Assembly (NCBI RefSeq): GCF_003568845.1
Contig: NZ_CP030126.1
Location: 1,515,001 to 1,579,000, forward strand
Direction of reading: 5' to 3'
Source: Indioceanicola profundi
GTDB taxonomy: Bacteria > Pseudomonadota > Alphaproteobacteria > Azospirillales > Azospirillaceae
Length of the DNA stretch: 64,000 nucleotides
Under the pieces are notes generated by a model that made no database searches, had not been told where the DNA came from, and saw only the letters and a program-made list of their open reading frames with translations. Positions 1 to 64,000 of the stretch are shown here, piece by piece (position 1 is the first letter of the stretch; every line of letters starts with the position of its first letter). A program made the translations under genes and the position numbers.

Positions 1-1392
1 ACCGACCGCGAGCGGGAGATCGGGACCCTGGTCGAGACCGAGAAGGAATTCCGGGGCCACATCTTCGGCAATGGGCGCTTTGAAATCGACGACCGCTGGC
101 GTTGGGGTTTCGACGTCGCGCGGGTAACGGACGACACCCACCTGCTGCGCTACGACTACAGCGAGGACGATCTGCTGACCACGCGGCTTTTCGCCGAGCG
201 GTTCGAAGGACGTAGCTACGCCTCGATCAATGTCTACGACTTCCAGGATCTGCGCCCGAACAATCCGGAGGAGGAGCCCTTCGTCATCCCGCTCGCCGGC
301 TACAGCGCGTTGGGAGAGCCGGGAGAGACGCTCGGCGGGCGCTGGTCGCTGGACGCCAGCATGCTGTCCCTGATCCGCGACGGGGGGACAGATACCCGGC
401 GACTATCGGCGGAGGCGGGTTGGCGCCGGGACTTCGTGGCGCCTATCGGACTTGTTTCCACCCTGTCCGCCGGGGTTCGCAGCGACGCCTACTGGGTCAG
501 CGACTTCTCACCCACCGGAGAGGTCGAGTCCGGCAGCGACAGGACGGACATCCGCCTGTTTCCGCAGGCTCAACTGACCACCAGCCTCCCCCTGGCCCGC
601 CAGACCGGGCGGGTCCAGCAGTTGATCGAACCGATCGTCGCGCTGACCCTGGCGCCCGATGCCGACAACGACGGCGACCTGCCGAACGAGGACAGTCAGG
701 ACGTCGAGTTCGACCACACCAATCTGTTCCTGCCCTCCCGTTTCCCCGGCGTCGACCGCCTGGAAGGCGGGCAGCGCCTGACCTACGGCGTGCGTGCGGG
801 CCTGTTCGGATTCGGCGGCGGCAGCAGCACCCTGTTCCTTGGACAGAGCTACCGGCTTCAGCGCCAGAACGACTTCCCCGAAGGTTCGGGCCTGGAGAAC
901 AAGGTGTCGGACTGGGTGGGGCGGATCGAGCTGACGCCCTCCCCCTGGCTGGACCTTTCCTACAGCTTCCGCCTGGACAGCGAGACCTTCGCCCAGCGCC
1001 GACATGATGCCTTCGGCGTGTTCGGCCCGCCGGAGTTCCGCGTCAGCGGCAGCTATCTCTATCTGGACCGCATGACGCTGGAGAGCGGCACGGCCTCCCA
1101 GGACAGGGAGGAGCTGACCCTTGGCGTGAACTCCGCCTTCTCCCGCTACTGGTCCGCAGGCGTCAGCCATCGGCGCGATCTGGCCGAGGATGGAGGCCCC
1201 ATCTCCACCGGTCTGGTTCTCACCTATCAGGATGAGTGCCTGACCTTCCAGCTGATCGGGGAACGGGACTTCACTCGCCGGACCGGCATCGATACCGGCG
1301 ACCGGGTCTTCTTCCGCCTGACCTTGAAGAACCTCGGCGCCTTCCTCAGCCCGTCCCTGTCCGGCGACGTGTTCCAGCAGTCCGAGCAGTGA
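1..1392 (+). CDS. lptD: LPS-assembly protein LptD, C-terminal part (5' end outside window)
   Basis: The frame is open from base 1 to the stop at 1390-1392, so about 463 residues are visible and the N-terminus is missing. The sequence is a run of alternating amphipathic strands typical of an outer-membrane beta barrel, with LptD/OstA-type segments such as FRGHIFGNGRFEIDD, LLRYDYSEDDLLTTRLFAERF and PLARQTGRVQQLIEPIVAL. LptD with LptE inserts lipopolysaccharide into the outer leaflet of the outer membrane. The usual alphaproteobacterial follower surA is not next; an unrelated coiled-coil protein gene is. The family call is firm. The lost portion would hold the signal peptide, the periplasmic jellyroll and the first strands. 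Confidence 0.88.
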   Translation, partial: TDREREIGTLVETEKEFRGHIFGNGRFEIDDRWRWGFDVARVTDDTHLLRYDYSEDDLLTTRLFAERFEGRSYASINVYDFQDLRPNNPEEEPFVIPLAGYSALGEPGETLGGRWSLDASMLSLIRDGGTDTRRLSAEAGWRRDFVAPIGLVSTLSAGVRSDAYWVSDFSPTGEVESGSDRTDIRLFPQAQLTTSLPLARQTGRVQQLIEPIVALTLAPDADNDGDLPNEDSQDVEFDHTNLFLPSRFPGVDRLEGGQRLTYGVRAGLFGFGGGSSTLFLGQSYRLQRQNDFPEGSGLENKVSDWVGRIELTPSPWLDLSYSFRLDSETFAQRRHDAFGVFGPPEFRVSGSYLYLDRMTLESGTASQDREELTLGVNSAFSRYWSAGVSHRRDLAEDGGPISTGLVLTYQDECLTFQLIGERDFTRRTGIDTGDRVFFRLTLKNLGAFLSPSLSGDVFQQSEQ

Positions 1393-1533
1393 GGCTGGCC
1401 GGACGGGCTTTCGTTGGTCACACCCCGGCGTAGCAGAGCCCGTCTTGTGTTCGGACAGGTAGCCCGGTAGGGTCGGCCACTCCGCCCGGTCGCGCCGGGC
1501 GGCACTTCCTATGGATGATAGCAGCCTATCCGG

Positions 1534-2262
1534 ATGAGCTACGGGCTTTATGATTACGACCGCCGCCGCCGTCGCCGCTTCTGGGTGCGCGCGGCCAAGT
1601 TCCTGTTCGCCCTGGCCATCCTGGGAGGCCTCGCCACCTTTTCTTATCTGGTGGGGGTGGAGCAGCTGAAGGCCCGCGAAATCGCGCTCCAGGAGGAGAT
1701 TGCCACCCTCACCGCCGCCAAGGAGCAGGCGGAGCGGCGCGCCGCGCAATTGCAGCAGATTGCACAGACGGCGGAGATCAAGGCCAGCGAGCTGGAGGTG
1801 CGCTTCCAGCGGGAGGTGCCGACCGGAGAGCTGGCCAGATTGCAGGAGCTTCTGGCCCAGAAGCTGGCGGAAGGGGTGGATGCCAACCGCCTGGCCTTCA
1901 TCATCAGCCAGACCGGGACGGTCCGGAACTGCACGCATCCGGAAACCAAGCGATTCGTCCTGCCGACGCCGCTCTATCGCGGCGCCAACACCTCCGTCAC
2001 CTTCGCGAACGGCGCGGTCACCATCGGAGGCGAGGGCGCATCGGCCAGAAACGCCAACGGGGATGCCGAAGCCTGGTTCGATCCCCGCCAGCCGGTAACC
2101 CTGAAGTTCACCCAGATCGACGGCGACGTATCCGAAGCGACCGGAATGCTGCCGATCCAGCACTCCGTCGTGATCGGGGACAAGGAATACCGGTTCAATA
2201 TCGTCGAATCATCCGCCCGTTCGTTTGTGGAGATCAGCGGCGATACCTGCGCCTTTCCCTGA
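1534..2262 (+). CDS. Membrane-anchored coiled-coil protein of unknown function
   Basis: A 242-residue protein. It has a short arginine-rich cytoplasmic start (DRRRRRRFW), one membrane helix at about residues 21-41 (AKFLFALAILGGLATFSYLVG), then a Glu/Ala/Gln-rich coiled coil at about 45-115. The C-terminal domain is probably beta-rich and carries two cysteines (VRNCTHPETKRF and SGDTCAFP) that could form a periplasmic disulfide. The topology therefore looks like a bitopic inner-membrane protein with a periplasmic domain. It lies 141 bases after lptD in the same direction. I do not recognise the family. The ATG has only a weak ribosome site, but upstream in-frame starts are closed by stops. Confidence 0.7.
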   Translation: MSYGLYDYDRRRRRRFWVRAAKFLFALAILGGLATFSYLVGVEQLKAREIALQEEIATLTAAKEQAERRAAQLQQIAQTAEIKASELEVRFQREVPTGELARLQELLAQKLAEGVDANRLAFIISQTGTVRNCTHPETKRFVLPTPLYRGANTSVTFANGAVTIGGEGASARNANGDAEAWFDPRQPVTLKFTQIDGDVSEATGMLPIQHSVVIGDKEYRFNIVESSARSFVEISGDTCAFP

Positions 2263-2367
2263 CCGCTCCGAATTCGCAGGCGATCTCTACTCCGGCTTTT
2301 CGGCGTTGGACGTGGGAGCGTCCTGTTCACACCGCTGTTCTATCCATAGCGGATTGTGGAGCGGACG

Positions 2368-3561
2368 ATGGTCGAGGATGTCAATTGCCTGCGCGGTACT
2401 TGGACCGAGCCGAACGATATTTGGTTCGGCGTCGGCCGCATATCGGAGCTGAATCAGGCCGCCGCGTGTCTGGGCATGACGCGGCCGCTGGTCGTGACCG
2501 ACCCTGGTCTTGCCGGATCGTCGATCCTGCGGCAGGCGATGACTACCTGTCAGGCCCACGGGCTGAAGCTGTCCGTCTTCTCCGATATCAAGTCGAATCC
2601 GTCGCTTCAGCACGCCAGGGGTGCTGCGGGCGCCTACCGGCAGGGCGGCCATGACGGCATCATCGCCTTCGGCGGCGGCACCTCCATGGAGGTCGCGAAG
2701 GTGGCGGCGCTTCTCATCGGCGAGGAGCGGTCGCCCTGGGACTTCGAGGTCACCGTCATGCCCCGCTCCGGTCCCCTGCCCCATCCGGGGCCGCAACCCC
2801 TGCCCCCGCTCGTGGCCGTTCCGACGACGGCGGGCAGCGGAGCGGAAGCACGAGCTTATGCCGTCATCAAGGATCAGGAGGGGCGGCGTACCCGTAAGAA
2901 GGTTCTGCGGCATCCCGGAATGCTGCCCGGCGTGGCGATTATCGATCCGGCGCTGACGACGGACCTTCCGCCGATCCTCACCGCGGCGACCGGCATGAAC
3001 GCCCTTGCCCATAATCTCGAGGCCTATTGCACCAGCCCCTTCGATCCGGCCTGCCAGGGGATGGCGGCGGAGGGCGTGCGGCTGGTCCGCACCTATCTCA
3101 CCCGGTCATTCCGCAATGGCAGCGATCTGGTGTCCCGCGGGATGGTGATGGCGGCTGCGAGCCTGGGCGGGATGGTGTTCCGGCGCGGATTGGGTGCCGT
3201 CCAGGCACTGGCCGATCCTATCGCCGCCGCTCGCGACACTCATCACGGGCTGGCCGCGGCCGTTCTGACGCCCTATGTGCTGGCCCATAACCGCCCAGTG
3301 GTGGAGGAGCGGATCGTCCGCCTGTCCGCCTATGTCGGGCTGGAACCCGCCTTCGAGCCGTTCCTGGAATGCCTTCTGACCATGCGGGCGGAACTTGGCA
3401 TTCCGCATACGCTGCGCGGCCTTGGCATGGACGATGCCCGCATCGCGACAATGGTGGAGGAAGCAGCGGCGGACCCCTTCGCCGGCGACAATCCGCTGCC
3501 CCTCACCTGCGACGAGATCAAAGCCATCTACCGCCGTGCAATGGAAGGCGATCTCACCTGA
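2368..3561 (+). CDS. Iron-containing alcohol dehydrogenase-like protein with altered metal site
   Basis: The fold is clearly the Fe-ADH/dehydroquinate-synthase-like family: the NAD-binding segment AFGGGTSMEVAKVAAL, the loop VPTTAGSGAEA and the helical C-terminal half. In active Fe-ADHs the metal is held by Asp-His in a GMDAxxH motif, a His in VHAxxH and a His in PHG. Here these read GMNALAH (Asp to Asn), VQALAD (His to Gln, with the second catalytic-region His changed to Asp) and THHG (kept). Two of four metal ligands are therefore replaced and the protein may not be a normal dehydrogenase. ATG 2368 is preferred over the GTG at 2356 because GGAG lies at 2358-2361. It converges on the YdbL gene 10 bases away. 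Confidence 0.8.
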   Translation: MVEDVNCLRGTWTEPNDIWFGVGRISELNQAAACLGMTRPLVVTDPGLAGSSILRQAMTTCQAHGLKLSVFSDIKSNPSLQHARGAAGAYRQGGHDGIIAFGGGTSMEVAKVAALLIGEERSPWDFEVTVMPRSGPLPHPGPQPLPPLVAVPTTAGSGAEARAYAVIKDQEGRRTRKKVLRHPGMLPGVAIIDPALTTDLPPILTAATGMNALAHNLEAYCTSPFDPACQGMAAEGVRLVRTYLTRSFRNGSDLVSRGMVMAAASLGGMVFRRGLGAVQALADPIAAARDTHHGLAAAVLTPYVLAHNRPVVEERIVRLSAYVGLEPAFEPFLECLLTMRAELGIPHTLRGLGMDDARIATMVEEAAADPFAGDNPLPLTCDEIKAIYRRAMEGDLT

Positions 3562-3571
3562 CCTGCCGGAG

Positions 3572-3919
3572 TTACTTCTTCACCCAGCGCCCGGCGGCGT
3601 TCATCACGAATTGGCCGCTGGGAGTCGCCTGCACCAGGCGGTCCCCGGCGACGGCCTGAACCTGCGCCAGCTTCTGACCGGTGCGCTGCGCCACCTCCTG
3701 GTACTGGGCCTTCCGCTCGGCATTGATGCGCTCGACCATGGCCCGGACATCCGCCGGCACCTGATCCGCGACAAAGCCTACCAGCCCGTCCGGCCGCTCT
3801 CCCACCAGACCTTGGGATTTGGCGGCGGTAAGGTCCGCCTGGGCCATGGTGGGGCCGATTCCGGCGCCGAGCGTCATGGCGACCAGGGCCAGTATCGCGA
3901 AGATTCGCTTCATCATCAT
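3572..3919 (-). CDS. ydbL: YdbL family (DUF1318) periplasmic protein
   Basis: A 115-residue protein with a cleavable signal peptide (MMMKRIFAILALVAMTLG, predicted cut after TMAQA) and a DUF1318 body containing the typical KSQGLVGERPDGLVG and NAERKAQYQEVAQRTG segments. It ends in NAAGRWVKK. It is the last gene of a three-gene operon: its ATG overlaps the stop of the upstream ynbE-like gene by four bases, implying translational coupling. GGGAG six bases before the ATG supports the start. In enterobacteria ydbL accompanies ydbH and ynbE, which take part in lipid traffic between the membranes; YdbL is thought to assist that pair. Confidence 0.88.
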   Translation of the reverse strand: MMMKRIFAILALVAMTLGAGIGPTMAQADLTAAKSQGLVGERPDGLVGFVADQVPADVRAMVERINAERKAQYQEVAQRTGQKLAQVQAVAGDRLVQATPSGQFVMNAAGRWVKK

Positions 3920-4143
3920 TTCGTGCTCCCATCCGCGGGAATGCCGAACAGTTCGGGGTTGCGGGCGAAGACATCGTCCAGCTCGCGGTCGATCTTCACC
4001 CGAACCTCCTGTTCGATCCGGATGTTCATGTTGATCTCGATGGGCTTATCCGGCGCCTGCACCTTCACGGTGGGGGAGCAGGCTGCTACCGCCGCCAGCA
4101 TCAGCCCGAGGCCGGCCCCCTGTTGGAGTGTTCTCTGTTTCAT
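3916..4143 (-). CDS. ynbE: YnbE-like outer-membrane lipoprotein
   Basis: A 75-residue lipoprotein. The signal ends in a lipobox (AAVAAC, modified Cys at about residue 22), followed by SPTVKVQAPDKPIEINMNI, the conserved beta-strand region of the YnbE family. In E. coli YnbE forms stacked strands that join the C-terminal end of YdbH and complete a phospholipid-conducting bridge to the outer membrane. The gene overlaps ydbH by four bases and ydbL by four bases, so the three are one coupled operon. A single missed lipobox would hide such a small gene; here the lipobox is clear. Confidence 0.85.
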   Translation of the reverse strand: MKQRTLQQGAGLGLMLAAVAACSPTVKVQAPDKPIEINMNIRIEQEVRVKIDRELDDVFARNPELFGIPADGSTK

Positions 4144-6785
4144 TGGCCTGTGTTCCTGAACTGCTCGATCCTGGCTTTCACCGTTTCGGGAATGCGGTAA
4201 CTGGTTACCCCGCTCTGAAGGATGCTGGCCAGCGCGCCGCTGAGATTAAGGTTCAGGGCGACCGGATAGCCATCATAGAAATCCGGATTCGATCCCCGCA
4301 CCCGCAGCTTCACCTCCATCTCACCGCCCGCCGATCCGTCGATGATGATGCCGAGTTCGGTGTAGTGGAAGTTCTGGAGCACCTGCATGACGAGGCCTGT
4401 ACTGTCATTCTGGCCGGGGTCCAGGAAGGAAGGCGGATCGGCCGGATCGTAGCGGAGGGTTCCCGGCCCCGCCGCGTCCAGCCGGCCCTGCTCGAACCGG
4501 ACTCCATTCTTCTCCACTATCACCGGAATACGGCCGTTCAATGTCCCGGTTGCGGCAAGACCGTCGACGCCGGCCATGGATAGCACCTGGCCCAGTTCCA
4601 GCCCCTCGGCTTCGAGCGTGACGCTGCCGGTCATGGAGGAGAGATCGGCCGCGAAGGGTTGCGCCCGCACCGAGCCGCCGGCCCAGGCGAACTCAGCCTG
4701 TCCGACCCGTAGCGTCTCCGACTCCGGAACGGCGAAGCGCACCAGACCGTCGGAAAGCGGTATGCCCACATCCAGCAGCCCGATGGACAGTTCCTGCTCC
4801 GGCATGTGGAGCGGCTGGAGCTTGTCCGCCGTTACCACCGCGTTCAGGCCCTGGAGTACAAAGGACGGGCCGGTCAGGCTCACATCCTCCAGCAGCAACT
4901 CTGCCCGGCCAGGGGTAGAGCCCTTGCCCCACCCTGCCCGCGCCTTCAGCGCGACCGTGCCCTCCGCCTCCTCGGCATACTGTGCCAGAAGGGGCGAAAG
5001 CTCCGCCGGCTTGCGACCGCCCTGGCCAAAGCGAACGGGATAGAGCTGGATATCCGCCTGCCCCGTACCGGAGGAGATGTTGGCGGTGCCAAACGCCTCC
5101 AGGACGATGGAGCCGGACGCTGCGCTGGCATCCGTCTGGAAAGTCAGTATGCCCTGCGGATCACCACTCACCGTCGCATTCAGGGCGAAAGGAGCTACGG
5201 GCGCGGGATTGCCGGCAATTCGGACCGTTCCGGCAGAGACCTTCAGCGCCAGGGGCCTTTCCATCGCCGGCGCGTAGGTCGCAGCCGCCTCCAGCCCGCG
5301 CGCCGCGACGCCCCAGGGGGAAGCGTCCAGGCCGACATCCATGAGGCTGAGCGCAGCATGGACCAGCCCGTCGCTGCCCGTCACAATCTCAAGCGATTCC
5401 AGTTGCCCCCCGGCTGCGGCCTGACCGGCTTCCAGCCCGAAGGTACCTGCGCCGGCGATACGCCATCCCTGTTCCGCCGGCGAGGCAGTGACACGGAGCG
5501 GTCCCTCCGGCGGTGGGCGAAGGGACAGAAAGAGCGGGCTTGAGGCAAGTTCCGGCGGCAGCGCGGCCTTCATAGCGCCCGACGGCACCGCTTCCACTGT
5601 GAGGTCGCCGTCCGACTCGTAGAGCCAGCCCCCATCCCCAAGGCGTTCGACGCGGCCGGAGGCGGCAATGACGCCGTTGGAAGCCAGATCGGCCCATCCG
5701 GTCCGTTCCAGGCGTACCGCCACATCCATGGGCGGGACGGCGCTTGTAACCGGCGCATCGGCGACACGCAGGCTGAGGCTTCCCCTTCCGATAACCGGCA
5801 GGCCCGCCCCGGCAAGCCGCACCGCTTCCTCCAGCTTCTCCGCGATCAGATCGGCGGTGCCGCTGACCCGGAAATGCCCGCCCGGCTCACGGACCGCGAC
5901 TGCGGCTACCTGGGCGGAAATGTCCTGTCCGGGCCGTAGCAGCGCCTGAAGCTCATGCCGCTCCCCCTCGCCGAGCCAGCGAAAGCCGGCCTGCAAGGGC
6001 GTGCCGTCAGGCAGGGACGCGCCCGCAATCTCCAGCTCCGCCCGTCCCGCGGGTAGGCCTTCGCCGCTCCAGGCAACGCGGCCCTTACCGGAGACAGCGC
6101 CTGTCGTCCCTGTCTTCGTGGAGTCGGCAGGAGTGATGCCGAACGTCATTTGCAGACCGTCGGGTCCATAGCTCCCCGCCAGATCCGCTGCGCCCGAGAC
6201 CGGCCCCAGGATCAGACCCGCGGTGGCTTCGAATCCGAACCGGCCTGATTCAGGCTGCCGCACCACCGCGTCGACCGGCAGGGGGATGACGCCTGCCGGA
6301 GTCAGCAACTCCAGCCCGGCATCTTCCACCACGATCTCGCCGACGGGAACCTCCGGCATGCCCCCGTCGGCCTGGGGCTCCTCCGAACTCTCCATGGCGG
6401 TGGGACGCACGCCGCCGGCATCGGCCTGAAGCTCCAGCCTGATGCCGCTGAGCACCACCCGGTCCAAACGTCCGCCCCACAGCCCGGAGGGCGTGTAGTC
6501 CAGATGGACCCGCTCGATCCCCTGCCCCTCGGCCAGGACCACTGCAAGCTCGGCCGCTTCCAGGCCGATGCGCTTCAGCGTAATCTTCGCTGCCGGAAAC
6601 CCCGCGGCATGCAGCGCTTCCTCCGCCCGGGACTCGATGACGCCGGGAAGCCAATAGCGCACGCCCGCGGCGCCCGCTGCGGCAAGCGCGCCGAGGCCCA
6701 GCGCCCCTCCGACGATATACCCGACAGCCCTGCCGGCCATGGTCCCGGATGCCCCTCCTGATCCCCGTCCGATAGAGGCTAACAT
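4140..6785 (-). CDS. ydbH: YdbH-type AsmA-like intermembrane lipid transport protein
   Basis: An 881-residue protein with one N-terminal membrane helix (about residues 16-45, Gly/Ala-rich) and then a long repetitive beta-rich body, as in AsmA/TamB-like bridge proteins. The C-terminal part holds the YdbH/DicD family signature region around GTLNGRIPVIVEKNGVRFEQ and GPGTLRYDPADPPSF. YdbH, TamB and YhdP are partly redundant carriers of phospholipid from the inner to the outer membrane. The neighbours ynbE and ydbL, each overlapping by four bases, confirm the assignment. An internal ATG (about 6740) could be the true start, but GGGAGG upstream of 6785 also fits. Confidence 0.88.
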   Translation of the reverse strand: MLASIGRGSGGASGTMAGRAVGYIVGGALGLGALAAAGAAGVRYWLPGVIESRAEEALHAAGFPAAKITLKRIGLEAAELAVVLAEGQGIERVHLDYTPSGLWGGRLDRVVLSGIRLELQADAGGVRPTAMESSEEPQADGGMPEVPVGEIVVEDAGLELLTPAGVIPLPVDAVVRQPESGRFGFEATAGLILGPVSGAADLAGSYGPDGLQMTFGITPADSTKTGTTGAVSGKGRVAWSGEGLPAGRAELEIAGASLPDGTPLQAGFRWLGEGERHELQALLRPGQDISAQVAAVAVREPGGHFRVSGTADLIAEKLEEAVRLAGAGLPVIGRGSLSLRVADAPVTSAVPPMDVAVRLERTGWADLASNGVIAASGRVERLGDGGWLYESDGDLTVEAVPSGAMKAALPPELASSPLFLSLRPPPEGPLRVTASPAEQGWRIAGAGTFGLEAGQAAAGGQLESLEIVTGSDGLVHAALSLMDVGLDASPWGVAARGLEAAATYAPAMERPLALKVSAGTVRIAGNPAPVAPFALNATVSGDPQGILTFQTDASAASGSIVLEAFGTANISSGTGQADIQLYPVRFGQGGRKPAELSPLLAQYAEEAEGTVALKARAGWGKGSTPGRAELLLEDVSLTGPSFVLQGLNAVVTADKLQPLHMPEQELSIGLLDVGIPLSDGLVRFAVPESETLRVGQAEFAWAGGSVRAQPFAADLSSMTGSVTLEAEGLELGQVLSMAGVDGLAATGTLNGRIPVIVEKNGVRFEQGRLDAAGPGTLRYDPADPPSFLDPGQNDSTGLVMQVLQNFHYTELGIIIDGSAGGEMEVKLRVRGSNPDFYDGYPVALNLNLSGALASILQSGVTSYRIPETVKARIEQFRNTGQ

Positions 6786-6900
6786 GCCCCCATCCCTCCC
6801 GCCCGGTTCTAAGCTCCGGACAGGGCAATTTGGTGGCGGACTTCCGCCCGAGGCCGACTGCGGCTAAGGTCGCCTCAAACAATCCTGTGGGAGTGAAACG

Positions 6901-7461
6901 ATGCGCCGCCTTGCTGCCATCCTGACCCTGTTCGCCGCGCTGTTCATCGGCGTCCCCGCCCAGGCTGCGGACCTTGAGAATACGCTCTATCTCGAGCTTC
7001 CCACCGGCCGTGTGGTGATTGAAATGCGTCCCGATCTGGCCCCGAAGCATGTGGCCCGGATCAAGGAGCTGACCCGCCAGGGTTTCTATGACGGCGCGCC
7101 GTTCCATCGCGTGATCGAGGGCTTCATGGCCCAGACCGGCGATCCGACGGGCACCGGTGCCGGCGGGTCCGGCCAGACGCTGCCGCTGGAGGCGTCGGAG
7201 GAGAAGCATGTGCGGGGCGTTGTTTCCATGGCCCGCGCGGCCTCTCCCAACAGTGCCGACAGCCAGTTCTTCATCATGTATGGCCCGGCCCCGAGCCTGG
7301 ACCGGCTTTATACGGTCTGGGGAAAGGTCGTGTCGGGCATGGAGCATGTGGACGCGATCAAGAAGGGGGACGTTTCGGCCAATGGACTGGTTGAGGACCC
7401 GGACAGGATCGTTTCCATGCGCGTTGCCGCGGACGTGGATGGCAAGTCCGGAAAGAAGTGA
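6901..7461 (+). CDS. Exported cyclophilin-type peptidyl-prolyl isomerase
   Basis: A 186-residue protein with a signal peptide (MRRLAAILTLFAALFIG, cut after AQA) and a full cyclophilin domain. The active-site arginine and hydrophobic pocket are seen in FHRVIEGFMAQTGDPTGTG, and the conserved ADSQFFIM segment follows. It catalyses cis-trans isomerisation of proline peptide bonds and, given the signal peptide, acts in the periplasm. The gene is 107 bases upstream of a second, signal-less cyclophilin that shares most motifs, so the two look like a tandem duplication with split localisation. GTGGGAG just upstream of the ATG is the ribosome site. Confidence 0.93.
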   Translation: MRRLAAILTLFAALFIGVPAQAADLENTLYLELPTGRVVIEMRPDLAPKHVARIKELTRQGFYDGAPFHRVIEGFMAQTGDPTGTGAGGSGQTLPLEASEEKHVRGVVSMARAASPNSADSQFFIMYGPAPSLDRLYTVWGKVVSGMEHVDAIKKGDVSANGLVEDPDRIVSMRVAADVDGKSGKK

Positions 7462-7568
7462 CCGCACGTTCGCGGTAGGCAGGCCGGAAAGGTCCCGCTA
7501 AGGTCGGCGGCCCGTATCGCCGGACTTCAGCGGCGGCATCGACACGAAGGGATGGAAGGACAACCGAC

Positions 7569-8042
7569 ATGGACGCCGAGAACACGCTTTACCTCGACCT
7601 GGATCACGGCCGGGTCACCATCCAGCTACGCCCCGATCTGGCGCCCAACCATGTGGCCCGGATCAAGGAGCTGGCCCGCGAAGGCTTCTATGACGGCCTT
7701 GCCTTTCACAGGGTGATCGAGGGCTTCATGGCCCAGGGCGGCGATCCGAAGGGCGATGGCACCGGCGGCTCCGGCAAGAAGCTGAAGGCGGAGTTCAACG
7801 AAGCGCCGCATGTGCGCGGTACCTGCTCCATGGCCCGTGCGGCCAATCCGGACAGCGCCGACAGCCAGTTCTTCATCTGCTTCGGCGAGGCCCGCTTCCT
7901 GGACCGCCAGTACACCGTCTGGGGTCAGGTCACCGACGGCATGGAGCATGTGGACAAGATCAAGCGCGGCCGCGGCCAGAGCGGCACGGTCGATAACCCC
8001 GACCGCATCGTGAAGATGCAGGTGGCCGCCGACGCGGCCTGA
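7569..8042 (+). CDS. ppiB: Cytosolic cyclophilin peptidyl-prolyl isomerase
   Basis: A 157-residue cyclophilin without signal peptide, starting directly at the first strand (NTLYLDLDHGRVTIQL). The active-site region FHRVIEGFMAQGGDPKGDG and ADSQFFICF are intact. It corresponds to the cytosolic PpiB-type enzyme, which speeds proline isomerisation during folding. It closely resembles the upstream exported paralogue, with GGAAGGACAACCGAC as ribosome site region. A strong hairpin terminator follows at 8073-8108. Confidence 0.93.
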   Translation: MDAENTLYLDLDHGRVTIQLRPDLAPNHVARIKELAREGFYDGLAFHRVIEGFMAQGGDPKGDGTGGSGKKLKAEFNEAPHVRGTCSMARAANPDSADSQFFICFGEARFLDRQYTVWGQVTDGMEHVDKIKRGRGQSGTVDNPDRIVKMQVAADAA

Positions 8043-8072
8043 CGGCACATAGCCATCCGGCCGGTTCCGCAG

Positions 8073-8108
8073 ACCGCCGCGCCCCACCCCGGGGCGCGGC
8101 GGTTTCCG
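8073..8108 (+). terminator. Rho-independent terminator after ppiB
   Basis: A 13-bp perfect stem (ACCGCCGCGCCCC at 8073-8085 with its complement at 8091-8103), a five-base loop and then TTTCCGTTT. It closes the cyclophilin unit and insulates it from the flagellar operon. Confidence 0.8.
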
Positions 8109-8235
8109 TTTGGGCATGCCGCGCCCGGACCCTGGCGGCAAATGCTGCCGGGCAGTCGCTGCCCCCAGCGCCGCAGGATGGATGCAGCAGCCCTCCCGCC
8201 AAACCCAACCTACTGATTTTCCTAAGCTTCGGAAC

Positions 8236-8253
8236 TTGGCACGCCGCCTGCTT
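8236..8253 (+). promoter_or_regulatory. Sigma-54 (-24/-12) promoter for flgF operon
   Basis: TTGGCACGCCGCCTGCTT has GG at 8238-8239 and GC at 8250-8251, exactly ten bases between them, matching the sigma-54 consensus TGGCACG-N4-TTGC. It sits 68 bases upstream of flgF, the first gene of flgF-flgG-flgA-flgH. Middle or late flagellar genes in alphaproteobacteria are commonly sigma-54 dependent. Confidence 0.8.
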
Positions 8254-8320
8254 ATAGGAATGCCAAGACAATCGGCCGGCGCGTCCGACAACGACCGGCC
8301 CCGCGTTTCGAGGCACTGCG

Positions 8321-9043
8321 ATGGAAAATACGCTCTACATCGCGCTCTCCCGCCAGGAGGCGCTGCGCCGCCAGGTGGACGTGATGGCGAACAACGTCGC
8401 CAACATGAACACCACCGGCTTCAAGGCCCAGCGCATGCTGTTCCTGGAGTATCTGGAGCAGCCCGACCGCCAGCAGGACAGCATGTCCTTCGTCCAGGAT
8501 TTCGGCCTGATGCGCAATGTCGCTCCGGGCCCTCTGATGGTGACGGACAATCCGCTGGATGTGGCGTTGCGCGACCGCGGCTACTTCGCGGTGGAGACCT
8601 TCGCAGGGCCCCGTTACACCCGCGGCGGCAGCTTCCAGATGAATGCCGACCGTGAGCTGGTGGACGGCAACGGACTTCCGGTCCTGTCCGACCAGGACGC
8701 CCGCATCATCATCCCCGCCGCCGCCCAGCACGTCACCATCACCGGCAACGGCACGGTGATGACCGAGGAGGGCGAAGTCGCCCGGATGAAGGTCGTCACC
8801 TTCGCGGACGAGCAGCGGATGGAGACACTGGGCGGCGGCCTCTACGCCACCGCGCAGGAGCCGGAAGTGCTGGAGAACCCACAGGTGGCGCAGGGCGCCA
8901 TCGAGGGCTCCAACGTCCAGCCGGTGGTCGAGATGACCCAGATGATGGAAGTCGTCCGCCAGTACCAGAACACCCAGAAGATGATCGATGGCGAGCACGA
9001 GCGCATCCGCACCGCGCTCCAGAAGCTTTCCCGCGTGCAGTAA
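8321..9043 (+). CDS. flgF: Flagellar basal-body rod protein FlgF
   Basis: A 240-residue axial protein of the rod/hook family. The N-terminal SGLxxxxxxxDVxxNNxAN-like motif reads QVDVMANNVANMNTTGFKAQ, and the C-terminal axial helix has VQPVVEMTQMMEVVRQYQ. These flank a FlgE/F/G-type middle domain. FlgF forms part of the proximal rod and is exported by the flagellar type III apparatus. It is first in a four-gene unit behind the sigma-54 promoter at 8236. flgG follows 13 bases later. Confidence 0.95.
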   Translation: MENTLYIALSRQEALRRQVDVMANNVANMNTTGFKAQRMLFLEYLEQPDRQQDSMSFVQDFGLMRNVAPGPLMVTDNPLDVALRDRGYFAVETFAGPRYTRGGSFQMNADRELVDGNGLPVLSDQDARIIIPAAAQHVTITGNGTVMTEEGEVARMKVVTFADEQRMETLGGGLYATAQEPEVLENPQVAQGAIEGSNVQPVVEMTQMMEVVRQYQNTQKMIDGEHERIRTALQKLSRVQ

Positions 9044-9056
9044 GGAGACCCTGAGA

Positions 9057-9842
9057 ATGCGTAGCCTCAGCATCGGCGCGACGGGAATGCTGGCCCAGCA
9101 GCTCAACGTCGAGACCATCTCGAACAACATCGCCAATATGACGACGACGGGGTTCAAGCGTCAGCGGGCGGAGTTCCAGGACCTGCTGTACCAGAACATG
9201 CGCCGCGTCGGCTCCACCTCCTCCGACGCCGGCACGGTCGTTCCGGCCGGCGTGCAGGTCGGCGCCGGCGTCAAGGCGGCGGCGGTCTACCGCATCAACG
9301 AGCAGGGCAACATCACCCCGACCGGCAACGTGCTGGACGTCGCCATCAACGGCCAGGGCTTCTTCCAGGTGGAGCTGCCGAACGGCGAGACCGCCTATAC
9401 CCGCGCCGGCTCCTTCCAGCTCAACGCCGAGGGCACGATCGTCACCGCCGACGGCTACAATGTGCAGCCCGGCATCGTGATCCCGCAGAACGCCGTGGAT
9501 ATCACCATCAACCCCAACGGCGAGGTGCTGGTGAAGCTGGACGGACAGGTGGAGCCGCAGAATGTCGGCCAGCTCCAGCTCGCCGTGTTCCCGAACCCTG
9601 TCGGTCTCGAGGCCGTCGGCGACAACCTGCTGCTGGAAACCCCGGCCTCCGGTCAGGCGCTGGCCGGCAATCCGGGCGAGCCGGGCGTCGGGCGGTTGAT
9701 GCAGCAGGCGCTGGAAACCTCCAACGTGAACATCGTCTCGGAGATCACCAGCCTGATCAGCGCCCAGCGCGCCTACGAGATGAACTCCCGCGTCATCAGC
9801 ACATCCGACCAGATGATGCAGTCCGTGACGAACCTGCGCTGA
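9057..9842 (+). CDS. flgG: Flagellar basal-body distal rod protein FlgG
   Basis: A 261-residue protein beginning MRSLSIGATGMLAQQLNVET with the axial motif ISNNIANMTTTGFKRQ, and ending with SEITSLISAQRAYEMNSRVI, both classical for FlgG. It builds the distal rod. ATG 9057 follows TAAGGAGACCCTGAGA, so it is chosen over in-frame starts inside flgF. It lies between flgF and flgA in one transcription unit. Confidence 0.96.
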   Translation: MRSLSIGATGMLAQQLNVETISNNIANMTTTGFKRQRAEFQDLLYQNMRRVGSTSSDAGTVVPAGVQVGAGVKAAAVYRINEQGNITPTGNVLDVAINGQGFFQVELPNGETAYTRAGSFQLNAEGTIVTADGYNVQPGIVIPQNAVDITINPNGEVLVKLDGQVEPQNVGQLQLAVFPNPVGLEAVGDNLLLETPASGQALAGNPGEPGVGRLMQQALETSNVNIVSEITSLISAQRAYEMNSRVISTSDQMMQSVTNLR

Positions 9843-9861
9843 CGCCGGGAGGAACAGGATC

Positions 9862-10815
9862 ATGAAGCGCTTCGCCACACTCCTCCTCGCCGGCACGCTC
9901 CTGGCCGGCATGGCTGCCCAGGCCGATGCCGCCACCCTTCGGGCCGCGGCGCGGGTCGATGGCGCGCAGATCCGCCTCGGCGATCTCTTCGACGGGCTGG
10001 ACAGCGACACGGCCGAGCGTGCGGTCGCCGCAGCGCCGGAGCCGGGCCGCCGCATCAACCTGGAGCCCGCGGCACTGGGCCGGATCGCGACGGCCAACGG
10101 CCTGGACTGGCAGCCTACCACGGGCGCCGACCGCATCATGGTGGAGCGCGCCTCCATCTCTCTCGGGCCGGAACGTATCCAGGAGGCCCTGATCGAGGCG
10201 CTGGCCGACAAGGGTGTCCAGTCCAAGCTGGACCTGTCGCTGGACAACCGCACCCTGACCCTGCACCTGCCGGCCGGCATGGATGAAACGCTGGTGGTGG
10301 AAAATCTTGCCTATGATGCCGGGCGGGGCCGCGTCACGGCCGATCTGTTGGTCCCGGCCACCGGCCTGCGCCAGAATATCGGCGCCCGCGCCGTGGAGGT
10401 GGTCGAGGTTCCGGTGCTGACCCGCCGCCTGATGCCGGGCGAGATCATCACCGAAGCCGATCTTGACTGGACCATCGTTCCCCGCGACCGCACCGGCTCC
10501 GACACCGTGCTGGCTGCCGAGGAGCTGATCGGCCAGACCGTGCGGCGCGCGACGACCGCTCATCGGCCCATGCGGGTCCGCGATGTGCGCGCGCCGGTCG
10601 TGGTGCCGCGCGGCGCGGTCGTCACCATCCTGCTTCAGAGCCCGACCATGACGCTGACGGCCCAGGGCCGCGCGCTGGCCGATGGCGCGGTGGGAGAGGT
10701 CATCCGCGTCGCCAACACGACCAGCAGCCGCGTCATCGACGCCAAGGTGGCCTCCGACGGTCTGGTGACCGTGGTTCCCGCCGGCGCCGTCCAACTCACC
10801 ACCGCCTCGAACTGA
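9862..10815 (+). CDS. flgA: P-ring assembly chaperone FlgA
   Basis: A 317-residue protein with a signal peptide (MKRFATLLLAGTLLAGMAAQ) and the C-terminal SAF/FlgA domain. The SAF part shows VPVLTRRLMPGEIITEADLD, VRRATTAHRPMRVRDVRAP and the final VVPAGAVQL-type strand. FlgA is a periplasmic chaperone that helps FlgI assemble into the P ring. It is longer than the E. coli protein (about 220 residues) because of an extra N-terminal region, as in other alphaproteobacteria. GGGAGGAACAGG precedes the ATG. Confidence 0.92.
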   Translation: MKRFATLLLAGTLLAGMAAQADAATLRAAARVDGAQIRLGDLFDGLDSDTAERAVAAAPEPGRRINLEPAALGRIATANGLDWQPTTGADRIMVERASISLGPERIQEALIEALADKGVQSKLDLSLDNRTLTLHLPAGMDETLVVENLAYDAGRGRVTADLLVPATGLRQNIGARAVEVVEVPVLTRRLMPGEIITEADLDWTIVPRDRTGSDTVLAAEELIGQTVRRATTAHRPMRVRDVRAPVVVPRGAVVTILLQSPTMTLTAQGRALADGAVGEVIRVANTTSSRVIDAKVASDGLVTVVPAGAVQLTTASN

Positions 10816-10826
10816 GGGAGAGTGCC

Positions 10827-11606
10827 ATGACCATCACGAAGACCGCCCCTGCCCGCCTGATCCGCCGGGCCCCGGTCCTGGCTCTCGCCCTGAGCAGCCT
10901 GATGCTGAACGCCTGCATGGCCACCCGGCTCGCCGAGGTCGGACAGGTACCGGAACTAACGCACATCCAGCATCCGCAGGCCGTGCCCGGCTATCAGCCG
11001 GTCAGCATGCCCATGCCGCCGGCCCCGCCGCCGGTGCAGCAGGCCAATTCGCTCTGGCGGTCCGGCACCCGCGCCTTCTTCAAGGACCAGCGCGCCAGCA
11101 ATGTCGGCGACATCCTGACCATCAATATCCAGATCAACGACCGGGCACAGCTTCAGAACCGCTCCTCCCGGAACCGGGAGAGCAGCGACGGCCTGTCCGT
11201 GCCCGGCCTGTTCGGCCTTCAGCGGAATATCGCCCGCGTCCTTCCGACGCCCAGCGATGACACGCTGGAAGGTCTGGTGGACATCTCCTCCGCCATGGAC
11301 AACGCCGGCGGCGGCCAGATCCAGCGCACCGAGCAGATCGATCTTCAGGTGGCGGCGCTGATCCTCCAGGTCCTGCCCAACGGCAATCTGGTGGTCCAGG
11401 GTCGTCAGGAGGTGCGCGTGAATTACGAGGTCCGCGAGCTGACCATCACGGGCATCATCCGGCCGGAGGACATCACTTCCCAGAACACGATCAGCTACGA
11501 GAAGATCGCCGAAGCGCGCATCTCCTACGGCGGACGCGGTCACATCAGCGACGTGCAGCAGCCGCGCTGGGGCAGTCAGGTGCTGGACATCATCACGCCC
11601 TTCTGA
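10827..11606 (+). CDS. flgH: Flagellar L-ring lipoprotein FlgH
   Basis: A 259-residue lipoprotein with a lipobox LNAC at about residue 30 and the FlgH core: NSLWRSGTRAFFKDQRASNV, VGDILTINIQINDRAQL, VQGRQEVRVNYEVREL and the conserved end QPRWGSQVLDIITPF. It forms the L ring in the outer membrane. Last gene of the flgF-G-A-H unit; GAGGGAGAGTGCC before the ATG. A terminator lies at 11773. Confidence 0.96.
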   Translation: MTITKTAPARLIRRAPVLALALSSLMLNACMATRLAEVGQVPELTHIQHPQAVPGYQPVSMPMPPAPPPVQQANSLWRSGTRAFFKDQRASNVGDILTINIQINDRAQLQNRSSRNRESSDGLSVPGLFGLQRNIARVLPTPSDDTLEGLVDISSAMDNAGGGQIQRTEQIDLQVAALILQVLPNGNLVVQGRQEVRVNYEVRELTITGIIRPEDITSQNTISYEKIAEARISYGGRGHISDVQQPRWGSQVLDIITPF

Positions 11607-11772
11607 CCCGCCGATCCCATCCTCACCGGGCGCACCGCCGTCGGAAGCGGCGCGGCCTCTCTCAAGAACCGCCGAACGCGAAAGGACCAGGAACCGAATA
11701 CTCCGCCTGTCGGGGCGGGGTCCGCAGTGCCAGAGACCGATTGTCTTTTTCTTCAAGCCTCGAAAACTGAAA

Positions 11773-11800
11773 GGGCCGGCAATTCGCCGGCCCTTCTTTC
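11773..11800. terminator. Terminator between flgH and dksA
   Basis: A perfect 8-bp stem GGGCCGGC/GCCGGCCC with loop AATTC, preceded by AA and followed by TTCTTTCTTT. It lies between two convergent genes and can serve flgH (plus strand); on the minus strand the A/T flank is weaker. Confidence 0.75.
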
Positions 11801-11842
11801 TTTGGCCCGTTCGGGCTTCATCCCTGCCGGAACGCCGGGCGA

Positions 11843-12268
11843 TCAGTCGTCCCGGTGCGTGCGCTCCATGCGCTCATGCCGCTCCTGGGCTTCCAGGCTC
11901 AGCGTCGCGATGGGGCGGGCTTCGAGGCGGCGGACGCCAATGGGCTCCCCCGTCTCATCGCAATAGCCGTACTCTCCCTGCTCGAGCCGGTCGAGCGCGG
12001 CATCGATCTTGGAGATCAGCTTGCGTTCCCGATCGCGGGTGCGCAGTTCCAGCGCCCGGTCGGTTTCCGCCGAGGCACGGTCGGCGATATCCGGCTCCTG
12101 GATTCCACCATCCTGCAGGCTCTGCAGGGTTTCATTGGATTCCCTGAGCAGTTCCGCCCGCCACTTCAGCAGCTTCTGGCGGAAATATTCCCGCATGATC
12201 GGGTTCATGAACGGCTCGTCCTCGGACGGCCGGTAATCGGGAGGCAACAGCGGCGCAGAAGACGACAT
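11843..12268 (-). CDS. dksA: RNA polymerase-binding regulator DksA, cysteine-poor type
   Basis: The coiled-coil region (YFRQKLLKWRAELLRESNET ... ADRASAETDRALELRTRDRE) carries the acidic AD.A..E tip that enters the RNA polymerase secondary channel, followed by the globular YGYCDETGEPIGVRRLEARP. Classical DksA has a four-cysteine zinc finger; here only one Cys remains and the later CxxC is replaced by SLEAQERHE. This is the usual zinc-free alphaproteobacterial form. With ppGpp it adjusts rRNA and amino-acid promoters. ATG 12268 is chosen because the upstream extension is low-complexity and non-conserved. Confidence 0.92.
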   Translation of the reverse strand: MSSSAPLLPPDYRPSEDEPFMNPIMREYFRQKLLKWRAELLRESNETLQSLQDGGIQEPDIADRASAETDRALELRTRDRERKLISKIDAALDRLEQGEYGYCDETGEPIGVRRLEARPIATLSLEAQERHERMERTHRDD

Positions 12269-12400
12269 TTCAGGTCCGATCCTGGGGGTCGAGACGCGCG
12301 GGAGTATAGGGATCGCCCCTTTCGCCCGCAACAATCTCAACGATCCAAGGCAAATCTGTTAAGCTATTGATTTTCAAGGATTCCTGAATTTGCGGAGCAA

Positions 12401-12811
12401 CTAGCGGGTCAGTTTCGCTATTTCGACCTGCGCGCGGAGGTCGATCTCATCCAGGATCTCCTGGAGTCGCGGATCCTCCACCTGCTCCCGCCGGGCCTGG
12501 ATGATGCGCACCAGTTCCACCAGCCGCTCCTGCGGAATCGTCCCGCTCAGCAGGCCCAGGCGGATCTCGTCCAGCCGGTCCAGAATGTCTTCCGCCCGGG
12601 CACGGGCCTTCTTCCGGCCCTGTAGCGCATCGTCCACCTCCTGCAAGGCAAAGAGGGGGGTGACGCCGAACATGGACTGCGCCCCGCCGGCACGCGACGC
12701 GCCGCCGTCCTCCTCAGCCTCGATATGGCTGCGGAAGTCCCCACCGGAGCCGCTTTTCTGGGCCTTGCGGACCTGGCCGGGGCGGAGTGAACCGGGACCC
12801 TCGATCTTCAT
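12401..12811 (-). CDS. fliX: Flagellar assembly regulator FliX
   Basis: A 136-residue protein with the FliX signature: MKIEGPG at the start, SMFGVTPLFALQEVDD in the middle and a helical C-terminal half (DILDRLDEIRLGLLSGTIPQ). In Caulobacter FliX is a trans-acting factor that links basal-body assembly to FlbD and sigma-54 transcription. The gene is divergent from flgI, the arrangement seen in Caulobacter and relatives. The sigma-54 promoters in this window fit a FliX/FlbD circuit, though flbD is not here. Confidence 0.92.
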   Translation of the reverse strand: MKIEGPGSLRPGQVRKAQKSGSGGDFRSHIEAEEDGGASRAGGAQSMFGVTPLFALQEVDDALQGRKKARARAEDILDRLDEIRLGLLSGTIPQERLVELVRIIQARREQVEDPRLQEILDEIDLRAQVEIAKLTR

Positions 12812-13014
12812 GGCCGTCGCGATGGTTGCGGAAGTGTATGGCGAATCCGGATCAGGCCCTGCCAGCCGCGGCGGAAGCGCCCCGATCCTCCATTAGTGTT
12901 ATCACCCGCGCCGCCGCGGCGCATAGGGCAATTTTTTCCGCCGGCCGGGTGCAGGGCTTGCCGCCAAGCCTTACAGGACCGCTGCATTCGCTCGATTCCC
13001 GCACGATCCCCCGG

Positions 13015-13032
13015 TTGGCACGCTGCTCGCAT
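13015..13032 (+). promoter_or_regulatory. Sigma-54 (-24/-12) promoter for flgI operon
   Basis: TTGGCACGCTGCTCGCAT has GG at 13017-13018 and GC at 13029-13030 with ten bases between. It is 33 bases upstream of the flgI ATG and lies in the fliX-flgI divergent spacer. The -24 part TTGGCACG is identical to that of the flgF promoter. Confidence 0.8.
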
Positions 13033-13064
13033 AGGGAAGGCGAACGGTCCCAGGGAATCGAGCC

Positions 13065-14222
13065 ATGTTGCGCCAGTCGATCCGATCCGCCCTTTCCAGC
13101 CTGCCCCGCCTGCTGCGGTCCGCCGCGGTTGCCGGAGGCTTGGCACTGGCACTGTTGCAGCCCGGAGTCGCCGATGCCCAGTCCCGCATCAAGGACATCG
13201 CCGATGTGGAGGGGGTGCGCGACAACATGCTGGTGGGCTATGGCCTGGTGGTGGGCCTGAACGGGACCGGCGACACCATTAACAACTCCCCCTTCACCGA
13301 GCAGAGCCTGATCGGCATGCTGGAACGGCTGGGCGTGAACATCCGTGGCGAGACGCTACGGACCCGCAATGTCGCCGCCGTGATGGTAACGGCTACCCTC
13401 CCCCCCTTCACCACCCAGGGCACCCGCATCGACATCTCCGTCGCGACGCTTGGCGACGCCAAGAACCTGCAAGGCGGCACGCTGCTGGTGACGCCGCTGC
13501 TGGGCGCAGATGGCGAGGTCTATGCGGTTGGCCAGGGCGCGGTGGCCGTCTCCGGCTTCGCCGCCCAGGGTCAGGCCGCCAGCATCACCCGCGGCGTTCC
13601 CACCTCCGGCCGCATCGCCGGCGGCGCCATCGTGGAGCGGGAGATCCCCTTCGCCCTGACCGACCTGCCCTATGTCCGGCTGGCGTTGCGGAACCCTGAT
13701 TTCACGACGGCGAAGCGCGTGTCCGAGGCGATCAACGGGGTGTTCGGCACCAGGACGGCCCAGGCCACAGACCCTGCCTCCATCCTGATCGACGTGCCCG
13801 CCCCCCGGCGAGGCGATGTGGTGGGCTTCATCCGGGACATCGAGCAACTGCGCGTCACCCCGGACCAGCCCGCCCGCGTCGTCATCGACGAGGCGTCCGG
13901 CGTGATCGTGATGGGTGAGAACGTCCGGATCAGCACCGTCGCCATCGCCCAGGGCAACCTGACCATCCGTGTCGTGGAGACGCCGCAGGTCAGCCAGCCG
14001 GGCCCCTTCAACGAGGGCGGGCAGACGGTGGTGGTCCCGCGCACCGATATCCAGGTGGATGACGGCAAGGACAACAAGTTGACCATCATCCCCGCCGGCG
14101 TCTCCCTTCAGGAGCTGGTGCAGAACCTGAACGCGCTGGGCGTCGGCCCCCGCGACATGATCTCCATCCTCCAATCCATCAAGGCGGCCGGCGCGCTCCA
14201 GGCCGAGATCGAGGTGATGTGA
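13065..14222 (+). CDS. flgI: Flagellar P-ring protein FlgI
   Basis: A 385-residue protein with a long signal region and a classic FlgI body: SRIKDIADVEGVRDNMLVGY, GLVVGLNGTGDT, ERLGVNIRGETLRTRNVAAV and the C-terminal NLNALGVGPRDMISILQSIK. It forms the P ring in the peptidoglycan layer. First gene of flgI-rod binding protein-flgN; its TGA stop shares one base with the next ATG. Confidence 0.96.
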   Translation: MLRQSIRSALSSLPRLLRSAAVAGGLALALLQPGVADAQSRIKDIADVEGVRDNMLVGYGLVVGLNGTGDTINNSPFTEQSLIGMLERLGVNIRGETLRTRNVAAVMVTATLPPFTTQGTRIDISVATLGDAKNLQGGTLLVTPLLGADGEVYAVGQGAVAVSGFAAQGQAASITRGVPTSGRIAGGAIVEREIPFALTDLPYVRLALRNPDFTTAKRVSEAINGVFGTRTAQATDPASILIDVPAPRRGDVVGFIRDIEQLRVTPDQPARVVIDEASGVIVMGENVRISTVAIAQGNLTIRVVETPQVSQPGPFNEGGQTVVVPRTDIQVDDGKDNKLTIIPAGVSLQELVQNLNALGVGPRDMISILQSIKAAGALQAEIEVM

Positions 14223-14566
14223 TGACGGACATGGCCCTGCCCCCGCCCGGCTTCGACCGCGTCGCCATTCAGCAGAGCCGGCCGGCCGCCGCCCTGCGGC
14301 TGAGCCGCAATGCGAGCGAAGCCGAGATCGACAAGGCTGCCAAGGAGTTCGAGGCGGTGTTCGTGACCCAGATGCTGAGCAGCATGTGGGAAGGCGTCGG
14401 CGCGGATGAGAATTTCGGCGGCGGCCATGCTGAGGAAACCTATCGCGGCCTGCTGATGGAGCAGTACGGCAAGGAGGTTTCCAAAGCCGGCGGCTTCGGG
14501 CTGGCCGATCATGTGAAGCGGTCCCTGCTGGAAGCCCAGGAAATGGCTGCCCAGGGAGGCCGCTGA
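14222..14566 (+). CDS. Rod-binding protein (FlgJ N-terminal domain only)
   Basis: A 114-residue protein equal to the rod-binding half of FlgJ: KAAKEFEAVFVTQMLSSMWE, GGGHAEETYRGLLMEQYGKE and SKAGGFGLADHVKRSLLEAQ. The muramidase half found in enterobacterial FlgJ is absent, as is usual in alphaproteobacteria, where a separate lytic enzyme is used. It caps the growing rod in the periplasm. The ATG overlaps the flgI stop (TGATG), so translation is coupled; the next gene starts at its stop codon. Confidence 0.9.
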   Translation: MTDMALPPPGFDRVAIQQSRPAAALRLSRNASEAEIDKAAKEFEAVFVTQMLSSMWEGVGADENFGGGHAEETYRGLLMEQYGKEVSKAGGFGLADHVKRSLLEAQEMAAQGGR

Positions 14567-14997
14567 TGAGCGCCGGGATGGTCCGGATCGAGACCCTGAC
14601 CGACAGCATGGACCAGCTCACCCTGCTGTTCACGCAGGAGAAGGCCTTGATCGCCGCGCGCGACCGCGACGGCCTACGTGAGCTTGGGGAAATGAAGCAG
14701 CGCCTAGCCCGCGCCCATGAGGAGGCCCTGCGGGCCATCGCCCGCGATCCGGTAGGGCTGAGGGAGCTGGAAGCCGAGGAGCGCCAGCGGCTCCAGGACG
14801 CAATCGTGGCCTTCCAGGCTGCGAGCCTGGCGAACGCGATGGCCGTACAGGTCGCCTTGCGCGCTACGGACGCCCTGGCCGCCACGATTGTCCATGCGGT
14901 CAATCGTGCGCAGGAGCTTGAAGGGCCGCCGGGCGGAGCCGGCGGTTATGGCCGCGGCAGCCGTGCCCCCGCCTCATCCTTCAATCAGGTTCTCTGA
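14566..14997 (+). CDS. flgN: FlgN-like flagellar export chaperone
   Basis: A 143-residue helical protein starting at the stop of the rod-binding protein gene. It has the FlgN-type pattern: a long helical hairpin with LTDSMDQLTLLFTQEKALIA near the start and a flexible C-terminal tail rich in Gly, Ser and Ala. FlgN chaperones the hook-filament junction proteins FlgK and FlgL. Sequence similarity in this family is low, so the call rests on length, helicity and position in the flagellar unit. Confidence 0.7.
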   Translation: MSAGMVRIETLTDSMDQLTLLFTQEKALIAARDRDGLRELGEMKQRLARAHEEALRAIARDPVGLRELEAEERQRLQDAIVAFQAASLANAMAVQVALRATDALAATIVHAVNRAQELEGPPGGAGGYGRGSRAPASSFNQVL

Positions 14998-15136
14998 GAC
15001 AGGCCAGTCCGGCAGCTAAGGACCGGCCAGGAGCGGCACTCGGCAGAAGCTGCCCATCCCGGCATGCCCTGCCCGGTGGGAACGGCAGGAGTCCGCCGGG
15101 CATCCCTGGTCGCGACCGATACAGCCGGGTTTGAAT

Positions 15137-15154
15137 CTGGCCCGCTGCTTGCAT
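15137..15154 (+). promoter_or_regulatory. Sigma-54 (-24/-12) promoter for fliK-flgD
   Basis: CTGGCCCGCTGCTTGCAT has GG at 15139-15140 and GC at 15151-15152, ten bases apart, and a consensus TTGCA -12 box. It is 34 bases upstream of fliK and separates fliK-flgD from the preceding flgI unit. Confidence 0.78.
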
Positions 15155-15187
15155 TGTAAAGCGGAACCACCAATCGGGACGTCAGCC

Positions 15188-17266
15188 ATGGACATCCTTT
15201 CCGCCCAGATCCTGCCGCAGAAAGCCGGCGTTCCCGCGGTTCCCGCCGGGGCGGTCGCGCCAACGGCGACCCAAACCACGGACGGCGCTTTCAACGCGCT
15301 CCTGGCCGGGCTCATCAAGGCGGACTCGGGAGAGGCTGTCGCGGCACCGCCCGGAACGGCGCAGTCCCCCTTGGCCGCGGCAGCGCCAAGCATCGCGCCG
15401 TCCATCCAGCCAACGTCCGCCCCTTCCGCCCAAGCAGCGGGGCAGGCCCGCCGGGGCGCCCCTGTATTGCAGGGCGGGGTGCCGGTGTTCATGGCGGGCG
15501 CCGCGATCCGGCATAACGCACAGGAACAGACCCCAATGCCCTTGCCGCCGGGGACTGCTTCCAATCCATTGGATATCGTGCCAGCAGTGGACGGACGCGC
15601 TCCCGCCCCTCCCGCCGCGGCGACGCTTCGCGCCGACGGGGCTGCGGACCGATCCGACTCCTTGGTTCCGGTGGCCGACGATGAAGCAGCCGTCCCGGTA
15701 TCCTCCGACACCTTGGTCGTGCAGCCCGCAGACACAGCCTGGACTCCGGAAGCGCTTCCGTTGCCGACAGCTCCCAAACCGGCAACTTCCGCGCCGGCGG
15801 ATATCTCTATCCCGGCAATATCCGGAAGCGAGCCGGGCCCATCGCCCGAGACCGCCGGCACCGGATCGGCCCAGGTCCTGGACAATCCGGTTCCGACGCA
15901 GCCTACCCAGCCAGCGCCGGTTGCAGCCACAGCTGCTCCTGTTCAGCCCCCCGTCACCGCCGTCGCGGCAGCGCCCGCCAGGACCGTCGCCACACCCACG
16001 CCTTCGGGGCCGATCGCAAGGCCAGCGCGGGCGGCTGGTGCGGAGGGTGTGGCGGAGCAGGCTGTGCCCAAGGTGTCGGCGGATGCCGGCCGGGCAGCAG
16101 ATTCCTCCTCCACGGCCGAAGCTGAAGCCGATGGAATGACGCTGGTTGCCCAGGTGCCCGTGGATGCTCCCGTCGAGGCTTCGGGCGCTGCCCCTGCACC
16201 GGAGCCGCCTATGCCCGCGCCGTCAGCACCGGCGGCGAGCACTGTGTCGGAGGACATTGCGGCGGAGAACATTGCGGCGGGTGGGGCTGATGGAGATGCA
16301 CCCTCCCGCGATGGCGCGTCCGCCCCACTGGCCTCCACGTCTCTGCCGAAAGCCCCGGCGGATGCCGTGAGGGTGGCGGATGTGCCGGACGCGGCCGCGG
16401 CAAGCGGGTCCGGTCCGGCCGAGCCATCGGGGTTGGCGCCGGCCCAACTGATGGAGCAGATAGGTCAGGCAGAACAGGCTGATGCCGGACGTGACTGGCG
16501 CGCCCGTGTGCAGGAGGATCGGCCCGCCGGACGGAATGCTCCGGAACGGCCGGAACCGGCAGTGGCTGCAGCAGCTTCCGCCCCGCAACGCGCAGCCGCG
16601 GCAGCTTTTGCCGAGCCATCGGCAAATCCCTCCCCCGGTACCGGCCAGGACCTTGCGGCTGCCATCGAGCCGTCGAAGCAGACAGGCGAACAGGGCGGTT
16701 CCGGATACGGGCAGCAGGATGGCGCACAGGCGGAAGCTGATATCCAGCTTCATGCCCCGGCCGCTCCCGAACTTCAGAAGACGGGCAGCTCCGATTTCGC
16801 ACAGCTCGTCGCGAATGCCCGGCCTGTCCGCCCCGGTCATCCTGCCGCCGCCCCGCAACAGATCGCGCTGCATATCCAGAAGGCGGCTGCGGAGGGGCAT
16901 GATCGCCTGACCGTGCAACTCCGGCCGGCGGATCTGGGACGTATCGACGTGCAACTTGATTTCGGCAAGGACGGAACGCTGCGGGCCATGGTGACCGCCG
17001 ATAACGCGGGCACTCTGGACATGCTGCAACGTGACGCCCGCGGGTTGGAACGGGCCTTGCAGGATGCCGGTCTGAAAACCGATGCCAACGGGCTCAGCTT
17101 TTCCCTGCGCGACCAGGGAGGACAGGCCCAGCGGGAACATATGCAGGAACGCGGCCGCAATGCCGGACTGCGGATCGCGAATGATGGAGCGGTCGACGCA
17201 CCCGCCACCCCGGCCGGTGCGCCGGCCCTGACGATCGGCCCCGGCCGCGTCGATGTGCGTGTCTGA
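15188..17266 (+). CDS. fliK: Flagellar hook-length control protein FliK
   Basis: A 692-residue protein. About 540 residues of Ala/Pro-rich, low-complexity sequence precede a compact C-terminal domain at about 555-650 with the Flg_hook signature HDRLTVQLRPADLGRIDVQL and DMLQRDARGLERALQDAGL. FliK measures hook length and switches export specificity. The long disordered region is the molecular ruler and varies freely between species. ATG 15188 is preferred to an upstream in-frame GTG/ATG because it sits just past the sigma-54 promoter. flgD follows 22 bases later. Confidence 0.93.
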   Translation: MDILSAQILPQKAGVPAVPAGAVAPTATQTTDGAFNALLAGLIKADSGEAVAAPPGTAQSPLAAAAPSIAPSIQPTSAPSAQAAGQARRGAPVLQGGVPVFMAGAAIRHNAQEQTPMPLPPGTASNPLDIVPAVDGRAPAPPAAATLRADGAADRSDSLVPVADDEAAVPVSSDTLVVQPADTAWTPEALPLPTAPKPATSAPADISIPAISGSEPGPSPETAGTGSAQVLDNPVPTQPTQPAPVAATAAPVQPPVTAVAAAPARTVATPTPSGPIARPARAAGAEGVAEQAVPKVSADAGRAADSSSTAEAEADGMTLVAQVPVDAPVEASGAAPAPEPPMPAPSAPAASTVSEDIAAENIAAGGADGDAPSRDGASAPLASTSLPKAPADAVRVADVPDAAAASGSGPAEPSGLAPAQLMEQIGQAEQADAGRDWRARVQEDRPAGRNAPERPEPAVAAAASAPQRAAAAAFAEPSANPSPGTGQDLAAAIEPSKQTGEQGGSGYGQQDGAQAEADIQLHAPAAPELQKTGSSDFAQLVANARPVRPGHPAAAPQQIALHIQKAAAEGHDRLTVQLRPADLGRIDVQLDFGKDGTLRAMVTADNAGTLDMLQRDARGLERALQDAGLKTDANGLSFSLRDQGGQAQREHMQERGRNAGLRIANDGAVDAPATPAGAPALTIGPGRVDVRV

Positions 17267-17288
17267 CCGCTTCAGAGAGAGATGAAGG

Positions 17289-17963
17289 ATGGCTACCGAG
17301 ATCACCAGCACCGGCGTCGGGCAGACGGCCACAACGGCGCAGCCCAATGCGCTGAAGACCCTTTCCGACAATTACCAGACGTTCCTGAAGCTGCTGACGG
17401 AGCAGCTCAAGAACCAGGACCCGATGCAGCCGCAGGACGCCTCGGAATTCACCAACCAGCTCGTCCAGTTCTCCCAGGTGGAGCAGCAGATCGCCTCCAA
17501 TGACAAGTTGGACGCGCTGATCGGCACGATGAACCAGAACCGGCCCGTCCAGGCTCTCAGCTATATGGGCAAGGTCATTGAAATGCAGGGGAACGGCATC
17601 GCGCTGCAGGAGGGCAAGGCGAACCTCACGGTCACGCTGCCATCACCGGCCGCCAGCGCCACGGTCGAATTCTACGACAACACCGGCCTGCTGGTTCACA
17701 GCATGTCCATGCCCAAGACCGCCGGCTATCATGACCTGAGCTGGGACGGGAAGAGTGCTTCCGGCAAGCAGTTGCAGGACGGATTCTATCAGGTCGCCGT
17801 GAAGGCCAAGGGCTCCGACGGCGAGGACATCGCAACCCTGGTCCAGTCCACAGGGGTGGTTACCGGCGTGGACATGTCGGACGGCAATACGTACCTGGTG
17901 GTCGGCGTGATGGCCGTGAAGCCCGAGAACGTACTCTCCATCCGGAACAAGACCGGCGCTTGA
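17289..17963 (+). CDS. flgD: Flagellar hook capping protein FlgD
   Basis: A 224-residue protein with the FlgD N-terminal motif FLKLLTEQLKNQDPMQPQDA, EFTNQLVQFSQVEQQI, then a FLgD tudor/Ig-like part (VEFYDNTGLLVHSMSMPKTA, YHDLSWDGKSASGKQL). FlgD is the scaffold cap for hook polymerisation. It is last in the fliK-flgD unit, 70 bases before sciP. Confidence 0.95.
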   Translation: MATEITSTGVGQTATTAQPNALKTLSDNYQTFLKLLTEQLKNQDPMQPQDASEFTNQLVQFSQVEQQIASNDKLDALIGTMNQNRPVQALSYMGKVIEMQGNGIALQEGKANLTVTLPSPAASATVEFYDNTGLLVHSMSMPKTAGYHDLSWDGKSASGKQLQDGFYQVAVKAKGSDGEDIATLVQSTGVVTGVDMSDGNTYLVVGVMAVKPENVLSIRNKTGA

Positions 17964-18033
17964 ACGCATTTCACCGAATCTTAATGGGTAGAACGTATCG
18001 ATAGGGGTAAATACCAACACTTCCGCGTGCCAG

Positions 18034-18324
18034 ATGACCTCTGAATACACCGGCTGCGTGTCCGTCCCGGCGATTGCCGAGAACGCGATAACCCTTGACG
18101 ATCTGCCCCCGCCCGACACCAAACGCTGGGTCACCCGACGCAAGGCGCAAGTCGTTGCCGGCGTGCGCAGCGGCATCATCACCTTGGAGGAAGCGTGCAG
18201 CCGCTATAATCTCAGCGTCGAGGAATTTCTTACCTGGCAGAGGCTGATCGATAAGCACGGCCCTCGGGGCCTGCGCACCACCCGCATCCAGCAATATCGC
18301 CGCGACGGCCAGTCCGCGGCCTGA
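18034..18324 (+). CDS. sciP: CtrA inhibitor SciP (DUF1153)
   Basis: A 96-residue helix-turn-helix protein with the SciP core TLDDLPPPDTKRWVTRRKAQ, VVAGVRSGIITLEEACSRYN and LRTTRIQQYRR. In Caulobacter SciP binds CtrA at promoters in G1 cells and blocks its activation of flagellar and cell-cycle genes. Here it closes the flagellar cluster, in the same direction as flgD, as in other alphaproteobacteria. A TTAA at 17981-17984 lies in the short spacer, but the second half of a CtrA box is missing. Confidence 0.9.
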   Translation: MTSEYTGCVSVPAIAENAITLDDLPPPDTKRWVTRRKAQVVAGVRSGIITLEEACSRYNLSVEEFLTWQRLIDKHGPRGLRTTRIQQYRRDGQSAA

Positions 18325-18354
18325 CCGATCCGGGCACTCCCGGCCGTAGCCGCC

Positions 18355-19554
18355 CTACTCGGCCCGCAGGTTGTCGGCAACGGCGTGGAGCCCCTTGGCT
18401 CTCAGCACATCCTGGCGATTGCGGAGCCGCCGGATCGACATCGCCTTGCGAACCGCCTCACCGCCGAACATTTCACCATTTCCCTGCATCAGCGCCGTCG
18501 TCAGCTCCTCGATCAGCGTGCCGTCCGCGGCAGGGTTCAGCTTGTCCAGCGGCTTGTCGCTTGCGATCTCCTGGACCAAGCGCGCGGTCAGGACTTGACG
18601 GCAGAGCGGAGCCACTCCCCGGCCGATCAGTCCCGACAGCCGCGCCGCCCCCGGCGACATCCCGCCGACCTGACGACCCTGGAGAAATCCTGCCAGGGCG
18701 CAAAGGAAGCCTGCCAGATTCGACCGCGCACCGAACACGTCCTGGATGACATCCGCGAAAATCAGCGTGTCGGCAGCGATCCCGTCCAGCAGCCGCATGA
18801 GCGGCTCGTCGATGTCCGGCTGCTCCATCAACTCCACGACCGAGTCGAGCTTGCCGGGCAGGCTTGAAATCTCGAACAGCCAGACCGTCAGCAGGGAGCG
18901 CATCGCGTAGGCATATCGATCCTCCCCCACGGCGGCCTGCACTGTCCGGGCGTAGGCAGCGATATCCGCGCCTTGGAACGGGGGAAGACGCTTGCGCTCA
19001 GCCGCAAAGTCCCGGGCCAGCCCTGTCGCCTGGTCGACAAGCCCGATCAGCTCCTTCACGCGGTCCTTCACCGAGGTGCCGGTGGTCGCGGCCTGGGCCG
19101 TGGCGGTGCGGTGGATGGCGGCGGTCACAATGCCGCCGCCCTTGTCCTGCAGCCGCCGGGCATGGGACCAGCCGTGCAGAAGTTCCGTGGCGGTGAGATT
19201 GTTCCGGGCCAGATAGTCCTTCAGGACCTGCCCCACCACCTGCCGCCCCGCATCCTCGCAGAGGTCGGCCACTGTGGCGCAGAGCGGGGTCGGCTGCGAC
19301 GGGCTGGCGACGACGACCGGCTTTTCCCTGGCCTGCACGGCATCTTCAAAGATCACCGTCTCCGTGGTGAAGCCGTTGAGCATGGAGCGCTGCCGCACCA
19401 CCCTGGCGGACAGCGTCCCGCCGCTGCCGAGCGCCTTCCGCGCCAGGGCGACTGCCGCATCCTCATCATCGGTGACCGCCTCAAGCCGCCAGCGTCCTTC
19501 ATGCTGGAAGAACACCTCGTACCCGACCAAGCGGTTCCTGATCCATTTCAGCAC
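18355..19554 (-). CDS. Conserved alphaproteobacterial protein of unknown function
   Basis: A 399-residue, mostly helical soluble protein without signal peptide. The N-terminal 60 residues look like a small alpha/beta unit that modifies or binds (YEVFFQHEGRWRLEAVTDDE, then ALARKALGSGGTLSARVVRQ). The long helical remainder includes TELLHGWSHARRLQDKGGGI and DVFGARSNLAGFLCALAGFL. It is convergent with sciP (30 bases apart) and upstream of der on the same strand. I do not recognise a characterised family. Codon use and GC resemble the neighbours, so it looks native. Confidence 0.75.
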   Translation of the reverse strand: MLKWIRNRLVGYEVFFQHEGRWRLEAVTDDEDAAVALARKALGSGGTLSARVVRQRSMLNGFTTETVIFEDAVQAREKPVVVASPSQPTPLCATVADLCEDAGRQVVGQVLKDYLARNNLTATELLHGWSHARRLQDKGGGIVTAAIHRTATAQAATTGTSVKDRVKELIGLVDQATGLARDFAAERKRLPPFQGADIAAYARTVQAAVGEDRYAYAMRSLLTVWLFEISSLPGKLDSVVELMEQPDIDEPLMRLLDGIAADTLIFADVIQDVFGARSNLAGFLCALAGFLQGRQVGGMSPGAARLSGLIGRGVAPLCRQVLTARLVQEIASDKPLDKLNPAADGTLIEELTTALMQGNGEMFGGEAVRKAMSIRRLRNRQDVLRAKGLHAVADNLRAE

Positions 19555-19628
19555 GTGCAGCCCCCACTGCCATCCGGATACATACTATCGGATGAGAGGC
19601 TCCGGGCGAAGACACTTCGGATTTTAGC

Positions 19629-21116
19629 TTAACTTCCAGCGTAGGGATTCGTGCTGCCCTTCCGGACCAGGAACCGGATCGGCACGCCGGGCAGATCGAA
19701 AGTCTCCCGCATGCCGTTGACCAGGTAACGCATATAATGTTCCGGCAGGTCGACCGGCTTGTTGACGAACAGGGCGAAGGTCGGCGGCCGGCTCTTCACC
19801 TGGGTCATGTAGCGAATTTTCAGGCGGCGCCCCTCCACCAGCGGCGGCGGATGCTGTTCCAGCATGCCGTGCAGCCAGCGGTTCAACTGCGCAGTCGAAA
19901 TACGCCGGTTCCAGAGCGCGTACACGTCCAGCACGCTGTCCAGAAGCGAGTCCAGCTTCTGCCCGCGCAGGGCCGAGATGGTGACCGTGGGAATGCCCTT
20001 CACCTGGGGCATCGAGGTCTGGAGCCGGTCGCGGAGCTGCTGCAACGCCTCCTGCCGGTTCTCCACCGCATCCCATTTGTTGATCGCGATGATCAGGGCG
20101 CGCCCTTCCTCGATCACCATGCGCGCGATGGTCAGATCCTGCTTGTCCAGGATCGCGTTGGCGTCCAGCACCAGGACGACGACATGCGCCAACCGGATCA
20201 CGCGAAGCGTATCGGCGACCGCCAGCTTCTCCAGCTTGGTTTCCACCCGCGCCTTCCGGCGCAGCCCGGCGGTATCAACCAGCTTCAGCGGCTGGTCGCG
20301 CCAAATCCACTCCACCGCGATGGCATCGCGGGTCATGCCGGCCTCGGGCCCGGTCAGAACCCGCTCTTCCCCGACCAGGCTGTTCAGCAGCGTGGATTTG
20401 CCGACATTGGGACGCCCGACGATGGCGAGCTGAAGCACCTTCGGCGCCGGCTCCTCCTGCTCGCCCTGCCGCGATTCGCCTTCCACGGCCTGACCGGCTT
20501 CGGCAAGGCGCGCGGCTTCCTCCGGGCTGTCCGGCGCCGCGGCGGCGGGAACCGGCACGGCGTCCGCCGCATCCTGCGCGTCCGCCGCTTCGGACGGGGA
20601 TTCCTCCTCCGGGGCAAAGGGCAGCAGCGCCTGGACCAGATCGGCCAGCCCCTCTCCATGCTCCGCCGAGAGCGGCACCGGCTCGCCCAGGCCAAGCTCG
20701 AAGGCTTCGAGCAGACCGGGCTGGCCCGCCTGCCCTTCACACTTGTTGGCGACCAGGATGACCGGCGTGCCGGACCGACGCAGCCAGCCGGCGAAATGCC
20801 GGTCCAGCGGCGTCACGCCGGCGCGTGCGTCGATCAGGAAAAGCCCTACATCCGCGCGCTGAAGCGCCTGTTCGGTCTGGCGGCGCATGCGCGCCTCCAG
20901 GCTCTGGTCAAACACTTCCTCCAGCCCGGCCGTGTCGACCACAACCAGATCCAGCCCGCCGACGCGGGCATCCGACGCGCGCCAGTCGCGGGTGACGCCC
21001 GGCGTGTCGTCGACGATGGCGAGCTTCTTGCCCACCAGCCGGTTGAACAGCGTGGACTTGCCCACATTGGGGCGACCGATGATGGCGACCGTCAGCCGCC
21101 GGGCGGCCTGCGCCAT
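19629..21116 (-). CDS. der: Ribosome-assembly GTPase Der (EngA)
   Basis: A 495-residue protein with two tandem GTPase domains. G1 loops [12 protein letters not shown] (domain 1) and [12 protein letters not shown] (domain 2), G3 DTAGLEE and DTAGLRRKA, and G4 NKCE and NKWD are intact; a KH-like C-terminal domain follows. Between the domains is an unusually long acidic/Ala-Pro linker of about 70 residues. Der is needed for 50S subunit maturation. ATG 21116 ([13 protein letters not shown]) begins directly at the first strand. Order yfgM-bamB-der matches that of E. coli. Confidence 0.96.
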
Positions 21117-21151
21117 GGCACTCCCCCTATGCCCGTCCGTGGAAATGGGCT

Positions 21152-22534
21152 TCAGCGATAGGCGACGAGGTCGCCATCGTCCGTCAACACATAAAGCGTG
21201 TTGTCGGCAACGACCGGCGGCAACAATGTCGCGTCGGGCAGGTCGATCTTGTTGACCACCTCTCCGGTCCGCGGCGACACCTCGACCAGTTCGGCCTCGC
21301 TGTTCACCAGGATGAGACGGCCTCCGGCCAGAATCGGGCCTGCCCAGACCAGCGGGTCCTCGCGATCCTCCTCGTCCTCGAACTGCTGGAGCTGGCTGAT
21401 CCAACGGATGCGGCCGGTGTCGCGCGCCAGCGCCACAAGCTGCGCCTCGTTGCTCAGCACGAAGATCCAGTCGCCGGCCACATAGGGCGTGTTGATGCCG
21501 CCGATATCCTGTTCCCAGGCGCGCTGACCGGTGCGCAGATTGATCGCCGCCATGCGCCCGCTGTGACTGACCGCGAAGACGAGACCACGGTCGATGACGG
21601 GAAGACCACGGATGTCGGCCAGGGCTCCGGCAGCGCTGCCGCGCCGCACCGTGGCGAGATTGTCGGACCAGGCCTGCACGCCATTCTCGACGCGGAGCGC
21701 GTAAAGCTCACCCGACGAGTAGGGAACGATTACGATGTCGTTCTCCACCGCCGCGGATGAGCCGCCGAGGAGCGCCGCCGTCTCCAGAATACCGGTATGG
21801 GTCCACTGGAGGACGCGGTTCTCCGCCGCGAGCGTGATGGTCTGGTTGTCCGTGGCGACAACGAAGACGCGGCCCTGGGCAACCGTCGGGGCGGAGCGGA
21901 TCGGGCCGGCGATGCGCTGCCGCCAGATTTCCGAACCGTTGGCCGGGTCGATGGCGACAGCCTCACCGTAACCCGTGGTCACGAACAGGCGCCCGTCATC
22001 GCCGACGGAGACGCCGCCGCCGAAGGCCTCGCCCTCCTGGTCCGGCCGGACGACATTCGCCGTCCACACCGTGGCGCCGGTCGCGGCGTCGATGGCGTGA
22101 AGGTCGAACTCGGTGTCCAGGACATAGACGCGACCATTGGCGACCACCGGACCGCTCAGCAGCGGGCGGGAGCGCGTGCCGCCCTCGATCGCGACACGCC
22201 AGACCTCCCGCAGGTCGCGGCCCAACGCCAGATGGCCGGGCGCGTGGCGGATGTCGCCGCCGGGCTGCGTCCAGGCGGCGTTCGCCTGCGCCTCCGGCAG
22301 GGCGATCTCCGCCTGCTGCAGGGTCGGGTCGGGCTCCAGGGACTGCTCGAGCTGAAGAACGGAAATGCGGTTGCCGCCCAGGCGGGGGCCCTCGTCCTCG
22401 CTATCGAACCATCCGCCGATGGTGTCGCATCCGGACAGCAGCAGGCAGGCCGCCAGCCCCGCCGCGACGGCTTTGCGGCGGGACGGCGAGACGCGCATGG
22501 TGGGGCGATGGGCCACGGAAATCTCTCGGGTCAT
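21152..22534 (-). CDS. bamB: Outer-membrane assembly lipoprotein BamB
   Basis: A 460-residue lipoprotein. The signal ends in LLLSGC (Cys about residue 35) and is followed by a PQQ-like eight-bladed beta propeller with repeated blades such as [20 protein letters not shown] and [20 protein letters not shown]. BamB helps BamA and BamD fold outer-membrane proteins. The gene overlaps the upstream yfgM-like gene by four bases (ATGA) and lies 35 bases before der. BamE of the same machine is coded at 61492. Confidence 0.93.
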
Positions 22535-23190
22535 TTGGACTCGGGGTAAAGGGCGGCAAGCTCTGTGGCGCGGGTGCGGATGCCGGCCGGCGCCTCGGCG
22601 TCGGCGGCAAGCTCCCGGAAGATCGATCCCGCGCGGGCTGTATCGCCGGTACGGATCGCCAGCAGACCGGTCAACTCACGCGCGGACCAGCGCCAAGGGC
22701 TCGTCGGCGAAGCAAGAGGCGCGAGGCGGCTCTGGAGCTGGGCCGGGTCTCCGCTGTCGATCTGATGCAGCACCGCATGCAGCGAGGCGAGATCTCGCAG
22801 CAGCGGATCTTCCGCGGAGCCGGAAATCTCGTCATAGACGGCGACCGCCTGCTCCCTTTGGCCGCCATTGGCGAGCGCCGCCGCCTGATAAAGGCGCGCG
22901 AGCGTGGCGTGGCCGCCGTCGAGCTGTGCTGCCGCTGCCGCCAGCTCGTCCGCTGCCTCGGCGGACGGGGCCGCCGCGCCTTCTGGCACCGCTGCCTCGA
23001 TCGCCCGGGTCAGAACCGCCGTCCGCTCCCGCTGGTCGGCGAGCCGGGCCCGCTGCCACAGCGTATAGCTAGCCGTGGCGGCAACGACGATGAGAGCTGC
23101 GGCGATGAGGGCCGGACCGAATCGCTTCCAGATCTTCTGCGCCTGGTCGCGGCGAAGATCCTCATCGACTTCCCGGAAGATATCGGACAT
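22531..23190 (-). CDS. yfgM: YfgM-like membrane-anchored TPR protein
   Basis: A 219-residue protein. It begins MSDIFREVDEDLRRDQAQKI, has one membrane helix at about residues 28-45 (FGPALIAAALIVVAATASYT), and a periplasmic helical-repeat domain of the YfgM/TPR_21 type (ALANGGQREQAVAVYDEISG, TGDTARAGSIFRELAADAEA). In E. coli YfgM works with the chaperone PpiD at the Sec translocon. Starting at 23190 gives GGGAG nine bases upstream; the longer frame adds a non-conserved leader. It is coupled to bamB by an ATGA overlap. Confidence 0.85.
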   Translation of the reverse strand: MSDIFREVDEDLRRDQAQKIWKRFGPALIAAALIVVAATASYTLWQRARLADQRERTAVLTRAIEAAVPEGAAAPSAEAADELAAAAAQLDGGHATLARLYQAAALANGGQREQAVAVYDEISGSAEDPLLRDLASLHAVLHQIDSGDPAQLQSRLAPLASPTSPWRWSARELTGLLAIRTGDTARAGSIFRELAADAEAPAGIRTRATELAALYPESK

Positions 23191-23324
23191 CGGGGTTACT
23201 CCCGGCCTAAGCCGGACTCCATAGGGTAGAAGGGGGCCGATAGCAGAGGCCCCGTCGATGGTCAAGGCGCGAGGGTCGTGCCGGACTGTACCGCGGGTGG
23301 GAAATCGGAGCTCCTACCGGCCGG

Positions 23325-23879
23325 TCAGACCGGATCGCGCCACTTGATCGAGCAGCCCATGCTGGGGATCTGGTCATGCGGCCCCTGCCCGGTGCGCGCA
23401 ACCTGGATCATGGCGTTCAGAAGTTCCGGCTCCGCCCCATCCACGGCCTGCTTGCGCGAGGCGTCGAGGCGTCCCCGGTACTGCAACTCGAGATCGGCGT
23501 TGAAGCCGAAGAAGTCCGGCGTACAGACCGCATCGTAGGCCCGGGCGACGGCTTGGGTTTCATCGATCACATAGGGGAAGCCGAACCGGTGTGCCGCCGC
23601 GAATTCCACCATGTGGTCGAAGGAGTCCTCCGGGTAGGCCTCGGTATCGTTGGACATGATGGCGATGCTGCCGATCCCGTGCTGCCGCAATTCGTCCACG
23701 GTGGCCACCAGCCGGTCGACGACGGCCTGCACGTAGGGACAATGGTTGCAGATGAACATCACCAGCAGACCGTTCGGCCCACGCACGTCCGGCAGGCCAT
23801 AGGTCCTGCCGTCAATGCCGCGAAGCTGGAAGTCGACGGCCTTCCAGCCGAAATCGCAAATAGGCGTTTCCGCCGCCAT
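23325..23879 (-). CDS. Thioredoxin-fold (AhpC/TSA-like) redox protein
   Basis: A 184-residue cytosolic protein with a thioredoxin fold. The redox motif CNHC lies at the start of helix 1 in VMFICNHCPYVQAVVDRL, followed by IAIMSNDTEAYPEDSFDHM and the cis-Pro region VCTPDFFGF. This NHCPYV subgroup is widespread and annotated as thioredoxin or peroxiredoxin-related, with no settled substrate. AGGAGGTGACC directly precedes the ATG at 23879, so the 30-residue upstream extension is not used. Solitary gene, with 115 bases to the LuxR gene downstream. Confidence 0.85.
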   Translation of the reverse strand: MAAETPICDFGWKAVDFQLRGIDGRTYGLPDVRGPNGLLVMFICNHCPYVQAVVDRLVATVDELRQHGIGSIAIMSNDTEAYPEDSFDHMVEFAAAHRFGFPYVIDETQAVARAYDAVCTPDFFGFNADLELQYRGRLDASRKQAVDGAEPELLNAMIQVARTGQGPHDQIPSMGCSIKWRDPV

Positions 23880-23993
23880 GGTCACCTCCTGCCTGGATGG
23901 ACCTCCCGAAGGGCCGGGTTCCGGCCCTGTCCGACCTCTATAGCAGGAGCCGGGCCGGCATGGCGACATTATGACGGTGTGACCACTGCCGAT

Positions 23994-24668
23994 TCAGCTG
24001 TCACCCGACGGCTTCTTCAGCATCGGGACATTCAGCCACTCCGCCGCGATCTTGGCCTGGGTGCGGTTTCGCACGCCGAGCGCCTTGAAGATGGCCGTGA
24101 TGTGGATCTTCACGGTCCCGACGGTCACGCCGAGCGCATCGGCGATGTCGGAATTGCCCCAATCGGAGCGAATCATCGACAGCACCTCACGCTGACGCGG
24201 AGTCAGTTGCTGCGCCCCGTCCTCGCGGAAGAACCCGGCAGGCACCGGACCGGCCTGGGTCATCAGCGGCTCGTTGCTGGGCCGCATGCCCAGGATCGGA
24301 GGAATGTAGATCCCCCCCTCCAGCACCACAGGGATGGCCTGCGGCAGCTCCTCAGCCGCGTGGGCGCGCCGGACATAGCCCCGCGCGCCTTCGCGGAACA
24401 TGGCGCGGAGCCGCTCCGCATCGTCAGCGCCGAGGACGATCACCGGCCGCTCCGGATCGGCCTGGACCAGTTGGGAGATGCAGCCCGAAGGCAGGCCGGC
24501 CAACGCATCGGAAACCAGCAGCACCGCCGGCTCCGACCCGGACGCGGCAGACTGCAGGCTTTCGAAATCGTCGAACTCCTCGAGATTGCGGAATCCCTGG
24601 ACCCGCCGGAGGGCGGGCCGCAGGCGTACACGGAAGGCGCTGTCGGTGTCGGCAATCAGCAGGCGCAT
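23994..24668 (-). CDS. LuxR/NarL-type regulator with degenerate receiver
   Basis: A 224-residue protein: an N-terminal receiver-like domain (about 1-115) and a C-terminal LuxR HTH (about 150-215: LTPRQREVLSMIRSDWGNSD, IADALGVTVGTVKIHITAIF). In the receiver the presumed phospho-acceptor Asp is kept (LLVSDALAG), but the Thr/Ser switch is GA and the invariant Lys is Arg (GYVRR), so phosphorylation signalling may be lost. No sensor kinase is adjacent. It is divergent from a second LuxR gene across a 582-base spacer. The targets are unknown. Confidence 0.85.
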   Translation of the reverse strand: MRLLIADTDSAFRVRLRPALRRVQGFRNLEEFDDFESLQSAASGSEPAVLLVSDALAGLPSGCISQLVQADPERPVIVLGADDAERLRAMFREGARGYVRRAHAAEELPQAIPVVLEGGIYIPPILGMRPSNEPLMTQAGPVPAGFFREDGAQQLTPRQREVLSMIRSDWGNSDIADALGVTVGTVKIHITAIFKALGVRNRTQAKIAAEWLNVPMLKKPSGDS

Positions 24669-25250
24669 GTAGAAGCCAAGCCTGAATCGAGCTTAAGGGA
24701 GTCGTGCATCCACGACGGGTTCAACCACAGCTTATACCTCGGCATCACACTTCCATACAAGTATATGCAAAACCTTTTCCGTGTGGGACGACCCGCCCAG
24801 GTCCACCTACACCGATGTAGGCCGGCCCGCCTTCCCGCCCCGTTACGAAAAGGTTGCAGTAGCATAGCCCAATAGGCGCTCCGTTGCGATTCCGGGATCG
24901 CCTGCCACCTACGGAAACACGCATCCGGCTTCCTCCGAGGTATCACAACATATGGCGTCATCGCCATTTGCCAGACTTGAGATGTTTACCCTGAACAATG
25001 TTCCATAGCGCCACGAGCTCTTTCAATTGAACCCAGTGATTGTTGGGAACTCCAGTAGCTTTCATCTTAACCTCATTCCACCCGGAAGAGTTAAGCATTG
25101 CGTTGGACTTCTCCTGCGACACGGACGTATCTGCCCGCCGAGCGTGTTCACGTGGGGCGAGGATTACTCGAGACGAGCGAAGATATGGACGCCCAGAACG
25201 ATCGATCGATGATGCCCGCCCAGAGCAGCCGGAGAGGCAAGGTGAACGCA
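24669..25250. promoter_or_regulatory. Long AT-richer divergent spacer between two LuxR-type genes
   Basis: 582 bases without a convincing gene. Base composition drops clearly against flanking coding DNA, especially 24700-24780 and 24950-25090. A perfect inverted repeat CCTACA-CCGA-TGTAGG lies at 24806-24821 and may be an operator. Two short open frames on the minus strand (24656-24967, 24958-25251) lack coding character. Promoters for both divergent genes are expected here, but no clear -35/-10 pair was found. Confidence 0.45.
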
Positions 25251-25901
25251 ATGCATGTCTGTCTGGTCCCCGGAGATGAGGTCGTCGCCGGCCAGTTGCT
25301 CTCCGCGCTGGACCGAGAAAGCCGCCACCGTGTGACGGTTTGTCACGACATCGCGGAGCTGAGCCAGGCCACGTCGACGCCGGACGTGATCCTGATCGAC
25401 GTGCAGCAATTCTCCGCCCTGCGCGAGAATGAACCGATGGTGTATCTCCGCCTCTCCAGGCGCAGCCGCATCATCGTCATACTCAGCAGCCGCGAGCTCC
25501 TCGATGCCGCCCACATCCTCGCCTTTGCCGATGCCTGGGTGTTCGAGGACATAAATCTGGGCAGGGTCAACGAGCTTATCGACCTTGGAGTCGAGGGCCA
25601 CTGCATCCTGCCGAAACAGTTCCTCTCCCGCATGGGCGTGGACGAGATCCGGCTCACCCTGCTGCCGCGCTTGACGGATGTGGAGTTCCAGTGCCTGCAG
25701 CTCCTCGGCCAGGGCCTGAACAACAGAACGATCGCGGAGCAGCTCGACCTGTCGGAAGCGGTGGTGAAGAGCATGGTCCGCAGCGTGTTGGCCAAGCTCC
25801 ACTTCCGGAACCGGACGGAAGCCGGCGTGTTCGCCGCGCGCCAGCAGCACGCCCTGCAGCCGGCCCGCCAGGGACTGTCCCGCGAAGCCCGCAGCGCCTG
25901 A
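25251..25901 (+). CDS. LuxR/NarL-type regulator with degenerate receiver
   Basis: A 216-residue protein with a receiver-like domain and a LuxR HTH at about 140-200 (LTDVEFQCLQLLGQGLNNRT, IAEQLDLSEAVVKSMVRSVL). The acceptor Asp is present (VILIDVQQ) and Ser stands at the switch (VILSSRE), but the N-terminal acidic pair is PGD and the conserved Lys region reads AWVFEDINL. It is therefore probably not controlled by a classical phosphorelay. ATG 25251 is preferred for the AAGGTG seven bases upstream; starts at 25185 and 25209 are possible. A strong hairpin terminator follows at 25950. Confidence 0.82.
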   Translation: MHVCLVPGDEVVAGQLLSALDRESRHRVTVCHDIAELSQATSTPDVILIDVQQFSALRENEPMVYLRLSRRSRIIVILSSRELLDAAHILAFADAWVFEDINLGRVNELIDLGVEGHCILPKQFLSRMGVDEIRLTLLPRLTDVEFQCLQLLGQGLNNRTIAEQLDLSEAVVKSMVRSVLAKLHFRNRTEAGVFAARQQHALQPARQGLSREARSA

Positions 25902-25949
25902 GGCGTTCCTGCCGGTCAGTCGATCTCCGCTCCGTCCGCTCATGGAAAA

Positions 25950-25980
25950 GGGCGCACCATCAGGTGCGCCCCTTCTCATT
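25950..25980. terminator. Bidirectional terminator between two LuxR genes
   Basis: A perfect 9-bp stem GGGCGCACC/GGTGCGCCC (25950-25958 with 25963-25971), loop ATCA, flanked by AAAA on the left and CTTCTCATT on the right. It lies between convergent genes ending at 25901 and 26026 and can serve both. Confidence 0.8.
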
Positions 25981-26025
25981 CGGCAGTTTGCGGCCGTGTG
26001 ACGGCCGCGGCCCGCGCCCGGCCTG

Positions 26026-26724
26026 TCAGCCTACGGCCGCCGAAGCCTGCTGCGGCACATTGCCGGCGCCGGCGAACTCGCCGCCGATCCCGTTGTTCAG
26101 CGCCCAGATGGCGGCCTGGGTCCGGTTGGAGGCGTTGATCTTCCGGAGCAGGCTCTTCAGGTGAACCTTCACCGTCGCTTCGGTGATGTTGAGATGGTTG
26201 GCGATCATCTTGTTGCTGTCGCCGTTCAGGAGGCAGCGGAGGATCTGGATCTCACGCTGTGACAGGCCCTTGCGGGACACCGGCATCTCCAGCCCGTTTC
26301 CGTTCACCCGGCCGCTGATGAGCAGCGCCGCGAGGTGGGTCGGGAAAACCTTCTCGCCCATCATCACCAGCCGCAGCGACTGCGTCAGCGCATCGGACGA
26401 AAGATCCTTCATCAGGTAGCCATCGGCCCCGGCTTCCAGCGCATTGGACAGACGCCGCGTGCAGAGATCGGTGGTGAGAACGACCATGCGGCTGTCGGGG
26501 AGCGCCTGGCGCAGCCGGCGCATCGCTTCCGCCTCTTCCTCACCGCCATTGACGAGGTCCAGCAGGATCAGGTCGGGCTTCAGCCCCTGCTCGGCGATCG
26601 AGACGCCCTCGCGGACGTTGCCAGCTTCGGCGACGATCTTGAACGGGCTCTCTTCCAACAGGCGCTTCAACCCCTCACGAAACAGCTTGTTGGCATCGAT
26701 AAGAAAAGCCGTGACGTTTTCCAT
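26026..26724 (-). CDS. NarL/FixJ-family response regulator
   Basis: A 232-residue protein starting MENVTAFLIDANKLFREGLK. The receiver domain keeps acceptor Asp (LILLDLVNGG), the Thr switch (VVLTTDLC) and Lys (GYLMKD), but the second acidic residue of the N-terminal pair is Ala-Asn. LuxR HTH at about 155-215 (LSQREIQILRCLLNGDSNKM, IANHLNITEATVKVHLKSLL). GGGAG seven bases upstream supports 26724. It is the most intact of the three neighbouring LuxR-type proteins. It resembles regulators of the FlcA/UhpA type that control flocculation in Azospirillum, but that is only an impression. No kinase gene is adjacent. Confidence 0.85.
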   Translation of the reverse strand: MENVTAFLIDANKLFREGLKRLLEESPFKIVAEAGNVREGVSIAEQGLKPDLILLDLVNGGEEEAEAMRRLRQALPDSRMVVLTTDLCTRRLSNALEAGADGYLMKDLSSDALTQSLRLVMMGEKVFPTHLAALLISGRVNGNGLEMPVSRKGLSQREIQILRCLLNGDSNKMIANHLNITEATVKVHLKSLLRKINASNRTQAAIWALNNGIGGEFAGAGNVPQQASAAVG

Positions 26725-27290
26725 GCTCTGCTCCCGCGCTAGTTTGACTGGTTGGCTTACGTGATTTGCGCCGTTATTAGCGCTCCGGAAAACCATTCCC
26801 GTTAGCTCTGCCGGATCGGGCATCCATCGGCGCTCTCTTCTTTCGGGTGAAACATACCCCGGTATCGGTCATTTTTATATCTCTCGAAGGCATTAAAACA
26901 TAGCCGCTTTAGGCATATGCCGCTTTTCCAAGCAGGAATGAGTGCAAAAAAGTAGGGCTTCTACCCCTGTATGCCATTTATATCACCAGATTTCAGGAAC
27001 ATCGATCCCTGCCCTACTCGGCGGCTTTACTTACATCGAATTTGCGTATCTCGGATTTTCAGCGCTTTAGGAGGTAAGTACAAGAGTAGAAAAGGTCCGA
27101 ATGACTGCTGCCATTAGGATGGAGTCTGCCCGCTGTGACAGGGATGGTCACAGTCCGACTGGCCTATCCACATACCGCTGGGCGGCATAGGCCGTCACGA
27201 AAGGCATAGGGATCGGCGGCTTCTACTTGATGGACAGCAGCGGATCGGTTCCGCGGCAGATACGCGCCAGAGTCCTTGGACCATGGAAAA
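26725..27290. promoter_or_regulatory. Long AT-rich intergenic region upstream of the NarL-type gene
   Basis: 566 bases without a supported gene. The stretch 26840-27100 is among the most AT-rich in the window (runs such as CATTTTTATATC and AGTGCAAAAAAGTAGG). It is the promoter region of the minus-strand regulator gene at 26724. AGGAGGT at 27069-27075 is followed by no usable reading frame. No tRNA or terminator-bounded RNA was recognised. Confidence 0.45.
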
Positions 27291-27331
27291 AGCCGCTGCC
27301 ACATCCCCTGAGCCAGGGGTGGGCAGCGGCT
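27291..27331 (-). terminator. Terminator of the Orc1-like ATPase gene
   Basis: AGCCGCTGCC (27291-27300) pairs perfectly with GGCAGCGGCT (27322-27331), and inside it CCCCTG/CAGGGG forms a further stem. On the minus strand the hairpin is followed by a T run (complement of AAAA at 27287-27290). It lies 70 bases after the minus-strand ATPase gene. Confidence 0.75.
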
Positions 27332-27400
27332 TTCGCCGATAATCCTGAGATTGACCGGCCATCCGACCCCGAATCCCGGGGCCGGACGGCGCGATTTAGG

Positions 27401-28807
27401 TCAGAGCAGTTCCCGGCGCTCAGCCTGCATCAGCAGAACGAACTGCCGCATCATCTGATTCCGGAAGCGGATACGGTGCCCGTCGGGGACGATGACGCGC
27501 TGGAGGATAGCGCCATCCCCTTCGGTCAGCTCAGCCAAGGTGCGATTTATGACCTCGGGCTTGTGTGCAGGACCGGCGCCGCGCAACGGCACCTGCGCCA
27601 CATCGCTTTCCCGGAAGCTGCCGAAGTCGTCTGTCGGCGCCTGGGCACAGAGATAGAGCACGTCGGCCCGCGGCCCTGCCCCTTCCGGGCCGATCACGCG
27701 GTGATAAGCCTCGATGAGGGCCCGCTCCGCCTCGGAGGTGCAACGCTTGACTGCTTCCGCCAGATCCTGGCGTTCGACCTGATTCGAGCTTCGACCCACG
27801 GCCGCGCGCGCCGAGTGCAGGCTCAGAAGCTGGGCGTAATAGGGCAAGCCCTTGGACAGGTTCACGATCCGGCGGCGGACATCCGCGGAGAAGCTGATGC
27901 CTGCCGCTTCCGCGCCGGCCAGGATGATCCGCTCGATCTCCCGGTCGCTCATCGGCGGCAGGTGCACAGCCACCAGTGCGCGCTGGATCGAGGGATGCTT
28001 GCCCAGCAGATGGTCGACGCTTTCAGCTACGCCGATGATGAACAGAGTGACCGGACTTCCCTTGTCGGTGAGATTCTTGATCAGCTCGGCAAGCTTGTTG
28101 CGCGTGTCCTCCGAGGCGATCCGGTCATACTCGTCCAGCACCATCAGCACATGCGTGCCGGCGATCTCGTCCATCACGTCGGCAAGCTGGGTGACCGTGT
28201 ACGGACCCTTGGGCAGCCGTTCATCGAAGGCGGCGAATCCCCGCGGACCCGAGAACGGGTTCCCGGCCGCGCCCTTGTGATAGCTGGATGGGATACGCCC
28301 CATCAGAGCGCGGAACATGTCCTCGAATCCCAGCTCGGCGGAGCAGGTCATCTTGATGGTCAGGTACCCGGCCTGGACGGCGATCTGCTCCACGGCATTG
28401 GCCAGCGAGGTCTTGCCCCGGCCGCGGTCGCCGTAGAGCACGACATTCGCCCGCTCCTCCTCAATGGCGGAGATGATCCGGCGGATAGTGCCCAGGCGCC
28501 CGATGAAGAGCGCATTCACCTCCTGCTTCGGGCGGGTCGGCGTGAACGCCTCCCGTAGTCTCCGGCTCACTTCCGGCGCAACCGTAGTGGCGGAGCGCAG
28601 GCCATTGGAGATCGGCATGGAAAAACGAGGGACGTTCTCGTCCATCGCGGTGGCGCGGCGGATCGGTCCGCCCTCCCGCCGCATGCCGGGCATGGCCGGC
28701 TCGGCCGGGCGTATCCGCTCCGCCTCGACGGAAATGGCGCCGCGGGTGTTTGCCGGAGCGGGAACGGGTTCGTCGGCTGGTCGCCGACTGCGGAAGAAGG
28801 AGCGCAT
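27401..28807 (-). CDS. Orc1/Cdc6-like AAA+ ATPase
   Basis: A 468-residue protein with a disordered N-terminal 80 residues, then an AAA+ module. Walker A is GDRGRGKTS, Walker B is MVLDEYDRI, the sensor region is LFIIGVAESV, followed by a lid (SDREIERIILAGAEAAGISF) and a C-terminal winged-helix-like part. The fold resembles STAND/Orc1-like ATPases. It lies 132 bases downstream of a Wza-like export lipoprotein gene on the same strand, so a role in polysaccharide or surface assembly is possible but unproven. ATG 28807 has AGAAGG upstream; the longer frame adds 43 low-complexity residues. Confidence 0.75.
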   Translation of the reverse strand: MRSFFRSRRPADEPVPAPANTRGAISVEAERIRPAEPAMPGMRREGGPIRRATAMDENVPRFSMPISNGLRSATTVAPEVSRRLREAFTPTRPKQEVNALFIGRLGTIRRIISAIEEERANVVLYGDRGRGKTSLANAVEQIAVQAGYLTIKMTCSAELGFEDMFRALMGRIPSSYHKGAAGNPFSGPRGFAAFDERLPKGPYTVTQLADVMDEIAGTHVLMVLDEYDRIASEDTRNKLAELIKNLTDKGSPVTLFIIGVAESVDHLLGKHPSIQRALVAVHLPPMSDREIERIILAGAEAAGISFSADVRRRIVNLSKGLPYYAQLLSLHSARAAVGRSSNQVERQDLAEAVKRCTSEAERALIEAYHRVIGPEGAGPRADVLYLCAQAPTDDFGSFRESDVAQVPLRGAGPAHKPEVINRTLAELTEGDGAILQRVIVPDGHRIRFRNQMMRQFVLLMQAERRELL

Positions 28808-28939
28808 GAGGCCTTCTGACTTGTCACTTGTTCGGGTTCGGCAATTTTCCGCCGGCGGGCGGCGGCCGGCACCAGTCCCATGCCGGCCGCCCACCTTCCT
28901 GCCAGATACAACGCATCCGGCAGCGGTTCGGCCCACGCC

Positions 28940-29518
28940 TTAGAAATAGCGCTCCGGCACACGGATCACGTCGTCGGGCATGACGGGGGTGTTCGGCGGG
29001 GCGGTCCCCTCCTGCTTCTGCCCGTTCACTGTCCGTGTGATGACGACCTGATCCTGCTTGGCCCGGTAGGTATAACCGCCGGCGAGCGCAACGGCAGTCA
29101 CGGCGGTCATTCCGGCGGCATAGGGGTACTGCCCCGGATTATTGACCTCGCCGATGATGTAGAAAGGCCGGAAGCTCAGCACCTCGACGCTGACGCGCGG
29201 GTCGCGCACATAGCCGTCTGCGAGCTGCTGGGCGATGCGTTTCTCCAGCTCACGCGCGGATGCGCCCGTGGCCCGGACTTCCCCGATCAGCGGAAGGGCG
29301 ATGTGACCGCTGCCGTCGACGGAGAACTCACCGGACAACTGCTCGTGGCCGAAGACGATGACGCGGATCGAGTCCCCCGGCCCCAGGGTGTAGGCCTGCG
29401 GTTCCGCCATAGCGACTTCCTGGAAGGCCGGCGGACTCGATCCGCAGGCTCCCAGCGCCAGGGCCGCCACCAGGGCGAAAGGCCTCAGAGCGGATTGGAC
29501 GGTGGCCATACGCAGCAT
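28940..29518 (-). CDS. Wza-like polysaccharide export lipoprotein
   Basis: A 192-residue lipoprotein (lipobox LGAC near residue 26). It has a Poly_export domain (YTLGPGDSIRVIVFGHEQLS, FSVDGSGHIALPLIGEVRAT, YVRDPRVSVEVLSFRPFYII) and one SLBB-type repeat (GEVNNPGQYPYAAGMTAVTA). It is the short type with a single SLBB, expected in the periplasm/outer membrane as part of an exopolysaccharide export channel. No glycosyltransferases or Wzc-type kinase are adjacent, only the AAA+ ATPase downstream. ATG 29518 is chosen over 29545 for the AGGA nine bases upstream. Confidence 0.88.
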   Translation of the reverse strand: MLRMATVQSALRPFALVAALALGACGSSPPAFQEVAMAEPQAYTLGPGDSIRVIVFGHEQLSGEFSVDGSGHIALPLIGEVRATGASARELEKRIAQQLADGYVRDPRVSVEVLSFRPFYIIGEVNNPGQYPYAAGMTAVTAVALAGGYTYRAKQDQVVITRTVNGQKQEGTAPPNTPVMPDDVIRVPERYF

Positions 29519-29785
29519 GATTGGGCTTCCTCGGTATCGATTCATACGCGGAGTGCCAGTCTAATGAAGACGGCAGCACACCGAAAAAACGGAGAAGCGG
29601 AAGAGCTGTGGGAATTCGGTGTACGCCCTACGCCAACCCGGCATCGGTGCCGCTCTCCGGTTGCGCTTGCCGCCTATCCGCTTGGCAAAGGGTCGGAGGA
29701 GCCGACCGGCGGAAGAGGCTCCTCATGGAACGCGGTCGCCGACAGGGCTGTTCCGTCCAGGACCAAGATGGACCAAGGAGCCGCC

Positions 29786-29965
29786 ATGCCCTCGCGATCG
29801 CCCGCCAACCACCCCCGCAAGGAGCCGACCCACCCGTCGACCCAGCATCCCGGCGACGATGCGATGCCGCCCTATACTCCGGGCGGCGTGCCGGAACCGG
29901 CGACGGACGAAAAGGTCAACCCCGATCACGCCAAGCCGGCCTATCCGCCGAAGATGCGCCCCTGA
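29786..29965 (+). CDS. Small proline-rich protein of unknown function
   Basis: A 59-residue frame preceded by CCAAGGAGCCGCC, a strong ribosome site five bases before the ATG. The product is Pro/His/Asp-rich and probably disordered (HPRKEPTHPSTQHPGDDAMP, then PPYTPGGVPEPATDEKVNPD). It converges on otsB with 19 bases between. It has no recognised domain. Support is the ribosome site and the amino-acid pattern only, so a non-coding origin cannot be excluded. Confidence 0.5.
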   Translation: MPSRSPANHPRKEPTHPSTQHPGDDAMPPYTPGGVPEPATDEKVNPDHAKPAYPPKMRP

Positions 29966-29984
29966 GTAGCGCCGGTGCGGGCGT

Positions 29985-30779
29985 TCAGGCCTGAAGCCGG
30001 TCCGCGACCAGGTCCAACAGACGGCCGACCGTGGCCACGTCGCTGACGACGAAGGCGGCTTTGGTCGGCTCGCCCGCTTCGGCGACCCTTACCCCGATTC
30101 CGCGCTCGGTAAGGACGGCGAACGCATCCTCGTCGGTCAGGTCGTCTCCCACATAGACAGGCGTGCAGTCGCCCAGTCCCTCTGCTTCCAACACATGCAG
30201 AAGAGCCCGCCCCTTGTCCCAGGGCAGGTTCGGACGTAGCTCGAAGAGTTCCTTGCCGCCGGTCCGCCGCAACTCGGGCTCACCCGCCGCCACGGCCGCT
30301 ACCGCTTCCCCCACCTCCGGCTTGCGTTCCGGCGGAACCTGGCGGGTATGGATCGCCACGGCGTATCGCTTCTTCTCGACGAGCGCGCCGGGAACGGCGG
30401 TAAGGGCGCGCTCCACCGCCTCGCCTGCCCTACTCAGCGCTGCAACATATTCTTCGCCCATGCGGTGGCGACCGCTGGGCGCATCGATGTCGAACCCGTG
30501 GCTGCCGGCGTAGATCAGCCCTTCGACTCCCACCAGCCGGCGCACATCGTCGAGGTCCCGGCCGCTGATGATTCCCAGGGGACACCCTCTGGCCAGCCGG
30601 CGGAGCCTGTCCCTCATCCCTTCGTCCAGCGTCGCCAGATCGGGGCGCGGCGCGATCTCGCTCAGCGTGCCGTCATAATCGAGAAAGATGGCGGGCCGGG
30701 ATGCGGCGATGCGCTCAGCCAGACTTTGCAGCCCGACCTCGTCCAGTAAGGCCGGCTGCTGTTCGGTGCTGGACATCAT
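29985..30779 (-). CDS. otsB: Trehalose-6-phosphate phosphatase OtsB
   Basis: A 264-residue HAD-superfamily enzyme that removes phosphate from trehalose-6-phosphate. The nucleophile motif is FLDYDGTLSEIA, motif II is IISGRDLDD, and the metal motif GDDLTDEDAF is near the C-terminus; PWDKGRALLHVL is the typical OtsB segment. Start 30779 has AGGAG four bases upstream, and an ATG three bases on is equally good. otsA is not next to it in this window, so trehalose synthase is coded elsewhere or the substrate comes from another route. Confidence 0.92.
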   Translation of the reverse strand: MMSSTEQQPALLDEVGLQSLAERIAASRPAIFLDYDGTLSEIAPRPDLATLDEGMRDRLRRLARGCPLGIISGRDLDDVRRLVGVEGLIYAGSHGFDIDAPSGRHRMGEEYVAALSRAGEAVERALTAVPGALVEKKRYAVAIHTRQVPPERKPEVGEAVAAVAAGEPELRRTGGKELFELRPNLPWDKGRALLHVLEAEGLGDCTPVYVGDDLTDEDAFAVLTERGIGVRVAEAGEPTKAAFVVSDVATVGRLLDLVADRLQA

Positions 30780-30915
30780 GGAACTCCTCATCCGCCGTAA
30801 TCCGGACCCGCCCACACATACGGGGTGATGCCGATCCGCAACAAGAAGGCCGAAAACGACGACGGCCCCATGTGGGGCCGTGTCCGGTCTTGCCAAACGC
30901 AACGACAAGTCCAAT

Positions 30916-30951
30916 ATCTTGCAGTGCAGCATCTTGCAGTGCAGCATCTTG
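30916..30951 (+). repeat. 15-bp tandem direct repeat
   Basis: ATCTTGCAGTGCAGC occurs twice back to back (30916-30930, 30931-30945), followed by a partial third copy ATCTTG (30946-30951). It lies directly upstream of, or at the 5' end of, the sRNA candidate at 30946-31018. TGCAGC (30940-30945) can also pair with GCTGCA (30954-30959). Confidence 0.85.
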
Positions 30952-31018
30952 GTGCTGCAGTGCCCTTTTCGGGCGTTTCCTCCCTAAACTCAGGCCGCTC
31001 CTCGGAGCGGCCTTTTTT
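30946..31018 (+). ncRNA. Small RNA candidate, suhB/MmgR (alpha-r8) type
   Basis: Hairpin GCCC-TTTTC-GGGC (30962-30974), then GTTTCCTCCCTA with the ten-base core TTTCCTCCCT at 30976-30985, then a perfect 8-bp terminator stem GGCCGCTC/GAGCGGCC (30993-31000, 31005-31012) and six Ts (31013-31018). No protein gene on this strand ends nearby, so the terminator needs its own RNA. From memory, alphaproteobacterial suhB/alpha-r8 sRNAs such as MmgR keep exactly an unpaired UUUCCUCCCU between a 5' hairpin and a rho-independent terminator. The 5' end is a guess. A second copy faces it at 33091-33183. Confidence 0.75.
30993..31018 (+). terminator. Rho-independent terminator of the sRNA candidate
   Basis: Perfect GC-rich 8-bp stem, CTCG loop and six consecutive Ts. 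It is one of the strongest intrinsic terminators in the window and has no upstream plus-strand CDS to serve. Confidence 0.85.
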
Positions 31019-31395
31019 CTGCCAGATCGACGGAACCGGTACAACCCCCCAAGCGGCCGATGCCCTGGACGAACGGACTATGCCGCACGCCGGATCTGCA
31101 CGGTGCCAGCCCTACGGCACAGCCGAATGTCCGGTACGCTCGGCCGCCCGGAATTGGTCGGATGCTGAACGGAACCGCCCGCCGGGATAGCTGTTCAGGT
31201 CCATTTGGAAACAGCGATTACGGTCCAGCCCCGCAGAGGATGCGCGAAAGTATCGAATACAGACCCGAAAGGTCAGCGCCCCCCACCATCGCACCGGGGC
31301 CGACCTGCGTCCCTGTCCATTAATCTCCTGTGCATCGGGTGGATCGTGCGAGATCCCCTTTAACTTCGGTTCATTTGCAGGAGGGCCGGCCACGC

Positions 31396-33069
31396 ATGAG
31401 GACGGCACCATTGGCCACCATCGATCCTGAAGACGATGCTGGCATCGCCGATGGCGAAACGATCTTCAACGGACTGCTCCTGGCCGTCATCGGCCGCCGC
31501 AGGCTTCTGGTCCTGGTCGGAGACGCGCCGGCAACCCGGGTGGGTCTGCTGGCGCGCTTGGCGCGCCATGTCGAGGCGGAAGGCTGCATGGTGATGACCG
31601 TGGCGGCCGCCACCGGCGTGACCGTGGAGGACCTCATCGAGGTTGCCGGGGCCAGCATGCTGGGCTCGGACTATACGCCTGCCGATTTCGAAGCGCTGGT
31701 GGAGGCGCTGGAGGAGCGGCTGGATCTTGCCGGCACAGGCGTGATGATGGTGGAGGAGGCGGATCGCCTCTCCCCCGACACGTTGCGCGACCTGGTGGAG
31801 TTGTCCGGTTCCGTCAGCCCGTCCGGGCGCTTCTTGCAGGTGCTTCTGTCCGGTGGCCCGGAACTGCGCAACCGGCTGGAACAAGCCGACCTGCTGCCGA
31901 CCGTCGAAGCTGTGGGCACGATTTACACCATCGGGCCGACGGTGACGCCGGAGCGGGACGATCTGCGGATTGCCGATGACGGCCCAATCTTCGCCCCCCG
32001 CAAGGATACCGGGCGGGAAAAGCCGTCGCGCAAGGGCGGCTGGCTCGCCTTCCTGATGATCGGCGTGCTGGGCATCGCCGGCGCCGCCTATCTCTACGAT
32101 ACAGGCGTTCTGGAGGATGAGCGGATCACGGACCTGCTCGGGTTGGAACGGCCGGCGGCAACATCGGTCGCTACGGGTCCGGCAGACACCCGGTCAGGTC
32201 TTGAGCCCACGCGTGACCGCGTCGCGGATGTATCCGCGCCAACCGGAACGGCCGACACCGCCTTCAATACTCCGCCGGAGGTTCCGAGCGCCGGCCGTAC
32301 GGGCACGGCAGCCGGAGATGCGGCAACCCAGGCGCAGCCGGCCCCCGCGCAACCGACAGCCGGCACGGTCGCAACCTCTACCCCTCCGGCGGCCGAGGAG
32401 CCCACGCGCTACTCCGCCGAGGATGTGGAGCGTTTCTCGGAGCTTGCGGGGCGTGTCCTCAGCGGGGAAGACGTCCCGGCGGAGCCCGCTCCTGCCGCGG
32501 GGTCGGCCAGCCTTCCTGACCCGGCCCGGCAGGCCCCGCCTCCCGAAGAGTCCCAGCCTCTGGATGATGAGGAGTTGGCCGAACTCGACAGCGCGGAGCA
32601 GGCAGCCGACGAGAAGCTGGCGCAGGATGCGGCCTCTCCGGCCCGCGAGGAGGATGTCGCGCTTGCACCTCCTCCCGGCCCGACGCAGGCCGAGGCGCGG
32701 CAGCTCCGGACGCTCGCGAGCCGGGCGGAAGCACAGTTCGCCGCGCGCAAGCTGACAACGCCCCAGGCCGACAACGCTTTCACCACCCTGCAGGAAATCC
32801 GCGCCATCGATCCGCGCCACCCGCTTCTGGCGGACCTGCGGCGGCGCATCCTGGAAACCTATCAGGCCTGGGCGAATACGGCGGAGGCCAGACAGGACTG
32901 GCAGACGGCCCGTGTTTATTATCAACGCGCTCTTCGCGTCGATCCGGCAAATCCGGCGGTTACCGCAAAACTGGATGCGGTCGACGACCGGCTGGCCGGT
33001 CGGCCGCAGGTATCGCAGAGCCCGCCGCAGCCAGAAGACGCGCCGCCGGAACCCCGGCTACGCCCCTGA
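31396..33069 (+). CDS. ExeA-like AAA-fold membrane protein with lost P-loop, plus TPR domain
   Basis: A 557-residue protein. The N-terminal domain (about 1-190) follows the ExeA/secretion ATPase pattern: the Walker B-like VMMVEEADRLS and SGGPELRNRLEQ are clear. The P-loop position, however, reads GDAPATRVG, lacking the GKT. A membrane helix lies at about 218-237 (GGWLAFLMIGVLGIAGAAYL), then 170 residues of Pro/Ala/Glu-rich linker and a C-terminal TPR unit (ARQDWQTARVYYQRALRVDP). ATG 31396 has AGGAGG 11 bases upstream. It is bracketed by two facing sRNA candidates. The function is unknown; it may be a scaffold at the envelope rather than an ATPase. Confidence 0.72.
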   Translation: MRTAPLATIDPEDDAGIADGETIFNGLLLAVIGRRRLLVLVGDAPATRVGLLARLARHVEAEGCMVMTVAAATGVTVEDLIEVAGASMLGSDYTPADFEALVEALEERLDLAGTGVMMVEEADRLSPDTLRDLVELSGSVSPSGRFLQVLLSGGPELRNRLEQADLLPTVEAVGTIYTIGPTVTPERDDLRIADDGPIFAPRKDTGREKPSRKGGWLAFLMIGVLGIAGAAYLYDTGVLEDERITDLLGLERPAATSVATGPADTRSGLEPTRDRVADVSAPTGTADTAFNTPPEVPSAGRTGTAAGDAATQAQPAPAQPTAGTVATSTPPAAEEPTRYSAEDVERFSELAGRVLSGEDVPAEPAPAAGSASLPDPARQAPPPEESQPLDDEELAELDSAEQAADEKLAQDAASPAREEDVALAPPPGPTQAEARQLRTLASRAEAQFAARKLTTPQADNAFTTLQEIRAIDPRHPLLADLRRRILETYQAWANTAEARQDWQTARVYYQRALRVDPANPAVTAKLDAVDDRLAGRPQVSQSPPQPEDAPPEPRLRP

Positions 33070-33090
33070 AGCAGAAGCAACTCACAGACG

Positions 33091-33183
33091 AAAAAAGCCC
33101 CGGCCTGGCAGAGACAGGCCGGGGTTTCAAGTTTCACTAGGGAGGAAACGCAACCACAGTTGCCCGCCCTGAATACCGGGCGC
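33091..33183 (-). ncRNA. Small RNA candidate, suhB/MmgR (alpha-r8) type, second copy
   Basis: Read on the minus strand: hairpin GCAAC-TGTG-GTTGC (33163-33150), then GTTTCCTCCCTA with the core TTTCCTCCCT at 33148-33139, 14 unpaired bases, and a 10-bp perfect terminator stem CCCCGGCCTG/CAGGCCGGGG (33124-33115, 33107-33098) followed by C and six Ts. The 14-base string GCGTTTCCTCCCTA is identical to that of the plus-strand candidate at 30973-30986. A TATCAT at about 33196-33191 (minus strand) could be the -10 box. The terminator may also end the plus-strand gene at 33069. Confidence 0.75.
33098..33127. terminator. Shared terminator between ExeA-like gene and sRNA
   Basis: CCCCGGCCTG (33098-33107) and CAGGCCGGGG (33115-33124) form a perfect 10-bp stem with a 7-base loop. 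On the minus strand it is followed by C plus TTTTTT; on the plus strand by TTTC. It therefore serves the sRNA best and the upstream CDS weakly. Confidence 0.82.
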
Positions 33184-33366
33184 CGCTTAAATGATAGTTA
33201 ACAAGAGCAAGAAAATCGAAGATTTCTCCTTTTAATACTTAATTGTGACAGGGCCGGATTACCCTTCCGATTGGCCAAATCAGCTTTGGCCTTGGCGACG
33301 GGCATTGGCTGCGCTATCCAGCCGGAACCGGGCCCCGGCGGGGGCGCATTTCGGATATTCCTGTCC

Positions 33367-35727
33367 ATGAACAGCCTGAACTCCCGTATCGCTACCCAGA
33401 TCGCCCAGGAGCTGGGCGTTCGTCCGCAGCAGGTGGAAGCCACGGTCGGCCTGCTGGACGAAGGCTCGACGGTCCCGTTCATCGCCCGTTACCGCAAGGA
33501 AGCCACCGGCGGTCTGGACGATACGCAGCTCCGCACCCTGGAGGAACGGCTGCGCTATCTCCGCGAACTGGAGGAGCGTCGGGCCACGATCAAGGCCAGC
33601 ATCGTGGAACAGGGCAAAATGACGCCCGAGCTGGAACGGGACATCGATACGGCCGACACCAAGACGCGGCTGGAAGACCTTTACCTTCCCTATCGGCCCA
33701 AGCGCCGGACCAAGGCCATGATCGCCCGGGAAGCCGGGCTGGAGCCGCTGGCCGATCTGCTGCTGTCCGACCCGACCCGGACGCCGGAGATGGAGGCCGC
33801 CGCCTTCGTCGACGCGGAGAAGGGCGTCGCGGATACCAAAGCCGCTTTGGACGGCGCCCGCGCCATCCTGGTGGAGCGGATGGGCGAGGATGCGGAACTC
33901 GTGGGTTCGTTGCGCAGCTACGCCCAGGATCATGGCCGCGTGGTCTCCCGCCTTGTGGAGGGGAAGGCCGAGGAAGGGGCGAAGTTCTCCGATTATTTCG
34001 ACTTCGCGGAACCGCTGAAGCAGGTGCCGAGCCATCGTGCCCTGGCCCTGTTCCGTGGCCGGGCCGGCGGGGTCCTTGACCTGAAGATGGAAGTCGGGGA
34101 CGAGCCCGCGCCGGGCTATCCGCATCCGGCGGAGGCGATGATCGCCGCCCGTTTCAGGATCGCGGACCGGAGCCGGCCGGCCGACAAGTGGCTGCTGGAA
34201 TGCTGCCGTTGGGCATGGCGCACCAAGATCGCCCTGCACCTGGAACTCGACCTCATGAACGTCGTTCGCGAGCGCGCCGAGGATGAGGCCATCGCGGTGT
34301 TCGGCCGGAACCTGAAGGACCTGTTGCTGGCCCCGCCGGCCGGCATGCGGGTCACCATCGGCCTCGACCCTGGTATCCGCACCGGCGTGAAGGTCGCGGT
34401 GGTGGATGCCACAGGCAAGCTGGTGGAGACCACCACCATCTACCCGCATGAGCCGCGGAAGGACTGGGACGGATCGATCGCCACGCTGGCGGCGCTGGCC
34501 CACCGGCACAAGGCCGACCTGATCGCCATCGGCAACGGCACCGCCAGCCGGGAAACCGACAAGCTGGCGGCCGACCTGATGAACCGCCATCCCGAGCTGA
34601 AGCTGACCAAGGTCATGGTTTCCGAAGCCGGCGCATCGGTCTATTCCGCCTCGGAGGTCGCGGCGCTGGAGTTCCCGAAGCTGGACGTCTCCCTGCGCGG
34701 CGCAGTGTCCATCGCGCGGCGGCTCCAGGACCCGCTGGCGGAACTGGTGAAGATCGACCCGAAATCCATCGGCGTCGGCCAGTACCAGCATGATGTTTCG
34801 CCCACCAAGCTGGCCCGTACCCTCGATGCGACTGTCGAAGACTGCGTGAACGGCGTCGGCGTGGACCTGAACACCGCCTCTGTGCCGCTGCTGGCGCGCG
34901 TCTCCGGCCTGTCGGAGAGCGTGGCGAAGAATATCGTGGAGTTCCGCGATACGCATGGCGCGTTCCGCCGTCGCAGGCAGTTGCTGGATGTGAGCCGCCT
35001 CGGCCCCAAGGCATTCGAGCAGGCGGCGGGCTTCCTCCGCATCCGGGACGGGGAGAACCCGCTGGACGGCTCCTCCGTCCACCCGGAGGCCTATCCGGTG
35101 GTGGAGCGGATCATGAAAAAGACCGGCCGCAGCCTGGAAAAGCTGATCGGCGACGTCACCTTCCTGCGTTCCCTCGATCCGGCGGAATTCACGGATGAGA
35201 AGTTCGGCGTTCCCACCGTGACCGACATCCTGCACGAACTGGAAAAGCCGGGCCGCGATCCGCGCCCCGAATTCAAGACCGCCGCCTTCAAAGAGGGGGT
35301 GGAGGATCTGAAGGATCTCCAGCCCGGCATGGTGCTGGAGGGCGTGGTCACCAACGTGACCAACTTCGGAGCTTTCGTGGATGTGGGCGTCCACCAGGAC
35401 GGGCTAGTGCATATCTCCCAGCTCTCCCACTCCTTCGTGAAAGACCCGCACAGCGTTGTGAAGGCGGGCGATATCGTGAAGGTGAAGGTCCTGGAGGTGG
35501 ACCTGAAGCGCAAGCGCGTGGCCCTGACCATGAAGCTGGACGAGCGCCCTGCCCCGGCCCGGCGCGACGATGCTCGCCGCGATGACGCACGGCGCGACGG
35601 GTCCCGGCCATCCTCGCAGCCGCCCCGAGCCCCCCAGGGCCGGCCGGCACAGCCGAAGCAGCCTGCGGGAGCCGACATGGGCGCCCTTGGGGCGGCGCTT
35701 GCCGCCGCCATGTCGAAGAAGCGCTGA
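33367..35727 (+). CDS. tex: Tex family RNA-binding transcription accessory protein
   Basis: A 786-residue protein with the full Tex layout: N-terminal Tex domain ([19 protein letters not shown]), YqgF/RNase H-like domain ([20 protein letters not shown]), helix-hairpin-helix units ([20 protein letters not shown]) and a C-terminal S1 domain ([20 protein letters not shown]). A basic tail with DDARR repeats is added after S1. Tex binds nucleic acid and affects transcription and toxin expression in several bacteria. ATG 33367 begins the conserved [14 protein letters not shown]. It is a lone gene. Confidence 0.95.
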
Positions 35728-35894
35728 GCCGCATTGTCGGCGGAGTATCCGGAATCGTGGAAGTTCGTCCCAACCCGGACGGATAGGGGTATCCACAAGT
35801 CGTCTCGCGATCCCCTTCGAAATTTAACGATTTCATTACTCCGCCGACCTTACCGTTTCCACCGGCGCTCATGCCCGGATGGAGAGCGAAAGTC

Positions 35895-36236
35895 ATGGCG
35901 AAGCAGCAGGATCAGGACCGGACCCCGGACGATACTATCGAGCGCACCTCGATCGTCACATACGGGTTGCTGGAACAGTTGCACGGCGTACTGTCCACGC
36001 CCGAGAAATCGGACGATGTGAATCTGGGCATGCTGATGGGGCTGGCCATGTTCCTGGACGACAAGATCGGCCCGTTCCGGACGGAACGGCTGATGAAGGC
36101 GGCCCCGAATATTATCCTGCGCACCGACGCCCATGTGCTGCGGGAGCAGCTTGCCCAGTTCGAGCCGGTTCTGACGGCCTTCGGGCAGCACCTCTCCGCC
36201 CTCGCCTCCGTTCCGCAGGCCGATCCGGTCGGCTGA
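35895..36236 (+). CDS. Small conserved protein of unknown function
   Basis: A 113-residue soluble protein with mixed helical character (LEQLHGVLSTPEKSDDVNLG, MLMGLAMFLDDKIGPFRTER, ILRTDAHVLREQLAQFEPVL). It has no signal or cysteine. An in-frame ATG at 35871 would add eight residues; neither start has a strong ribosome site. It lies between tex and a methyltransferase gene on the same strand, 73 bases before the latter. I recognise no family. Confidence 0.65.
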   Translation: MAKQQDQDRTPDDTIERTSIVTYGLLEQLHGVLSTPEKSDDVNLGMLMGLAMFLDDKIGPFRTERLMKAAPNIILRTDAHVLREQLAQFEPVLTAFGQHLSALASVPQADPVG

Positions 36237-36309
36237 TTCCAGTTCCTCGTCTTTACCTCCCGCGCATCCCGTCCTTAGACTGCCGGACGAAAAAGTGCGG
36301 GAGGATGCC

Positions 36310-37200
36310 ATGGACAGGGACCGGCCCAATCACGCCGGCGGAACGCCGCCGTTGCGCAGCCCCTCCGCCTCTCCCGACCGTGAGTTTGAGCGGGAACGCT
36401 GGTCCGCCAGCAGCGCCAACTGGGACCGCTGGGCCGACCCCGTCTCCGAAGCCGCCGACCGCATCAACCGCCCCCTCCTGGCCGCTGCCGGACTGAATAC
36501 CGGGGATAGCGTCTTGGATCTCGCCTCCGGCGCCGGGGAGCCCGCGCTGACAGCCGCGGAGCTGGTGGGGACGAACGGCACTGTCATCGCAACCGACTTC
36601 GTTCCCGGCATGCTGGACGGCGCTCGCCGCCGTATGGCGGAGCGGGGCATCGTGAATCTGCGGTTCGCTGCGGCCGATATGGAAGCGCTGCCCTTTCCCG
36701 GCGGAGTCTTCGACCGGGTCACCTGCCGGTTTGGCCTGATGTTCGTACCCGATGCCGCCCGCGCCGCCGCCGAGATAGCGCGGGTCCTTCGGCCTGGGGG
36801 CGTCGCCGTTGCGGCCGTCTGGGGACCGCTGGAGGAAAATACACTCTTCCGCGAACTGGCAGCCGCCCTTGACGAGGTTCTCGGCCCCGATCCCGCGCAA
36901 GGTCTCGCCGCGCTGTTCCGCTTCGGGCAGCCGGGCAGCAGCGCCGCCATATTCGCAGCCGGCGGTTTGACCGGAGCGGCGGAGGAGACGCTGCGGTACA
37001 CTGTCGCTACTCCGGCGAGCCGGCCATTCTGGCGCCCCACCCTGGAAATGGCGTTCGCTCCCCGCCTCGCGTTGCTGGACGGGGCCGCGCGCCAAGCGGT
37101 GGAACAAGCGGCAGGTGAGCGCTTTGGGGAGTTGGCGGGAGCAGACGGGCTGGTGCCGCTGAACATGCACATACGGGTTGCCCGCGGAATCCGTGGCTGA
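36310..37200 (+). CDS. Class I SAM-dependent methyltransferase
   Basis: A 296-residue protein with the Rossmann methyltransferase motifs: motif I VLDLASGAGEPALTAAELVG, post-I VIATDFVPGMLDGARRRMAE, AADMEALPFPGGVFDRVTC and the motif-II like LRPGGVAVAAVWG. The pattern matches UbiE/COQ5-related and other small-molecule methyltransferases. The substrate cannot be told. ATG 36310 has GGGAGG five bases upstream. The neighbour upstream is a small unknown gene and downstream is a padR promoter region. Confidence 0.85.
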   Translation: MDRDRPNHAGGTPPLRSPSASPDREFERERWSASSANWDRWADPVSEAADRINRPLLAAAGLNTGDSVLDLASGAGEPALTAAELVGTNGTVIATDFVPGMLDGARRRMAERGIVNLRFAAADMEALPFPGGVFDRVTCRFGLMFVPDAARAAAEIARVLRPGGVAVAAVWGPLEENTLFRELAAALDEVLGPDPAQGLAALFRFGQPGSSAAIFAAGGLTGAAEETLRYTVATPASRPFWRPTLEMAFAPRLALLDGAARQAVEQAAGERFGELAGADGLVPLNMHIRVARGIRG

Positions 37201-37253
37201 ACACGGCCATGCCGCCTTGGCGCCTTGTGTCTCGGCCCTATATATTCTAATCC

Positions 37254-37291
37254 GATACGTATCTTGACTGCACAGTTGGGAGGCGTATGGT
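37254..37291 (+). promoter_or_regulatory. Candidate promoter and PadR operator
   Basis: A perfect palindrome GATACGTATC (37254-37263) abuts TTGACT (37264-37269); TATGGT lies 16 bases on (37286-37291). The -35-like box and palindrome overlap as expected for a self-regulated padR promoter. The -10 match is moderate. The next gene is padR at 37349. Confidence 0.5.
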
Positions 37292-37348
37292 CCCAGCGCT
37301 GCCTAAAAAGGCGGCGCAATTCATTTCGGAACAGCGAATCTCATAATC

Positions 37349-37888
37349 ATGGATGTGAAGACCCTGTGCCTCGGCGTACTCAGCCGGGGCGACGCTTCGG
37401 GCTATGAAATCCGCAAGGAGTTCGAGGACGGCCCGCTGAGCCATTTCAGCGATGCGGGATTCGGTTCGATCTATCCGGCCCTGAAACGGCTGCAGGACGA
37501 AGGCCTCGTGGCAATCGCGCAGCACGGTACGGAATCCCGACCGGACAAGAAGGTCTACCGCATCACGCCGGCCGGCCGGCATGTGCTGTATCAGGCGCTG
37601 ACCCGTCAGCCGGCGCCTGACAAGCTCCGATCAGACCTGATGTTCATGCTGTTCTTCGGACATCTTCTGCCTCCACGGCATCTGGACCGCATCATCGGCG
37701 ACCGCATCGATGAATACCGGTCATTGATCGCAAAGATGGAGAGCAGTGACGATCAACACGGCACTCCTGGCGAAAAATTCGTACAGGGGCTGGGATTGGC
37801 GCTGTATCGCGCCGCAGCATCCTACCTGGAGGAGCACCGGCACGAGTTGATCGGCGCCGCCTTGCTCGAACCGAAGGTGGCGGAGTAA
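37349..37888 (+). CDS. PadR-family transcriptional regulator
   Basis: A 179-residue regulator with the PadR winged helix (TLCLGVLSRGDASGYEIRKE, GFGSIYPALKRLQDEGLVAI, KKVYRITPAGRHVLYQAL) and a helical dimerisation half. It is 50 bases upstream of an RND efflux adaptor/pump pair on the same strand, so it is likely the local repressor of that pair, released by a ligand. The palindrome at 37254 is the obvious operator candidate. Confidence 0.88.
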   Translation: MDVKTLCLGVLSRGDASGYEIRKEFEDGPLSHFSDAGFGSIYPALKRLQDEGLVAIAQHGTESRPDKKVYRITPAGRHVLYQALTRQPAPDKLRSDLMFMLFFGHLLPPRHLDRIIGDRIDEYRSLIAKMESSDDQHGTPGEKFVQGLGLALYRAAASYLEEHRHELIGAALLEPKVAE

Positions 37889-37938
37889 TCAGGGGAGCCG
37901 GTCCGGGGCGTGGCGCTTCGACGGCTGGGGGTTGGATC

Positions 37939-39009
37939 ATGAAGTCGTCTTATGTCGTCGCGCTCGGAATCACTGTCCTGGCGGTGCTCTGGCTTGTTTC
38001 GGGACAGTTCGGATCGTCTGACGAAGCCGCAGCGCCGCCCGCGGCCACGGCAACCAAGGAGCTTTTCGCGGTGCGGGTCGCCGACCTGACCGCCACGCCC
38101 ATGGTCCGTGAAGTGGTCGTGAACGGCATGTCGCAGGCCAACCGCATCGTCGAGCTGCGCGCGGAAATCCGCGGCCCGGTCGAGGAGGTGCTGGTCGAGA
38201 AGGGCACGCCCGTTCAGGCCGGCGCCCCGCTCGTCCGGATCGCGGTGGAAAGCCGCCGGGCCGACCTGGAGGAAGCCAAGGCAAACCTGGATCTCCGCCG
38301 AATCGAGTATGAGGCGGCCCAGCAGTTGGCGGAACGCGGCTTCAACTCCGAAGTCCGCCGTGCCGAGGCGAAGGCGCGCTTCGAGGCCGCCCAGGCCCAG
38401 CTGCGCCAAGCCGAGCTTGCGCTGGAGAAGACGGAGGTGCGCGCGCCCTTCGAGGGCGTGGTCGACGACCGCGTTGTGGAAGTCGGCGACTATGTGGACG
38501 CGAAGGACCCCATTGCCACGGTGGTGGACCTGGACCCGATCAAGTTCGTCGCCTTCGTAACGGAGCGCGACGTCTATGACCTGCAGGTCGGGAACGAAGC
38601 CGTGATCCGGATGCTCGACGGACAGGAGATCGCAGGGCGCATCACGTTCCTCGCCTCCCGCGCCGGAGAAGCCGCCCGCACCTTCCGGGTGGAAGTGGAA
38701 GCACCGAACCCCGACCGCCGCATCGTCGCCGGGCTGACCTCCTCCCTGCGTCTGCCGGTCACCACCCGTCTGGCCCACAAGCTCTCTCCGGCCGTGCTGA
38801 CGCTCGACGATGACGGCACCATCGGCGTGAAGACGGTCGATGCGGAAGATGTCGTGCAGTTCCATCCCGTGACGATCCTCGGCAGCACCCAGGACGGCGT
38901 CTGGCTGGCCGGGCTGCCGGAGCAGGTGCGCATCGTCGTGGTCGGCCAGGAATTCGTCGTTGCGGGCGAAAAAGTCCGCCCGGTGCCGGTAGAGGGCGGC
39001 CTGTCATGA
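37939..39009 (+). CDS. RND efflux periplasmic adaptor (MFP) subunit
   Basis: A 356-residue membrane-fusion protein. It has an N-terminal membrane anchor (YVVALGITVLAVLWLVSG), a biotinyl-lipoyl-like domain (VELRAEIRGPVEEVLVEKGT and VRAPFEGVVDDRVVEVGDYV), an alpha hairpin (LDLRRIEYEAAQQLAERGF) and beta barrel. It links the pump to an outer-membrane channel. The stop overlaps the pump ATG by four bases. No outer-membrane factor gene is here, so the pair must share a TolC-type channel coded elsewhere. Confidence 0.92.
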   Translation: MKSSYVVALGITVLAVLWLVSGQFGSSDEAAAPPAATATKELFAVRVADLTATPMVREVVVNGMSQANRIVELRAEIRGPVEEVLVEKGTPVQAGAPLVRIAVESRRADLEEAKANLDLRRIEYEAAQQLAERGFNSEVRRAEAKARFEAAQAQLRQAELALEKTEVRAPFEGVVDDRVVEVGDYVDAKDPIATVVDLDPIKFVAFVTERDVYDLQVGNEAVIRMLDGQEIAGRITFLASRAGEAARTFRVEVEAPNPDRRIVAGLTSSLRLPVTTRLAHKLSPAVLTLDDDGTIGVKTVDAEDVVQFHPVTILGSTQDGVWLAGLPEQVRIVVVGQEFVVAGEKVRPVPVEGGLS

Positions 39010-42000
39010 ACAGCATCATCTCCTGGTCCATCAGCCGCTCACGCATGGTGATCGCGCTGTTCGTGCTGTTCGTCGTGGGCGGCTGGATGTCCTACCAGCT
39101 CATGCCCAAGGAAGCGGCGCCGGACATCAACATTCCGATAATCTACGTTTCCGTCTCCTTTGAGGGCATCAGCCCGGAGGATGCGGAACGCCTTCTGGTG
39201 CGCCCCATCGAGCAGCAGGTGCGCACCATCGAGGGCGTGAAGGAGATGCGCGCCACCGCTTATCAGGGCGGGGCGAACGTCAGTTTGGAGTTCGTTGCCG
39301 GCTTTGATGCCGACAAGGCGTTGGACGATGTCCGCCAGAAGGTGGATATCGCCCGCCCCGAATTGCCAGACGGCGTGGAGGAGCCCTCGGTCAACGAGGT
39401 GAACTTCTCCCTCTTCCCGGTCATCATCGTCACCCTGTCGGGCGACGTTCCGGAGCGTACGCTGGTCCGTCTTGCCCGGGAGCTGGAAGACCGGGTCGAG
39501 GCCCTGCCGGAGGTGCTGGAGGTCGATATCTCCGGCGACCGGGAGGAGCAGGTGGAGATCATCATCGATCCCATGCTGCTCGAAAGCTACGGCATCAACC
39601 CGAACGACGTGATCGCACTGTTCCAGCGGTCCAACCGTCTGGTCGCCGCCGGCAATCTCGATACAGGGGCCGGCCGCTTCGCCGTGAAGGTGCCCGGTCT
39701 GTTTGAGACTGTGGAGGACATCTGGAACATGCCGGTGAAGGTGAACGGCGATAGCGTCGTCCTGTTCAAGGACGTCGCCGAGATCCGCCGCACCTTCAAG
39801 GACCCCAACAGCCTTGCCCGTGTGAACGGGGATCGGGCCGTCGCGCTGGAGGTTACCAAGCGCACCGGCGAGAACATCATCGATACCATCGCCAAGGTCC
39901 GCTCCATCGTCTCCGAGGAGCAGGCGCGGTGGCCGTCCGCGGTTCACGTCTCCTACAGCCAGGACCAGTCGGACGAAATCCGGGTGATGGTTTCCGACCT
40001 CACCAACAATCTGATCAGCGCTGCCCTGCTGGTCATGGTGGTCTGTATCGCTGCCCTGGGCGTGCGCACCGGGCTGCTGGTCGGCGTGGCTATTCCCGGC
40101 TCGTTCCTGATGGGGCTGCTGGTGCTCTGGATCATGGGCTCCAGCATCAACAACATCGTGCTGTTCAGCCTGATCATGGTCGTCGGCATGCTGGTCGACG
40201 GGGCTATCATCACGAACGAATATGCCGACCGGAAGATGACGGAGGGACTGCCGCCCCGGGAGGCCTATGCGCTGGCGGCCCAGCGGATGGCATGGCCGAT
40301 CATCTCCTCCACCCTGACCACGGTGGCGGCCTTCGCGCCCCTGCTCTTCTGGCCGGGCGTGGTGGGCGAGTTCATGAAGTTCCTGCCGATCACCCTGATC
40401 GCCACGCTATCGGCATCGGTGCTGATGGCGCTGCTGTTCATCCCGACGCTGGGCGGCGTATTCGGCCGGGCCGGCGCTGCCGATCCGGCGCTGATGAAGG
40501 CGCTGGCTGCCAGCGAGTCCGGCGACCTGCGCGACCTCCGCGGCTCCACCGGCATGTATGTGCGTATCCTGGACCGGGCACTGAACCATCCGGGCAAGAT
40601 CGTGTTCACTGCGATCTGCCTGCTAATCGGGGTCTGGGCGCTCCACATGGCCGAGGGGCACGGAACCGAGTTCTTCCCCGAATCCGAGCCACGGGTCGCC
40701 AGCGTCATGGTGCATGCCCGCGGCAACATGTCGATCCAGGAGAAGGACGCGCTGATCCGCGATGTGGAGGAGCGCATCCTGCCGTTCAGCGACGAGTTCC
40801 AGTCCGTCTATACCCGCGTCATCGGGCAAAGCACCGGCGGCGGCATGGGCGAACAGGCCGAGGACGTGATCGGCCGCGTGGACATCCAGTTCAAGGAATG
40901 GGATGAGCGGCGGCGCGCCGACGTGATCCTGGCGGACATCGCGGAGGCGACCTCCGATCTGGCCGGCATCATCATCGAGACCCGAAAGCAGGAGGACGGC
41001 CCCGGTTCCGGCAAGCCCATCCAGATTGAGCTTGCCGCCATGAACCCCGACCAGTTGCCCGTTGCCGTCGCCCATGTCCGGCGCGGGCTGGAGGAGATCG
41101 GCGGCTTCGTCGGCGTAGAGGATACCCGGCCCCTGCCCGGCATCGACTGGGAGGTGAAGGTTGACCGCGCCCAGGCCGCCAAGTTCGGCGTGGACGTGTC
41201 GGCCGTGGGCGATGCCATCCGGCTGGTCACCAACGGCCTGATCCTGGCGGAGTACCGGCCGGACGACACCGACGACGAGGTCGATATCGTCGCCCGCTAC
41301 CCGGCCGAGTACCGCTCGATCGAGCAGTTGGACAAGGTCCGGCTGCCCACCGACCAGGGGGCGATCCCCGTCGGCAACTTCGTCATCCGGGAGCCGCAGC
41401 CCAAGATCGGCATGATCAACCGGGTCGAGGCCCGCCGGGTGATGGAGGTGAAGGCGGATGTTCCGCCAGGCGCCCTGGCCGACACCAAGCTTCACGAGAT
41501 CCAGGCCTGGCTCGGGGAGAATCCGCTGCCCCAGGGCGTGCAGGTCACCTACAAGGGTGAGAATGAGGAGCAGGAGGAAAGCTCCGCCTTCCTGTCGAAG
41601 GCGTTCGCCGTGGCGCTGTTCCTGATCGCGGTCATCCTGATCGCGCAGTTCAACAGCTTCTACAGCACCTTCCTGATCCTTTCGGCCGTGATCATGTCCA
41701 CCGTGGGCGTACTGATCGGCTTGCTGATCACCGCCCAGCCCTTCGGTATCGTCATGACCGGCATCGGCGTGATCTCGCTGGCGGGCATTGTGGTGAACAA
41801 CAACATCGTGCTGATCGACACCTTCGACCGGTTGAAGGAAACCACCGGCTCGGCGCGGGAGGCGCTGCTGCGTACCGGGGCCCAGCGACTGCGGCCAGTG
41901 TTCCTCACCACGGTGACGACTGTGCTCGGCCTGCTTCCGATGGTGTTCCAGACGAATATCGACTTCGTGAACCGGGAGGTCACTGTCGGCGCCCCTTCCA

Positions 42001-42203
42001 CCCAATGGTGGGTCAGTTTCTCGACGGCCATCGCCTTTGGCCTAACCTTCGCAACTTTGCTGACCCTGGTGGTGACGCCGTGCGCGCTGATGGTCCGGGC
42101 GAATCTGTCGAGCTGGCGCCAGCGTAGGCGCATGTCCAAGGCGGAAGACAGGCGCACCGCCGCCGAGGGCAGACCTTCACGACTGGTCGACGCCGCGGAA
42201 TAA
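39006..42203 (+). CDS. RND multidrug efflux permease
   Basis: A 1065-residue RND (HAE-type) transporter with twelve membrane helices and two large periplasmic loops. MNSIISWSISRSRMVIALFV starts TM1; TM4 reads GMLVDGAIITNEYADRKM and TM10 reads SLAGIVVNNNIVLIDTFDRL. In AcrB two adjacent TM4 Asp and a TM10 Lys carry protons; here TM4 keeps only one Asp (VDG) and TM10 has Asn. The periplasmic loops confirm a drug/lipid exporter, substrate unknown. Cotranscribed with its adaptor and PadR. A terminator follows at 42231-42259. Confidence 0.93.
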   Translation: MNSIISWSISRSRMVIALFVLFVVGGWMSYQLMPKEAAPDINIPIIYVSVSFEGISPEDAERLLVRPIEQQVRTIEGVKEMRATAYQGGANVSLEFVAGFDADKALDDVRQKVDIARPELPDGVEEPSVNEVNFSLFPVIIVTLSGDVPERTLVRLARELEDRVEALPEVLEVDISGDREEQVEIIIDPMLLESYGINPNDVIALFQRSNRLVAAGNLDTGAGRFAVKVPGLFETVEDIWNMPVKVNGDSVVLFKDVAEIRRTFKDPNSLARVNGDRAVALEVTKRTGENIIDTIAKVRSIVSEEQARWPSAVHVSYSQDQSDEIRVMVSDLTNNLISAALLVMVVCIAALGVRTGLLVGVAIPGSFLMGLLVLWIMGSSINNIVLFSLIMVVGMLVDGAIITNEYADRKMTEGLPPREAYALAAQRMAWPIISSTLTTVAAFAPLLFWPGVVGEFMKFLPITLIATLSASVLMALLFIPTLGGVFGRAGAADPALMKALAASESGDLRDLRGSTGMYVRILDRALNHPGKIVFTAICLLIGVWALHMAEGHGTEFFPESEPRVASVMVHARGNMSIQEKDALIRDVEERILPFSDEFQSVYTRVIGQSTGGGMGEQAEDVIGRVDIQFKEWDERRRADVILADIAEATSDLAGIIIETRKQEDGPGSGKPIQIELAAMNPDQLPVAVAHVRRGLEEIGGFVGVEDTRPLPGIDWEVKVDRAQAAKFGVDVSAVGDAIRLVTNGLILAEYRPDDTDDEVDIVARYPAEYRSIEQLDKVRLPTDQGAIPVGNFVIREPQPKIGMINRVEARRVMEVKADVPPGALADTKLHEIQAWLGENPLPQGVQVTYKGENEEQEESSAFLSKAFAVALFLIAVILIAQFNSFYSTFLILSAVIMSTVGVLIGLLITAQPFGIVMTGIGVISLAGIVVNNNIVLIDTFDRLKETTGSAREALLRTGAQRLRPVFLTTVTTVLGLLPMVFQTNIDFVNREVTVGAPSTQWWVSFSTAIAFGLTFATLLTLVVTPCALMVRANLSSWRQRRRMSKAEDRRTAAEGRPSRLVDAAE

Positions 42204-42225
42204 GCATCAGCCAGGAACAGCCAGG

Positions 42226-42259
42226 AAAAACCCCGCCGGATCGCTCCGGCGGGGTTTTT
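42226..42259. terminator. Bidirectional terminator between RND operon and pssA
   Basis: AAAAACCCCGCCGGA, loop TCGC, TCCGGCGGGGTTTTT: a perfect 10-bp GC stem (42231-42240 with 42245-42254) with five A on one side and five T on the other. It separates convergent genes and works in both directions. Confidence 0.92.
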
Positions 42260-42286
42260 CATGTCGGGCTTTCTCCGTAGACCGGG

Positions 42287-43162
42287 TCACGTCCCGGACG
42301 GCGGGGCTTCCGGCGGCTGGCTGGAAGGGTCCGTGGCGGGCACTGCCGTCTCATCATCCTCATCCGTCAGCCGGGCGGCCTCGCGCTGGAGCTTCGCGTA
42401 CTGAAGGGAGCTGAATGGCAGGCTCAGAACATAGAGCAGGCTGATCACCGCCAGCGTGGCCCAGGGCGCGCTGACTAGGGCTGCCGCCAGCACGCCGACG
42501 CCCAGCAGCAGGAATACGACAAAATGCTGCGGGATGCGCAGGCCCTTGAGCGAGAAGGTCGGCACGGCGCTGATCATCAGGGCCGCGACGAAGACCGACC
42601 AGGGCGCTACCAGCCAGGGGCTATCGAACCAGCCGGGTCCCACTTCCAGTGTCGCCACGAGCGGCAGCAGCGCCAGACCGGCCCCAGCCGGCGCTGGGAC
42701 GCCGGTGAAGTAATTGTAGGCCCATGGCGGCTTTTCCGCTGCAGCGCCCAGCATCGTATTGAACCGCGCCAGCCGGAGGGCCGCGCAGATGCCGAGCAGA
42801 AGCGCCGCGATCCAGCCAAAGGTCCGGGCGTCCAGCAGCGTCCATTGATACAGGATCACCGCAGGAGCTACACCGAAGCTCACCACGTCGGACAGGCTGT
42901 CCAGCTCCTCTCCGAAGCGGCTCTGGGCGTTCAGCATGCGCGCGATCCGGCCATCGAGCCCGTCGAACACGGCCGCCACCAGGATCGCCACCACGGCCTC
43001 CGGAAAGCGCCCTTCAATGGCGAAGCGCATCCCCGTCATGCCGGCGGCCATGGCCGACAGGGTCAGCGCGTTCGGCAACAGTTTGTTGAGCGTCAGCCCG
43101 CGCAGACGCGGCGGACGGAGCTTACGTTGACGGCGCTTGAAGACCCGTGGCGTGCGCACCAT
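42287..43162 (-). CDS. pssA: CDP-diacylglycerol-serine O-phosphatidyltransferase
   Basis: A 291-residue membrane enzyme with the CDP-alcohol phosphatidyltransferase motif DGRIAR-x8-GEELDSLSD (canonical DGxxAR...GxxxDxxxD) and about eight membrane helices. It makes phosphatidylserine from CDP-diacylglycerol and serine. Its ATG shares one base with the stop of psd (TGATG), so the two steps to phosphatidylethanolamine are coupled. The Ser/Pro-rich tail is extra. Confidence 0.94.
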   Translation of the reverse strand: MVRTPRVFKRRQRKLRPPRLRGLTLNKLLPNALTLSAMAAGMTGMRFAIEGRFPEAVVAILVAAVFDGLDGRIARMLNAQSRFGEELDSLSDVVSFGVAPAVILYQWTLLDARTFGWIAALLLGICAALRLARFNTMLGAAAEKPPWAYNYFTGVPAPAGAGLALLPLVATLEVGPGWFDSPWLVAPWSVFVAALMISAVPTFSLKGLRIPQHFVVFLLLGVGVLAAALVSAPWATLAVISLLYVLSLPFSSLQYAKLQREAARLTDEDDETAVPATDPSSQPPEAPPSGT

Positions 43163-43863
43163 CAGCGCACCTCCCCCTCTCGCTGCTGCTCCGACCCGGT
43201 CAGGTCGGCTAGAACCGTCTCACCGGCGACCATCTTCTGCCCCACCACGACCAGCGGCGCGACGCCATCCGGCAGATAGACATCGCAACGGCTGCCGAAG
43301 CGGATCAGCCCATACCGCTCGCCCGCCTTCACCGGCTGACCGGGCTTTGCCCAGCACAGGATGCGGCGCGCCACCAGACCCGCGATCTGCACGAAGACCA
43401 GCTCCCGCCCGTCGGGCGCCGCCATGCGGATGGACATGCGCTCATTGTCGTCGCTGGCCTTGTCCAGCGAGGCATTCAGGAACTTGCCCGGATGGTATTC
43501 CACATCCTTGATCACGCCGTCGGTGGGCACCCGGTTCACATGCACGTCGAAAACGTTCAGGAACACGCTGACACGGGTCAGTCGGATGTCGCCCATCCCG
43601 AGTTCGGGCGGGGGCGATGCCTTGGTGATCAGAATAACCGTGCCGTCGGCAGGGCTGACCACCAGTCCGGGGCGGCTGGGCGTCACCCGGTCCGGGTCCC
43701 GGAAGAAGTAGACGCACCAGGCAGCCAGGATCAGCCCGATCCAGCCCAGCGGCTGCCAGACAAAGAACAGGACCAGGGCCACCGCTGCGAAGATGGCGAT
43801 GAAGGGGTAGCCGGCCCGGTTGACGGGCACGATGACGGTCTTGAGCGCGGACATCAGGTGCAC
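43162..43863 (-). CDS. psd: Phosphatidylserine decarboxylase proenzyme, short type
   Basis: A 233-residue proenzyme. The autocatalytic cleavage site Gly-Ser lies in [13 protein letters not shown] near the C-terminus; the Ser becomes the pyruvoyl group. The [12 protein letters not shown] motif and N-terminal membrane helices are as in the short archaeal/alphaproteobacterial class. It converts phosphatidylserine to phosphatidylethanolamine in the inner membrane. First gene of psd-pssA. Confidence 0.95.
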
Positions 43864-44073
43864 AACACTTCCAACGTGGATAAGGCCGGCATAGTAGACA
43901 GCCGCTTACGGGAAATTAAGCCGCATTCGTATGAGGCGGCCCCGCGGCGGCCGAATAGGGCGAAATGCCTACCCCTATTTTGAAAGAAGGCAGGCTTTCA
44001 ATTGCCGCCGAATTTGTGGAACATCTATCCGAAAGACTCATGCCTGCACCATCCCTCGGAGTACCCGGCCATT

Positions 44074-44511
44074 ATGGTCCAGTTGCTGACCCGCCAACCC
44101 TTGACCATTCTGGTTTGCGAGGATGAGGCGATCATCGCGCTCGCCCTGCGCCAGACGCTGGAGTTCATGGGACATCGGGTTTGCGGAATCGCCGCGACGG
44201 CGGATGATGGCGTTGCCCTGGCCTGCCACTACCGACCGGACATCGTAATGATGGACATCATGCTCCGTGGCCAGCGTGATGGGATCGATGCGGCGCGCGA
44301 GATACTGGACCGGACCGGATGCCGGAGCCTGTTCATGACCGCGGTGGACAGTCCGGAGGTCCGGGAGCGGGCGGCGCGCCTTCATCCCTGGGCCTTTCTG
44401 CGGAAGCCTTACCGGGCGGAGGAGTTGCGCCGCATCCTGGACAGTGTTCCACCGTCGGGTCATTCCGCCGACACCCTGGATGCTGGTCACCTGAGCACGG
44501 CTGCGGTATAG
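44074..44511 (+). CDS. Single-domain response regulator (receiver only)
   Basis: A 145-residue protein that is a receiver domain and little else. The acidic cluster CEDEA, the acceptor Asp in VMMDIMLRGQRDG, Thr in LFMTAVDS and Lys in FLRKPY are all present. The DGIDAA segment after the acceptor is typical of receivers related to PhyR and CpdR-like relays. No kinase or output domain is nearby. A second protein of the same type is at 54272-54751. The true start may be 44002 (24 residues more). Confidence 0.85.
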   Translation: MVQLLTRQPLTILVCEDEAIIALALRQTLEFMGHRVCGIAATADDGVALACHYRPDIVMMDIMLRGQRDGIDAAREILDRTGCRSLFMTAVDSPEVRERAARLHPWAFLRKPYRAEELRRILDSVPPSGHSADTLDAGHLSTAAV

Positions 44512-44553
44512 CGTCGGGCGACGATCGCCCGACGCCCTACAGCCGATCCTTCT

Positions 44554-47049
44554 TTGCCCCAGTTCGCTCCCCTTCCCATCGATGAGGCTCTGCCGGGCCT
44601 GCTGGACGCGCTGAAGAGCGGCCCGAATGCCGTGCTCCAGGCTCCGCCCGGCGCCGGCAAGACCACCCGCGTGCCCCTGGCCCTGCTGGATGAGTCATGG
44701 TTGGCAGGACGCAAGATCATCATGCTGGAACCGCGCCGTCTCGCGGCGCGAGGGGCCGCGCGGCGGATGGCCGGCATGCTGGGCGAGGATGTGGGTGGTA
44801 CGGTCGGCTACCGCGTGCGGCTGGACAGCCGTGTTTCCGCCCGCACCCGGATCGAAGTGGTGACGGAAGGCATTTTTCTGCGCCAGCTCCAGTCCGACCC
44901 GGCATTGGAAGGAATCGGGGCCGTCCTGTTCGACGAATTCCACGAGCGCTCGCTGGATGCCGACCTCTCCCTTGCCTTCTGCCTGCAAAGCCAGACTCTG
45001 CTGCGGGACGATCTGCGCCTGCTGGTCATGTCGGCGACCCTGGATGGCGGCCCTATCGCAACCCTGATGGGGGGAGCGCCCCTGGTCACGTCCGAGGGGC
45101 GCAGCCATCCCGTCGAGACTCGTTGGTCGGAGCCCCCGGCCGGGGAACGGATCGAGGCATGGACCGCGCGGTCGGTGCGACACGCCCTTTCGGAAGAGAC
45201 CGGAAGCGTGCTGGTTTTCCTGCCCGGCGCCGGGGAAATCCGCCGTGTCGAACGGCACCTGTCCGAATCTGGCCTGCCGGGCGACGTGGATCTGACTCCA
45301 CTCTATGGCGACCTGTCGCTGGAAGCGCAGGATGCGGCGATCCGGCCAGCTCCGCCGGGGCGGCGCAAGGTCGTGCTGGCCACCAGCATCGCCGAGACCA
45401 GCCTGACGATCGAGGGCATCCGGATCGTGATCGACTCCGGCCTGTCCCGCATCTCCCGCTTCGACCCGCGCAGCGGCATGGGGCGGTTGGAGACGGTGCG
45501 GTCCTCCCGCGCCTCGGCCGATCAGCGGCGTGGTCGCGCCGGCCGCCTGGAACCCGGCGTCTGTTACCGGCTGTGGAGCGAACAGGCCGACCGTGCCCTG
45601 ATCCCCTTCACGCCGGCGGAAATTCTGCGCGCCGATCTGACCCCGCTTGCACTGGAACTCGCAGGCTGGGGCGTTGCCGATGCGGCAGAACTTCCCTGGC
45701 TGGACCCGCCGCCGGAAGCTGTTCTGGCCCAGGCGCGGGCGCTTCTTCAGCAACTGGGCGCGCTCGACAGCAATCTCCGCATCACCGACCATGGCCGGCG
45801 CATGTCGGGTCTCGGGCTGCATCCCCGTCTGGCGCATATGGTGCTTGTCGGAGCTTCCAGGGGACAGGCCCGGCTCGCCTGCCGTGTCGCGGCTCTGCTG
45901 GGGGAGCGGGATCTGCTGCGCGGGCCGGCACGGGACGCGGACCTTCGCCGCCGGCTGGATCTGCTGGATTCACGGGGCGCCGATCTGGCGGGCGTCGACC
46001 GCGGCAGCCTGCATCAGGCGCGCGAAACGGCCCGGCAGCTGGAGCGGCAGTTGAATGCGAAGCCCGGCGACGTGGAACCGGACCAGGCCGGCGCGCTGCT
46101 GGCCTTGGCCTACCCGGACAGGATCGCCCAGGCCCGTGCCGGCCAGCCGGGCCAGTACCGCCTGTCCGGCGGTCGGGGCGCTGCCCTGGACCCGACGGAC
46201 CCGCTTGCCGCGCAGAAATACCTGGCAGTGGCCGACCTGGATGGTCAGGGTCGCGATGCCCGCATCTTCCTTGCCGCGCCGCTGAGCCTGGCTGAGCTGG
46301 AGGAGAATTTCGCCGACCTGATCCGCGCGGAGAAGATCGTTACGTGGGATGGGCGGGAACAGCTTGTCCAGGCCCGGAGCCGTAGGCGTCTCTATGAACT
46401 GGCCCTGGAGGACCGTCCGCTTCCGAACCCGCCGGCTGATGCGGTGCTGTCGGCGATAATCCAGGGCATCCGGGAGATGGGGCTTACCGCCCTGCCCTGG
46501 ACCAAGGAGCTTCAGGCTTGGAGGGCGCGGGTAGCCTTCCTGCATGCGCAGGCACCCGGCGACTGGCCGGATATGTCCGATGCGGCCCTGCTGGAGACGC
46601 TGGAGGATTGGCTGGCACCCTATCTGGACGGCGTCTCCCGGCGCGGGCATCTGGAGCGGATCGATTTTCGCTCGGCGCTGACCGGTCTTCTGGATTGGCA
46701 GAAGGGCCAGGAATTGGACCGCCTCGCCCCGACACACCTTGACGTTCCCAGCGGATCGCGCATCCCCATCGATTATTCCGGACCCGAACCGGTCCTTGCC
46801 GTGCGCCTGCAGGAGATGTTCGGGCTGGCGGAAACGCCGCGGTTGGCAGGCGGGCGGGCACCGGTGCTGATCCACCTGCTCTCGCCTGCCCACCGGCCGG
46901 TTCAGGTCACGCGCGACCTCGCCTCCTTCTGGGCGAATACCTACAAGGATGTGAAGAAGGATCTGGCCGGGCGCTATCCGCGGCACTATTGGCCCGACGA
47001 TCCCCTGGTGGCCGAGCCGACCGCCAGGGCCAAGCGCCGGGGTGCCTGA
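44554..47049 (+). CDS. hrpB: ATP-dependent helicase HrpB
   Basis: An 831-residue DEAH-family helicase: Walker A PPGAGKTTRVPLAL, motif II DEFHERS, motif III VMSATLDGG, motif VI DQRRGRAGRLEPGVCYRLW, then HA2 and the HrpB C-terminal domain (LDVPSGSRIPIDYSGPEPVL). HrpB helicases are RNA helicases of poorly known task. The start at 44554 is TTG, giving MPQFAPLPIDEALPGLLDAL, the expected N-terminal region; the nearby ATG at 44582 is out of frame. It is 42 bases after the regulator gene. Confidence 0.93.
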   Translation: MPQFAPLPIDEALPGLLDALKSGPNAVLQAPPGAGKTTRVPLALLDESWLAGRKIIMLEPRRLAARGAARRMAGMLGEDVGGTVGYRVRLDSRVSARTRIEVVTEGIFLRQLQSDPALEGIGAVLFDEFHERSLDADLSLAFCLQSQTLLRDDLRLLVMSATLDGGPIATLMGGAPLVTSEGRSHPVETRWSEPPAGERIEAWTARSVRHALSEETGSVLVFLPGAGEIRRVERHLSESGLPGDVDLTPLYGDLSLEAQDAAIRPAPPGRRKVVLATSIAETSLTIEGIRIVIDSGLSRISRFDPRSGMGRLETVRSSRASADQRRGRAGRLEPGVCYRLWSEQADRALIPFTPAEILRADLTPLALELAGWGVADAAELPWLDPPPEAVLAQARALLQQLGALDSNLRITDHGRRMSGLGLHPRLAHMVLVGASRGQARLACRVAALLGERDLLRGPARDADLRRRLDLLDSRGADLAGVDRGSLHQARETARQLERQLNAKPGDVEPDQAGALLALAYPDRIAQARAGQPGQYRLSGGRGAALDPTDPLAAQKYLAVADLDGQGRDARIFLAAPLSLAELEENFADLIRAEKIVTWDGREQLVQARSRRRLYELALEDRPLPNPPADAVLSAIIQGIREMGLTALPWTKELQAWRARVAFLHAQAPGDWPDMSDAALLETLEDWLAPYLDGVSRRGHLERIDFRSALTGLLDWQKGQELDRLAPTHLDVPSGSRIPIDYSGPEPVLAVRLQEMFGLAETPRLAGGRAPVLIHLLSPAHRPVQVTRDLASFWANTYKDVKKDLAGRYPRHYWPDDPLVAEPTARAKRRGA

Positions 47050-47056
47050 TTCCCGC

Positions 47057-47614
47057 CTACTCCGCTGCGTCGGGCAGTTTCCCGCCTGACTCGGACATGT
47101 ATTGCTGCGCCAGCTTCATGTAGTGCGGGATCGTATGCTGATGGACTGCGCGGTCCTGGTCCCGGATTTCCCGGAGGAACCGGGCCGGATTGCCGGCCCA
47201 GACCTCGCCCGCCTTGACGACCTTGCCCGGGGGCACCAGCGCGCCTGCGGCCACCATGCCGCCGGTTTCCACCACCGCCTTGTCCATGACGCAGGCCTTC
47301 ATGCCGATGAACGCCCCGTCCTCCACCGTGCATCCATGCAGCAGCGCCAGATGCCCCACCGTGACATCATCGCCGATGATGGTCTCGGTATAGCCGCCGG
47401 TGCAGTGGATGACGGTGCCGTCCTGGATGTTGGTGCGCTTGCCGATCCGGATCGCCCCCACATCGGCCCGGATGGTGACGCCGAACCAGATATTCGCATC
47501 CTCCCCGATCTCCAGATCGCCGATCAGGACGGCGTTCGACAGGAAGGCCGTGGGATGGATGCGCGGCGTGATGCCCTTGAAGGGCAGGATGAGCGGCTGG
47601 AGCGTGGCGGTCAT
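47057..47614 (-). CDS. Gamma-class carbonic anhydrase family (hexapeptide repeat)
   Basis: A 185-residue left-handed beta-helix protein of the YrdA/gamma-carbonic-anhydrase group. The hexapeptide repeats and three His that bind the metal are seen in TVIHCTGGY and VGHLALLHGCTVEDG. The true activity of such YrdA-like proteins is often unproven. It is convergent with hrpB (7 bases) and 57 bases after argC on the same strand. Confidence 0.88.
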   Translation of the reverse strand: MTATLQPLILPFKGITPRIHPTAFLSNAVLIGDLEIGEDANIWFGVTIRADVGAIRIGKRTNIQDGTVIHCTGGYTETIIGDDVTVGHLALLHGCTVEDGAFIGMKACVMDKAVVETGGMVAAGALVPPGKVVKAGEVWAGNPARFLREIRDQDRAVHQHTIPHYMKLAQQYMSESGGKLPDAAE

Positions 47615-47670
47615 CGAAACCTCCCGATATGGATTTGGACGATTTCCGCCAGCCTAGCCCCAACGCTTCC

Positions 47671-48726
47671 TTACGGGAACACCGGCACGATATCCAGCCC
47701 GACCGTCTCGTTGACGCCGGACATGATGTTGAAGTTCTGGACCGCTTGGCCGGAAGCCCCCTTCATCAGATTGTCGATCACCGAGATCACGATGGCGCGG
47801 CCCGGAAGCCGGTCGGCAAAGACGTTCATCAGGCAGTAGTTGCTGCCGCGCACATGGCGGGTCTGGGGACCGATGCCCTCCGGCAGTAGCTTCACGAAGC
47901 TCTCATTTGCATACTGCTCGGCCATGGCCGCCCGCAAATCGGCAACCGACACGCCGGGCTTCAGCCGGACATAGCTGGTCGCCAGGATGCCCCGACTCAT
48001 CGGCATGAGATGGGGCGTGAAGTTCACCAGCACCTCCCGCCCGGCTGCAAGGCTCAACCCCTGCTCAATCTCCGGCGCGTGGCGATGGCCGGCGATGCCG
48101 TAGGCATGGATACCCTCCGCCACCTCGCCGAACAGGCTGGCCTGCTTGGCATCTCGGCCGGCCCCGGACACGCCGGACTTGGCGTCGATGATGATGTCGT
48201 CGGCCTCGATCAGCTCCCGCAGCAGAAGCGGGATCAGTGGAAGCTGGGCCGAGGTCGGGTAGCAGCCCGGATTCGCCACCAGCCGCGCATTCTGCACCCC
48301 CTGACGGTTGATCTCCGACAGGCCGTAGACGGCATTCCTCTGCAGGTCGGGCGCCTGGTGGGCATGCCCATACCACTTGGCATAGGTCTCGACATCGGCC
48401 AGCCGGAAGTCGGCGGAGAGGTCCACCACCTTGATTGTATGCGGCAGGCCGGCGATCACATTCTGGGTCGTGCCGTGCGGCAGGCCACAGAAGACGAAAT
48501 CCACATCGCTCCAGTCCACATCCTCGATCTTCACCAGATCGGGCAGCCCGTAGGGCGCGAGGTGCGGAAACACCTCCGCCACCGGCTTGCCGGCCTGCCG
48601 CTCACCAGTCAGATAGCGGATGCGGGCGTTGGGATGGCGCACCAGCAATCGCATCAGCTCCGCCCCCGTATAGCCGGAGGCGCCAAGAATGGCGATGCGG
48701 GCGGGGGTGAAGTCGGGCTGGATCAT
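47671..48726 (-). CDS. argC: N-acetyl-gamma-glutamyl-phosphate reductase
   Basis: A 351-residue enzyme of arginine synthesis. The NADP motif GASGYTGAELMRLL is at the start, the catalytic Cys lies in ANPGCYPTSAQLPL, and the His region HRHAPEIEQGL and the dimer segment follow. It reduces N-acetylglutamyl phosphate to the semialdehyde. ATG 48726 has GAAGGAG five bases upstream. argC next to rpsI-rplM is usual in this group. Confidence 0.96.
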   Translation of the reverse strand: MIQPDFTPARIAILGASGYTGAELMRLLVRHPNARIRYLTGERQAGKPVAEVFPHLAPYGLPDLVKIEDVDWSDVDFVFCGLPHGTTQNVIAGLPHTIKVVDLSADFRLADVETYAKWYGHAHQAPDLQRNAVYGLSEINRQGVQNARLVANPGCYPTSAQLPLIPLLLRELIEADDIIIDAKSGVSGAGRDAKQASLFGEVAEGIHAYGIAGHRHAPEIEQGLSLAAGREVLVNFTPHLMPMSRGILATSYVRLKPGVSVADLRAAMAEQYANESFVKLLPEGIGPQTRHVRGSNYCLMNVFADRLPGRAIVISVIDNLMKGASGQAVQNFNIMSGVNETVGLDIVPVFP

Positions 48727-48795
48727 CTGGGCTCCTTCTCTAGGCCCCCGGTCTGGCGGGGCCATTCATTGCTGCATCGATAACGGCAACAATCC

Positions 48796-49257
48796 TCAGA
48801 GATAAAGCTTCATCCCTTCGTGCGAAGCCTCGAATCCGAGGCGCTGGTAGAACCGGTGCGCATCCGTCCGCCGCTTGTCGCTGGTTAGCTGGATCACCCC
48901 GCAGCCGCGGGCCCGCGCCATGTCCACACAGGCGTCCATGAGCACGCGGCCCAGCCCCTGCCCACGATATGCCGCGGCTATGCGCACCGCCTCCACCGTG
49001 CAGCGCCGCATGCCCATGCGGGCAAGATGGCGCGCATAGGTCAGCGTGGCGGTGCCGATCACGAGCCCCTCCACGTCAAGGACCAGCATTTCCGCATTCG
49101 GGTCCAGGGCCATCTCGTCCCACGCCTCGAGATAGGCGGCGAGGTCGGCCGCCGACTCGCGGTCCTTCCCAAGACTGTCGTCGGCCAGCAACGCCACCAG
49201 GGCGGGCACATCCTGCCGCCGTGCCACGCGCACCACCACTTCGTCCGTCAGTGCCAT
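48796..49257 (-). CDS. GNAT-family N-acetyltransferase
   Basis: A 153-residue GNAT enzyme. The acetyl-CoA pyrophosphate loop RGQGLG is in AAAYRGQGLGRVLMDACV, and the C-terminal RRTDAHRFYQRLGFEASHEG is typical of this fold. The substrate is unknown. It lies between rpsI and argC on the same strand; a terminator (49286) separates it from rpsI, so it likely has its own promoter. Confidence 0.87.
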   Translation of the reverse strand: MALTDEVVVRVARRQDVPALVALLADDSLGKDRESAADLAAYLEAWDEMALDPNAEMLVLDVEGLVIGTATLTYARHLARMGMRRCTVEAVRIAAAYRGQGLGRVLMDACVDMARARGCGVIQLTSDKRRTDAHRFYQRLGFEASHEGMKLYL

Positions 49258-49285
49258 CCCGTGTCACCCCGTGTCAGATGCAAAG

Positions 49286-49318
49286 AAAAAGGGGCGCCCC
49301 GATGTGGGACGCCCCTGA
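49286..49318 (-). terminator. Terminator after rplM-rpsI
   Basis: On the minus strand GGGGCGTCCC pairs with GGGGCGCCCC (one G-U pair), with loop ACATC, followed by TTTTTC (complement of AAAAA at 49286-49290). Confidence 0.85.
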
Positions 49319-49321
49319 TCC

Positions 49322-49345
49322 GATATCCGGCATGTACCGGATATC
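49322..49345. repeat. Perfect 9-bp inverted repeat after rpsI
   Basis: GATATCCGG (49322-49330), spacer CATGTA, CCGGATATC (49337-49345). It begins five bases past the rpsI stop and precedes the true terminator; with no T run it is probably a mRNA 3' structure. Confidence 0.7.
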
Positions 49346-49350
49346 CGCGC

Positions 49351-49830
49351 TTAGCGCTTGGAGAACTGGAAGCTGCGGCGGGCCTTGGCGCGGCCGTACT
49401 TCTTACGCTCGACCGTACGCGGGTCGCGGGTCAGCAGGCCGGCCGCCTTCAGGGCGGGGCGCAGGCCCGGCTCGAAGTAGGTCAGGGCCTTGGAGATGCC
49501 GTGGCGCAGCGCACCGGCCTGACCGGACAGGCCACCGCCGGAGACGGTGCAGTTCACGTCGAACTGCTGCACCCGGTCGGTGATCTGGAACGGCTGGTTG
49601 ATCATCATGCGCAGCACGGGGCGGGCGAAATAGGTCGCCAGCTCGCGGCCATTGACGGTCACGGTGCCCTTGCCCGGCTTGATCCACACGCGGGCGACGG
49701 CGTCCTTGCGCTTGCCGGTGGCATAGGCGCGGCCGAACTGGTCCAGCTTCGGCTCGGCGGTCACGGCAGCCTGGGCCGTAACGTCGGCACCCGGCTTCAG
49801 ATCGGCGAGGCTGTTCAGGGTCTGGGCCAT
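49351..49830 (-). CDS. rpsI: 30S ribosomal protein S9
   Basis: A 159-residue S9 with an N-terminal extension of about 30 residues. The body is canonical: [39 protein letters not shown] and the C-terminal [16 protein letters not shown] that reaches the P-site tRNA. It follows rplM by two bases (rplM-rpsI operon). Confidence 0.97.
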
Positions 49831-49832
49831 AA

Positions 49833-50297
49833 TTACGCGCTCCGCTTATTCTTCGGGTTCATACCCGCAATATCGACGACCTCCGGGTTCTGAGCCTCAT
49901 GCGGGTGCGCGGCACCGGCATAGACGCGGAGGTTCGACATCTGGCGGCGGCCCAGGGGTCCGCGCGGCACCATGCGCTCGACCGCCTTGAGGATCACGCG
50001 CTCGGGATACTTGCTGTCCAGGATCTGGCCCTTGGAACGCTGCTTGATCCCGCCGGGATACCCGGTGTGCCAGTAGAAGATGCTGTCCTGGCGCTTGTTG
50101 CCGGTCAGCTTCACCTTCTCCGCATTGATGACGATGACGTTGTCACCGCAATCCATGTGGGGGGTGTAGGTCGGGAGGTGCTTGCCACGCAGGCGCATAG
50201 CGATCTGGCTGGCCAAGCGGCCCAGAACCAGACCCTCGGCATCGATCAGAATCCACTTCTTTTCGATGTCGGAAGGCTTGAGGCTGTAAGTAGTCAT
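49833..50297 (-). CDS. rplM: 50S ribosomal protein L13
   Basis: A 154-residue L13: [63 protein letters not shown] 50297 gives [15 protein letters not shown]; the longer frame adds ten unlikely residues. First gene of rplM-rpsI. A small inverted repeat GGTAT-TATC-ATACC (50426-50439) lies 130 bases upstream. Confidence 0.97.
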
Positions 50298-50640
50298 CGG
50301 AGCACTCGCAAACGATGGTCCAGGCACCGAGCCTGGAGGCTGGCGCCGAAGCGGTGGGTTAAGTAGGCCGGTCTGAGCGCCCAGTCAAGCGCAAAAAGCG
50401 CTGTGTCTACAGCATCCTGGAAGACGGTATTATCATACCATGCGCTGAAGCCTATTGATTTATTTGGATAATTTGCTGCCCTGGCGATGAACTGCAGCGG
50501 GTGAGCGCCGAAACAGCAGTTCTGGATGGCTTATCCTGGCGCGCCTCGAGTCATTTTTGGGCGTCTGCCCCTCCTCCAGGAACCTGCCGCACCCCGCACG
50601 GTTGGGGTGGAAAGTCGTCAACCATGAAGGGAGGGCGAAG
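50298..50640. other. Divergent spacer between rplM and lipoprotein gene
   Basis: 343 bases. It must carry the rplM promoter (minus strand) and that of the small lipoprotein gene (plus strand). The only structured element seen is GGTAT-TATC-ATACC at 50426-50439. No convincing gene or RNA was found. Confidence 0.5.
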
Positions 50641-50871
50641 ATGCGCCGTCCGATTATGATGATTGTGACGCTTGGGACCTTGGCGCTGGGCTTGTCGGCC
50701 TGCGGCAACACGATGGAGGAACGCGCCGCCACAGGCGCGCTCGCCGGCGGGGCCGTGGGCGTCGCGACCGGCGGCGGGCTGACCGGTACCGCCATCGGTG
50801 CCGCGGGCGGCGCTGCCGCAGGCGCCGTGGTGGATGAGCTTGAGGACCGCGACGGCGATCTGTTCGACTGA
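50641..50871 (+). CDS. Small glycine-zipper lipoprotein
   Basis: A 76-residue lipoprotein with a lipobox LSAC at about residue 20 and a Gly/Ala-rich zipper (GALAGGAVGVATGGGLTGTA), ending in an acidic tail ELEDRDGDLFD. Such small zipper lipoproteins are common envelope components with no assigned task. GGGAGGGCGAAG precedes the ATG. A terminator follows at 50899. Confidence 0.8.
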   Translation: MRRPIMMIVTLGTLALGLSACGNTMEERAATGALAGGAVGVATGGGLTGTAIGAAGGAAAGAVVDELEDRDGDLFD

Positions 50872-50898
50872 CCGACGCCGCGGTTCCAAGCCGGTTAT

Positions 50899-50927
50899 GG
50901 GCGTGGCTGGAAACGGCCACGCCCTTT
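50899..50927 (+). terminator. Terminator after small lipoprotein gene
   Basis: GGGCGTGGC (50899-50907) pairs perfectly with GCCACGCCC (50916-50924), loop TGGAAACG, then TTT. It separates the lipoprotein from the convergent thioesterase gene. Confidence 0.7.
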
Positions 50928-50932
50928 CCATG

Positions 50933-51382
50933 TCAGCCGCCGGCGGCTCCGCTGGGGATCGCGTATGAACCCGTCGCATGGGCGACAGGCTCCTCCTCCC
51001 CCTCCGAAAAGAGGCTGATCTCGCCATAGGCGAGACGGCGGCCCATCCGGATCACCCGGCCCTCCGCCACCAGCGGCTTCACACCCGGCTTGCGCAGGAA
51101 GGTGATGGTCATGGTGCTGGTCACCGCCAGCGCGACCGGCCCGATCCGGCTCAGCACCGCGCCATAAAGCGCAAGGTCGGCCATGCTGAACATGGTCGGG
51201 CCGGAGATGGTGCCGCCGGCCCGCAGATCGTCGGCGCCGACCGGCAGGCGGATACGGCAGGTCCCGAAGCCCATCTCCTCCACCGTCAGTCCGGCTTTCC
51301 CCACCTGGGGCATATGCTCCGCCAGCAGTTCGGTGAAGGCATGTGCGCTGAGCGCAGGCTGCCTTGCATCCTCCAGAAGCAT
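50933..51382 (-). CDS. PaaI-family hotdog thioesterase
   Basis: A 149-residue hotdog-fold acyl-CoA thioesterase: VGADDLRAGGTISGPTMFSM holds the catalytic region, with MTITFLRKPGVKPLVAEGRV as the central strands. GGGAGGGAACGGA precedes ATG 51382; the much longer frame on this strand runs into the antisense of the enoyl-CoA hydratase and is not real. It is divergent from that hydratase gene, 199 bases away, which suggests a linked role in acyl-CoA turnover. Confidence 0.85.
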   Translation of the reverse strand: MLLEDARQPALSAHAFTELLAEHMPQVGKAGLTVEEMGFGTCRIRLPVGADDLRAGGTISGPTMFSMADLALYGAVLSRIGPVALAVTSTMTITFLRKPGVKPLVAEGRVIRMGRRLAYGEISLFSEGEEEPVAHATGSYAIPSGAAGG

Positions 51383-51581
51383 TCCGTTCCCTCCCATTCT
51401 TGTTCCGATCCCGCTATAGCGCGACGGCCTCGGTCTTCGCCACAGACGGAATGGGTGCTGTGGCAGAGGTGCGGTCGGGTTACCACCCGTCCCACAGGCG
51501 GCGCGCGCGCCCCGGCATTGGCGGTTGCACCGGCCGTTGATACCATCCGGCAGCCGGACCCTAGATGCAGAGGTGCAGACC

Positions 51582-52379
51582 ATGATCGCTTCCGCAATGG
51601 CCGAAACGGCCCCGCTTGTCCTGCGGCAGGACCGGGACGGCGTGTCGATGCTGACGCTCAATCGACCGCAGGCGCGCAACGCGCTGTCGCGGGAGGTGAT
51701 GTCCGCCTTGCAGACCGCCCTGGACGAGGTGGCTGTCGATCCAGTCATCAAGGTCGTGGTGCTGGCCGCAGCCGGCCCGGTGTTCTGCGCCGGGCACGAT
51801 CTGAAGCAGATGCGCGCCACGGAGGGACATGCCGGCCATCTGGAGACGTTCCGGCAGTGCGCGAAGCTGATGACGAGCCTGGTCCATCTCCGCCAGCCGG
51901 TAATCGCCAAGGTCCAGGGGACGGCCACGGCGGCCGGATGCCAGCTTGTCGCCTCCTGCGATCTGGCCATCGCGGTGGACACGGCGAAGTTCGCCACGCC
52001 CGGCGTGAATATCGGCCTGTTCTGCTCCACCCCCATGGTGGCGTTGAGCCGGAACGTGCCGGCCAAGGCCGCCATGGAGATGCTCCTGACCGGAGAGCCC
52101 GTCGATGCCGCGGAGGCGGTGCGCCTTGGCCTGATCAACCGAGCCGTTCCGGCAGCGGAACTCGACTCCGCCGTTGATCAGCTCGCCACGAAGATCGCCG
52201 CTAAATCCGGGCGCGTCCTGAAGCTGGGCAAGGAAGCCTTCCACCGGCAGCGGGAAATGGGCCTGGAGGATGCCTATGCCTATACGGCCGAGGTGATGGC
52301 GCTGAACATGGGGTTGGAGGATGCCGGAGAGGGCATTGACGCTTTCCTGGGCAAGCGGTCCCCGGTCTGGATGGCGTGA
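51582..52379 (+). CDS. Enoyl-CoA hydratase/isomerase family protein
   Basis: A 265-residue crotonase-fold protein: MLTLNRPQARNALSREVMSA, the oxyanion-hole segment GPVFCAGHDLKQMRA and QPVIAKVQGTATAAGCQLVA. The second catalytic region reads CDLAIAVDTAKFATPGVNIG, in which the usual catalytic Glu pair is not obvious, so the exact reaction (hydratase or isomerase) is open. ATG 51582 has GAGGTG six bases upstream. The interrupted CoA-binding gene follows after 6 bases. Confidence 0.87.
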   Translation: MIASAMAETAPLVLRQDRDGVSMLTLNRPQARNALSREVMSALQTALDEVAVDPVIKVVVLAAAGPVFCAGHDLKQMRATEGHAGHLETFRQCAKLMTSLVHLRQPVIAKVQGTATAAGCQLVASCDLAIAVDTAKFATPGVNIGLFCSTPMVALSRNVPAKAAMEMLLTGEPVDAAEAVRLGLINRAVPAAELDSAVDQLATKIAAKSGRVLKLGKEAFHRQREMGLEDAYAYTAEVMALNMGLEDAGEGIDAFLGKRSPVWMA

Positions 52380-52385
52380 CCCCTC

Positions 52386-52895
52386 ATGCCAGTCGACCAT
52401 GACCGGCCCTATCCGGACAGTCTGCTGCGCGGCATTCTGGACCGGGTAAGGACCATTGCCCTGGTGGGGGCCAGCGACAATCCGGTGCGCGCCGCCTACT
52501 TCGTGATGAAATAAATGACGGACAAGGGCTACAGCATGCTGCCCGTCAATCCAGGGCTGGCCGGGCGGCAAATCCTGGGCTGGACCGTGTATTCAAGTTT
52601 GAAGGAACTGCCCGAACGGCCTGACATGGTGGATATTTTCCGCAATCCGGAGGCGGCGGGCCAAGTTGCGGTGGAGGCGGCGGAAATGGGCGTGCCGGTA
52701 GTCTGGATGCAGGTCGGCGTCCGCAACGATGCCGCCGCAGCCAGGGCAGAGGAACTCGGTTCCACCGTCATCATGAACCGCTGCCCCAAGATCGAATATG
52801 CCCGCCTGTTCGGCGAGATCGGCCGCCAGGGCATCAATTCCAACATAATCACCACGCGCAAGCGACCGGTGAAACAAGTCAAGAAACTGATCTAA
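52386..52895 (+). pseudogene. CoA-binding (YccU-like) protein gene with in-frame TAA
   Basis: The frame from ATG 52386 codes the first Rossmann strand (VRTIALVGASDNPVRAAYF) and then hits TAA at 52512-52514 (FVMK-stop). In the same frame ATG 52515 continues TDKGYSMLPVNPGLAGRQIL to the end at 52895, including VDIFRNPEAAGQV and ITTRKRPVKQVKK. Relatives read FVMKYLLDKGY-like here, so TAA probably replaced TAT or TAC. The second part could be re-initiated at TAAATG. Either the gene is broken, or two chains are made, or the base is a sequencing error. The family binds CoA through a succinyl-CoA-synthetase-like domain. Confidence 0.85.
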
Positions 52896-52921
52896 GCCCC
52901 TGAAGGGCAGGAGGAAATACC

Positions 52922-54214
52922 ATGTCGGACACGAACCGCAGCTATGGGTTCGAAACCCGCGCCATCCATGCCGGAGCCGCACCGGACCCGGCCACGGGCG
53001 CCCGCGCCACCCCCATCTACCAGACCACCAGCTACGTCTTCGAGGACGTGGAAGAGGCTGCGGCGCTGTTCAATCTTCAGAAGGTCGGCTTCATCTACTC
53101 CCGCCTGACCAACCCTACGGTCAGCGTGTTGGAGGAGCGGCTGGCCAATCTGGAGGGCGGCATCGGGGCGACCTGCACCGCGTCGGGCCATGCGGCCCAG
53201 ATGCTGGCGCTCTTCCCGCTTATGAGCCCAGGGGACGAATTCATTGCTGCCAGAAAGCTTTATGGCGGTTCGTTGAACCAGTTCTCCAACAGCTTCCCGC
53301 GCGCTTTCGGCTGGAACTGCACCTTCGTGGACGGCGACGATCCGGAAAACTTCCGCAAGGCGCTGACCCCGAAGACAAAGGCGATCTTCGTGGAGAGTCT
53401 CGCCAATCCCGGCGGCGTCATCTCCGACCTGGAGGCCATTGCGAAGGTGGCTGACGAGGCCGGCATTCCGCTGATCGTCGACAACACGATGGCGACGCCC
53501 TATCTCTGCCGTCCCATCGAGTACGGGGCCACACTGGTGGTCCATTCCACCACCAAGTTCCTGGCCGGCCACGGCAACTCCGTCGGCGGCGTGGTGGTGG
53601 ACAGCGGCAGGTTCGACTGGCGGAAGGGCGGCAAGTTCCCGGCACTGACGGAGCCGGAGCCCGGTTATCACGGGCTGAACTTTGCCGAGACCTTCGGGAA
53701 CCTGGCCTTCACCATCCACGGCCACGCCATCGGCCTGCGCGACCTCGGGCCCAGTCAGGCCCCGATGAACGCCTTTCTGACCCTGACCGGGATCGAAACC
53801 CTGGTGCTGCGGATGGAGCGGCACTGCCAGAATGCCCAGAAGGTGGCTGAGTTCCTGAAGGGCCACCGGGCGGTGGAATGGGTGAACTATGCCGGCCTGC
53901 CGGATAGCCCCTATCACGCGTTGGCGAAGAAATACCTGCCGAAGGGAGCCGGCGCTGTCTTCACCTTCGGTCTCAAGGGCGGGTACGAGGCAGGCGTCAA
54001 ACTAGTGGAAACGGTAGAGCTGTTCAGCCACCTCGCCAATATCGGCGACACCCGCTCCCTCATCATCCACCCGGCGAGCACGACTCACCGGCAACTGACG
54101 CCGGAGGGACTTGCCGCGGCAGGAGCCACGCCGGACGTGGTGCGCCTGTCCGTCGGGCTGGAGAGCGCGGACGACATCATCGCCGACCTGGACCGGGCGT
54201 TGAACGCTCTCTGA
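52922..54214 (+). CDS. metY: O-acetylhomoserine aminocarboxypropyltransferase (sulfhydrylase)
   Basis: A 430-residue PLP enzyme of the Cys/Met metabolism family: ETRAIHAGAAPDPATGARAT, IYSRLTNPTVSVLEERLANL, and the PLP lysine in VVHSTTKFLAGHGNSVGG. The length and the ANPGGVISDLEAIAKVADEA segment fit the O-acetylhomoserine sulfhydrylase branch, which makes homocysteine from O-acetylhomoserine and sulfide. GGCAGGAGG precedes the ATG at a good distance. No SAM riboswitch fits in the 26-base spacer. Confidence 0.93.
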   Translation: MSDTNRSYGFETRAIHAGAAPDPATGARATPIYQTTSYVFEDVEEAAALFNLQKVGFIYSRLTNPTVSVLEERLANLEGGIGATCTASGHAAQMLALFPLMSPGDEFIAARKLYGGSLNQFSNSFPRAFGWNCTFVDGDDPENFRKALTPKTKAIFVESLANPGGVISDLEAIAKVADEAGIPLIVDNTMATPYLCRPIEYGATLVVHSTTKFLAGHGNSVGGVVVDSGRFDWRKGGKFPALTEPEPGYHGLNFAETFGNLAFTIHGHAIGLRDLGPSQAPMNAFLTLTGIETLVLRMERHCQNAQKVAEFLKGHRAVEWVNYAGLPDSPYHALAKKYLPKGAGAVFTFGLKGGYEAGVKLVETVELFSHLANIGDTRSLIIHPASTTHRQLTPEGLAAAGATPDVVRLSVGLESADDIIADLDRALNAL

Positions 54215-54239
54215 ACCTCTCGATGAGCCGATATGGAAA

Positions 54240-54263
54240 GGGACCCGACCGGGTCCCTATTCC
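54240..54263. terminator. Terminator between metY and response regulator
   Basis: GGGACCC-GACC-GGGTCCC (54240-54257), a perfect 7-bp stem, with GAAA before and TATTCCTT after. It lies between convergent genes. Confidence 0.7.
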
Positions 54264-54271
54264 TTGCTTCC

Positions 54272-54751
54272 TCAATATTCCGCCGCGGTCTGCGCCGGTC
54301 CGGAGACCGCCTGAAGCGCCTGCTGAACGCATTTTTCGACCTGGCGTGCGGTGTAGGGCTTCGGGATGAAGCCGATGGTGCCGCTTGCCTTGGCCTTCGC
54401 CACCGTGCCGGGATCGTTGAAGGCGGTCATCAGCAGTGACGGGATGCCATAGGTGCTGCGGATATGGTGGGCCGCGGCAAGGCCGTCCAACTGCCCCGCA
54501 AGCCGGACATCCATCAGGACCAGATCCGGGTTGTGGCGGGCGGCTGCGGCGATCGCCCCTTCCCCCGTCGCTTCGACCGAGCAGACCTGATAGCCGAGTT
54601 CGGCAAGCAGCGTCTCCAGATGGAGCGCCGTGATCGCCTCATCCTCGACCACGATGAGCCGCCGGGCCGCACCGTCCCTTTGCCCGGCGCCAATGGCACC
54701 GTGGTGACGGGTAAACATGTTGGACGCGGCCGTTCCAGCTCCGTCGCGCAT
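54272..54751 (-). CDS. Single-domain response regulator (receiver only)
   Basis: A 159-residue protein with a short Gly/Ala-rich leader, one receiver domain and no output domain. The acidic cluster VEDEA, the acceptor Asp in LVLMDVRLAGQLDG, Thr in LLMTAFND and Lys in FIPKPY are intact. It resembles the receiver at 44074-44511, so the cell has at least two single-domain receivers that probably act in phosphorelays with distant kinases. ATG 54751 has GAGG five bases upstream; 54766 is an alternative. Confidence 0.85.
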   Translation of the reverse strand: MRDGAGTAASNMFTRHHGAIGAGQRDGAARRLIVVEDEAITALHLETLLAELGYQVCSVEATGEGAIAAAARHNPDLVLMDVRLAGQLDGLAAAHHIRSTYGIPSLLMTAFNDPGTVAKAKASGTIGFIPKPYTARQVEKCVQQALQAVSGPAQTAAEY

Positions 54752-54868
54752 GGGATCCTCATTCAAGAGCCTGCACCAGCGGGTCGCGGGACCGTCTGCG
54801 GCCCGGAAACCTGTCCGGTTACAAACTCGTGAACGTCACTCTTCAAGCGAAGGTTCCAGCCGCCCGGA

Positions 54869-56098
54869 TCAGTCCGCCCCCGCCCCCGTGGCGGCCGGCT
54901 GTATAGCGGAAGCCTGGACCGCCGTACCTTCCCGCGGCAGCAGCAGCGCCGCCGCCCATGCGGTCAGCGCCAGAATTCCCAGCGTAACGAACAACAGGCT
55001 TACATCCGCGGAAAGACCATAGGTAAAGGCGACTAGCTGGACCGCCACCGGCGCGGCTCCGAAGCTGAGGACGAACTTCGCCCCGTAGGCCAATCCGCGA
55101 TACCGCTCCGGCGTGTAGCGTGCCAGCAGCAGGTTCTCCGCCGGGATCTGGAGACCGTTGGTGAAAACCATCGCCGTGGCCAGCAACAGCACGACCGGCC
55201 CGCCGAGCTGCGCGGCCAGCAGCAGCACGGGCGCCTGGATCAGCAGACAGACCACATAGACCCGTCGGATGGACAGCTTGTCGGAAAGCCAGCCGCCAGC
55301 GAACTGTGCGCTGCTGGCCAGCAGATAGACCAGCGTGACCAGCATGCCGATGCCGGCCGTGGTCTCCACCATTCCGGACAGGTCCACCTCGAACCATTTC
55401 GGAAGCACAGTCTGGGTGGCGTTGAAGATCAACCCGGCACAGATCATCGTGACGGACAGCACCAGGAAGGCCCGGACCGCATCGCCTCGCGACGGCGGAG
55501 CCTGCGGCTTCACATCGCCCTTCCGGTCGAACACCACGCCGGCGGCGATCAGGCCGGCCAGGATCAGCCCGATCGCGATAGAGGCCGCACCCGGCGCCAG
55601 GAACGCGAGGTGCCAGCCGCCCCAGGTCGAAAGCGTGCCGGCGATCAGCGCGGCGAGGGCGATGCCGACGCTGCCGAAGATGCCTAGAATGCCGAGCGCC
55701 CGGCCCCTCGCCCGCGCGTTCTTGATCACCCATGACATCCCGACCGGATGGTAGATCGAAGCGCCGAGGCCGAGCACGGCCAGCGCCGCCGCAAGCTGGG
55801 TCGGCGTATCCGCCAGCCCGGCCAGCATCGACCCGGCGCCGGTCAGCAGGAACATCAGGACCATCATGCGCGACTCGGACCAGCGGTCGCCCAGCCATCC
55901 GGCCAAAGGCGCGCCCAGGCCGATCATCAGCGAACCTATGGTCCAGAGCCGGATCAGATCGTCATAGGACATCCCGGCCCACCCATCCTCCAGCACCAGG
56001 ACGACGGTGAGGTACAGAGCAGCCAGAATATGCATGGTGGCATGGCCGAGGCAGGAGAATGCCACGGACAGCATGCCGGAGCGGTCTTCGCGGGTCAT
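54869..56098 (-). CDS. MFS transporter
   Basis: A 409-residue carrier with twelve predicted membrane helices. The TM2-3 loop motif is GWLGDRWSESRMM; helix 4-5 contains GASIYHPVGMSWVIKNARAR, as in small MFS carriers of the FSR/nitrate-sugar group. The substrate is unknown. ATG 56098 overlaps the cutA stop by four bases, so the pair is translated together. GGGAGGAG lies upstream. Confidence 0.87.
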   Translation of the reverse strand: MTREDRSGMLSVAFSCLGHATMHILAALYLTVVLVLEDGWAGMSYDDLIRLWTIGSLMIGLGAPLAGWLGDRWSESRMMVLMFLLTGAGSMLAGLADTPTQLAAALAVLGLGASIYHPVGMSWVIKNARARGRALGILGIFGSVGIALAALIAGTLSTWGGWHLAFLAPGAASIAIGLILAGLIAAGVVFDRKGDVKPQAPPSRGDAVRAFLVLSVTMICAGLIFNATQTVLPKWFEVDLSGMVETTAGIGMLVTLVYLLASSAQFAGGWLSDKLSIRRVYVVCLLIQAPVLLLAAQLGGPVVLLLATAMVFTNGLQIPAENLLLARYTPERYRGLAYGAKFVLSFGAAPVAVQLVAFTYGLSADVSLLFVTLGILALTAWAAALLLPREGTAVQASAIQPAATGAGAD

Positions 56099-56451
56099 GC
56101 CGGGTCTCCTCCCGTAACCGCTGCCGGCGCACTCTCCCGGACCAGCCAGTCCAGATAGGGCGCATCGCCCCGGCCAAGCGGCAGTTCCACGATACAGGGC
56201 GTCTCGTAGCTGTGCAGGTCGCGGACACGGGCAGCCAGGACGTCGAAGCGGTCGGTGCGGGTCTTGGCGATCATGACGCTTTCCCGCCCATCCTCGACCT
56301 GTCCCTGCCAACGATAGATGGAGATCATCTCCGGCAGGATGTTGACGCAGGCCGCAAGCCCCTCATCGACCAGAACCCGTCCAATGCGCTGCGCCTCTTC
56401 CGGCGAGCCCGCGGTCATGTAGACGAAGATCACGCTGCTGTCGGTCGGCAT
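56095..56451 (-). CDS. cutA: CutA divalent-cation tolerance protein
   Basis: A 118-residue CutA1 trimer-forming protein: VIFVYMTAGSPEEAQRIGRV, LVDEGLAACVNILPEMISIY and the C-terminal YETPCIVELPLGRGDAPYLD. It is linked to copper and other metal tolerance in E. coli, but the mechanism is unsettled. It is the first gene of the cutA-MFS pair. Confidence 0.93.
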   Translation of the reverse strand: MPTDSSVIFVYMTAGSPEEAQRIGRVLVDEGLAACVNILPEMISIYRWQGQVEDGRESVMIAKTRTDRFDVLAARVRDLHSYETPCIVELPLGRGDAPYLDWLVRESAPAAVTGGDPA

Positions 56452-56573
56452 CGCGGAGACCCGGAGGCGGGGAAAGCAGAACCTTATCGCATCGTAACGC
56501 CGCCGTCATTCAGCCGGCACGCAAGCGCCGCAAGCGCTGTTGGAAGAATTTGCGAAATCCTGTTTTTGGGGCG

Positions 56574-56602
56574 TTGCATTTGGAAACCGGGCTGGCTATT
56601 GT
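56574..56602 (+). promoter_or_regulatory. Sigma-70-type promoter of tRNA-Pro
   Basis: TTGCAT (56574-56579), 17-base spacer, TATTGT (56597-56602). The expected start is near 56609, 43 bases before the tRNA. Confidence 0.65.
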
Positions 56603-56651
56603 CCGCGCCCGGACCGCAGCAGGGCCCCCAGCCCCGCGGTCCAGGAGAGGT

Positions 56652-56728
<77 letters not shown>

Positions 56729-56826
56729 TTCCTCTCCAAAGCTTCCATAGATAAGCGCATAGGGCCTTCCGGCCCGCTGGTGCGGTGTGAGCAGCCCTTG
56801 GCTGCAATTGCTGTCCGCCCGTCCGA

Positions 56827-57363
56827 TCAGCTACGCAGCAACCGCGAAATCGCCTGGAGTTCCGCCAGAATCCCTTCCAGTTCGCGGCGTTTGTCAGCGG
56901 GTAGAGCACTGCCGGACCCCGCTTCGGGAATTTCTGCTGCGGGATCGGACGAAAGTGGCGCAGCATCAGCGCCGGTGATGTCGGACAGTGCAGACGAAGC
57001 ATCGGCGGCTTCCTGAGCGGTCAGCTCGGCATGCTCCGACTCGTCTTCATCAGGGCTGGCATCATTCGCGGAAAGCGCCGATGCGCCGCGACTCTCCTTC
57101 AGGAGACGCTGCACGCCCTTGATCGTGTAGCCTTCCTTGTAGAGAAGCACCTGGATGCGGCGCAGCAGCTCGACATCGTCCGGGCGGTAGTAGCGCCGGC
57201 CGCCGCCGCGCTTCAGCGGCTTGATTTGCGGAAACTTGCTTTCCCAGAAGCGGAGCACATGCTGCGGCACGTCCAGGTCGGCCGATACTTCGCTGATGGT
57301 GCGAAAAGCGGTGGCGGATTTTCCGCTTCTAGACCGCGTTTCTGTATCCGCAGCATCAGCCAT
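56827..57363 (-). CDS. MerR-family transcriptional regulator
   Basis: A 178-residue protein with a MerR-type winged helix ([40 protein letters not shown]) and an acidic, low-complexity middle ending in a short helix ([17 protein letters not shown]). It has no metal-binding cysteines, so it is the metal-independent type found next to ihfA in many alphaproteobacteria. It follows ihfA by seven bases and is probably cotranscribed with it. Its targets are unknown. Confidence 0.9.
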
Positions 57364-57370
57364 ACCCGGC

Positions 57371-57691
57371 TCAGCCCGTCAGAGCGGCGTCGGCACCGGC
57401 CAGCCGCTGGTTGATACGGTCCTTCAGCACATGGGAGGCGCGGAAGACCAGCACCCGGCGGGGCAGGATCGGCACCTCCTCCCCCGTCTTGGGATTGCGG
57501 CCCACGCGCTGTCCCTTGGAGCGAACGGCAAAGCTGCCGAAGGAGGAAATCTTGACCATGTCGCCGCGCGCCAGCGCCTCGACGATCTCATCCAGAACGC
57601 TCTCGACCAGATCTGCCGACTCGTTTCGCGATAGGCCCACCTCCTGGTAGACCGCTTCGCTAAGCTGTGCGCGTGTAACGGTATTGCTCAT
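57371..57691 (-). CDS. ihfA: Integration host factor alpha subunit
   Basis: A 106-residue HU/IHF-fold protein: [40 protein letters not shown], and the DNA-inserting Pro in [13 protein letters not shown]. It bends DNA and supports sigma-54 promoters such as the three flagellar ones in this window. ATG 57691 is chosen because the 38-residue upstream extension is not IHF-like. It lies between fabH and merR. Confidence 0.94.
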
Positions 57692-57808
57692 GGCGCATTC
57701 CCCCCGGATAGCTCCCAGGGGAAAACCGTACTTTGACGGGATAAGCCCGTCAATCCAAAGAGTTGCGGGTGATTCTTGATGCAGGTGCGAAATAAGGTGC
57801 AGCACCCG

Positions 57809-58786
57809 TCACCAACGGACGAGTGCGGCCCCCCAGGTGAAGCCGCCGCCCATGGCTTCCATCAGCACCAGATTGCCGCGCTGGATGCGCCCATCATGCA
57901 CCGCCTCGCACAGCGCCAGAGGAATTGAGGCGGCCGAGGTGTTGCCATGATGGTCCACGGTCAGCACTACGCGCGAGGGGTCAAGCTTCAGCTTGCGGCC
58001 GGTGCTGTCGATGATGCGCTTGTTGGCTTGGTGCGGAACCAGCCAGTCGATGGCGGCGGAGGTGAGTCCGTTGGCCTCCAGAGCTTCTTCAACCACGCTC
58101 GCCAGATTGACGACAGCGTGCTTGAAGACCTCCTGCCCCCGCATACGCAGATGGCCGACGGTCTGCGTGCTGGACGGCCCGCCATCGACATAGAGCATGT
58201 CATGGTGGCGGCCATCGGTGTGCAGGTGGGTGGAAAGGATTCCGCGCCGGTCCGTCCCGGCGATTCCCTCTTCAGCCCGCAGCACCACAGCGCCGGCGCC
58301 ATCGCCGAACAGTACGCAGGTGGTGCGGTCGGTCCAGTCCAGGATGCGGGAGAAGGTCTCCGCCCCGATCACCAGGGCGGTCTTCACCTGCCCGGCCTTG
58401 ATGAAGTTGTCGGCCGTCGCCAGGGCGAACACGAAGCCGGAGCAGACCGCCTGCACGTCGAAGGCGATGCCGCTGGTGATGCCCAGCTTGGCCTGAACCT
58501 TGGAAGCTGTGGCCGGAAAGGTGTTGTCGGGAGTGGCCGTGGCCACCACGATCAGGTCGACCTCCTGCGCCGAAACGCCGGCATGGGCCAGGGCGCGTTC
58601 GGCGGCCTTCACCGCCAGGTCGGAGGTGAACTCCCCCTCGGCAGCGATGTGGCGGGAACGGATGCCCGTCCGCTCGACGATCCACTCATCCGTGGTATCG
58701 ACGATCTTCTCCAGGTCGTGGTTGGTCATGACGCGCTCGGGAACGTACGCGCCACACCCCAGAATAACGGATCTGCGGGTCATCAC
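57809..58786 (-). CDS. fabH: Beta-ketoacyl-ACP synthase III
   Basis: A 325-residue KAS III. The catalytic triad is seen as Cys in [11 protein letters not shown], His in [11 protein letters not shown] and Asn in [12 protein letters not shown]. It starts fatty-acid synthesis by condensing acetyl-CoA with malonyl-ACP. Overlaps plsX by four bases (ATGA), the conserved plsX-fabH pair. Confidence 0.97.
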
Positions 58787-59838
58787 AGGGCTGCTGCAGT
58801 GGAGGAATCATTACCTGACAGGGACGCCTGGAGCTTGGCCAGCTCGTCCCGGATTTTCTCGTTGAACCCGTGGTTCACGAGATCCACCGCGACCGTCACG
58901 GCGTTGGCGAAGCCAATGGCGTCCGTGCCGCCGTGGCTTTTGACGCAGACGCCGCGCAGGCCCAGGAACATGGCCCCGTTATAGCGCCGCGGATCGGCCC
59001 GCATCTTCAGTTTCTGGAAGGCGCCGCGCGCCAACAGATATCCCAGCTTCGCCATCAGCGAAGAGGAGAAGGTCTGGCGCAGGAACTCGGCATAGAGCTT
59101 GGCAGTCCCCTCGGCTGTCTTCAGAGCGACGTTCCCGGTGAAGCCGTCGGTGACGACGACATCCACCGTGCCGGCGCCGATGTCGTTGCCTTCGATGAAG
59201 CCATGGAAGCTCTTGGCCAGCGGAGTCTGCCGGAGGGCGGCGGCGGCCTGCCGGATGGCCTCATGGCCCTTCTGCTCCTCCGACCCGACATTCAGCAGGC
59301 CGATGGTCGGCTCCAGCAGGCCCAGCACGGTGCGGGAGAAGACGGTGCCCATCACGGCGAACTGGACCAGATTGTCCGCGTCGCATTCCAGGTTCGCCCC
59401 AAGGTCCAGCATCACGCTCTCGCCGCGCTGGGTGGGGAAGAAGCTGGCGATGGCCGGCCGGTCGATGCCCGGCAGGGTCTTCAGCACGAACTTGGCCATG
59501 GCCATGAGCGCGCCGGTATTGCCGGCGGAAACCACGCAAGCGGCATCGCCTGCCGCCACCGCATCGATGGCCAGCCGCATGCTGGACTGCCGCCCCGTCC
59601 GCAGGGCTGCGGAGGGCTTCGCATCCATGCCGACGACGTCCGGAGCGTGCCGGACTTCGGAAATGGACTTCAGCGCCGGATACCTGTCGAGCAACGCACG
59701 GACGCGCTGCTCATCGCCGACGAAGAGATAGTCGACGTTGGGGCAGCGCTCGCGTGCGATATCGGCACCCGCCACGACCATGTCTGGCGCATGGTCGCCA
59801 CCCATCGCATCCAGGGCGATGCGGAGACGCGTGCTCAA
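58783..59838 (-). CDS. plsX: Phosphate acyltransferase PlsX
   Basis: A 351-residue enzyme that makes acyl phosphate from acyl-ACP for phospholipid synthesis: [20 protein letters not shown] at the start, [18 protein letters not shown] and [20 protein letters not shown]. It is coupled to fabH and 29 bases after rpmF. Confidence 0.97.
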
Positions 59839-59867
59839 CGGTGCCGTCCTTTCCGTCCGCCCTATGA

Positions 59868-60050
59868 TCAGGCAGCGGTGCTCTGGACAACCTCACGGCC
59901 GTCATAGTGACCGCAGGAGCCGCAGACATGGTGCGGCTGCTTCAGCTCACCGCAGTTGTTGCACTCCGCATAGGAGGAGCCGGTCAGCGCGTGATGCGAA
60001 CGGCGCATGTTGCGGCGCGACTTGGAGGTCTTCTTCTTGGGAACAGCCAT
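59868..60050 (-). CDS. rpmF: 50S ribosomal protein L32
   Basis: A 60-residue L32 with four zinc-binding cysteines ([17 protein letters not shown]) and the usual [20 protein letters not shown] start. This is the zinc-dependent form. Part of the DUF177-rpmF-plsX-fabH series. Confidence 0.97.
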
Positions 60051-60151
60051 CGTGGTAAACTCGCAATGTTTAAGGCGGCCCCGAAGGGCCGCCCGGACAG
60101 GAGCGCTTGAATACTGGAAAAGCCCAGCGCTCGCAAGCGTGAATGCCGTAT

Positions 60152-60721
60152 TTAGGTCGGGCGCTTCAGCGATGCAAGCTTTGCAAAAGGGTTGGGCCTC
60201 TCCGGTTCGCGGGCATCCTCCTCATAAGGATCGTCGATCTCCTCGAAGGAGACGCCGGGCTTGCGCGGATAAGGGTCGAGAGCCAGGGAGAGGTGCTGGG
60301 CGGCCAACTCGCCGATATCGATGGAGCCATTGTCCATCGCCTCGGGAATATCCGATTCCGTCCCGCCGGAGAAGGTGACCTCGACCTCCTCATCCTCCTC
60401 GTCGGGCACCAGATGGTCGGGCGCGAACAGCGCCTCGAAGCTGTCGTTCACATGGGCCGGAACGGGCTCCAGAGTCACGACGCAGCTCTGCACCACATCG
60501 GCCTCGATCTCGCCGGTCACCCGGACATACTCGCCGCGCACCCGGCGCAGCTTCACGCGCGCCGTCAGCTTGTCAATGGAGACAAGATCCAGCCGGCGGG
60601 CCAGGGCCGCCCGCTCCTGCGCGTCGGCCACGATCTCCTGTCCAGTGCCGCTGGTCGATACCGTGTCGGCAATGATCCGGCGGGAGAATTCAGGCGCCGG
60701 CGCCCGCATTTCATGTTTCAT
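60152..60721 (-). CDS. yceD: DUF177 (YceD-type) protein
   Basis: A 189-residue acidic protein: [40 protein letters not shown] and the conserved end [33 protein letters not shown]177 proteins accompany rpmF in most bacteria and have been linked to 23S rRNA processing in plants and bacteria. Adjacent to the bc1-chaperone gene (3 bases). Confidence 0.92.
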
Positions 60722-60724
60722 CTC

Positions 60725-61276
60725 TCACTCCTCCCAGGCTTGGGGGGCGGGACCGAAAGTCACGCGCCCCTTCAACAGCCCGTCCGCGGGTTCGGCATCC
60801 AGTGCCGCAGCCTCCCGCCTCACATACTCGACCATGGCGGCCACATGACGAGGTTCCGGCAGGGTGGAGCCGAAGAGATTGCGGTCCAGCGCTGCTTCCA
60901 ACGCCCCTTGGGCCGCACCAGGCGACACCCCGTCCTCATAAGCCTTCACCCGCCCGTAGAAATGGGTGGCCAGCTCCTTGACCTTGTCGCCCACCTTCAG
61001 GTCGCTTACCCCGGCCTCCCGCAGGTTCAGGTCCAGGTCCGCGAACATGAAGTCGAAGAGCGCCTGGTTGAACTCCGCCGCCCCTCGCCCTTCCCGGGAC
61101 AGCCGCCGCATGACCAGCCAGGCATGCAGAGCGATCAGTTCGAACCTGCCTTCGATGGTGTCCGGTACGCCGACGCCTGTGAAAAAGGACTCGCTGCGTG
61201 CCTGTGCCACGATGCGGCCATAGAGTTCGGCAACGGTGCGCTGGTTTGATGAGCGCCGGAACAGTCGGTTCAGCAC
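60725..61276 (-). CDS. Ubiquinol-cytochrome c chaperone (CBP3/UQCC1 family)
   Basis: A 183-residue protein: FELIALHAWLVMRRLSREGR, FNQALFDFMFADLDLNLREA, GDKVKELATHFYGRVKAYED. The family helps assemble the bc1 complex in mitochondria and alphaproteobacteria. The best start is GTG 61276 (VLNRLFRRSSNQRTVAELYG); the longer TTG frame adds unrelated sequence. It is divergent from bamE. Confidence 0.87.
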   Translation of the reverse strand: MLNRLFRRSSNQRTVAELYGRIVAQARSESFFTGVGVPDTIEGRFELIALHAWLVMRRLSREGRGAAEFNQALFDFMFADLDLNLREAGVSDLKVGDKVKELATHFYGRVKAYEDGVSPGAAQGALEAALDRNLFGSTLPEPRHVAAMVEYVRREAAALDAEPADGLLKGRVTFGPAPQAWEE

Positions 61277-61491
61277 GGGTCGCGATCCAGGTGGTTGCCG
61301 GGGTGGGCAGTCGTTGACAGGCAGTGGACCCCGGTGCAATGTCACGGCCCAGATGGGGGCCGGGTCCGCCCCCGTCAAGCGTGCCGACCTTGGGACGTCG
61401 GGGATCGGACGTCAAGACCGGCGCGGTCCCGGCAGATTGCCGGCCCAAGGCGCAGGACAACCCTACAGCAACCAGAGCTTCGCGACCGTTC

Positions 61492-61941
61492 ATGCCGAAA
61501 TTCACCGCCCCGCTGCTCGCGACCGGCCTGCTTGCCATCGCCCTTGCCGGCTGCTCGCCCATCCAGGCCACGCGCGGCAACATCGCCACCGACCAGAGAC
61601 TGGCCCAGATCGAACCCGGCGTGACCTCCCGCGTGCAGGTCCAGTACGCGCTCGGCACGCCGACCGCGACGGGCACAGTGGACGACAAGACCTGGTACTA
61701 TATCGGCTTCCGGACGGCGCAGACCGCCTTCTTCGAGCCGGAGATCACCAGCCAGCGCATCGTCAAGGTGCGCTTCAACGATGAAGGCATCGTCGAGACG
61801 GTGGAGGAGATCGACGGCAGCCAGGCGCGCCATGTCGATCCCGTGGACCGCTCCACCCCCACCGCCGGCCGTGAGGTCACCTTCGTGGAGCAGTTGCTGG
61901 GCAATGTGAACCGCTCCAGCAAGAAAAAGGAAGAGAAGTAG
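61492..61941 (+). CDS. bamE: Outer-membrane assembly lipoprotein BamE
   Basis: A 149-residue lipoprotein. Lipobox LAGC at about residue 20, then the SmpA/OmlA domain (LAQIEPGVTSRVQVQYALGT, DDKTWYYIGFRTAQTAFFEP, RIVKVRFNDEGIVETVEEID) and a charged tail. It stabilises the BamA-BamD complex. A long terminator hairpin follows at 61966. BamB of the same complex is coded at 21152. Confidence 0.93.
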   Translation: MPKFTAPLLATGLLAIALAGCSPIQATRGNIATDQRLAQIEPGVTSRVQVQYALGTPTATGTVDDKTWYYIGFRTAQTAFFEPEITSQRIVKVRFNDEGIVETVEEIDGSQARHVDPVDRSTPTAGREVTFVEQLLGNVNRSSKKKEEK

Positions 61942-61965
61942 GTATCTTCCGTCCTGGATGAAATT

Positions 61966-62006
61966 CGAAGGCCCCGGAGCGCGCCGCTCCGGGGCCTTCG
62001 TCATTT
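61966..62006. terminator. Terminator between bamE and hppA
   Basis: CGAAGGCCCCGGAGC (61966-61980) and GCTCCGGGGCCTTCG (61986-62000) form a perfect 15-bp stem, loop GCGCC, followed by TCATTT. It lies between convergent genes. Confidence 0.85.
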
Positions 62007-62019
62007 CCGGCTCTCCCGC

Positions 62020-64000
62020 TCAGGAATGGGCCAGGATCGCCAGCAGCAGCAGGGCGACGATGTTGGTGATCTTGATCATCGGATTGACCGCCGGGCCGGC
62101 GGTGTCCTTGTAGGGGTCGCCGACCGTGTCGCCGGTCACCGCCGCCTTATGGGCGTCGGAGCCCTTGCCGCCGAAATGCCCCTCCTCGATGTACTTCTTG
62201 GCATTGTCCCAGGCGCCGCCGCCCGAGGTCATCGAGATGGCGACGAAAAGTCCGGTGACGATGACTCCCAGCAGCATCGCCCCGACGGCGGAGAACGCCG
62301 CTCCCTTCCCCGCGATCAGAAGCACGACGAAGTAGACGACCACCGGCGCCAGCACCGGCAGCATGGAGGGGATGATCATCTCCTTGATCGCCGCCCGGGT
62401 CAGCATGTCCACCGCCCGGCCATAGTCCGGTTTGCTGGTCCCGGCCATGATGCCGGGATTCTCGCGGAACTGCCGCCGCACCTCCTCCACCACCGAGCCG
62501 GCTGCTCTGCCCACGGCGGTCATGCCCATGGCCCCGAACAGATAGGGCAGCAGACCGCCGATGATCAGCCCGACGACGACGAAGGGGTTTGCGAGGCTGA
62601 AATCGAGCTGGAAGCCAGTGAAGTAGGGATACTCCTCTGGCCGGGCCATGAAGTACTTCAGATCCTCGTTATAGGCTGCGAACAGCACCAGCGCACCAAG
62701 ACCCGCGGAGCCGATGGCATAGCCCTTGGTCACGGCTTTGGTCGTGTTGCCGACGGCGTCCAGCGCGTCGGTCGTGACCCGCACCTCCTTGGGCAGGTCC
62801 GCCATCTCCGCGATGCCGCCGCCATTGTCCGTCACCGGCCCGTAGGCATCGAGCGCCACCACCATTCCGGCCAGGGCCAGCATGCTGGTCACGGCGATGG
62901 CAATGCCGAACAGGCCCGCCAACAGGTACGTCGCAATGATCGCCCCGCAGATCACCAGGGCCGGCAGGGCCGTGGATTCCATGGAGACCGCCAGCCCCTG
63001 GATCACATTGGTGCCGTGTCCCGTCCTCGAGGCTTCAGCGACCGACCTCACCGGACGGTATTCGGTGCCTGTGTAATATTCCGTGATCCAGACGATCAGT
63101 CCCGTCACCACCAGCCCGATGACGGCGCACAGGAACAATCCGGTCCCGGTGAAAGTGACCCCGGCATCGGACGTGAAGGCGCTGCCGAACCCGTCGGGCA
63201 GGACCCAGAGCGTCATCAGGCCGATTCCCACCAGCGAAAGCACGCCCGTGGCGATGAAGCCCTTGTAGAGGGCGCCCATGATGCTGTTGTTCGCACCGAG
63301 CTTCACGAAGTAGGTGCCGATGATCGAGGTGATGATGCAGATGCCGCCGATCGCCAGCGGATAGATCATCAGCGAATTCATCGCGTCGGCCTGGGCGCCG
63401 AAGAAAATGCTGGCCAGGACCATGGTCGCCACCACCGTGACGGCATAGGTCTCGAACAGATCGGCCGCCATGCCGGCGCAGTCGCCGACATTGTCGCCGA
63501 CATTGTCCGCGATGACCGCCGGATTCCGGGGGTCGTCCTCCGGAATTCCAGCCTCCACCTTGCCGACCAGATCGGCGCCGACGTCAGCGCCCTTGGTGAA
63601 GATGCCGCCGCCCAGGCGGGCGAAGATCGAGATCAGGGAGGCGCCGAACCCGAGTGCGACCAACGCATCCACCATTCCGCGGCCGCTCACTCCCAAGGCC
63701 AGAAGCAGCACGTAGTAGCCGGCCACCGCTAGCAGGGCGAGACCAGCGACCAGCATGCCGGTCACCGCGCCCGCCCGGAACGCGATGGACAGGCCGTGGG
63801 CCAGCCCCTGCCGCGCCCCCTCGGCCGTCCTGACATTGGCGCGGACGGAGATGTTCATGCCGATATAACCGGCCGCCCCGGACAGAACCGCACCAATGAT
63901 GAAGCCTATGGCGACGTAGAAGCCCAGCAATATTCCGACGATGACGGCGATCACGGCGCCGACGATTCCGATGGTCGTGTACTGCCGGTTCAGATAAGCA
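62020..64000 (-). CDS. hppA: Membrane proton-pumping pyrophosphatase HppA (5' end outside window)
   Basis: About 660 residues are visible; the frame continues through the right edge ([16 protein letters not shown] at the end), so about 40 N-terminal residues are missing. The pyrophosphate/magnesium motifs [20 protein letters not shown] and the C-terminal [20 protein letters not shown] are intact, with some 15 membrane helices. The Lys in [15 protein letters not shown] marks the potassium-independent class. It pumps protons using pyrophosphate, saving energy under low-ATP conditions. Confidence 0.96.

Follow-up and report, generated by a model that had tools for sequence, protein, structure and literature searches.

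The window, by which we mean the whole 64-kb stretch of DNA that was analysed, contains two predicted small RNA (sRNA) genes that face each other across an ExeA-like ATPase gene. The following features make up the locus:

29985–30779, minus strand: otsB, trehalose phosphatase, divergent from sRNA copy 1 (start estimated)
30889–30917, plus strand: sigma70-like promoter elements of copy 1, CTTGCC (30889–30894), a 17-nt spacer and CAATAT (30912–30917), assigned by eye
30920–30949, plus strand: tandem duplication of the 15-nt unit TGCAGTGCAGCATCT within copy 1's 5′ stem region, read from the sequence
30924–31018, plus strand: sRNA copy 1 (alpha-R8, suhB/mmgR), about 95 nt, 5′ end predicted
30962–30974, plus strand: 5′ hairpin GCCC-TTTTC-GGGC of copy 1, directly before the core
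30976–30985, plus strand: core TTTCCTCCCT of copy 1
30992–31018, plus strand: intrinsic terminator of copy 1, stem 30992–31013, then TTTTTT
31396–33069, plus strand: gene for an ExeA-like AAA ATPase, lying between the two sRNA copies, a neighbour probably outside the system
33091–33163, minus strand: sRNA copy 2 (alpha-R8 of the tex-divergent type C, about 73 nt); its 5′ end is predicted, and it has orthologues
33091–33124, minus strand: intrinsic terminator of copy 2, stem 33124–33098, then TTTTTT
33139–33148, minus strand: core TTTCCTCCCT of copy 2
33150–33163, minus strand: 5′ hairpin GCAAC-TGTG-GTTGC of copy 2
33171–33176, minus strand: −10-like element GTATTC of copy 2, assigned by eye; relatives carry an A+T-rich element there
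33187–33201, minus strand: putative CtrA-type site TTAACTATCATTTAA (TTAA-N7-TTAA), its 5′ base lying some 38 nt ahead of copy 2's predicted start
33367–35727, plus strand: tex, divergent from copy 2 and likewise from the relatives of copy 2 (start estimated)

An initial annotation had pointed to an identical 14-mer on both strands, and GCGTTTCCTCCCTA is indeed found exactly at 30973–30986 (plus) and 33138–33151 (minus). No third match with at most two mismatches was found in the window, where 0.27 such matches are expected and where two were reached in one of 100 shuffles. Genome-wide, the exact core TTTCCTCCCT occurs 17 times, versus once for the backwards-read pattern; five of the 17 lie in sRNA-like contexts, and the genome holds about seven alpha-R8-like genes, copies 1 and 2 among them. 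A chance repeat as the origin of the paired core, already doubted in the initial annotation, is ruled out by the match counts, the shuffles and the comparison with the genome and with relatives. The earlier assignment of the core as an anti-Shine-Dalgarno sequence also appears right.

Alpha-R8 sRNAs are widespread in Alphaproteobacteria. The proposed membership in this family was borne out for copy 1, whose match to RF00519 (suhB/mmgR, alpha-R8; 30955–31027) scores 59.3 bits and passes the Rfam gathering cut-off of 41 bits. Copy 1 has the alpha-R8 layout, i.e. a hairpin, then the core UUUCCUCCCU, then a Rho-independent terminator, and its predicted fold (30946–31019, plus) was equalled by none of 200 shuffles (z −3.0). 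Its 5′ end probably lies at about 30924, and not at 30946, because orthologues share an extra 5′ stem and promoter-like elements upstream. In the alignment of 13 genomes (the window copy and 12 relatives), these elements are similar in G002, G009, G012, G018 and G022 and less clear in the other relatives; a promoter scan with an E. coli-type consensus returned no sites and did not report them. The 15-nt duplication was not found in any of the 12 aligned relatives.

Copy 2 likewise carries a hairpin, the core and a Rho-independent terminator in the alpha-R8 order, and the strong six-T terminators described earlier are found at both copies; the 3′ ends given for the two RNAs (31018 and 33091) agree with the predicted terminators, while copy 2 probably starts near 33163 and not at 33183. 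With 34.4 bits (genome-wide E 5.1e-5) copy 2 lies under the RF00519 cut-off and is not a member by Rfam's rule. RF00519 is still the top-scoring family at that place, and on the basis of core, layout and best family match we call copy 2 a predicted alpha-R8-type sRNA. Other Rfam families considered there were Pseudomon-1/ErsA (26.2 bits against a cut-off of 50) and 13 more, all under their own cut-offs. None of 200 shuffles folded as well as 33091–33183 (minus; z −3.2), and one of 200 did so for the shorter fragment 33091–33170 (z −2.7).

Comparison with relatives indicates that copy 2 belongs to a separate alpha-R8 clade of Azospirillaceae, type C, characterized by the hairpin GCAAC/GUUGC. 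The type C 15-mer GKTGCGTTTCCTCCC is present in 53 of 82 family genomes, and its backwards-read pattern in none. A hairpin of at least five perfect pairs was found in 42 of 45 distinct sequences of relatives, versus 13.6% in shuffles; one genus has CGCAC/GUGCG in place of GCAAC/GUUGC. The hairpins were counted by script and not by covariance model, because differing loop lengths put the 5′ arms out of register in the alignment. None of 18 tested copies of this clade reaches the cut-off of the Rfam model, so that Rfam used at its cut-off overlooked every one of them. An Rfam search of L025, a 10-mer lying in an inverted repeat, gave no match. In 47 of the 61 type C matches tex lies divergent; these are all the matches whose available stretch showed tex.

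Upstream of copy 2 lies a TTAA-N7-TTAA motif, as in the CtrA regulon. It is the sole such site in the window (0.00 expected), and it is one of 8 places (10 rows) in the genome with the stricter TTAAC-N6-TTAA, a modest excess over the 2 of the reversed control. The 59 type C loci of genomes not used for discovery include 49 with at least 7 of the 8 motif bases, versus one of 26 type A loci; these counts are not independent, as 47 of the 59 come from one genus. Four shifted search intervals gave 1, 2, 1 and 0 of 59. No held-out type C locus has all eight bases, seven being the best, and of the ten loci under 7/8, five reach 6 and five resemble chance matches in coding sequence. The genome encodes an orthologue (418.6 bits, cut-off 350) of CtrA, which acts as a master regulator of motility and of the cell cycle. 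For R. centenum, a ctrA deletion is reported (PMC4340629). In Caulobacter, a full CtrA motif TTAA-N7-TTAA lies at −39 of ctrA P2, which CtrA activates (PMC4287350), and the published motif is also given as TTAA-N7-TTAAC (PMC7200025); the distance of about 38 nt in our locus is counted to the predicted, unmapped start of copy 2. From this we infer that copy 2 would be under CtrA control and would cover Shine-Dalgarno sites. Neither the separate clade of copy 2 nor its CtrA-type promoter had appeared in the initial annotation.

As the site sits between two divergent genes, it could act on tex, with copy 2 merely adjoining and using another promoter. The 7/8 match in all 46 tex-adjacent type C loci, against four of the nine loci without tex in the available stretch, fits such an arrangement. 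We nevertheless consider it unlikely, since the distance between the site and the sRNA core is nearly constant (−53 to −58 in most loci), whereas tex lies 162–663 nt away. The nine loci without tex in view all retain 6 or 7 of the 8 bases, where a locus holds two type C copies (L211, L220, L225 and L226) the second, outer one has its own equally spaced site, and the −10-like element sits on the sRNA side.

About as improbable, in our judgement, is a role for some regulator other than CtrA at the conserved TTAAC repeat. The identification of CtrA comes from sequence, the strict pattern occurs at just those 8 genome places, and the three neighbouring genes tested encode one MCP-signal, one HAMP and one PAS/GAF protein. 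Against this, the repeat agrees in sequence and, judged by the predicted start, in position with the CtrA motifs given in the available parts of PMC4287350 and PMC7200025, and the genome has the orthologue.

The initial annotation had viewed the locus as twin riboregulators across one gene. The product of that ExeA-like gene matches AAA_22 with 35.3 bits (cut-off 27), along with weak matches to TPR models; a search of genome contigs confirmed no relatives of the protein. The copies face each other on one contig in six examined genomes (G000, G002, G007, G009, G016 and G022), and the full order otsB, copy 1, ExeA-like gene, copy 2, tex stands in the window, in G009 and in Aerophototrophica crusticola L302, with the facing order extending over longer distances in G002, G007 and G016. 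A single unit made up of both copies and the ExeA-like gene is nonetheless very doubtful: the interval between the copies can be as short as about 0.4 kb and as long as 19 kb, the facing pair of G022 (about 0.4 kb apart) comes with no ExeA-like match, and in G017 and G021 copy 1 and the ExeA-like gene lie on one contig and copy 2 and tex on another. These genomes and the interval spread led us to reject a unit of the ExeA-like gene and two sRNAs, and the conservation of neighbours indicates that copy 2 travels with tex and copy 1 often with otsB, which adjoins it in six of the 13 aligned genomes (the other seven, with short flanks only, showed no otsB). Although copy 2 scores under the Rfam cut-off and has degenerate core versions in G012 and G018, there is very little chance that it is merely a conserved terminator or a relic without sRNA function, as its core, hairpin and promoter motif are conserved jointly and persist in G022, which has no ExeA-like gene upstream of the terminator.

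We return to the reading that we consider probable, that both features are trans-acting alpha-R8 (suhB/MmgR/SisA) sRNA genes with a shared seed and separate promoters, copy 2 being switched by CtrA. What is observed in its favour is the sequence with its predicted folds, the match to the family, the conservation, the motif with its fixed spacing and the CtrA orthologue. In each RNA the core 5′-UUUCCUCCCU-3′ would follow a 5′ hairpin and precede a terminator whose U tail is of the Hfq-binding kind. The core may pair with AGGGAGGAAA-like ribosome-binding sites and so repress translation, as SisA of Caulobacter does through its core, with Hfq (PMC12559287). Copy 1 would be transcribed via the sigma70-like elements and copy 2 via the CtrA-type motif followed by the −10-like element. 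One seed behind two promoters could thus reach a similar target set under different conditions, and binding of CtrA would place copy 2 under control of the cell-cycle, motility or encystment state. Six genes carry AGGGAGGAAA at their ribosome site. We took none of the 66 GGGAGGAA-N3-10-ATG sites (control 3) as targets, since they are mostly ordinary Shine-Dalgarno sites. A link to PHB via phasin genes was considered and dropped: none of three phasin ribosome sites has the full seed complement. An evenly balanced proposal is that the whole Azospirillaceae clade belongs to the CtrA regulon, such that a CtrA-driven anti-Shine-Dalgarno sRNA, divergent from tex, would retune metabolic and uptake genes post-transcriptionally across motile, dividing and encysting states, same-seed copies with other promoters acting under other conditions.

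A text search found no paper joining Azospirillum, sRNA and suhB, and in the part available of an A. brasilense sRNA study (PMC7685610) the Rfam matches are to tRNA. Among the matches listed for CtrA and alpha-R8 (20 of 121 papers), just two papers bore both terms or alphar8: the CtrA passages in the accessible part of PMC7143759 concern EcpR1 and GspR, and CtrA has no occurrence in the paper on SisA–D (PMC12559287). Known CtrA targets include non-coding RNAs, with no alpha-R8 RNA named among them in the available parts of PMC4287350 and PMC7143759; copy 2 has the motif of full-motif CtrA promoters and, counted to its predicted start, would have it in a like position. The usual neighbour of alpha-R8 genes is an N-formylglutamate amidohydrolase gene (PMC12559287); copies 1 and 2 adjoin otsB, the ExeA-like gene and tex. 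Family (RF00519), hairpin, core and terminator are common to our copies and MmgR (alpha-r8) of Sinorhizobium meliloti. However, MmgR is the sole copy there and is under NtrC and AniA (PMC7143759, PMC8401924, PMC12559287), while several copies are present here, and copy 2 differs from it in its hairpin and CtrA-type promoter. The siblings SisA–D of Caulobacter crescentus are likewise multiple copies that have the 10-nt core in common but promoters unrelated to one another; why many genomes retain several same-seed copies was posed there as future work (PMC12559287). In that paper no common upstream motif was found for sisA–D, whereas one clade here shares a promoter motif absent from the compared class. 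This brings the idea of "same seed, different trigger" within reach of a test and, if true, would tie the alpha-R8 family to a regulator with effects on motility and encystment among Azospirillum relatives (PMC4340629).

The 14-mer GCGTTTCCTCCCTA was reported in the initial annotation to be identical on both strands, and exact matches were confirmed in two predicted sRNA genes, copy 1 and copy 2. With up to two mismatches allowed, the window holds it at no place beyond those two. The features considered here are:
30973-30986, plus strand, exact match to the 14-mer, copy 1
33138-33151, minus strand, exact match to the 14-mer, copy 2
33187-33201, minus strand, TTAA-N7-TTAA upstream of copy 2, the single occurrence in the window (expected 0.00)

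The suhB/MmgR (alpha-R8) identity that had been suggested holds at the Rfam cut-off of 41 bits for copy 1 (59.3 bits); copy 2 falls under it with 34.4 bits, yet suhB/mmgR is the best among the 15 families listed at that place. According to excerpts of a study of the family, alpha-R8 RNAs consist of a weak hairpin, a single-stranded UUUCCUCCCU and a Rho-independent terminator (PMC12559287), and copies 1 and 2 share this layout. Both copies are probably alpha-R8 trans-acting sRNAs that hit ribosome sites, with copy 2 under the control of CtrA. At 30920-30949, a 15-nt tandem duplication (TGCAGTGCAGCATCT) makes the 5' stem region larger in copy 1; it is absent from all 12 aligned relatives.

When the own genome (four contigs totalling 5.37 Mb) was searched with the suhB/mmgR model, 32 matches were obtained at E 10. 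A CCTCC core and a terminator are present in each of the top seven (59.3 to 34.4 bits, E up to 5.1e-5); three of them pass the cut-off and copy 2 ranks seventh. The 10-mer TTTCCTCCCT occurs 17 times in this genome versus once for the pattern read backwards, with five sites in sRNA-like contexts, six immediately upstream of a start codon and six elsewhere. The model matched at E 0.001 in 33 of 39 genomes, this one counted, and passed the cut-off in 32; no genome had more than 13 matches. A third conserved alpha-R8-like type, with one copy in the own genome, is marked by GATTCCTCCCTAA after a hairpin that reads either GCCTGGTGGC or GCTTGGTGGC (loci L006, L101, L102, L104, L108-L112, L114, L119-L121 and L124). 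A further alpha-R8-like type at L106 (G016) and L107 (G007) has an ATGTCC..GGACA-like hairpin and, at -50 from the core, TTAACCAT, a word that resembles a CtrA half-site. At L025:1501-1510 the 10-mer lies within a long inverted repeat (GGACAGGGTT..AACCCTGTCC), for which Rfam gave no match at its gathering cut-off.

Relatives were typed by the hairpin preceding the core, which is of the GCCC..GGGC kind in copy 1 (type A) and of the GCAAC..GUUGC kind in copy 2 (type C). The broad type A pattern TTGGGCGTTTCCTCCCT, which does not match copy 1 itself (TCGGGC), was found in 80 of 82 family genomes. The type C pattern GKTGCGTTTCCTCCC was found in 53 of the 82, and read backwards in none. A scan of about 85,000 species, each represented by a single genome, with GCAAC-N2-6-GTTGCGTTTCCTCCC returned 35 stretches, many of the named records being the same assemblies as the family genomes and hence not independent. 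Thirty-two belong to Azospirillum, Niveispirillum, Aerophototrophica, Oleisolibacter and one record labelled Roseomonas; the four named genera with type C we take to be Azospirillaceae. The remaining three (Streptomyces, Sphingomonas and a Burkholderiales MAG) have neither a terminator T-run nor the promoter site. At its cut-off Rfam reported none of 18 type C copies in 14 named loci, and only two type A copies there. Among 45 distinct type C sequences, 42 have hairpins of at least five perfect pairs, versus 13.6% of shuffles; two others have four pairs and one has none. Type C loops measure 3 to 8 nt, and in one genus CGCAC/GUGCG replaces GCAAC/GUUGC.

Alignment of copy 2 relatives revealed TTAAC-N6-TTAA(C) upstream. 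TTAAC-N6-TTAA is present at eight places in the own genome (10 rows, two palindromic sites being counted on both strands; the reversed control gave 2 rows). Of 58 initial candidates, 12 were flagged for the full motif or TTAACC. All 12 are type C-like, one of them degenerate, or share the type of L106/L107, and no candidate of another type was flagged. Already before the test, seven genera in this first set had 7 or 8 of the 8 bases: the motif is full in the own genome (G000), G002 and G009, and one base off in G022, G007/G016, G017/G021 and G014. The test set comprised loci of genomes not previously used, with at least 7 of 8 bases as the criterion. This was reached by 49/59 type C loci versus 1/26 type A loci (Fisher p 1.8e-12, a statistic that ignores relatedness). 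The 59 type C loci come from three genera, with 47, 5 and 7 loci. In windows displaced by 100-250 nt, the counts among the 59 were 1, 2, 1 and 0. All 8 bases were found in 0/59. The motif nearly always starts -53 to -58 from the core. The ten type C loci that fell short are five coding-like chance matches and five with 6 bases. When coding-like loci were dropped and L227 was added, tex-adjacent loci reached 7 bases in 46/46; among nine loci without tex in view, 4/9 reached 7 and 9/9 reached 6.

The gene tex was found for 47 of 61 type C matches in the stretches examined, always divergent (47/47), at 162-663 nt from the core. In four loci (L211, L220, L225 and L226, of G048, G060, G064 and G065) two tandem type C copies lie upstream of tex, 170-203 nt apart, each with its own CtrA-type site. 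Beside copy 1 relatives, otsB was found in 6 of 13 aligned genomes (G000, G002, G009, G017, G021 and G022), and the examined flanks of the other seven gave no match to otsB. The synteny expected of the pair is kept in part of the family only: a facing pair lies on a single contig in G000 (about 2.2 kb apart), G002 (10.7), G007 (17.8), G009 (2.1), G016 (19.0) and G022 (0.4), and in Aerophototrophica crusticola L302 (same assembly as G088), where the order otsB, copy 1, ExeA-like gene, copy 2, tex is complete. G022 gave no ExeA-like match despite its facing pair, and in G017 and G021 copy 1 and the ExeA-like gene are on one contig, copy 2 and tex on another. Given these separate anchors, split contigs and intervals of about 0.4 to 19.0 kb, the proposed single twin-riboregulator locus is not a fixed unit; the copies are separate genes, near each other by happenstance in part of the family. 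In G014 a type C copy faces the ExeA-like gene, and tex was not found at E 1e-100. The pattern used revealed no clear type C copy in the region upstream of tex in G001, G003, G005, G006, G011, G013, G015, G019 and G020. In G012 and G018 the facing place is present with a damaged core (CCCTCCC in place of TCCTCCC), possibly through decay or changed specificity; their tex-upstream places (L146, L150) keep an intact terminator and TTAACCAT.

SisA, of the same family, represses mRNAs through its core with Hfq and is sponged by CrfA, as described in parts of PMC12559287. By analogy, copies 1 and 2 would use their core to mask ribosome sites resembling AGGGAGGAAA. This exact 10-mer lies 2-8 nt before the ATG of six own-genome genes, which by eye resemble those for 4-hydroxyphenylpyruvate dioxygenase, a UspA protein, a quinone oxidoreductase, a short-chain dehydrogenase, a CobC-like aminotransferase and a TonB-dependent receptor. 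No MmgR-style PHB link is claimed, because AGGGAGGAAA is not present at the ribosome sites of the three phasin genes.

The genome encodes a CtrA orthologue (418.6 bits, cut-off 350; next best 169.3), with TTAACC seen by eye upstream of its gene. Three neighbouring proteins examined at other strict sites, an MCP-signal, a HAMP and a PAS/GAF protein, are in keeping with a motility and signalling regulon, and are too few for proof. R. centenum belongs to the Azospirillum clade, and excerpts on it report that encystment is enhanced by CtrA deletion and suppressed by a phosphomimetic form (PMC4340629). The sRNA family is known; the clade and the proposed promoter link appear to be new. Hyphomonas CtrA binds TTAA-N7-TTAAC, in the section of PMC7200025 seen. 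In Caulobacter, the portion consulted of PMC4287350 places the full motif TTAA-N7-TTAA at -39 of ctrA P2, which CtrA activates. The site in the window begins about 38 nt upstream of where copy 2 is predicted to start.
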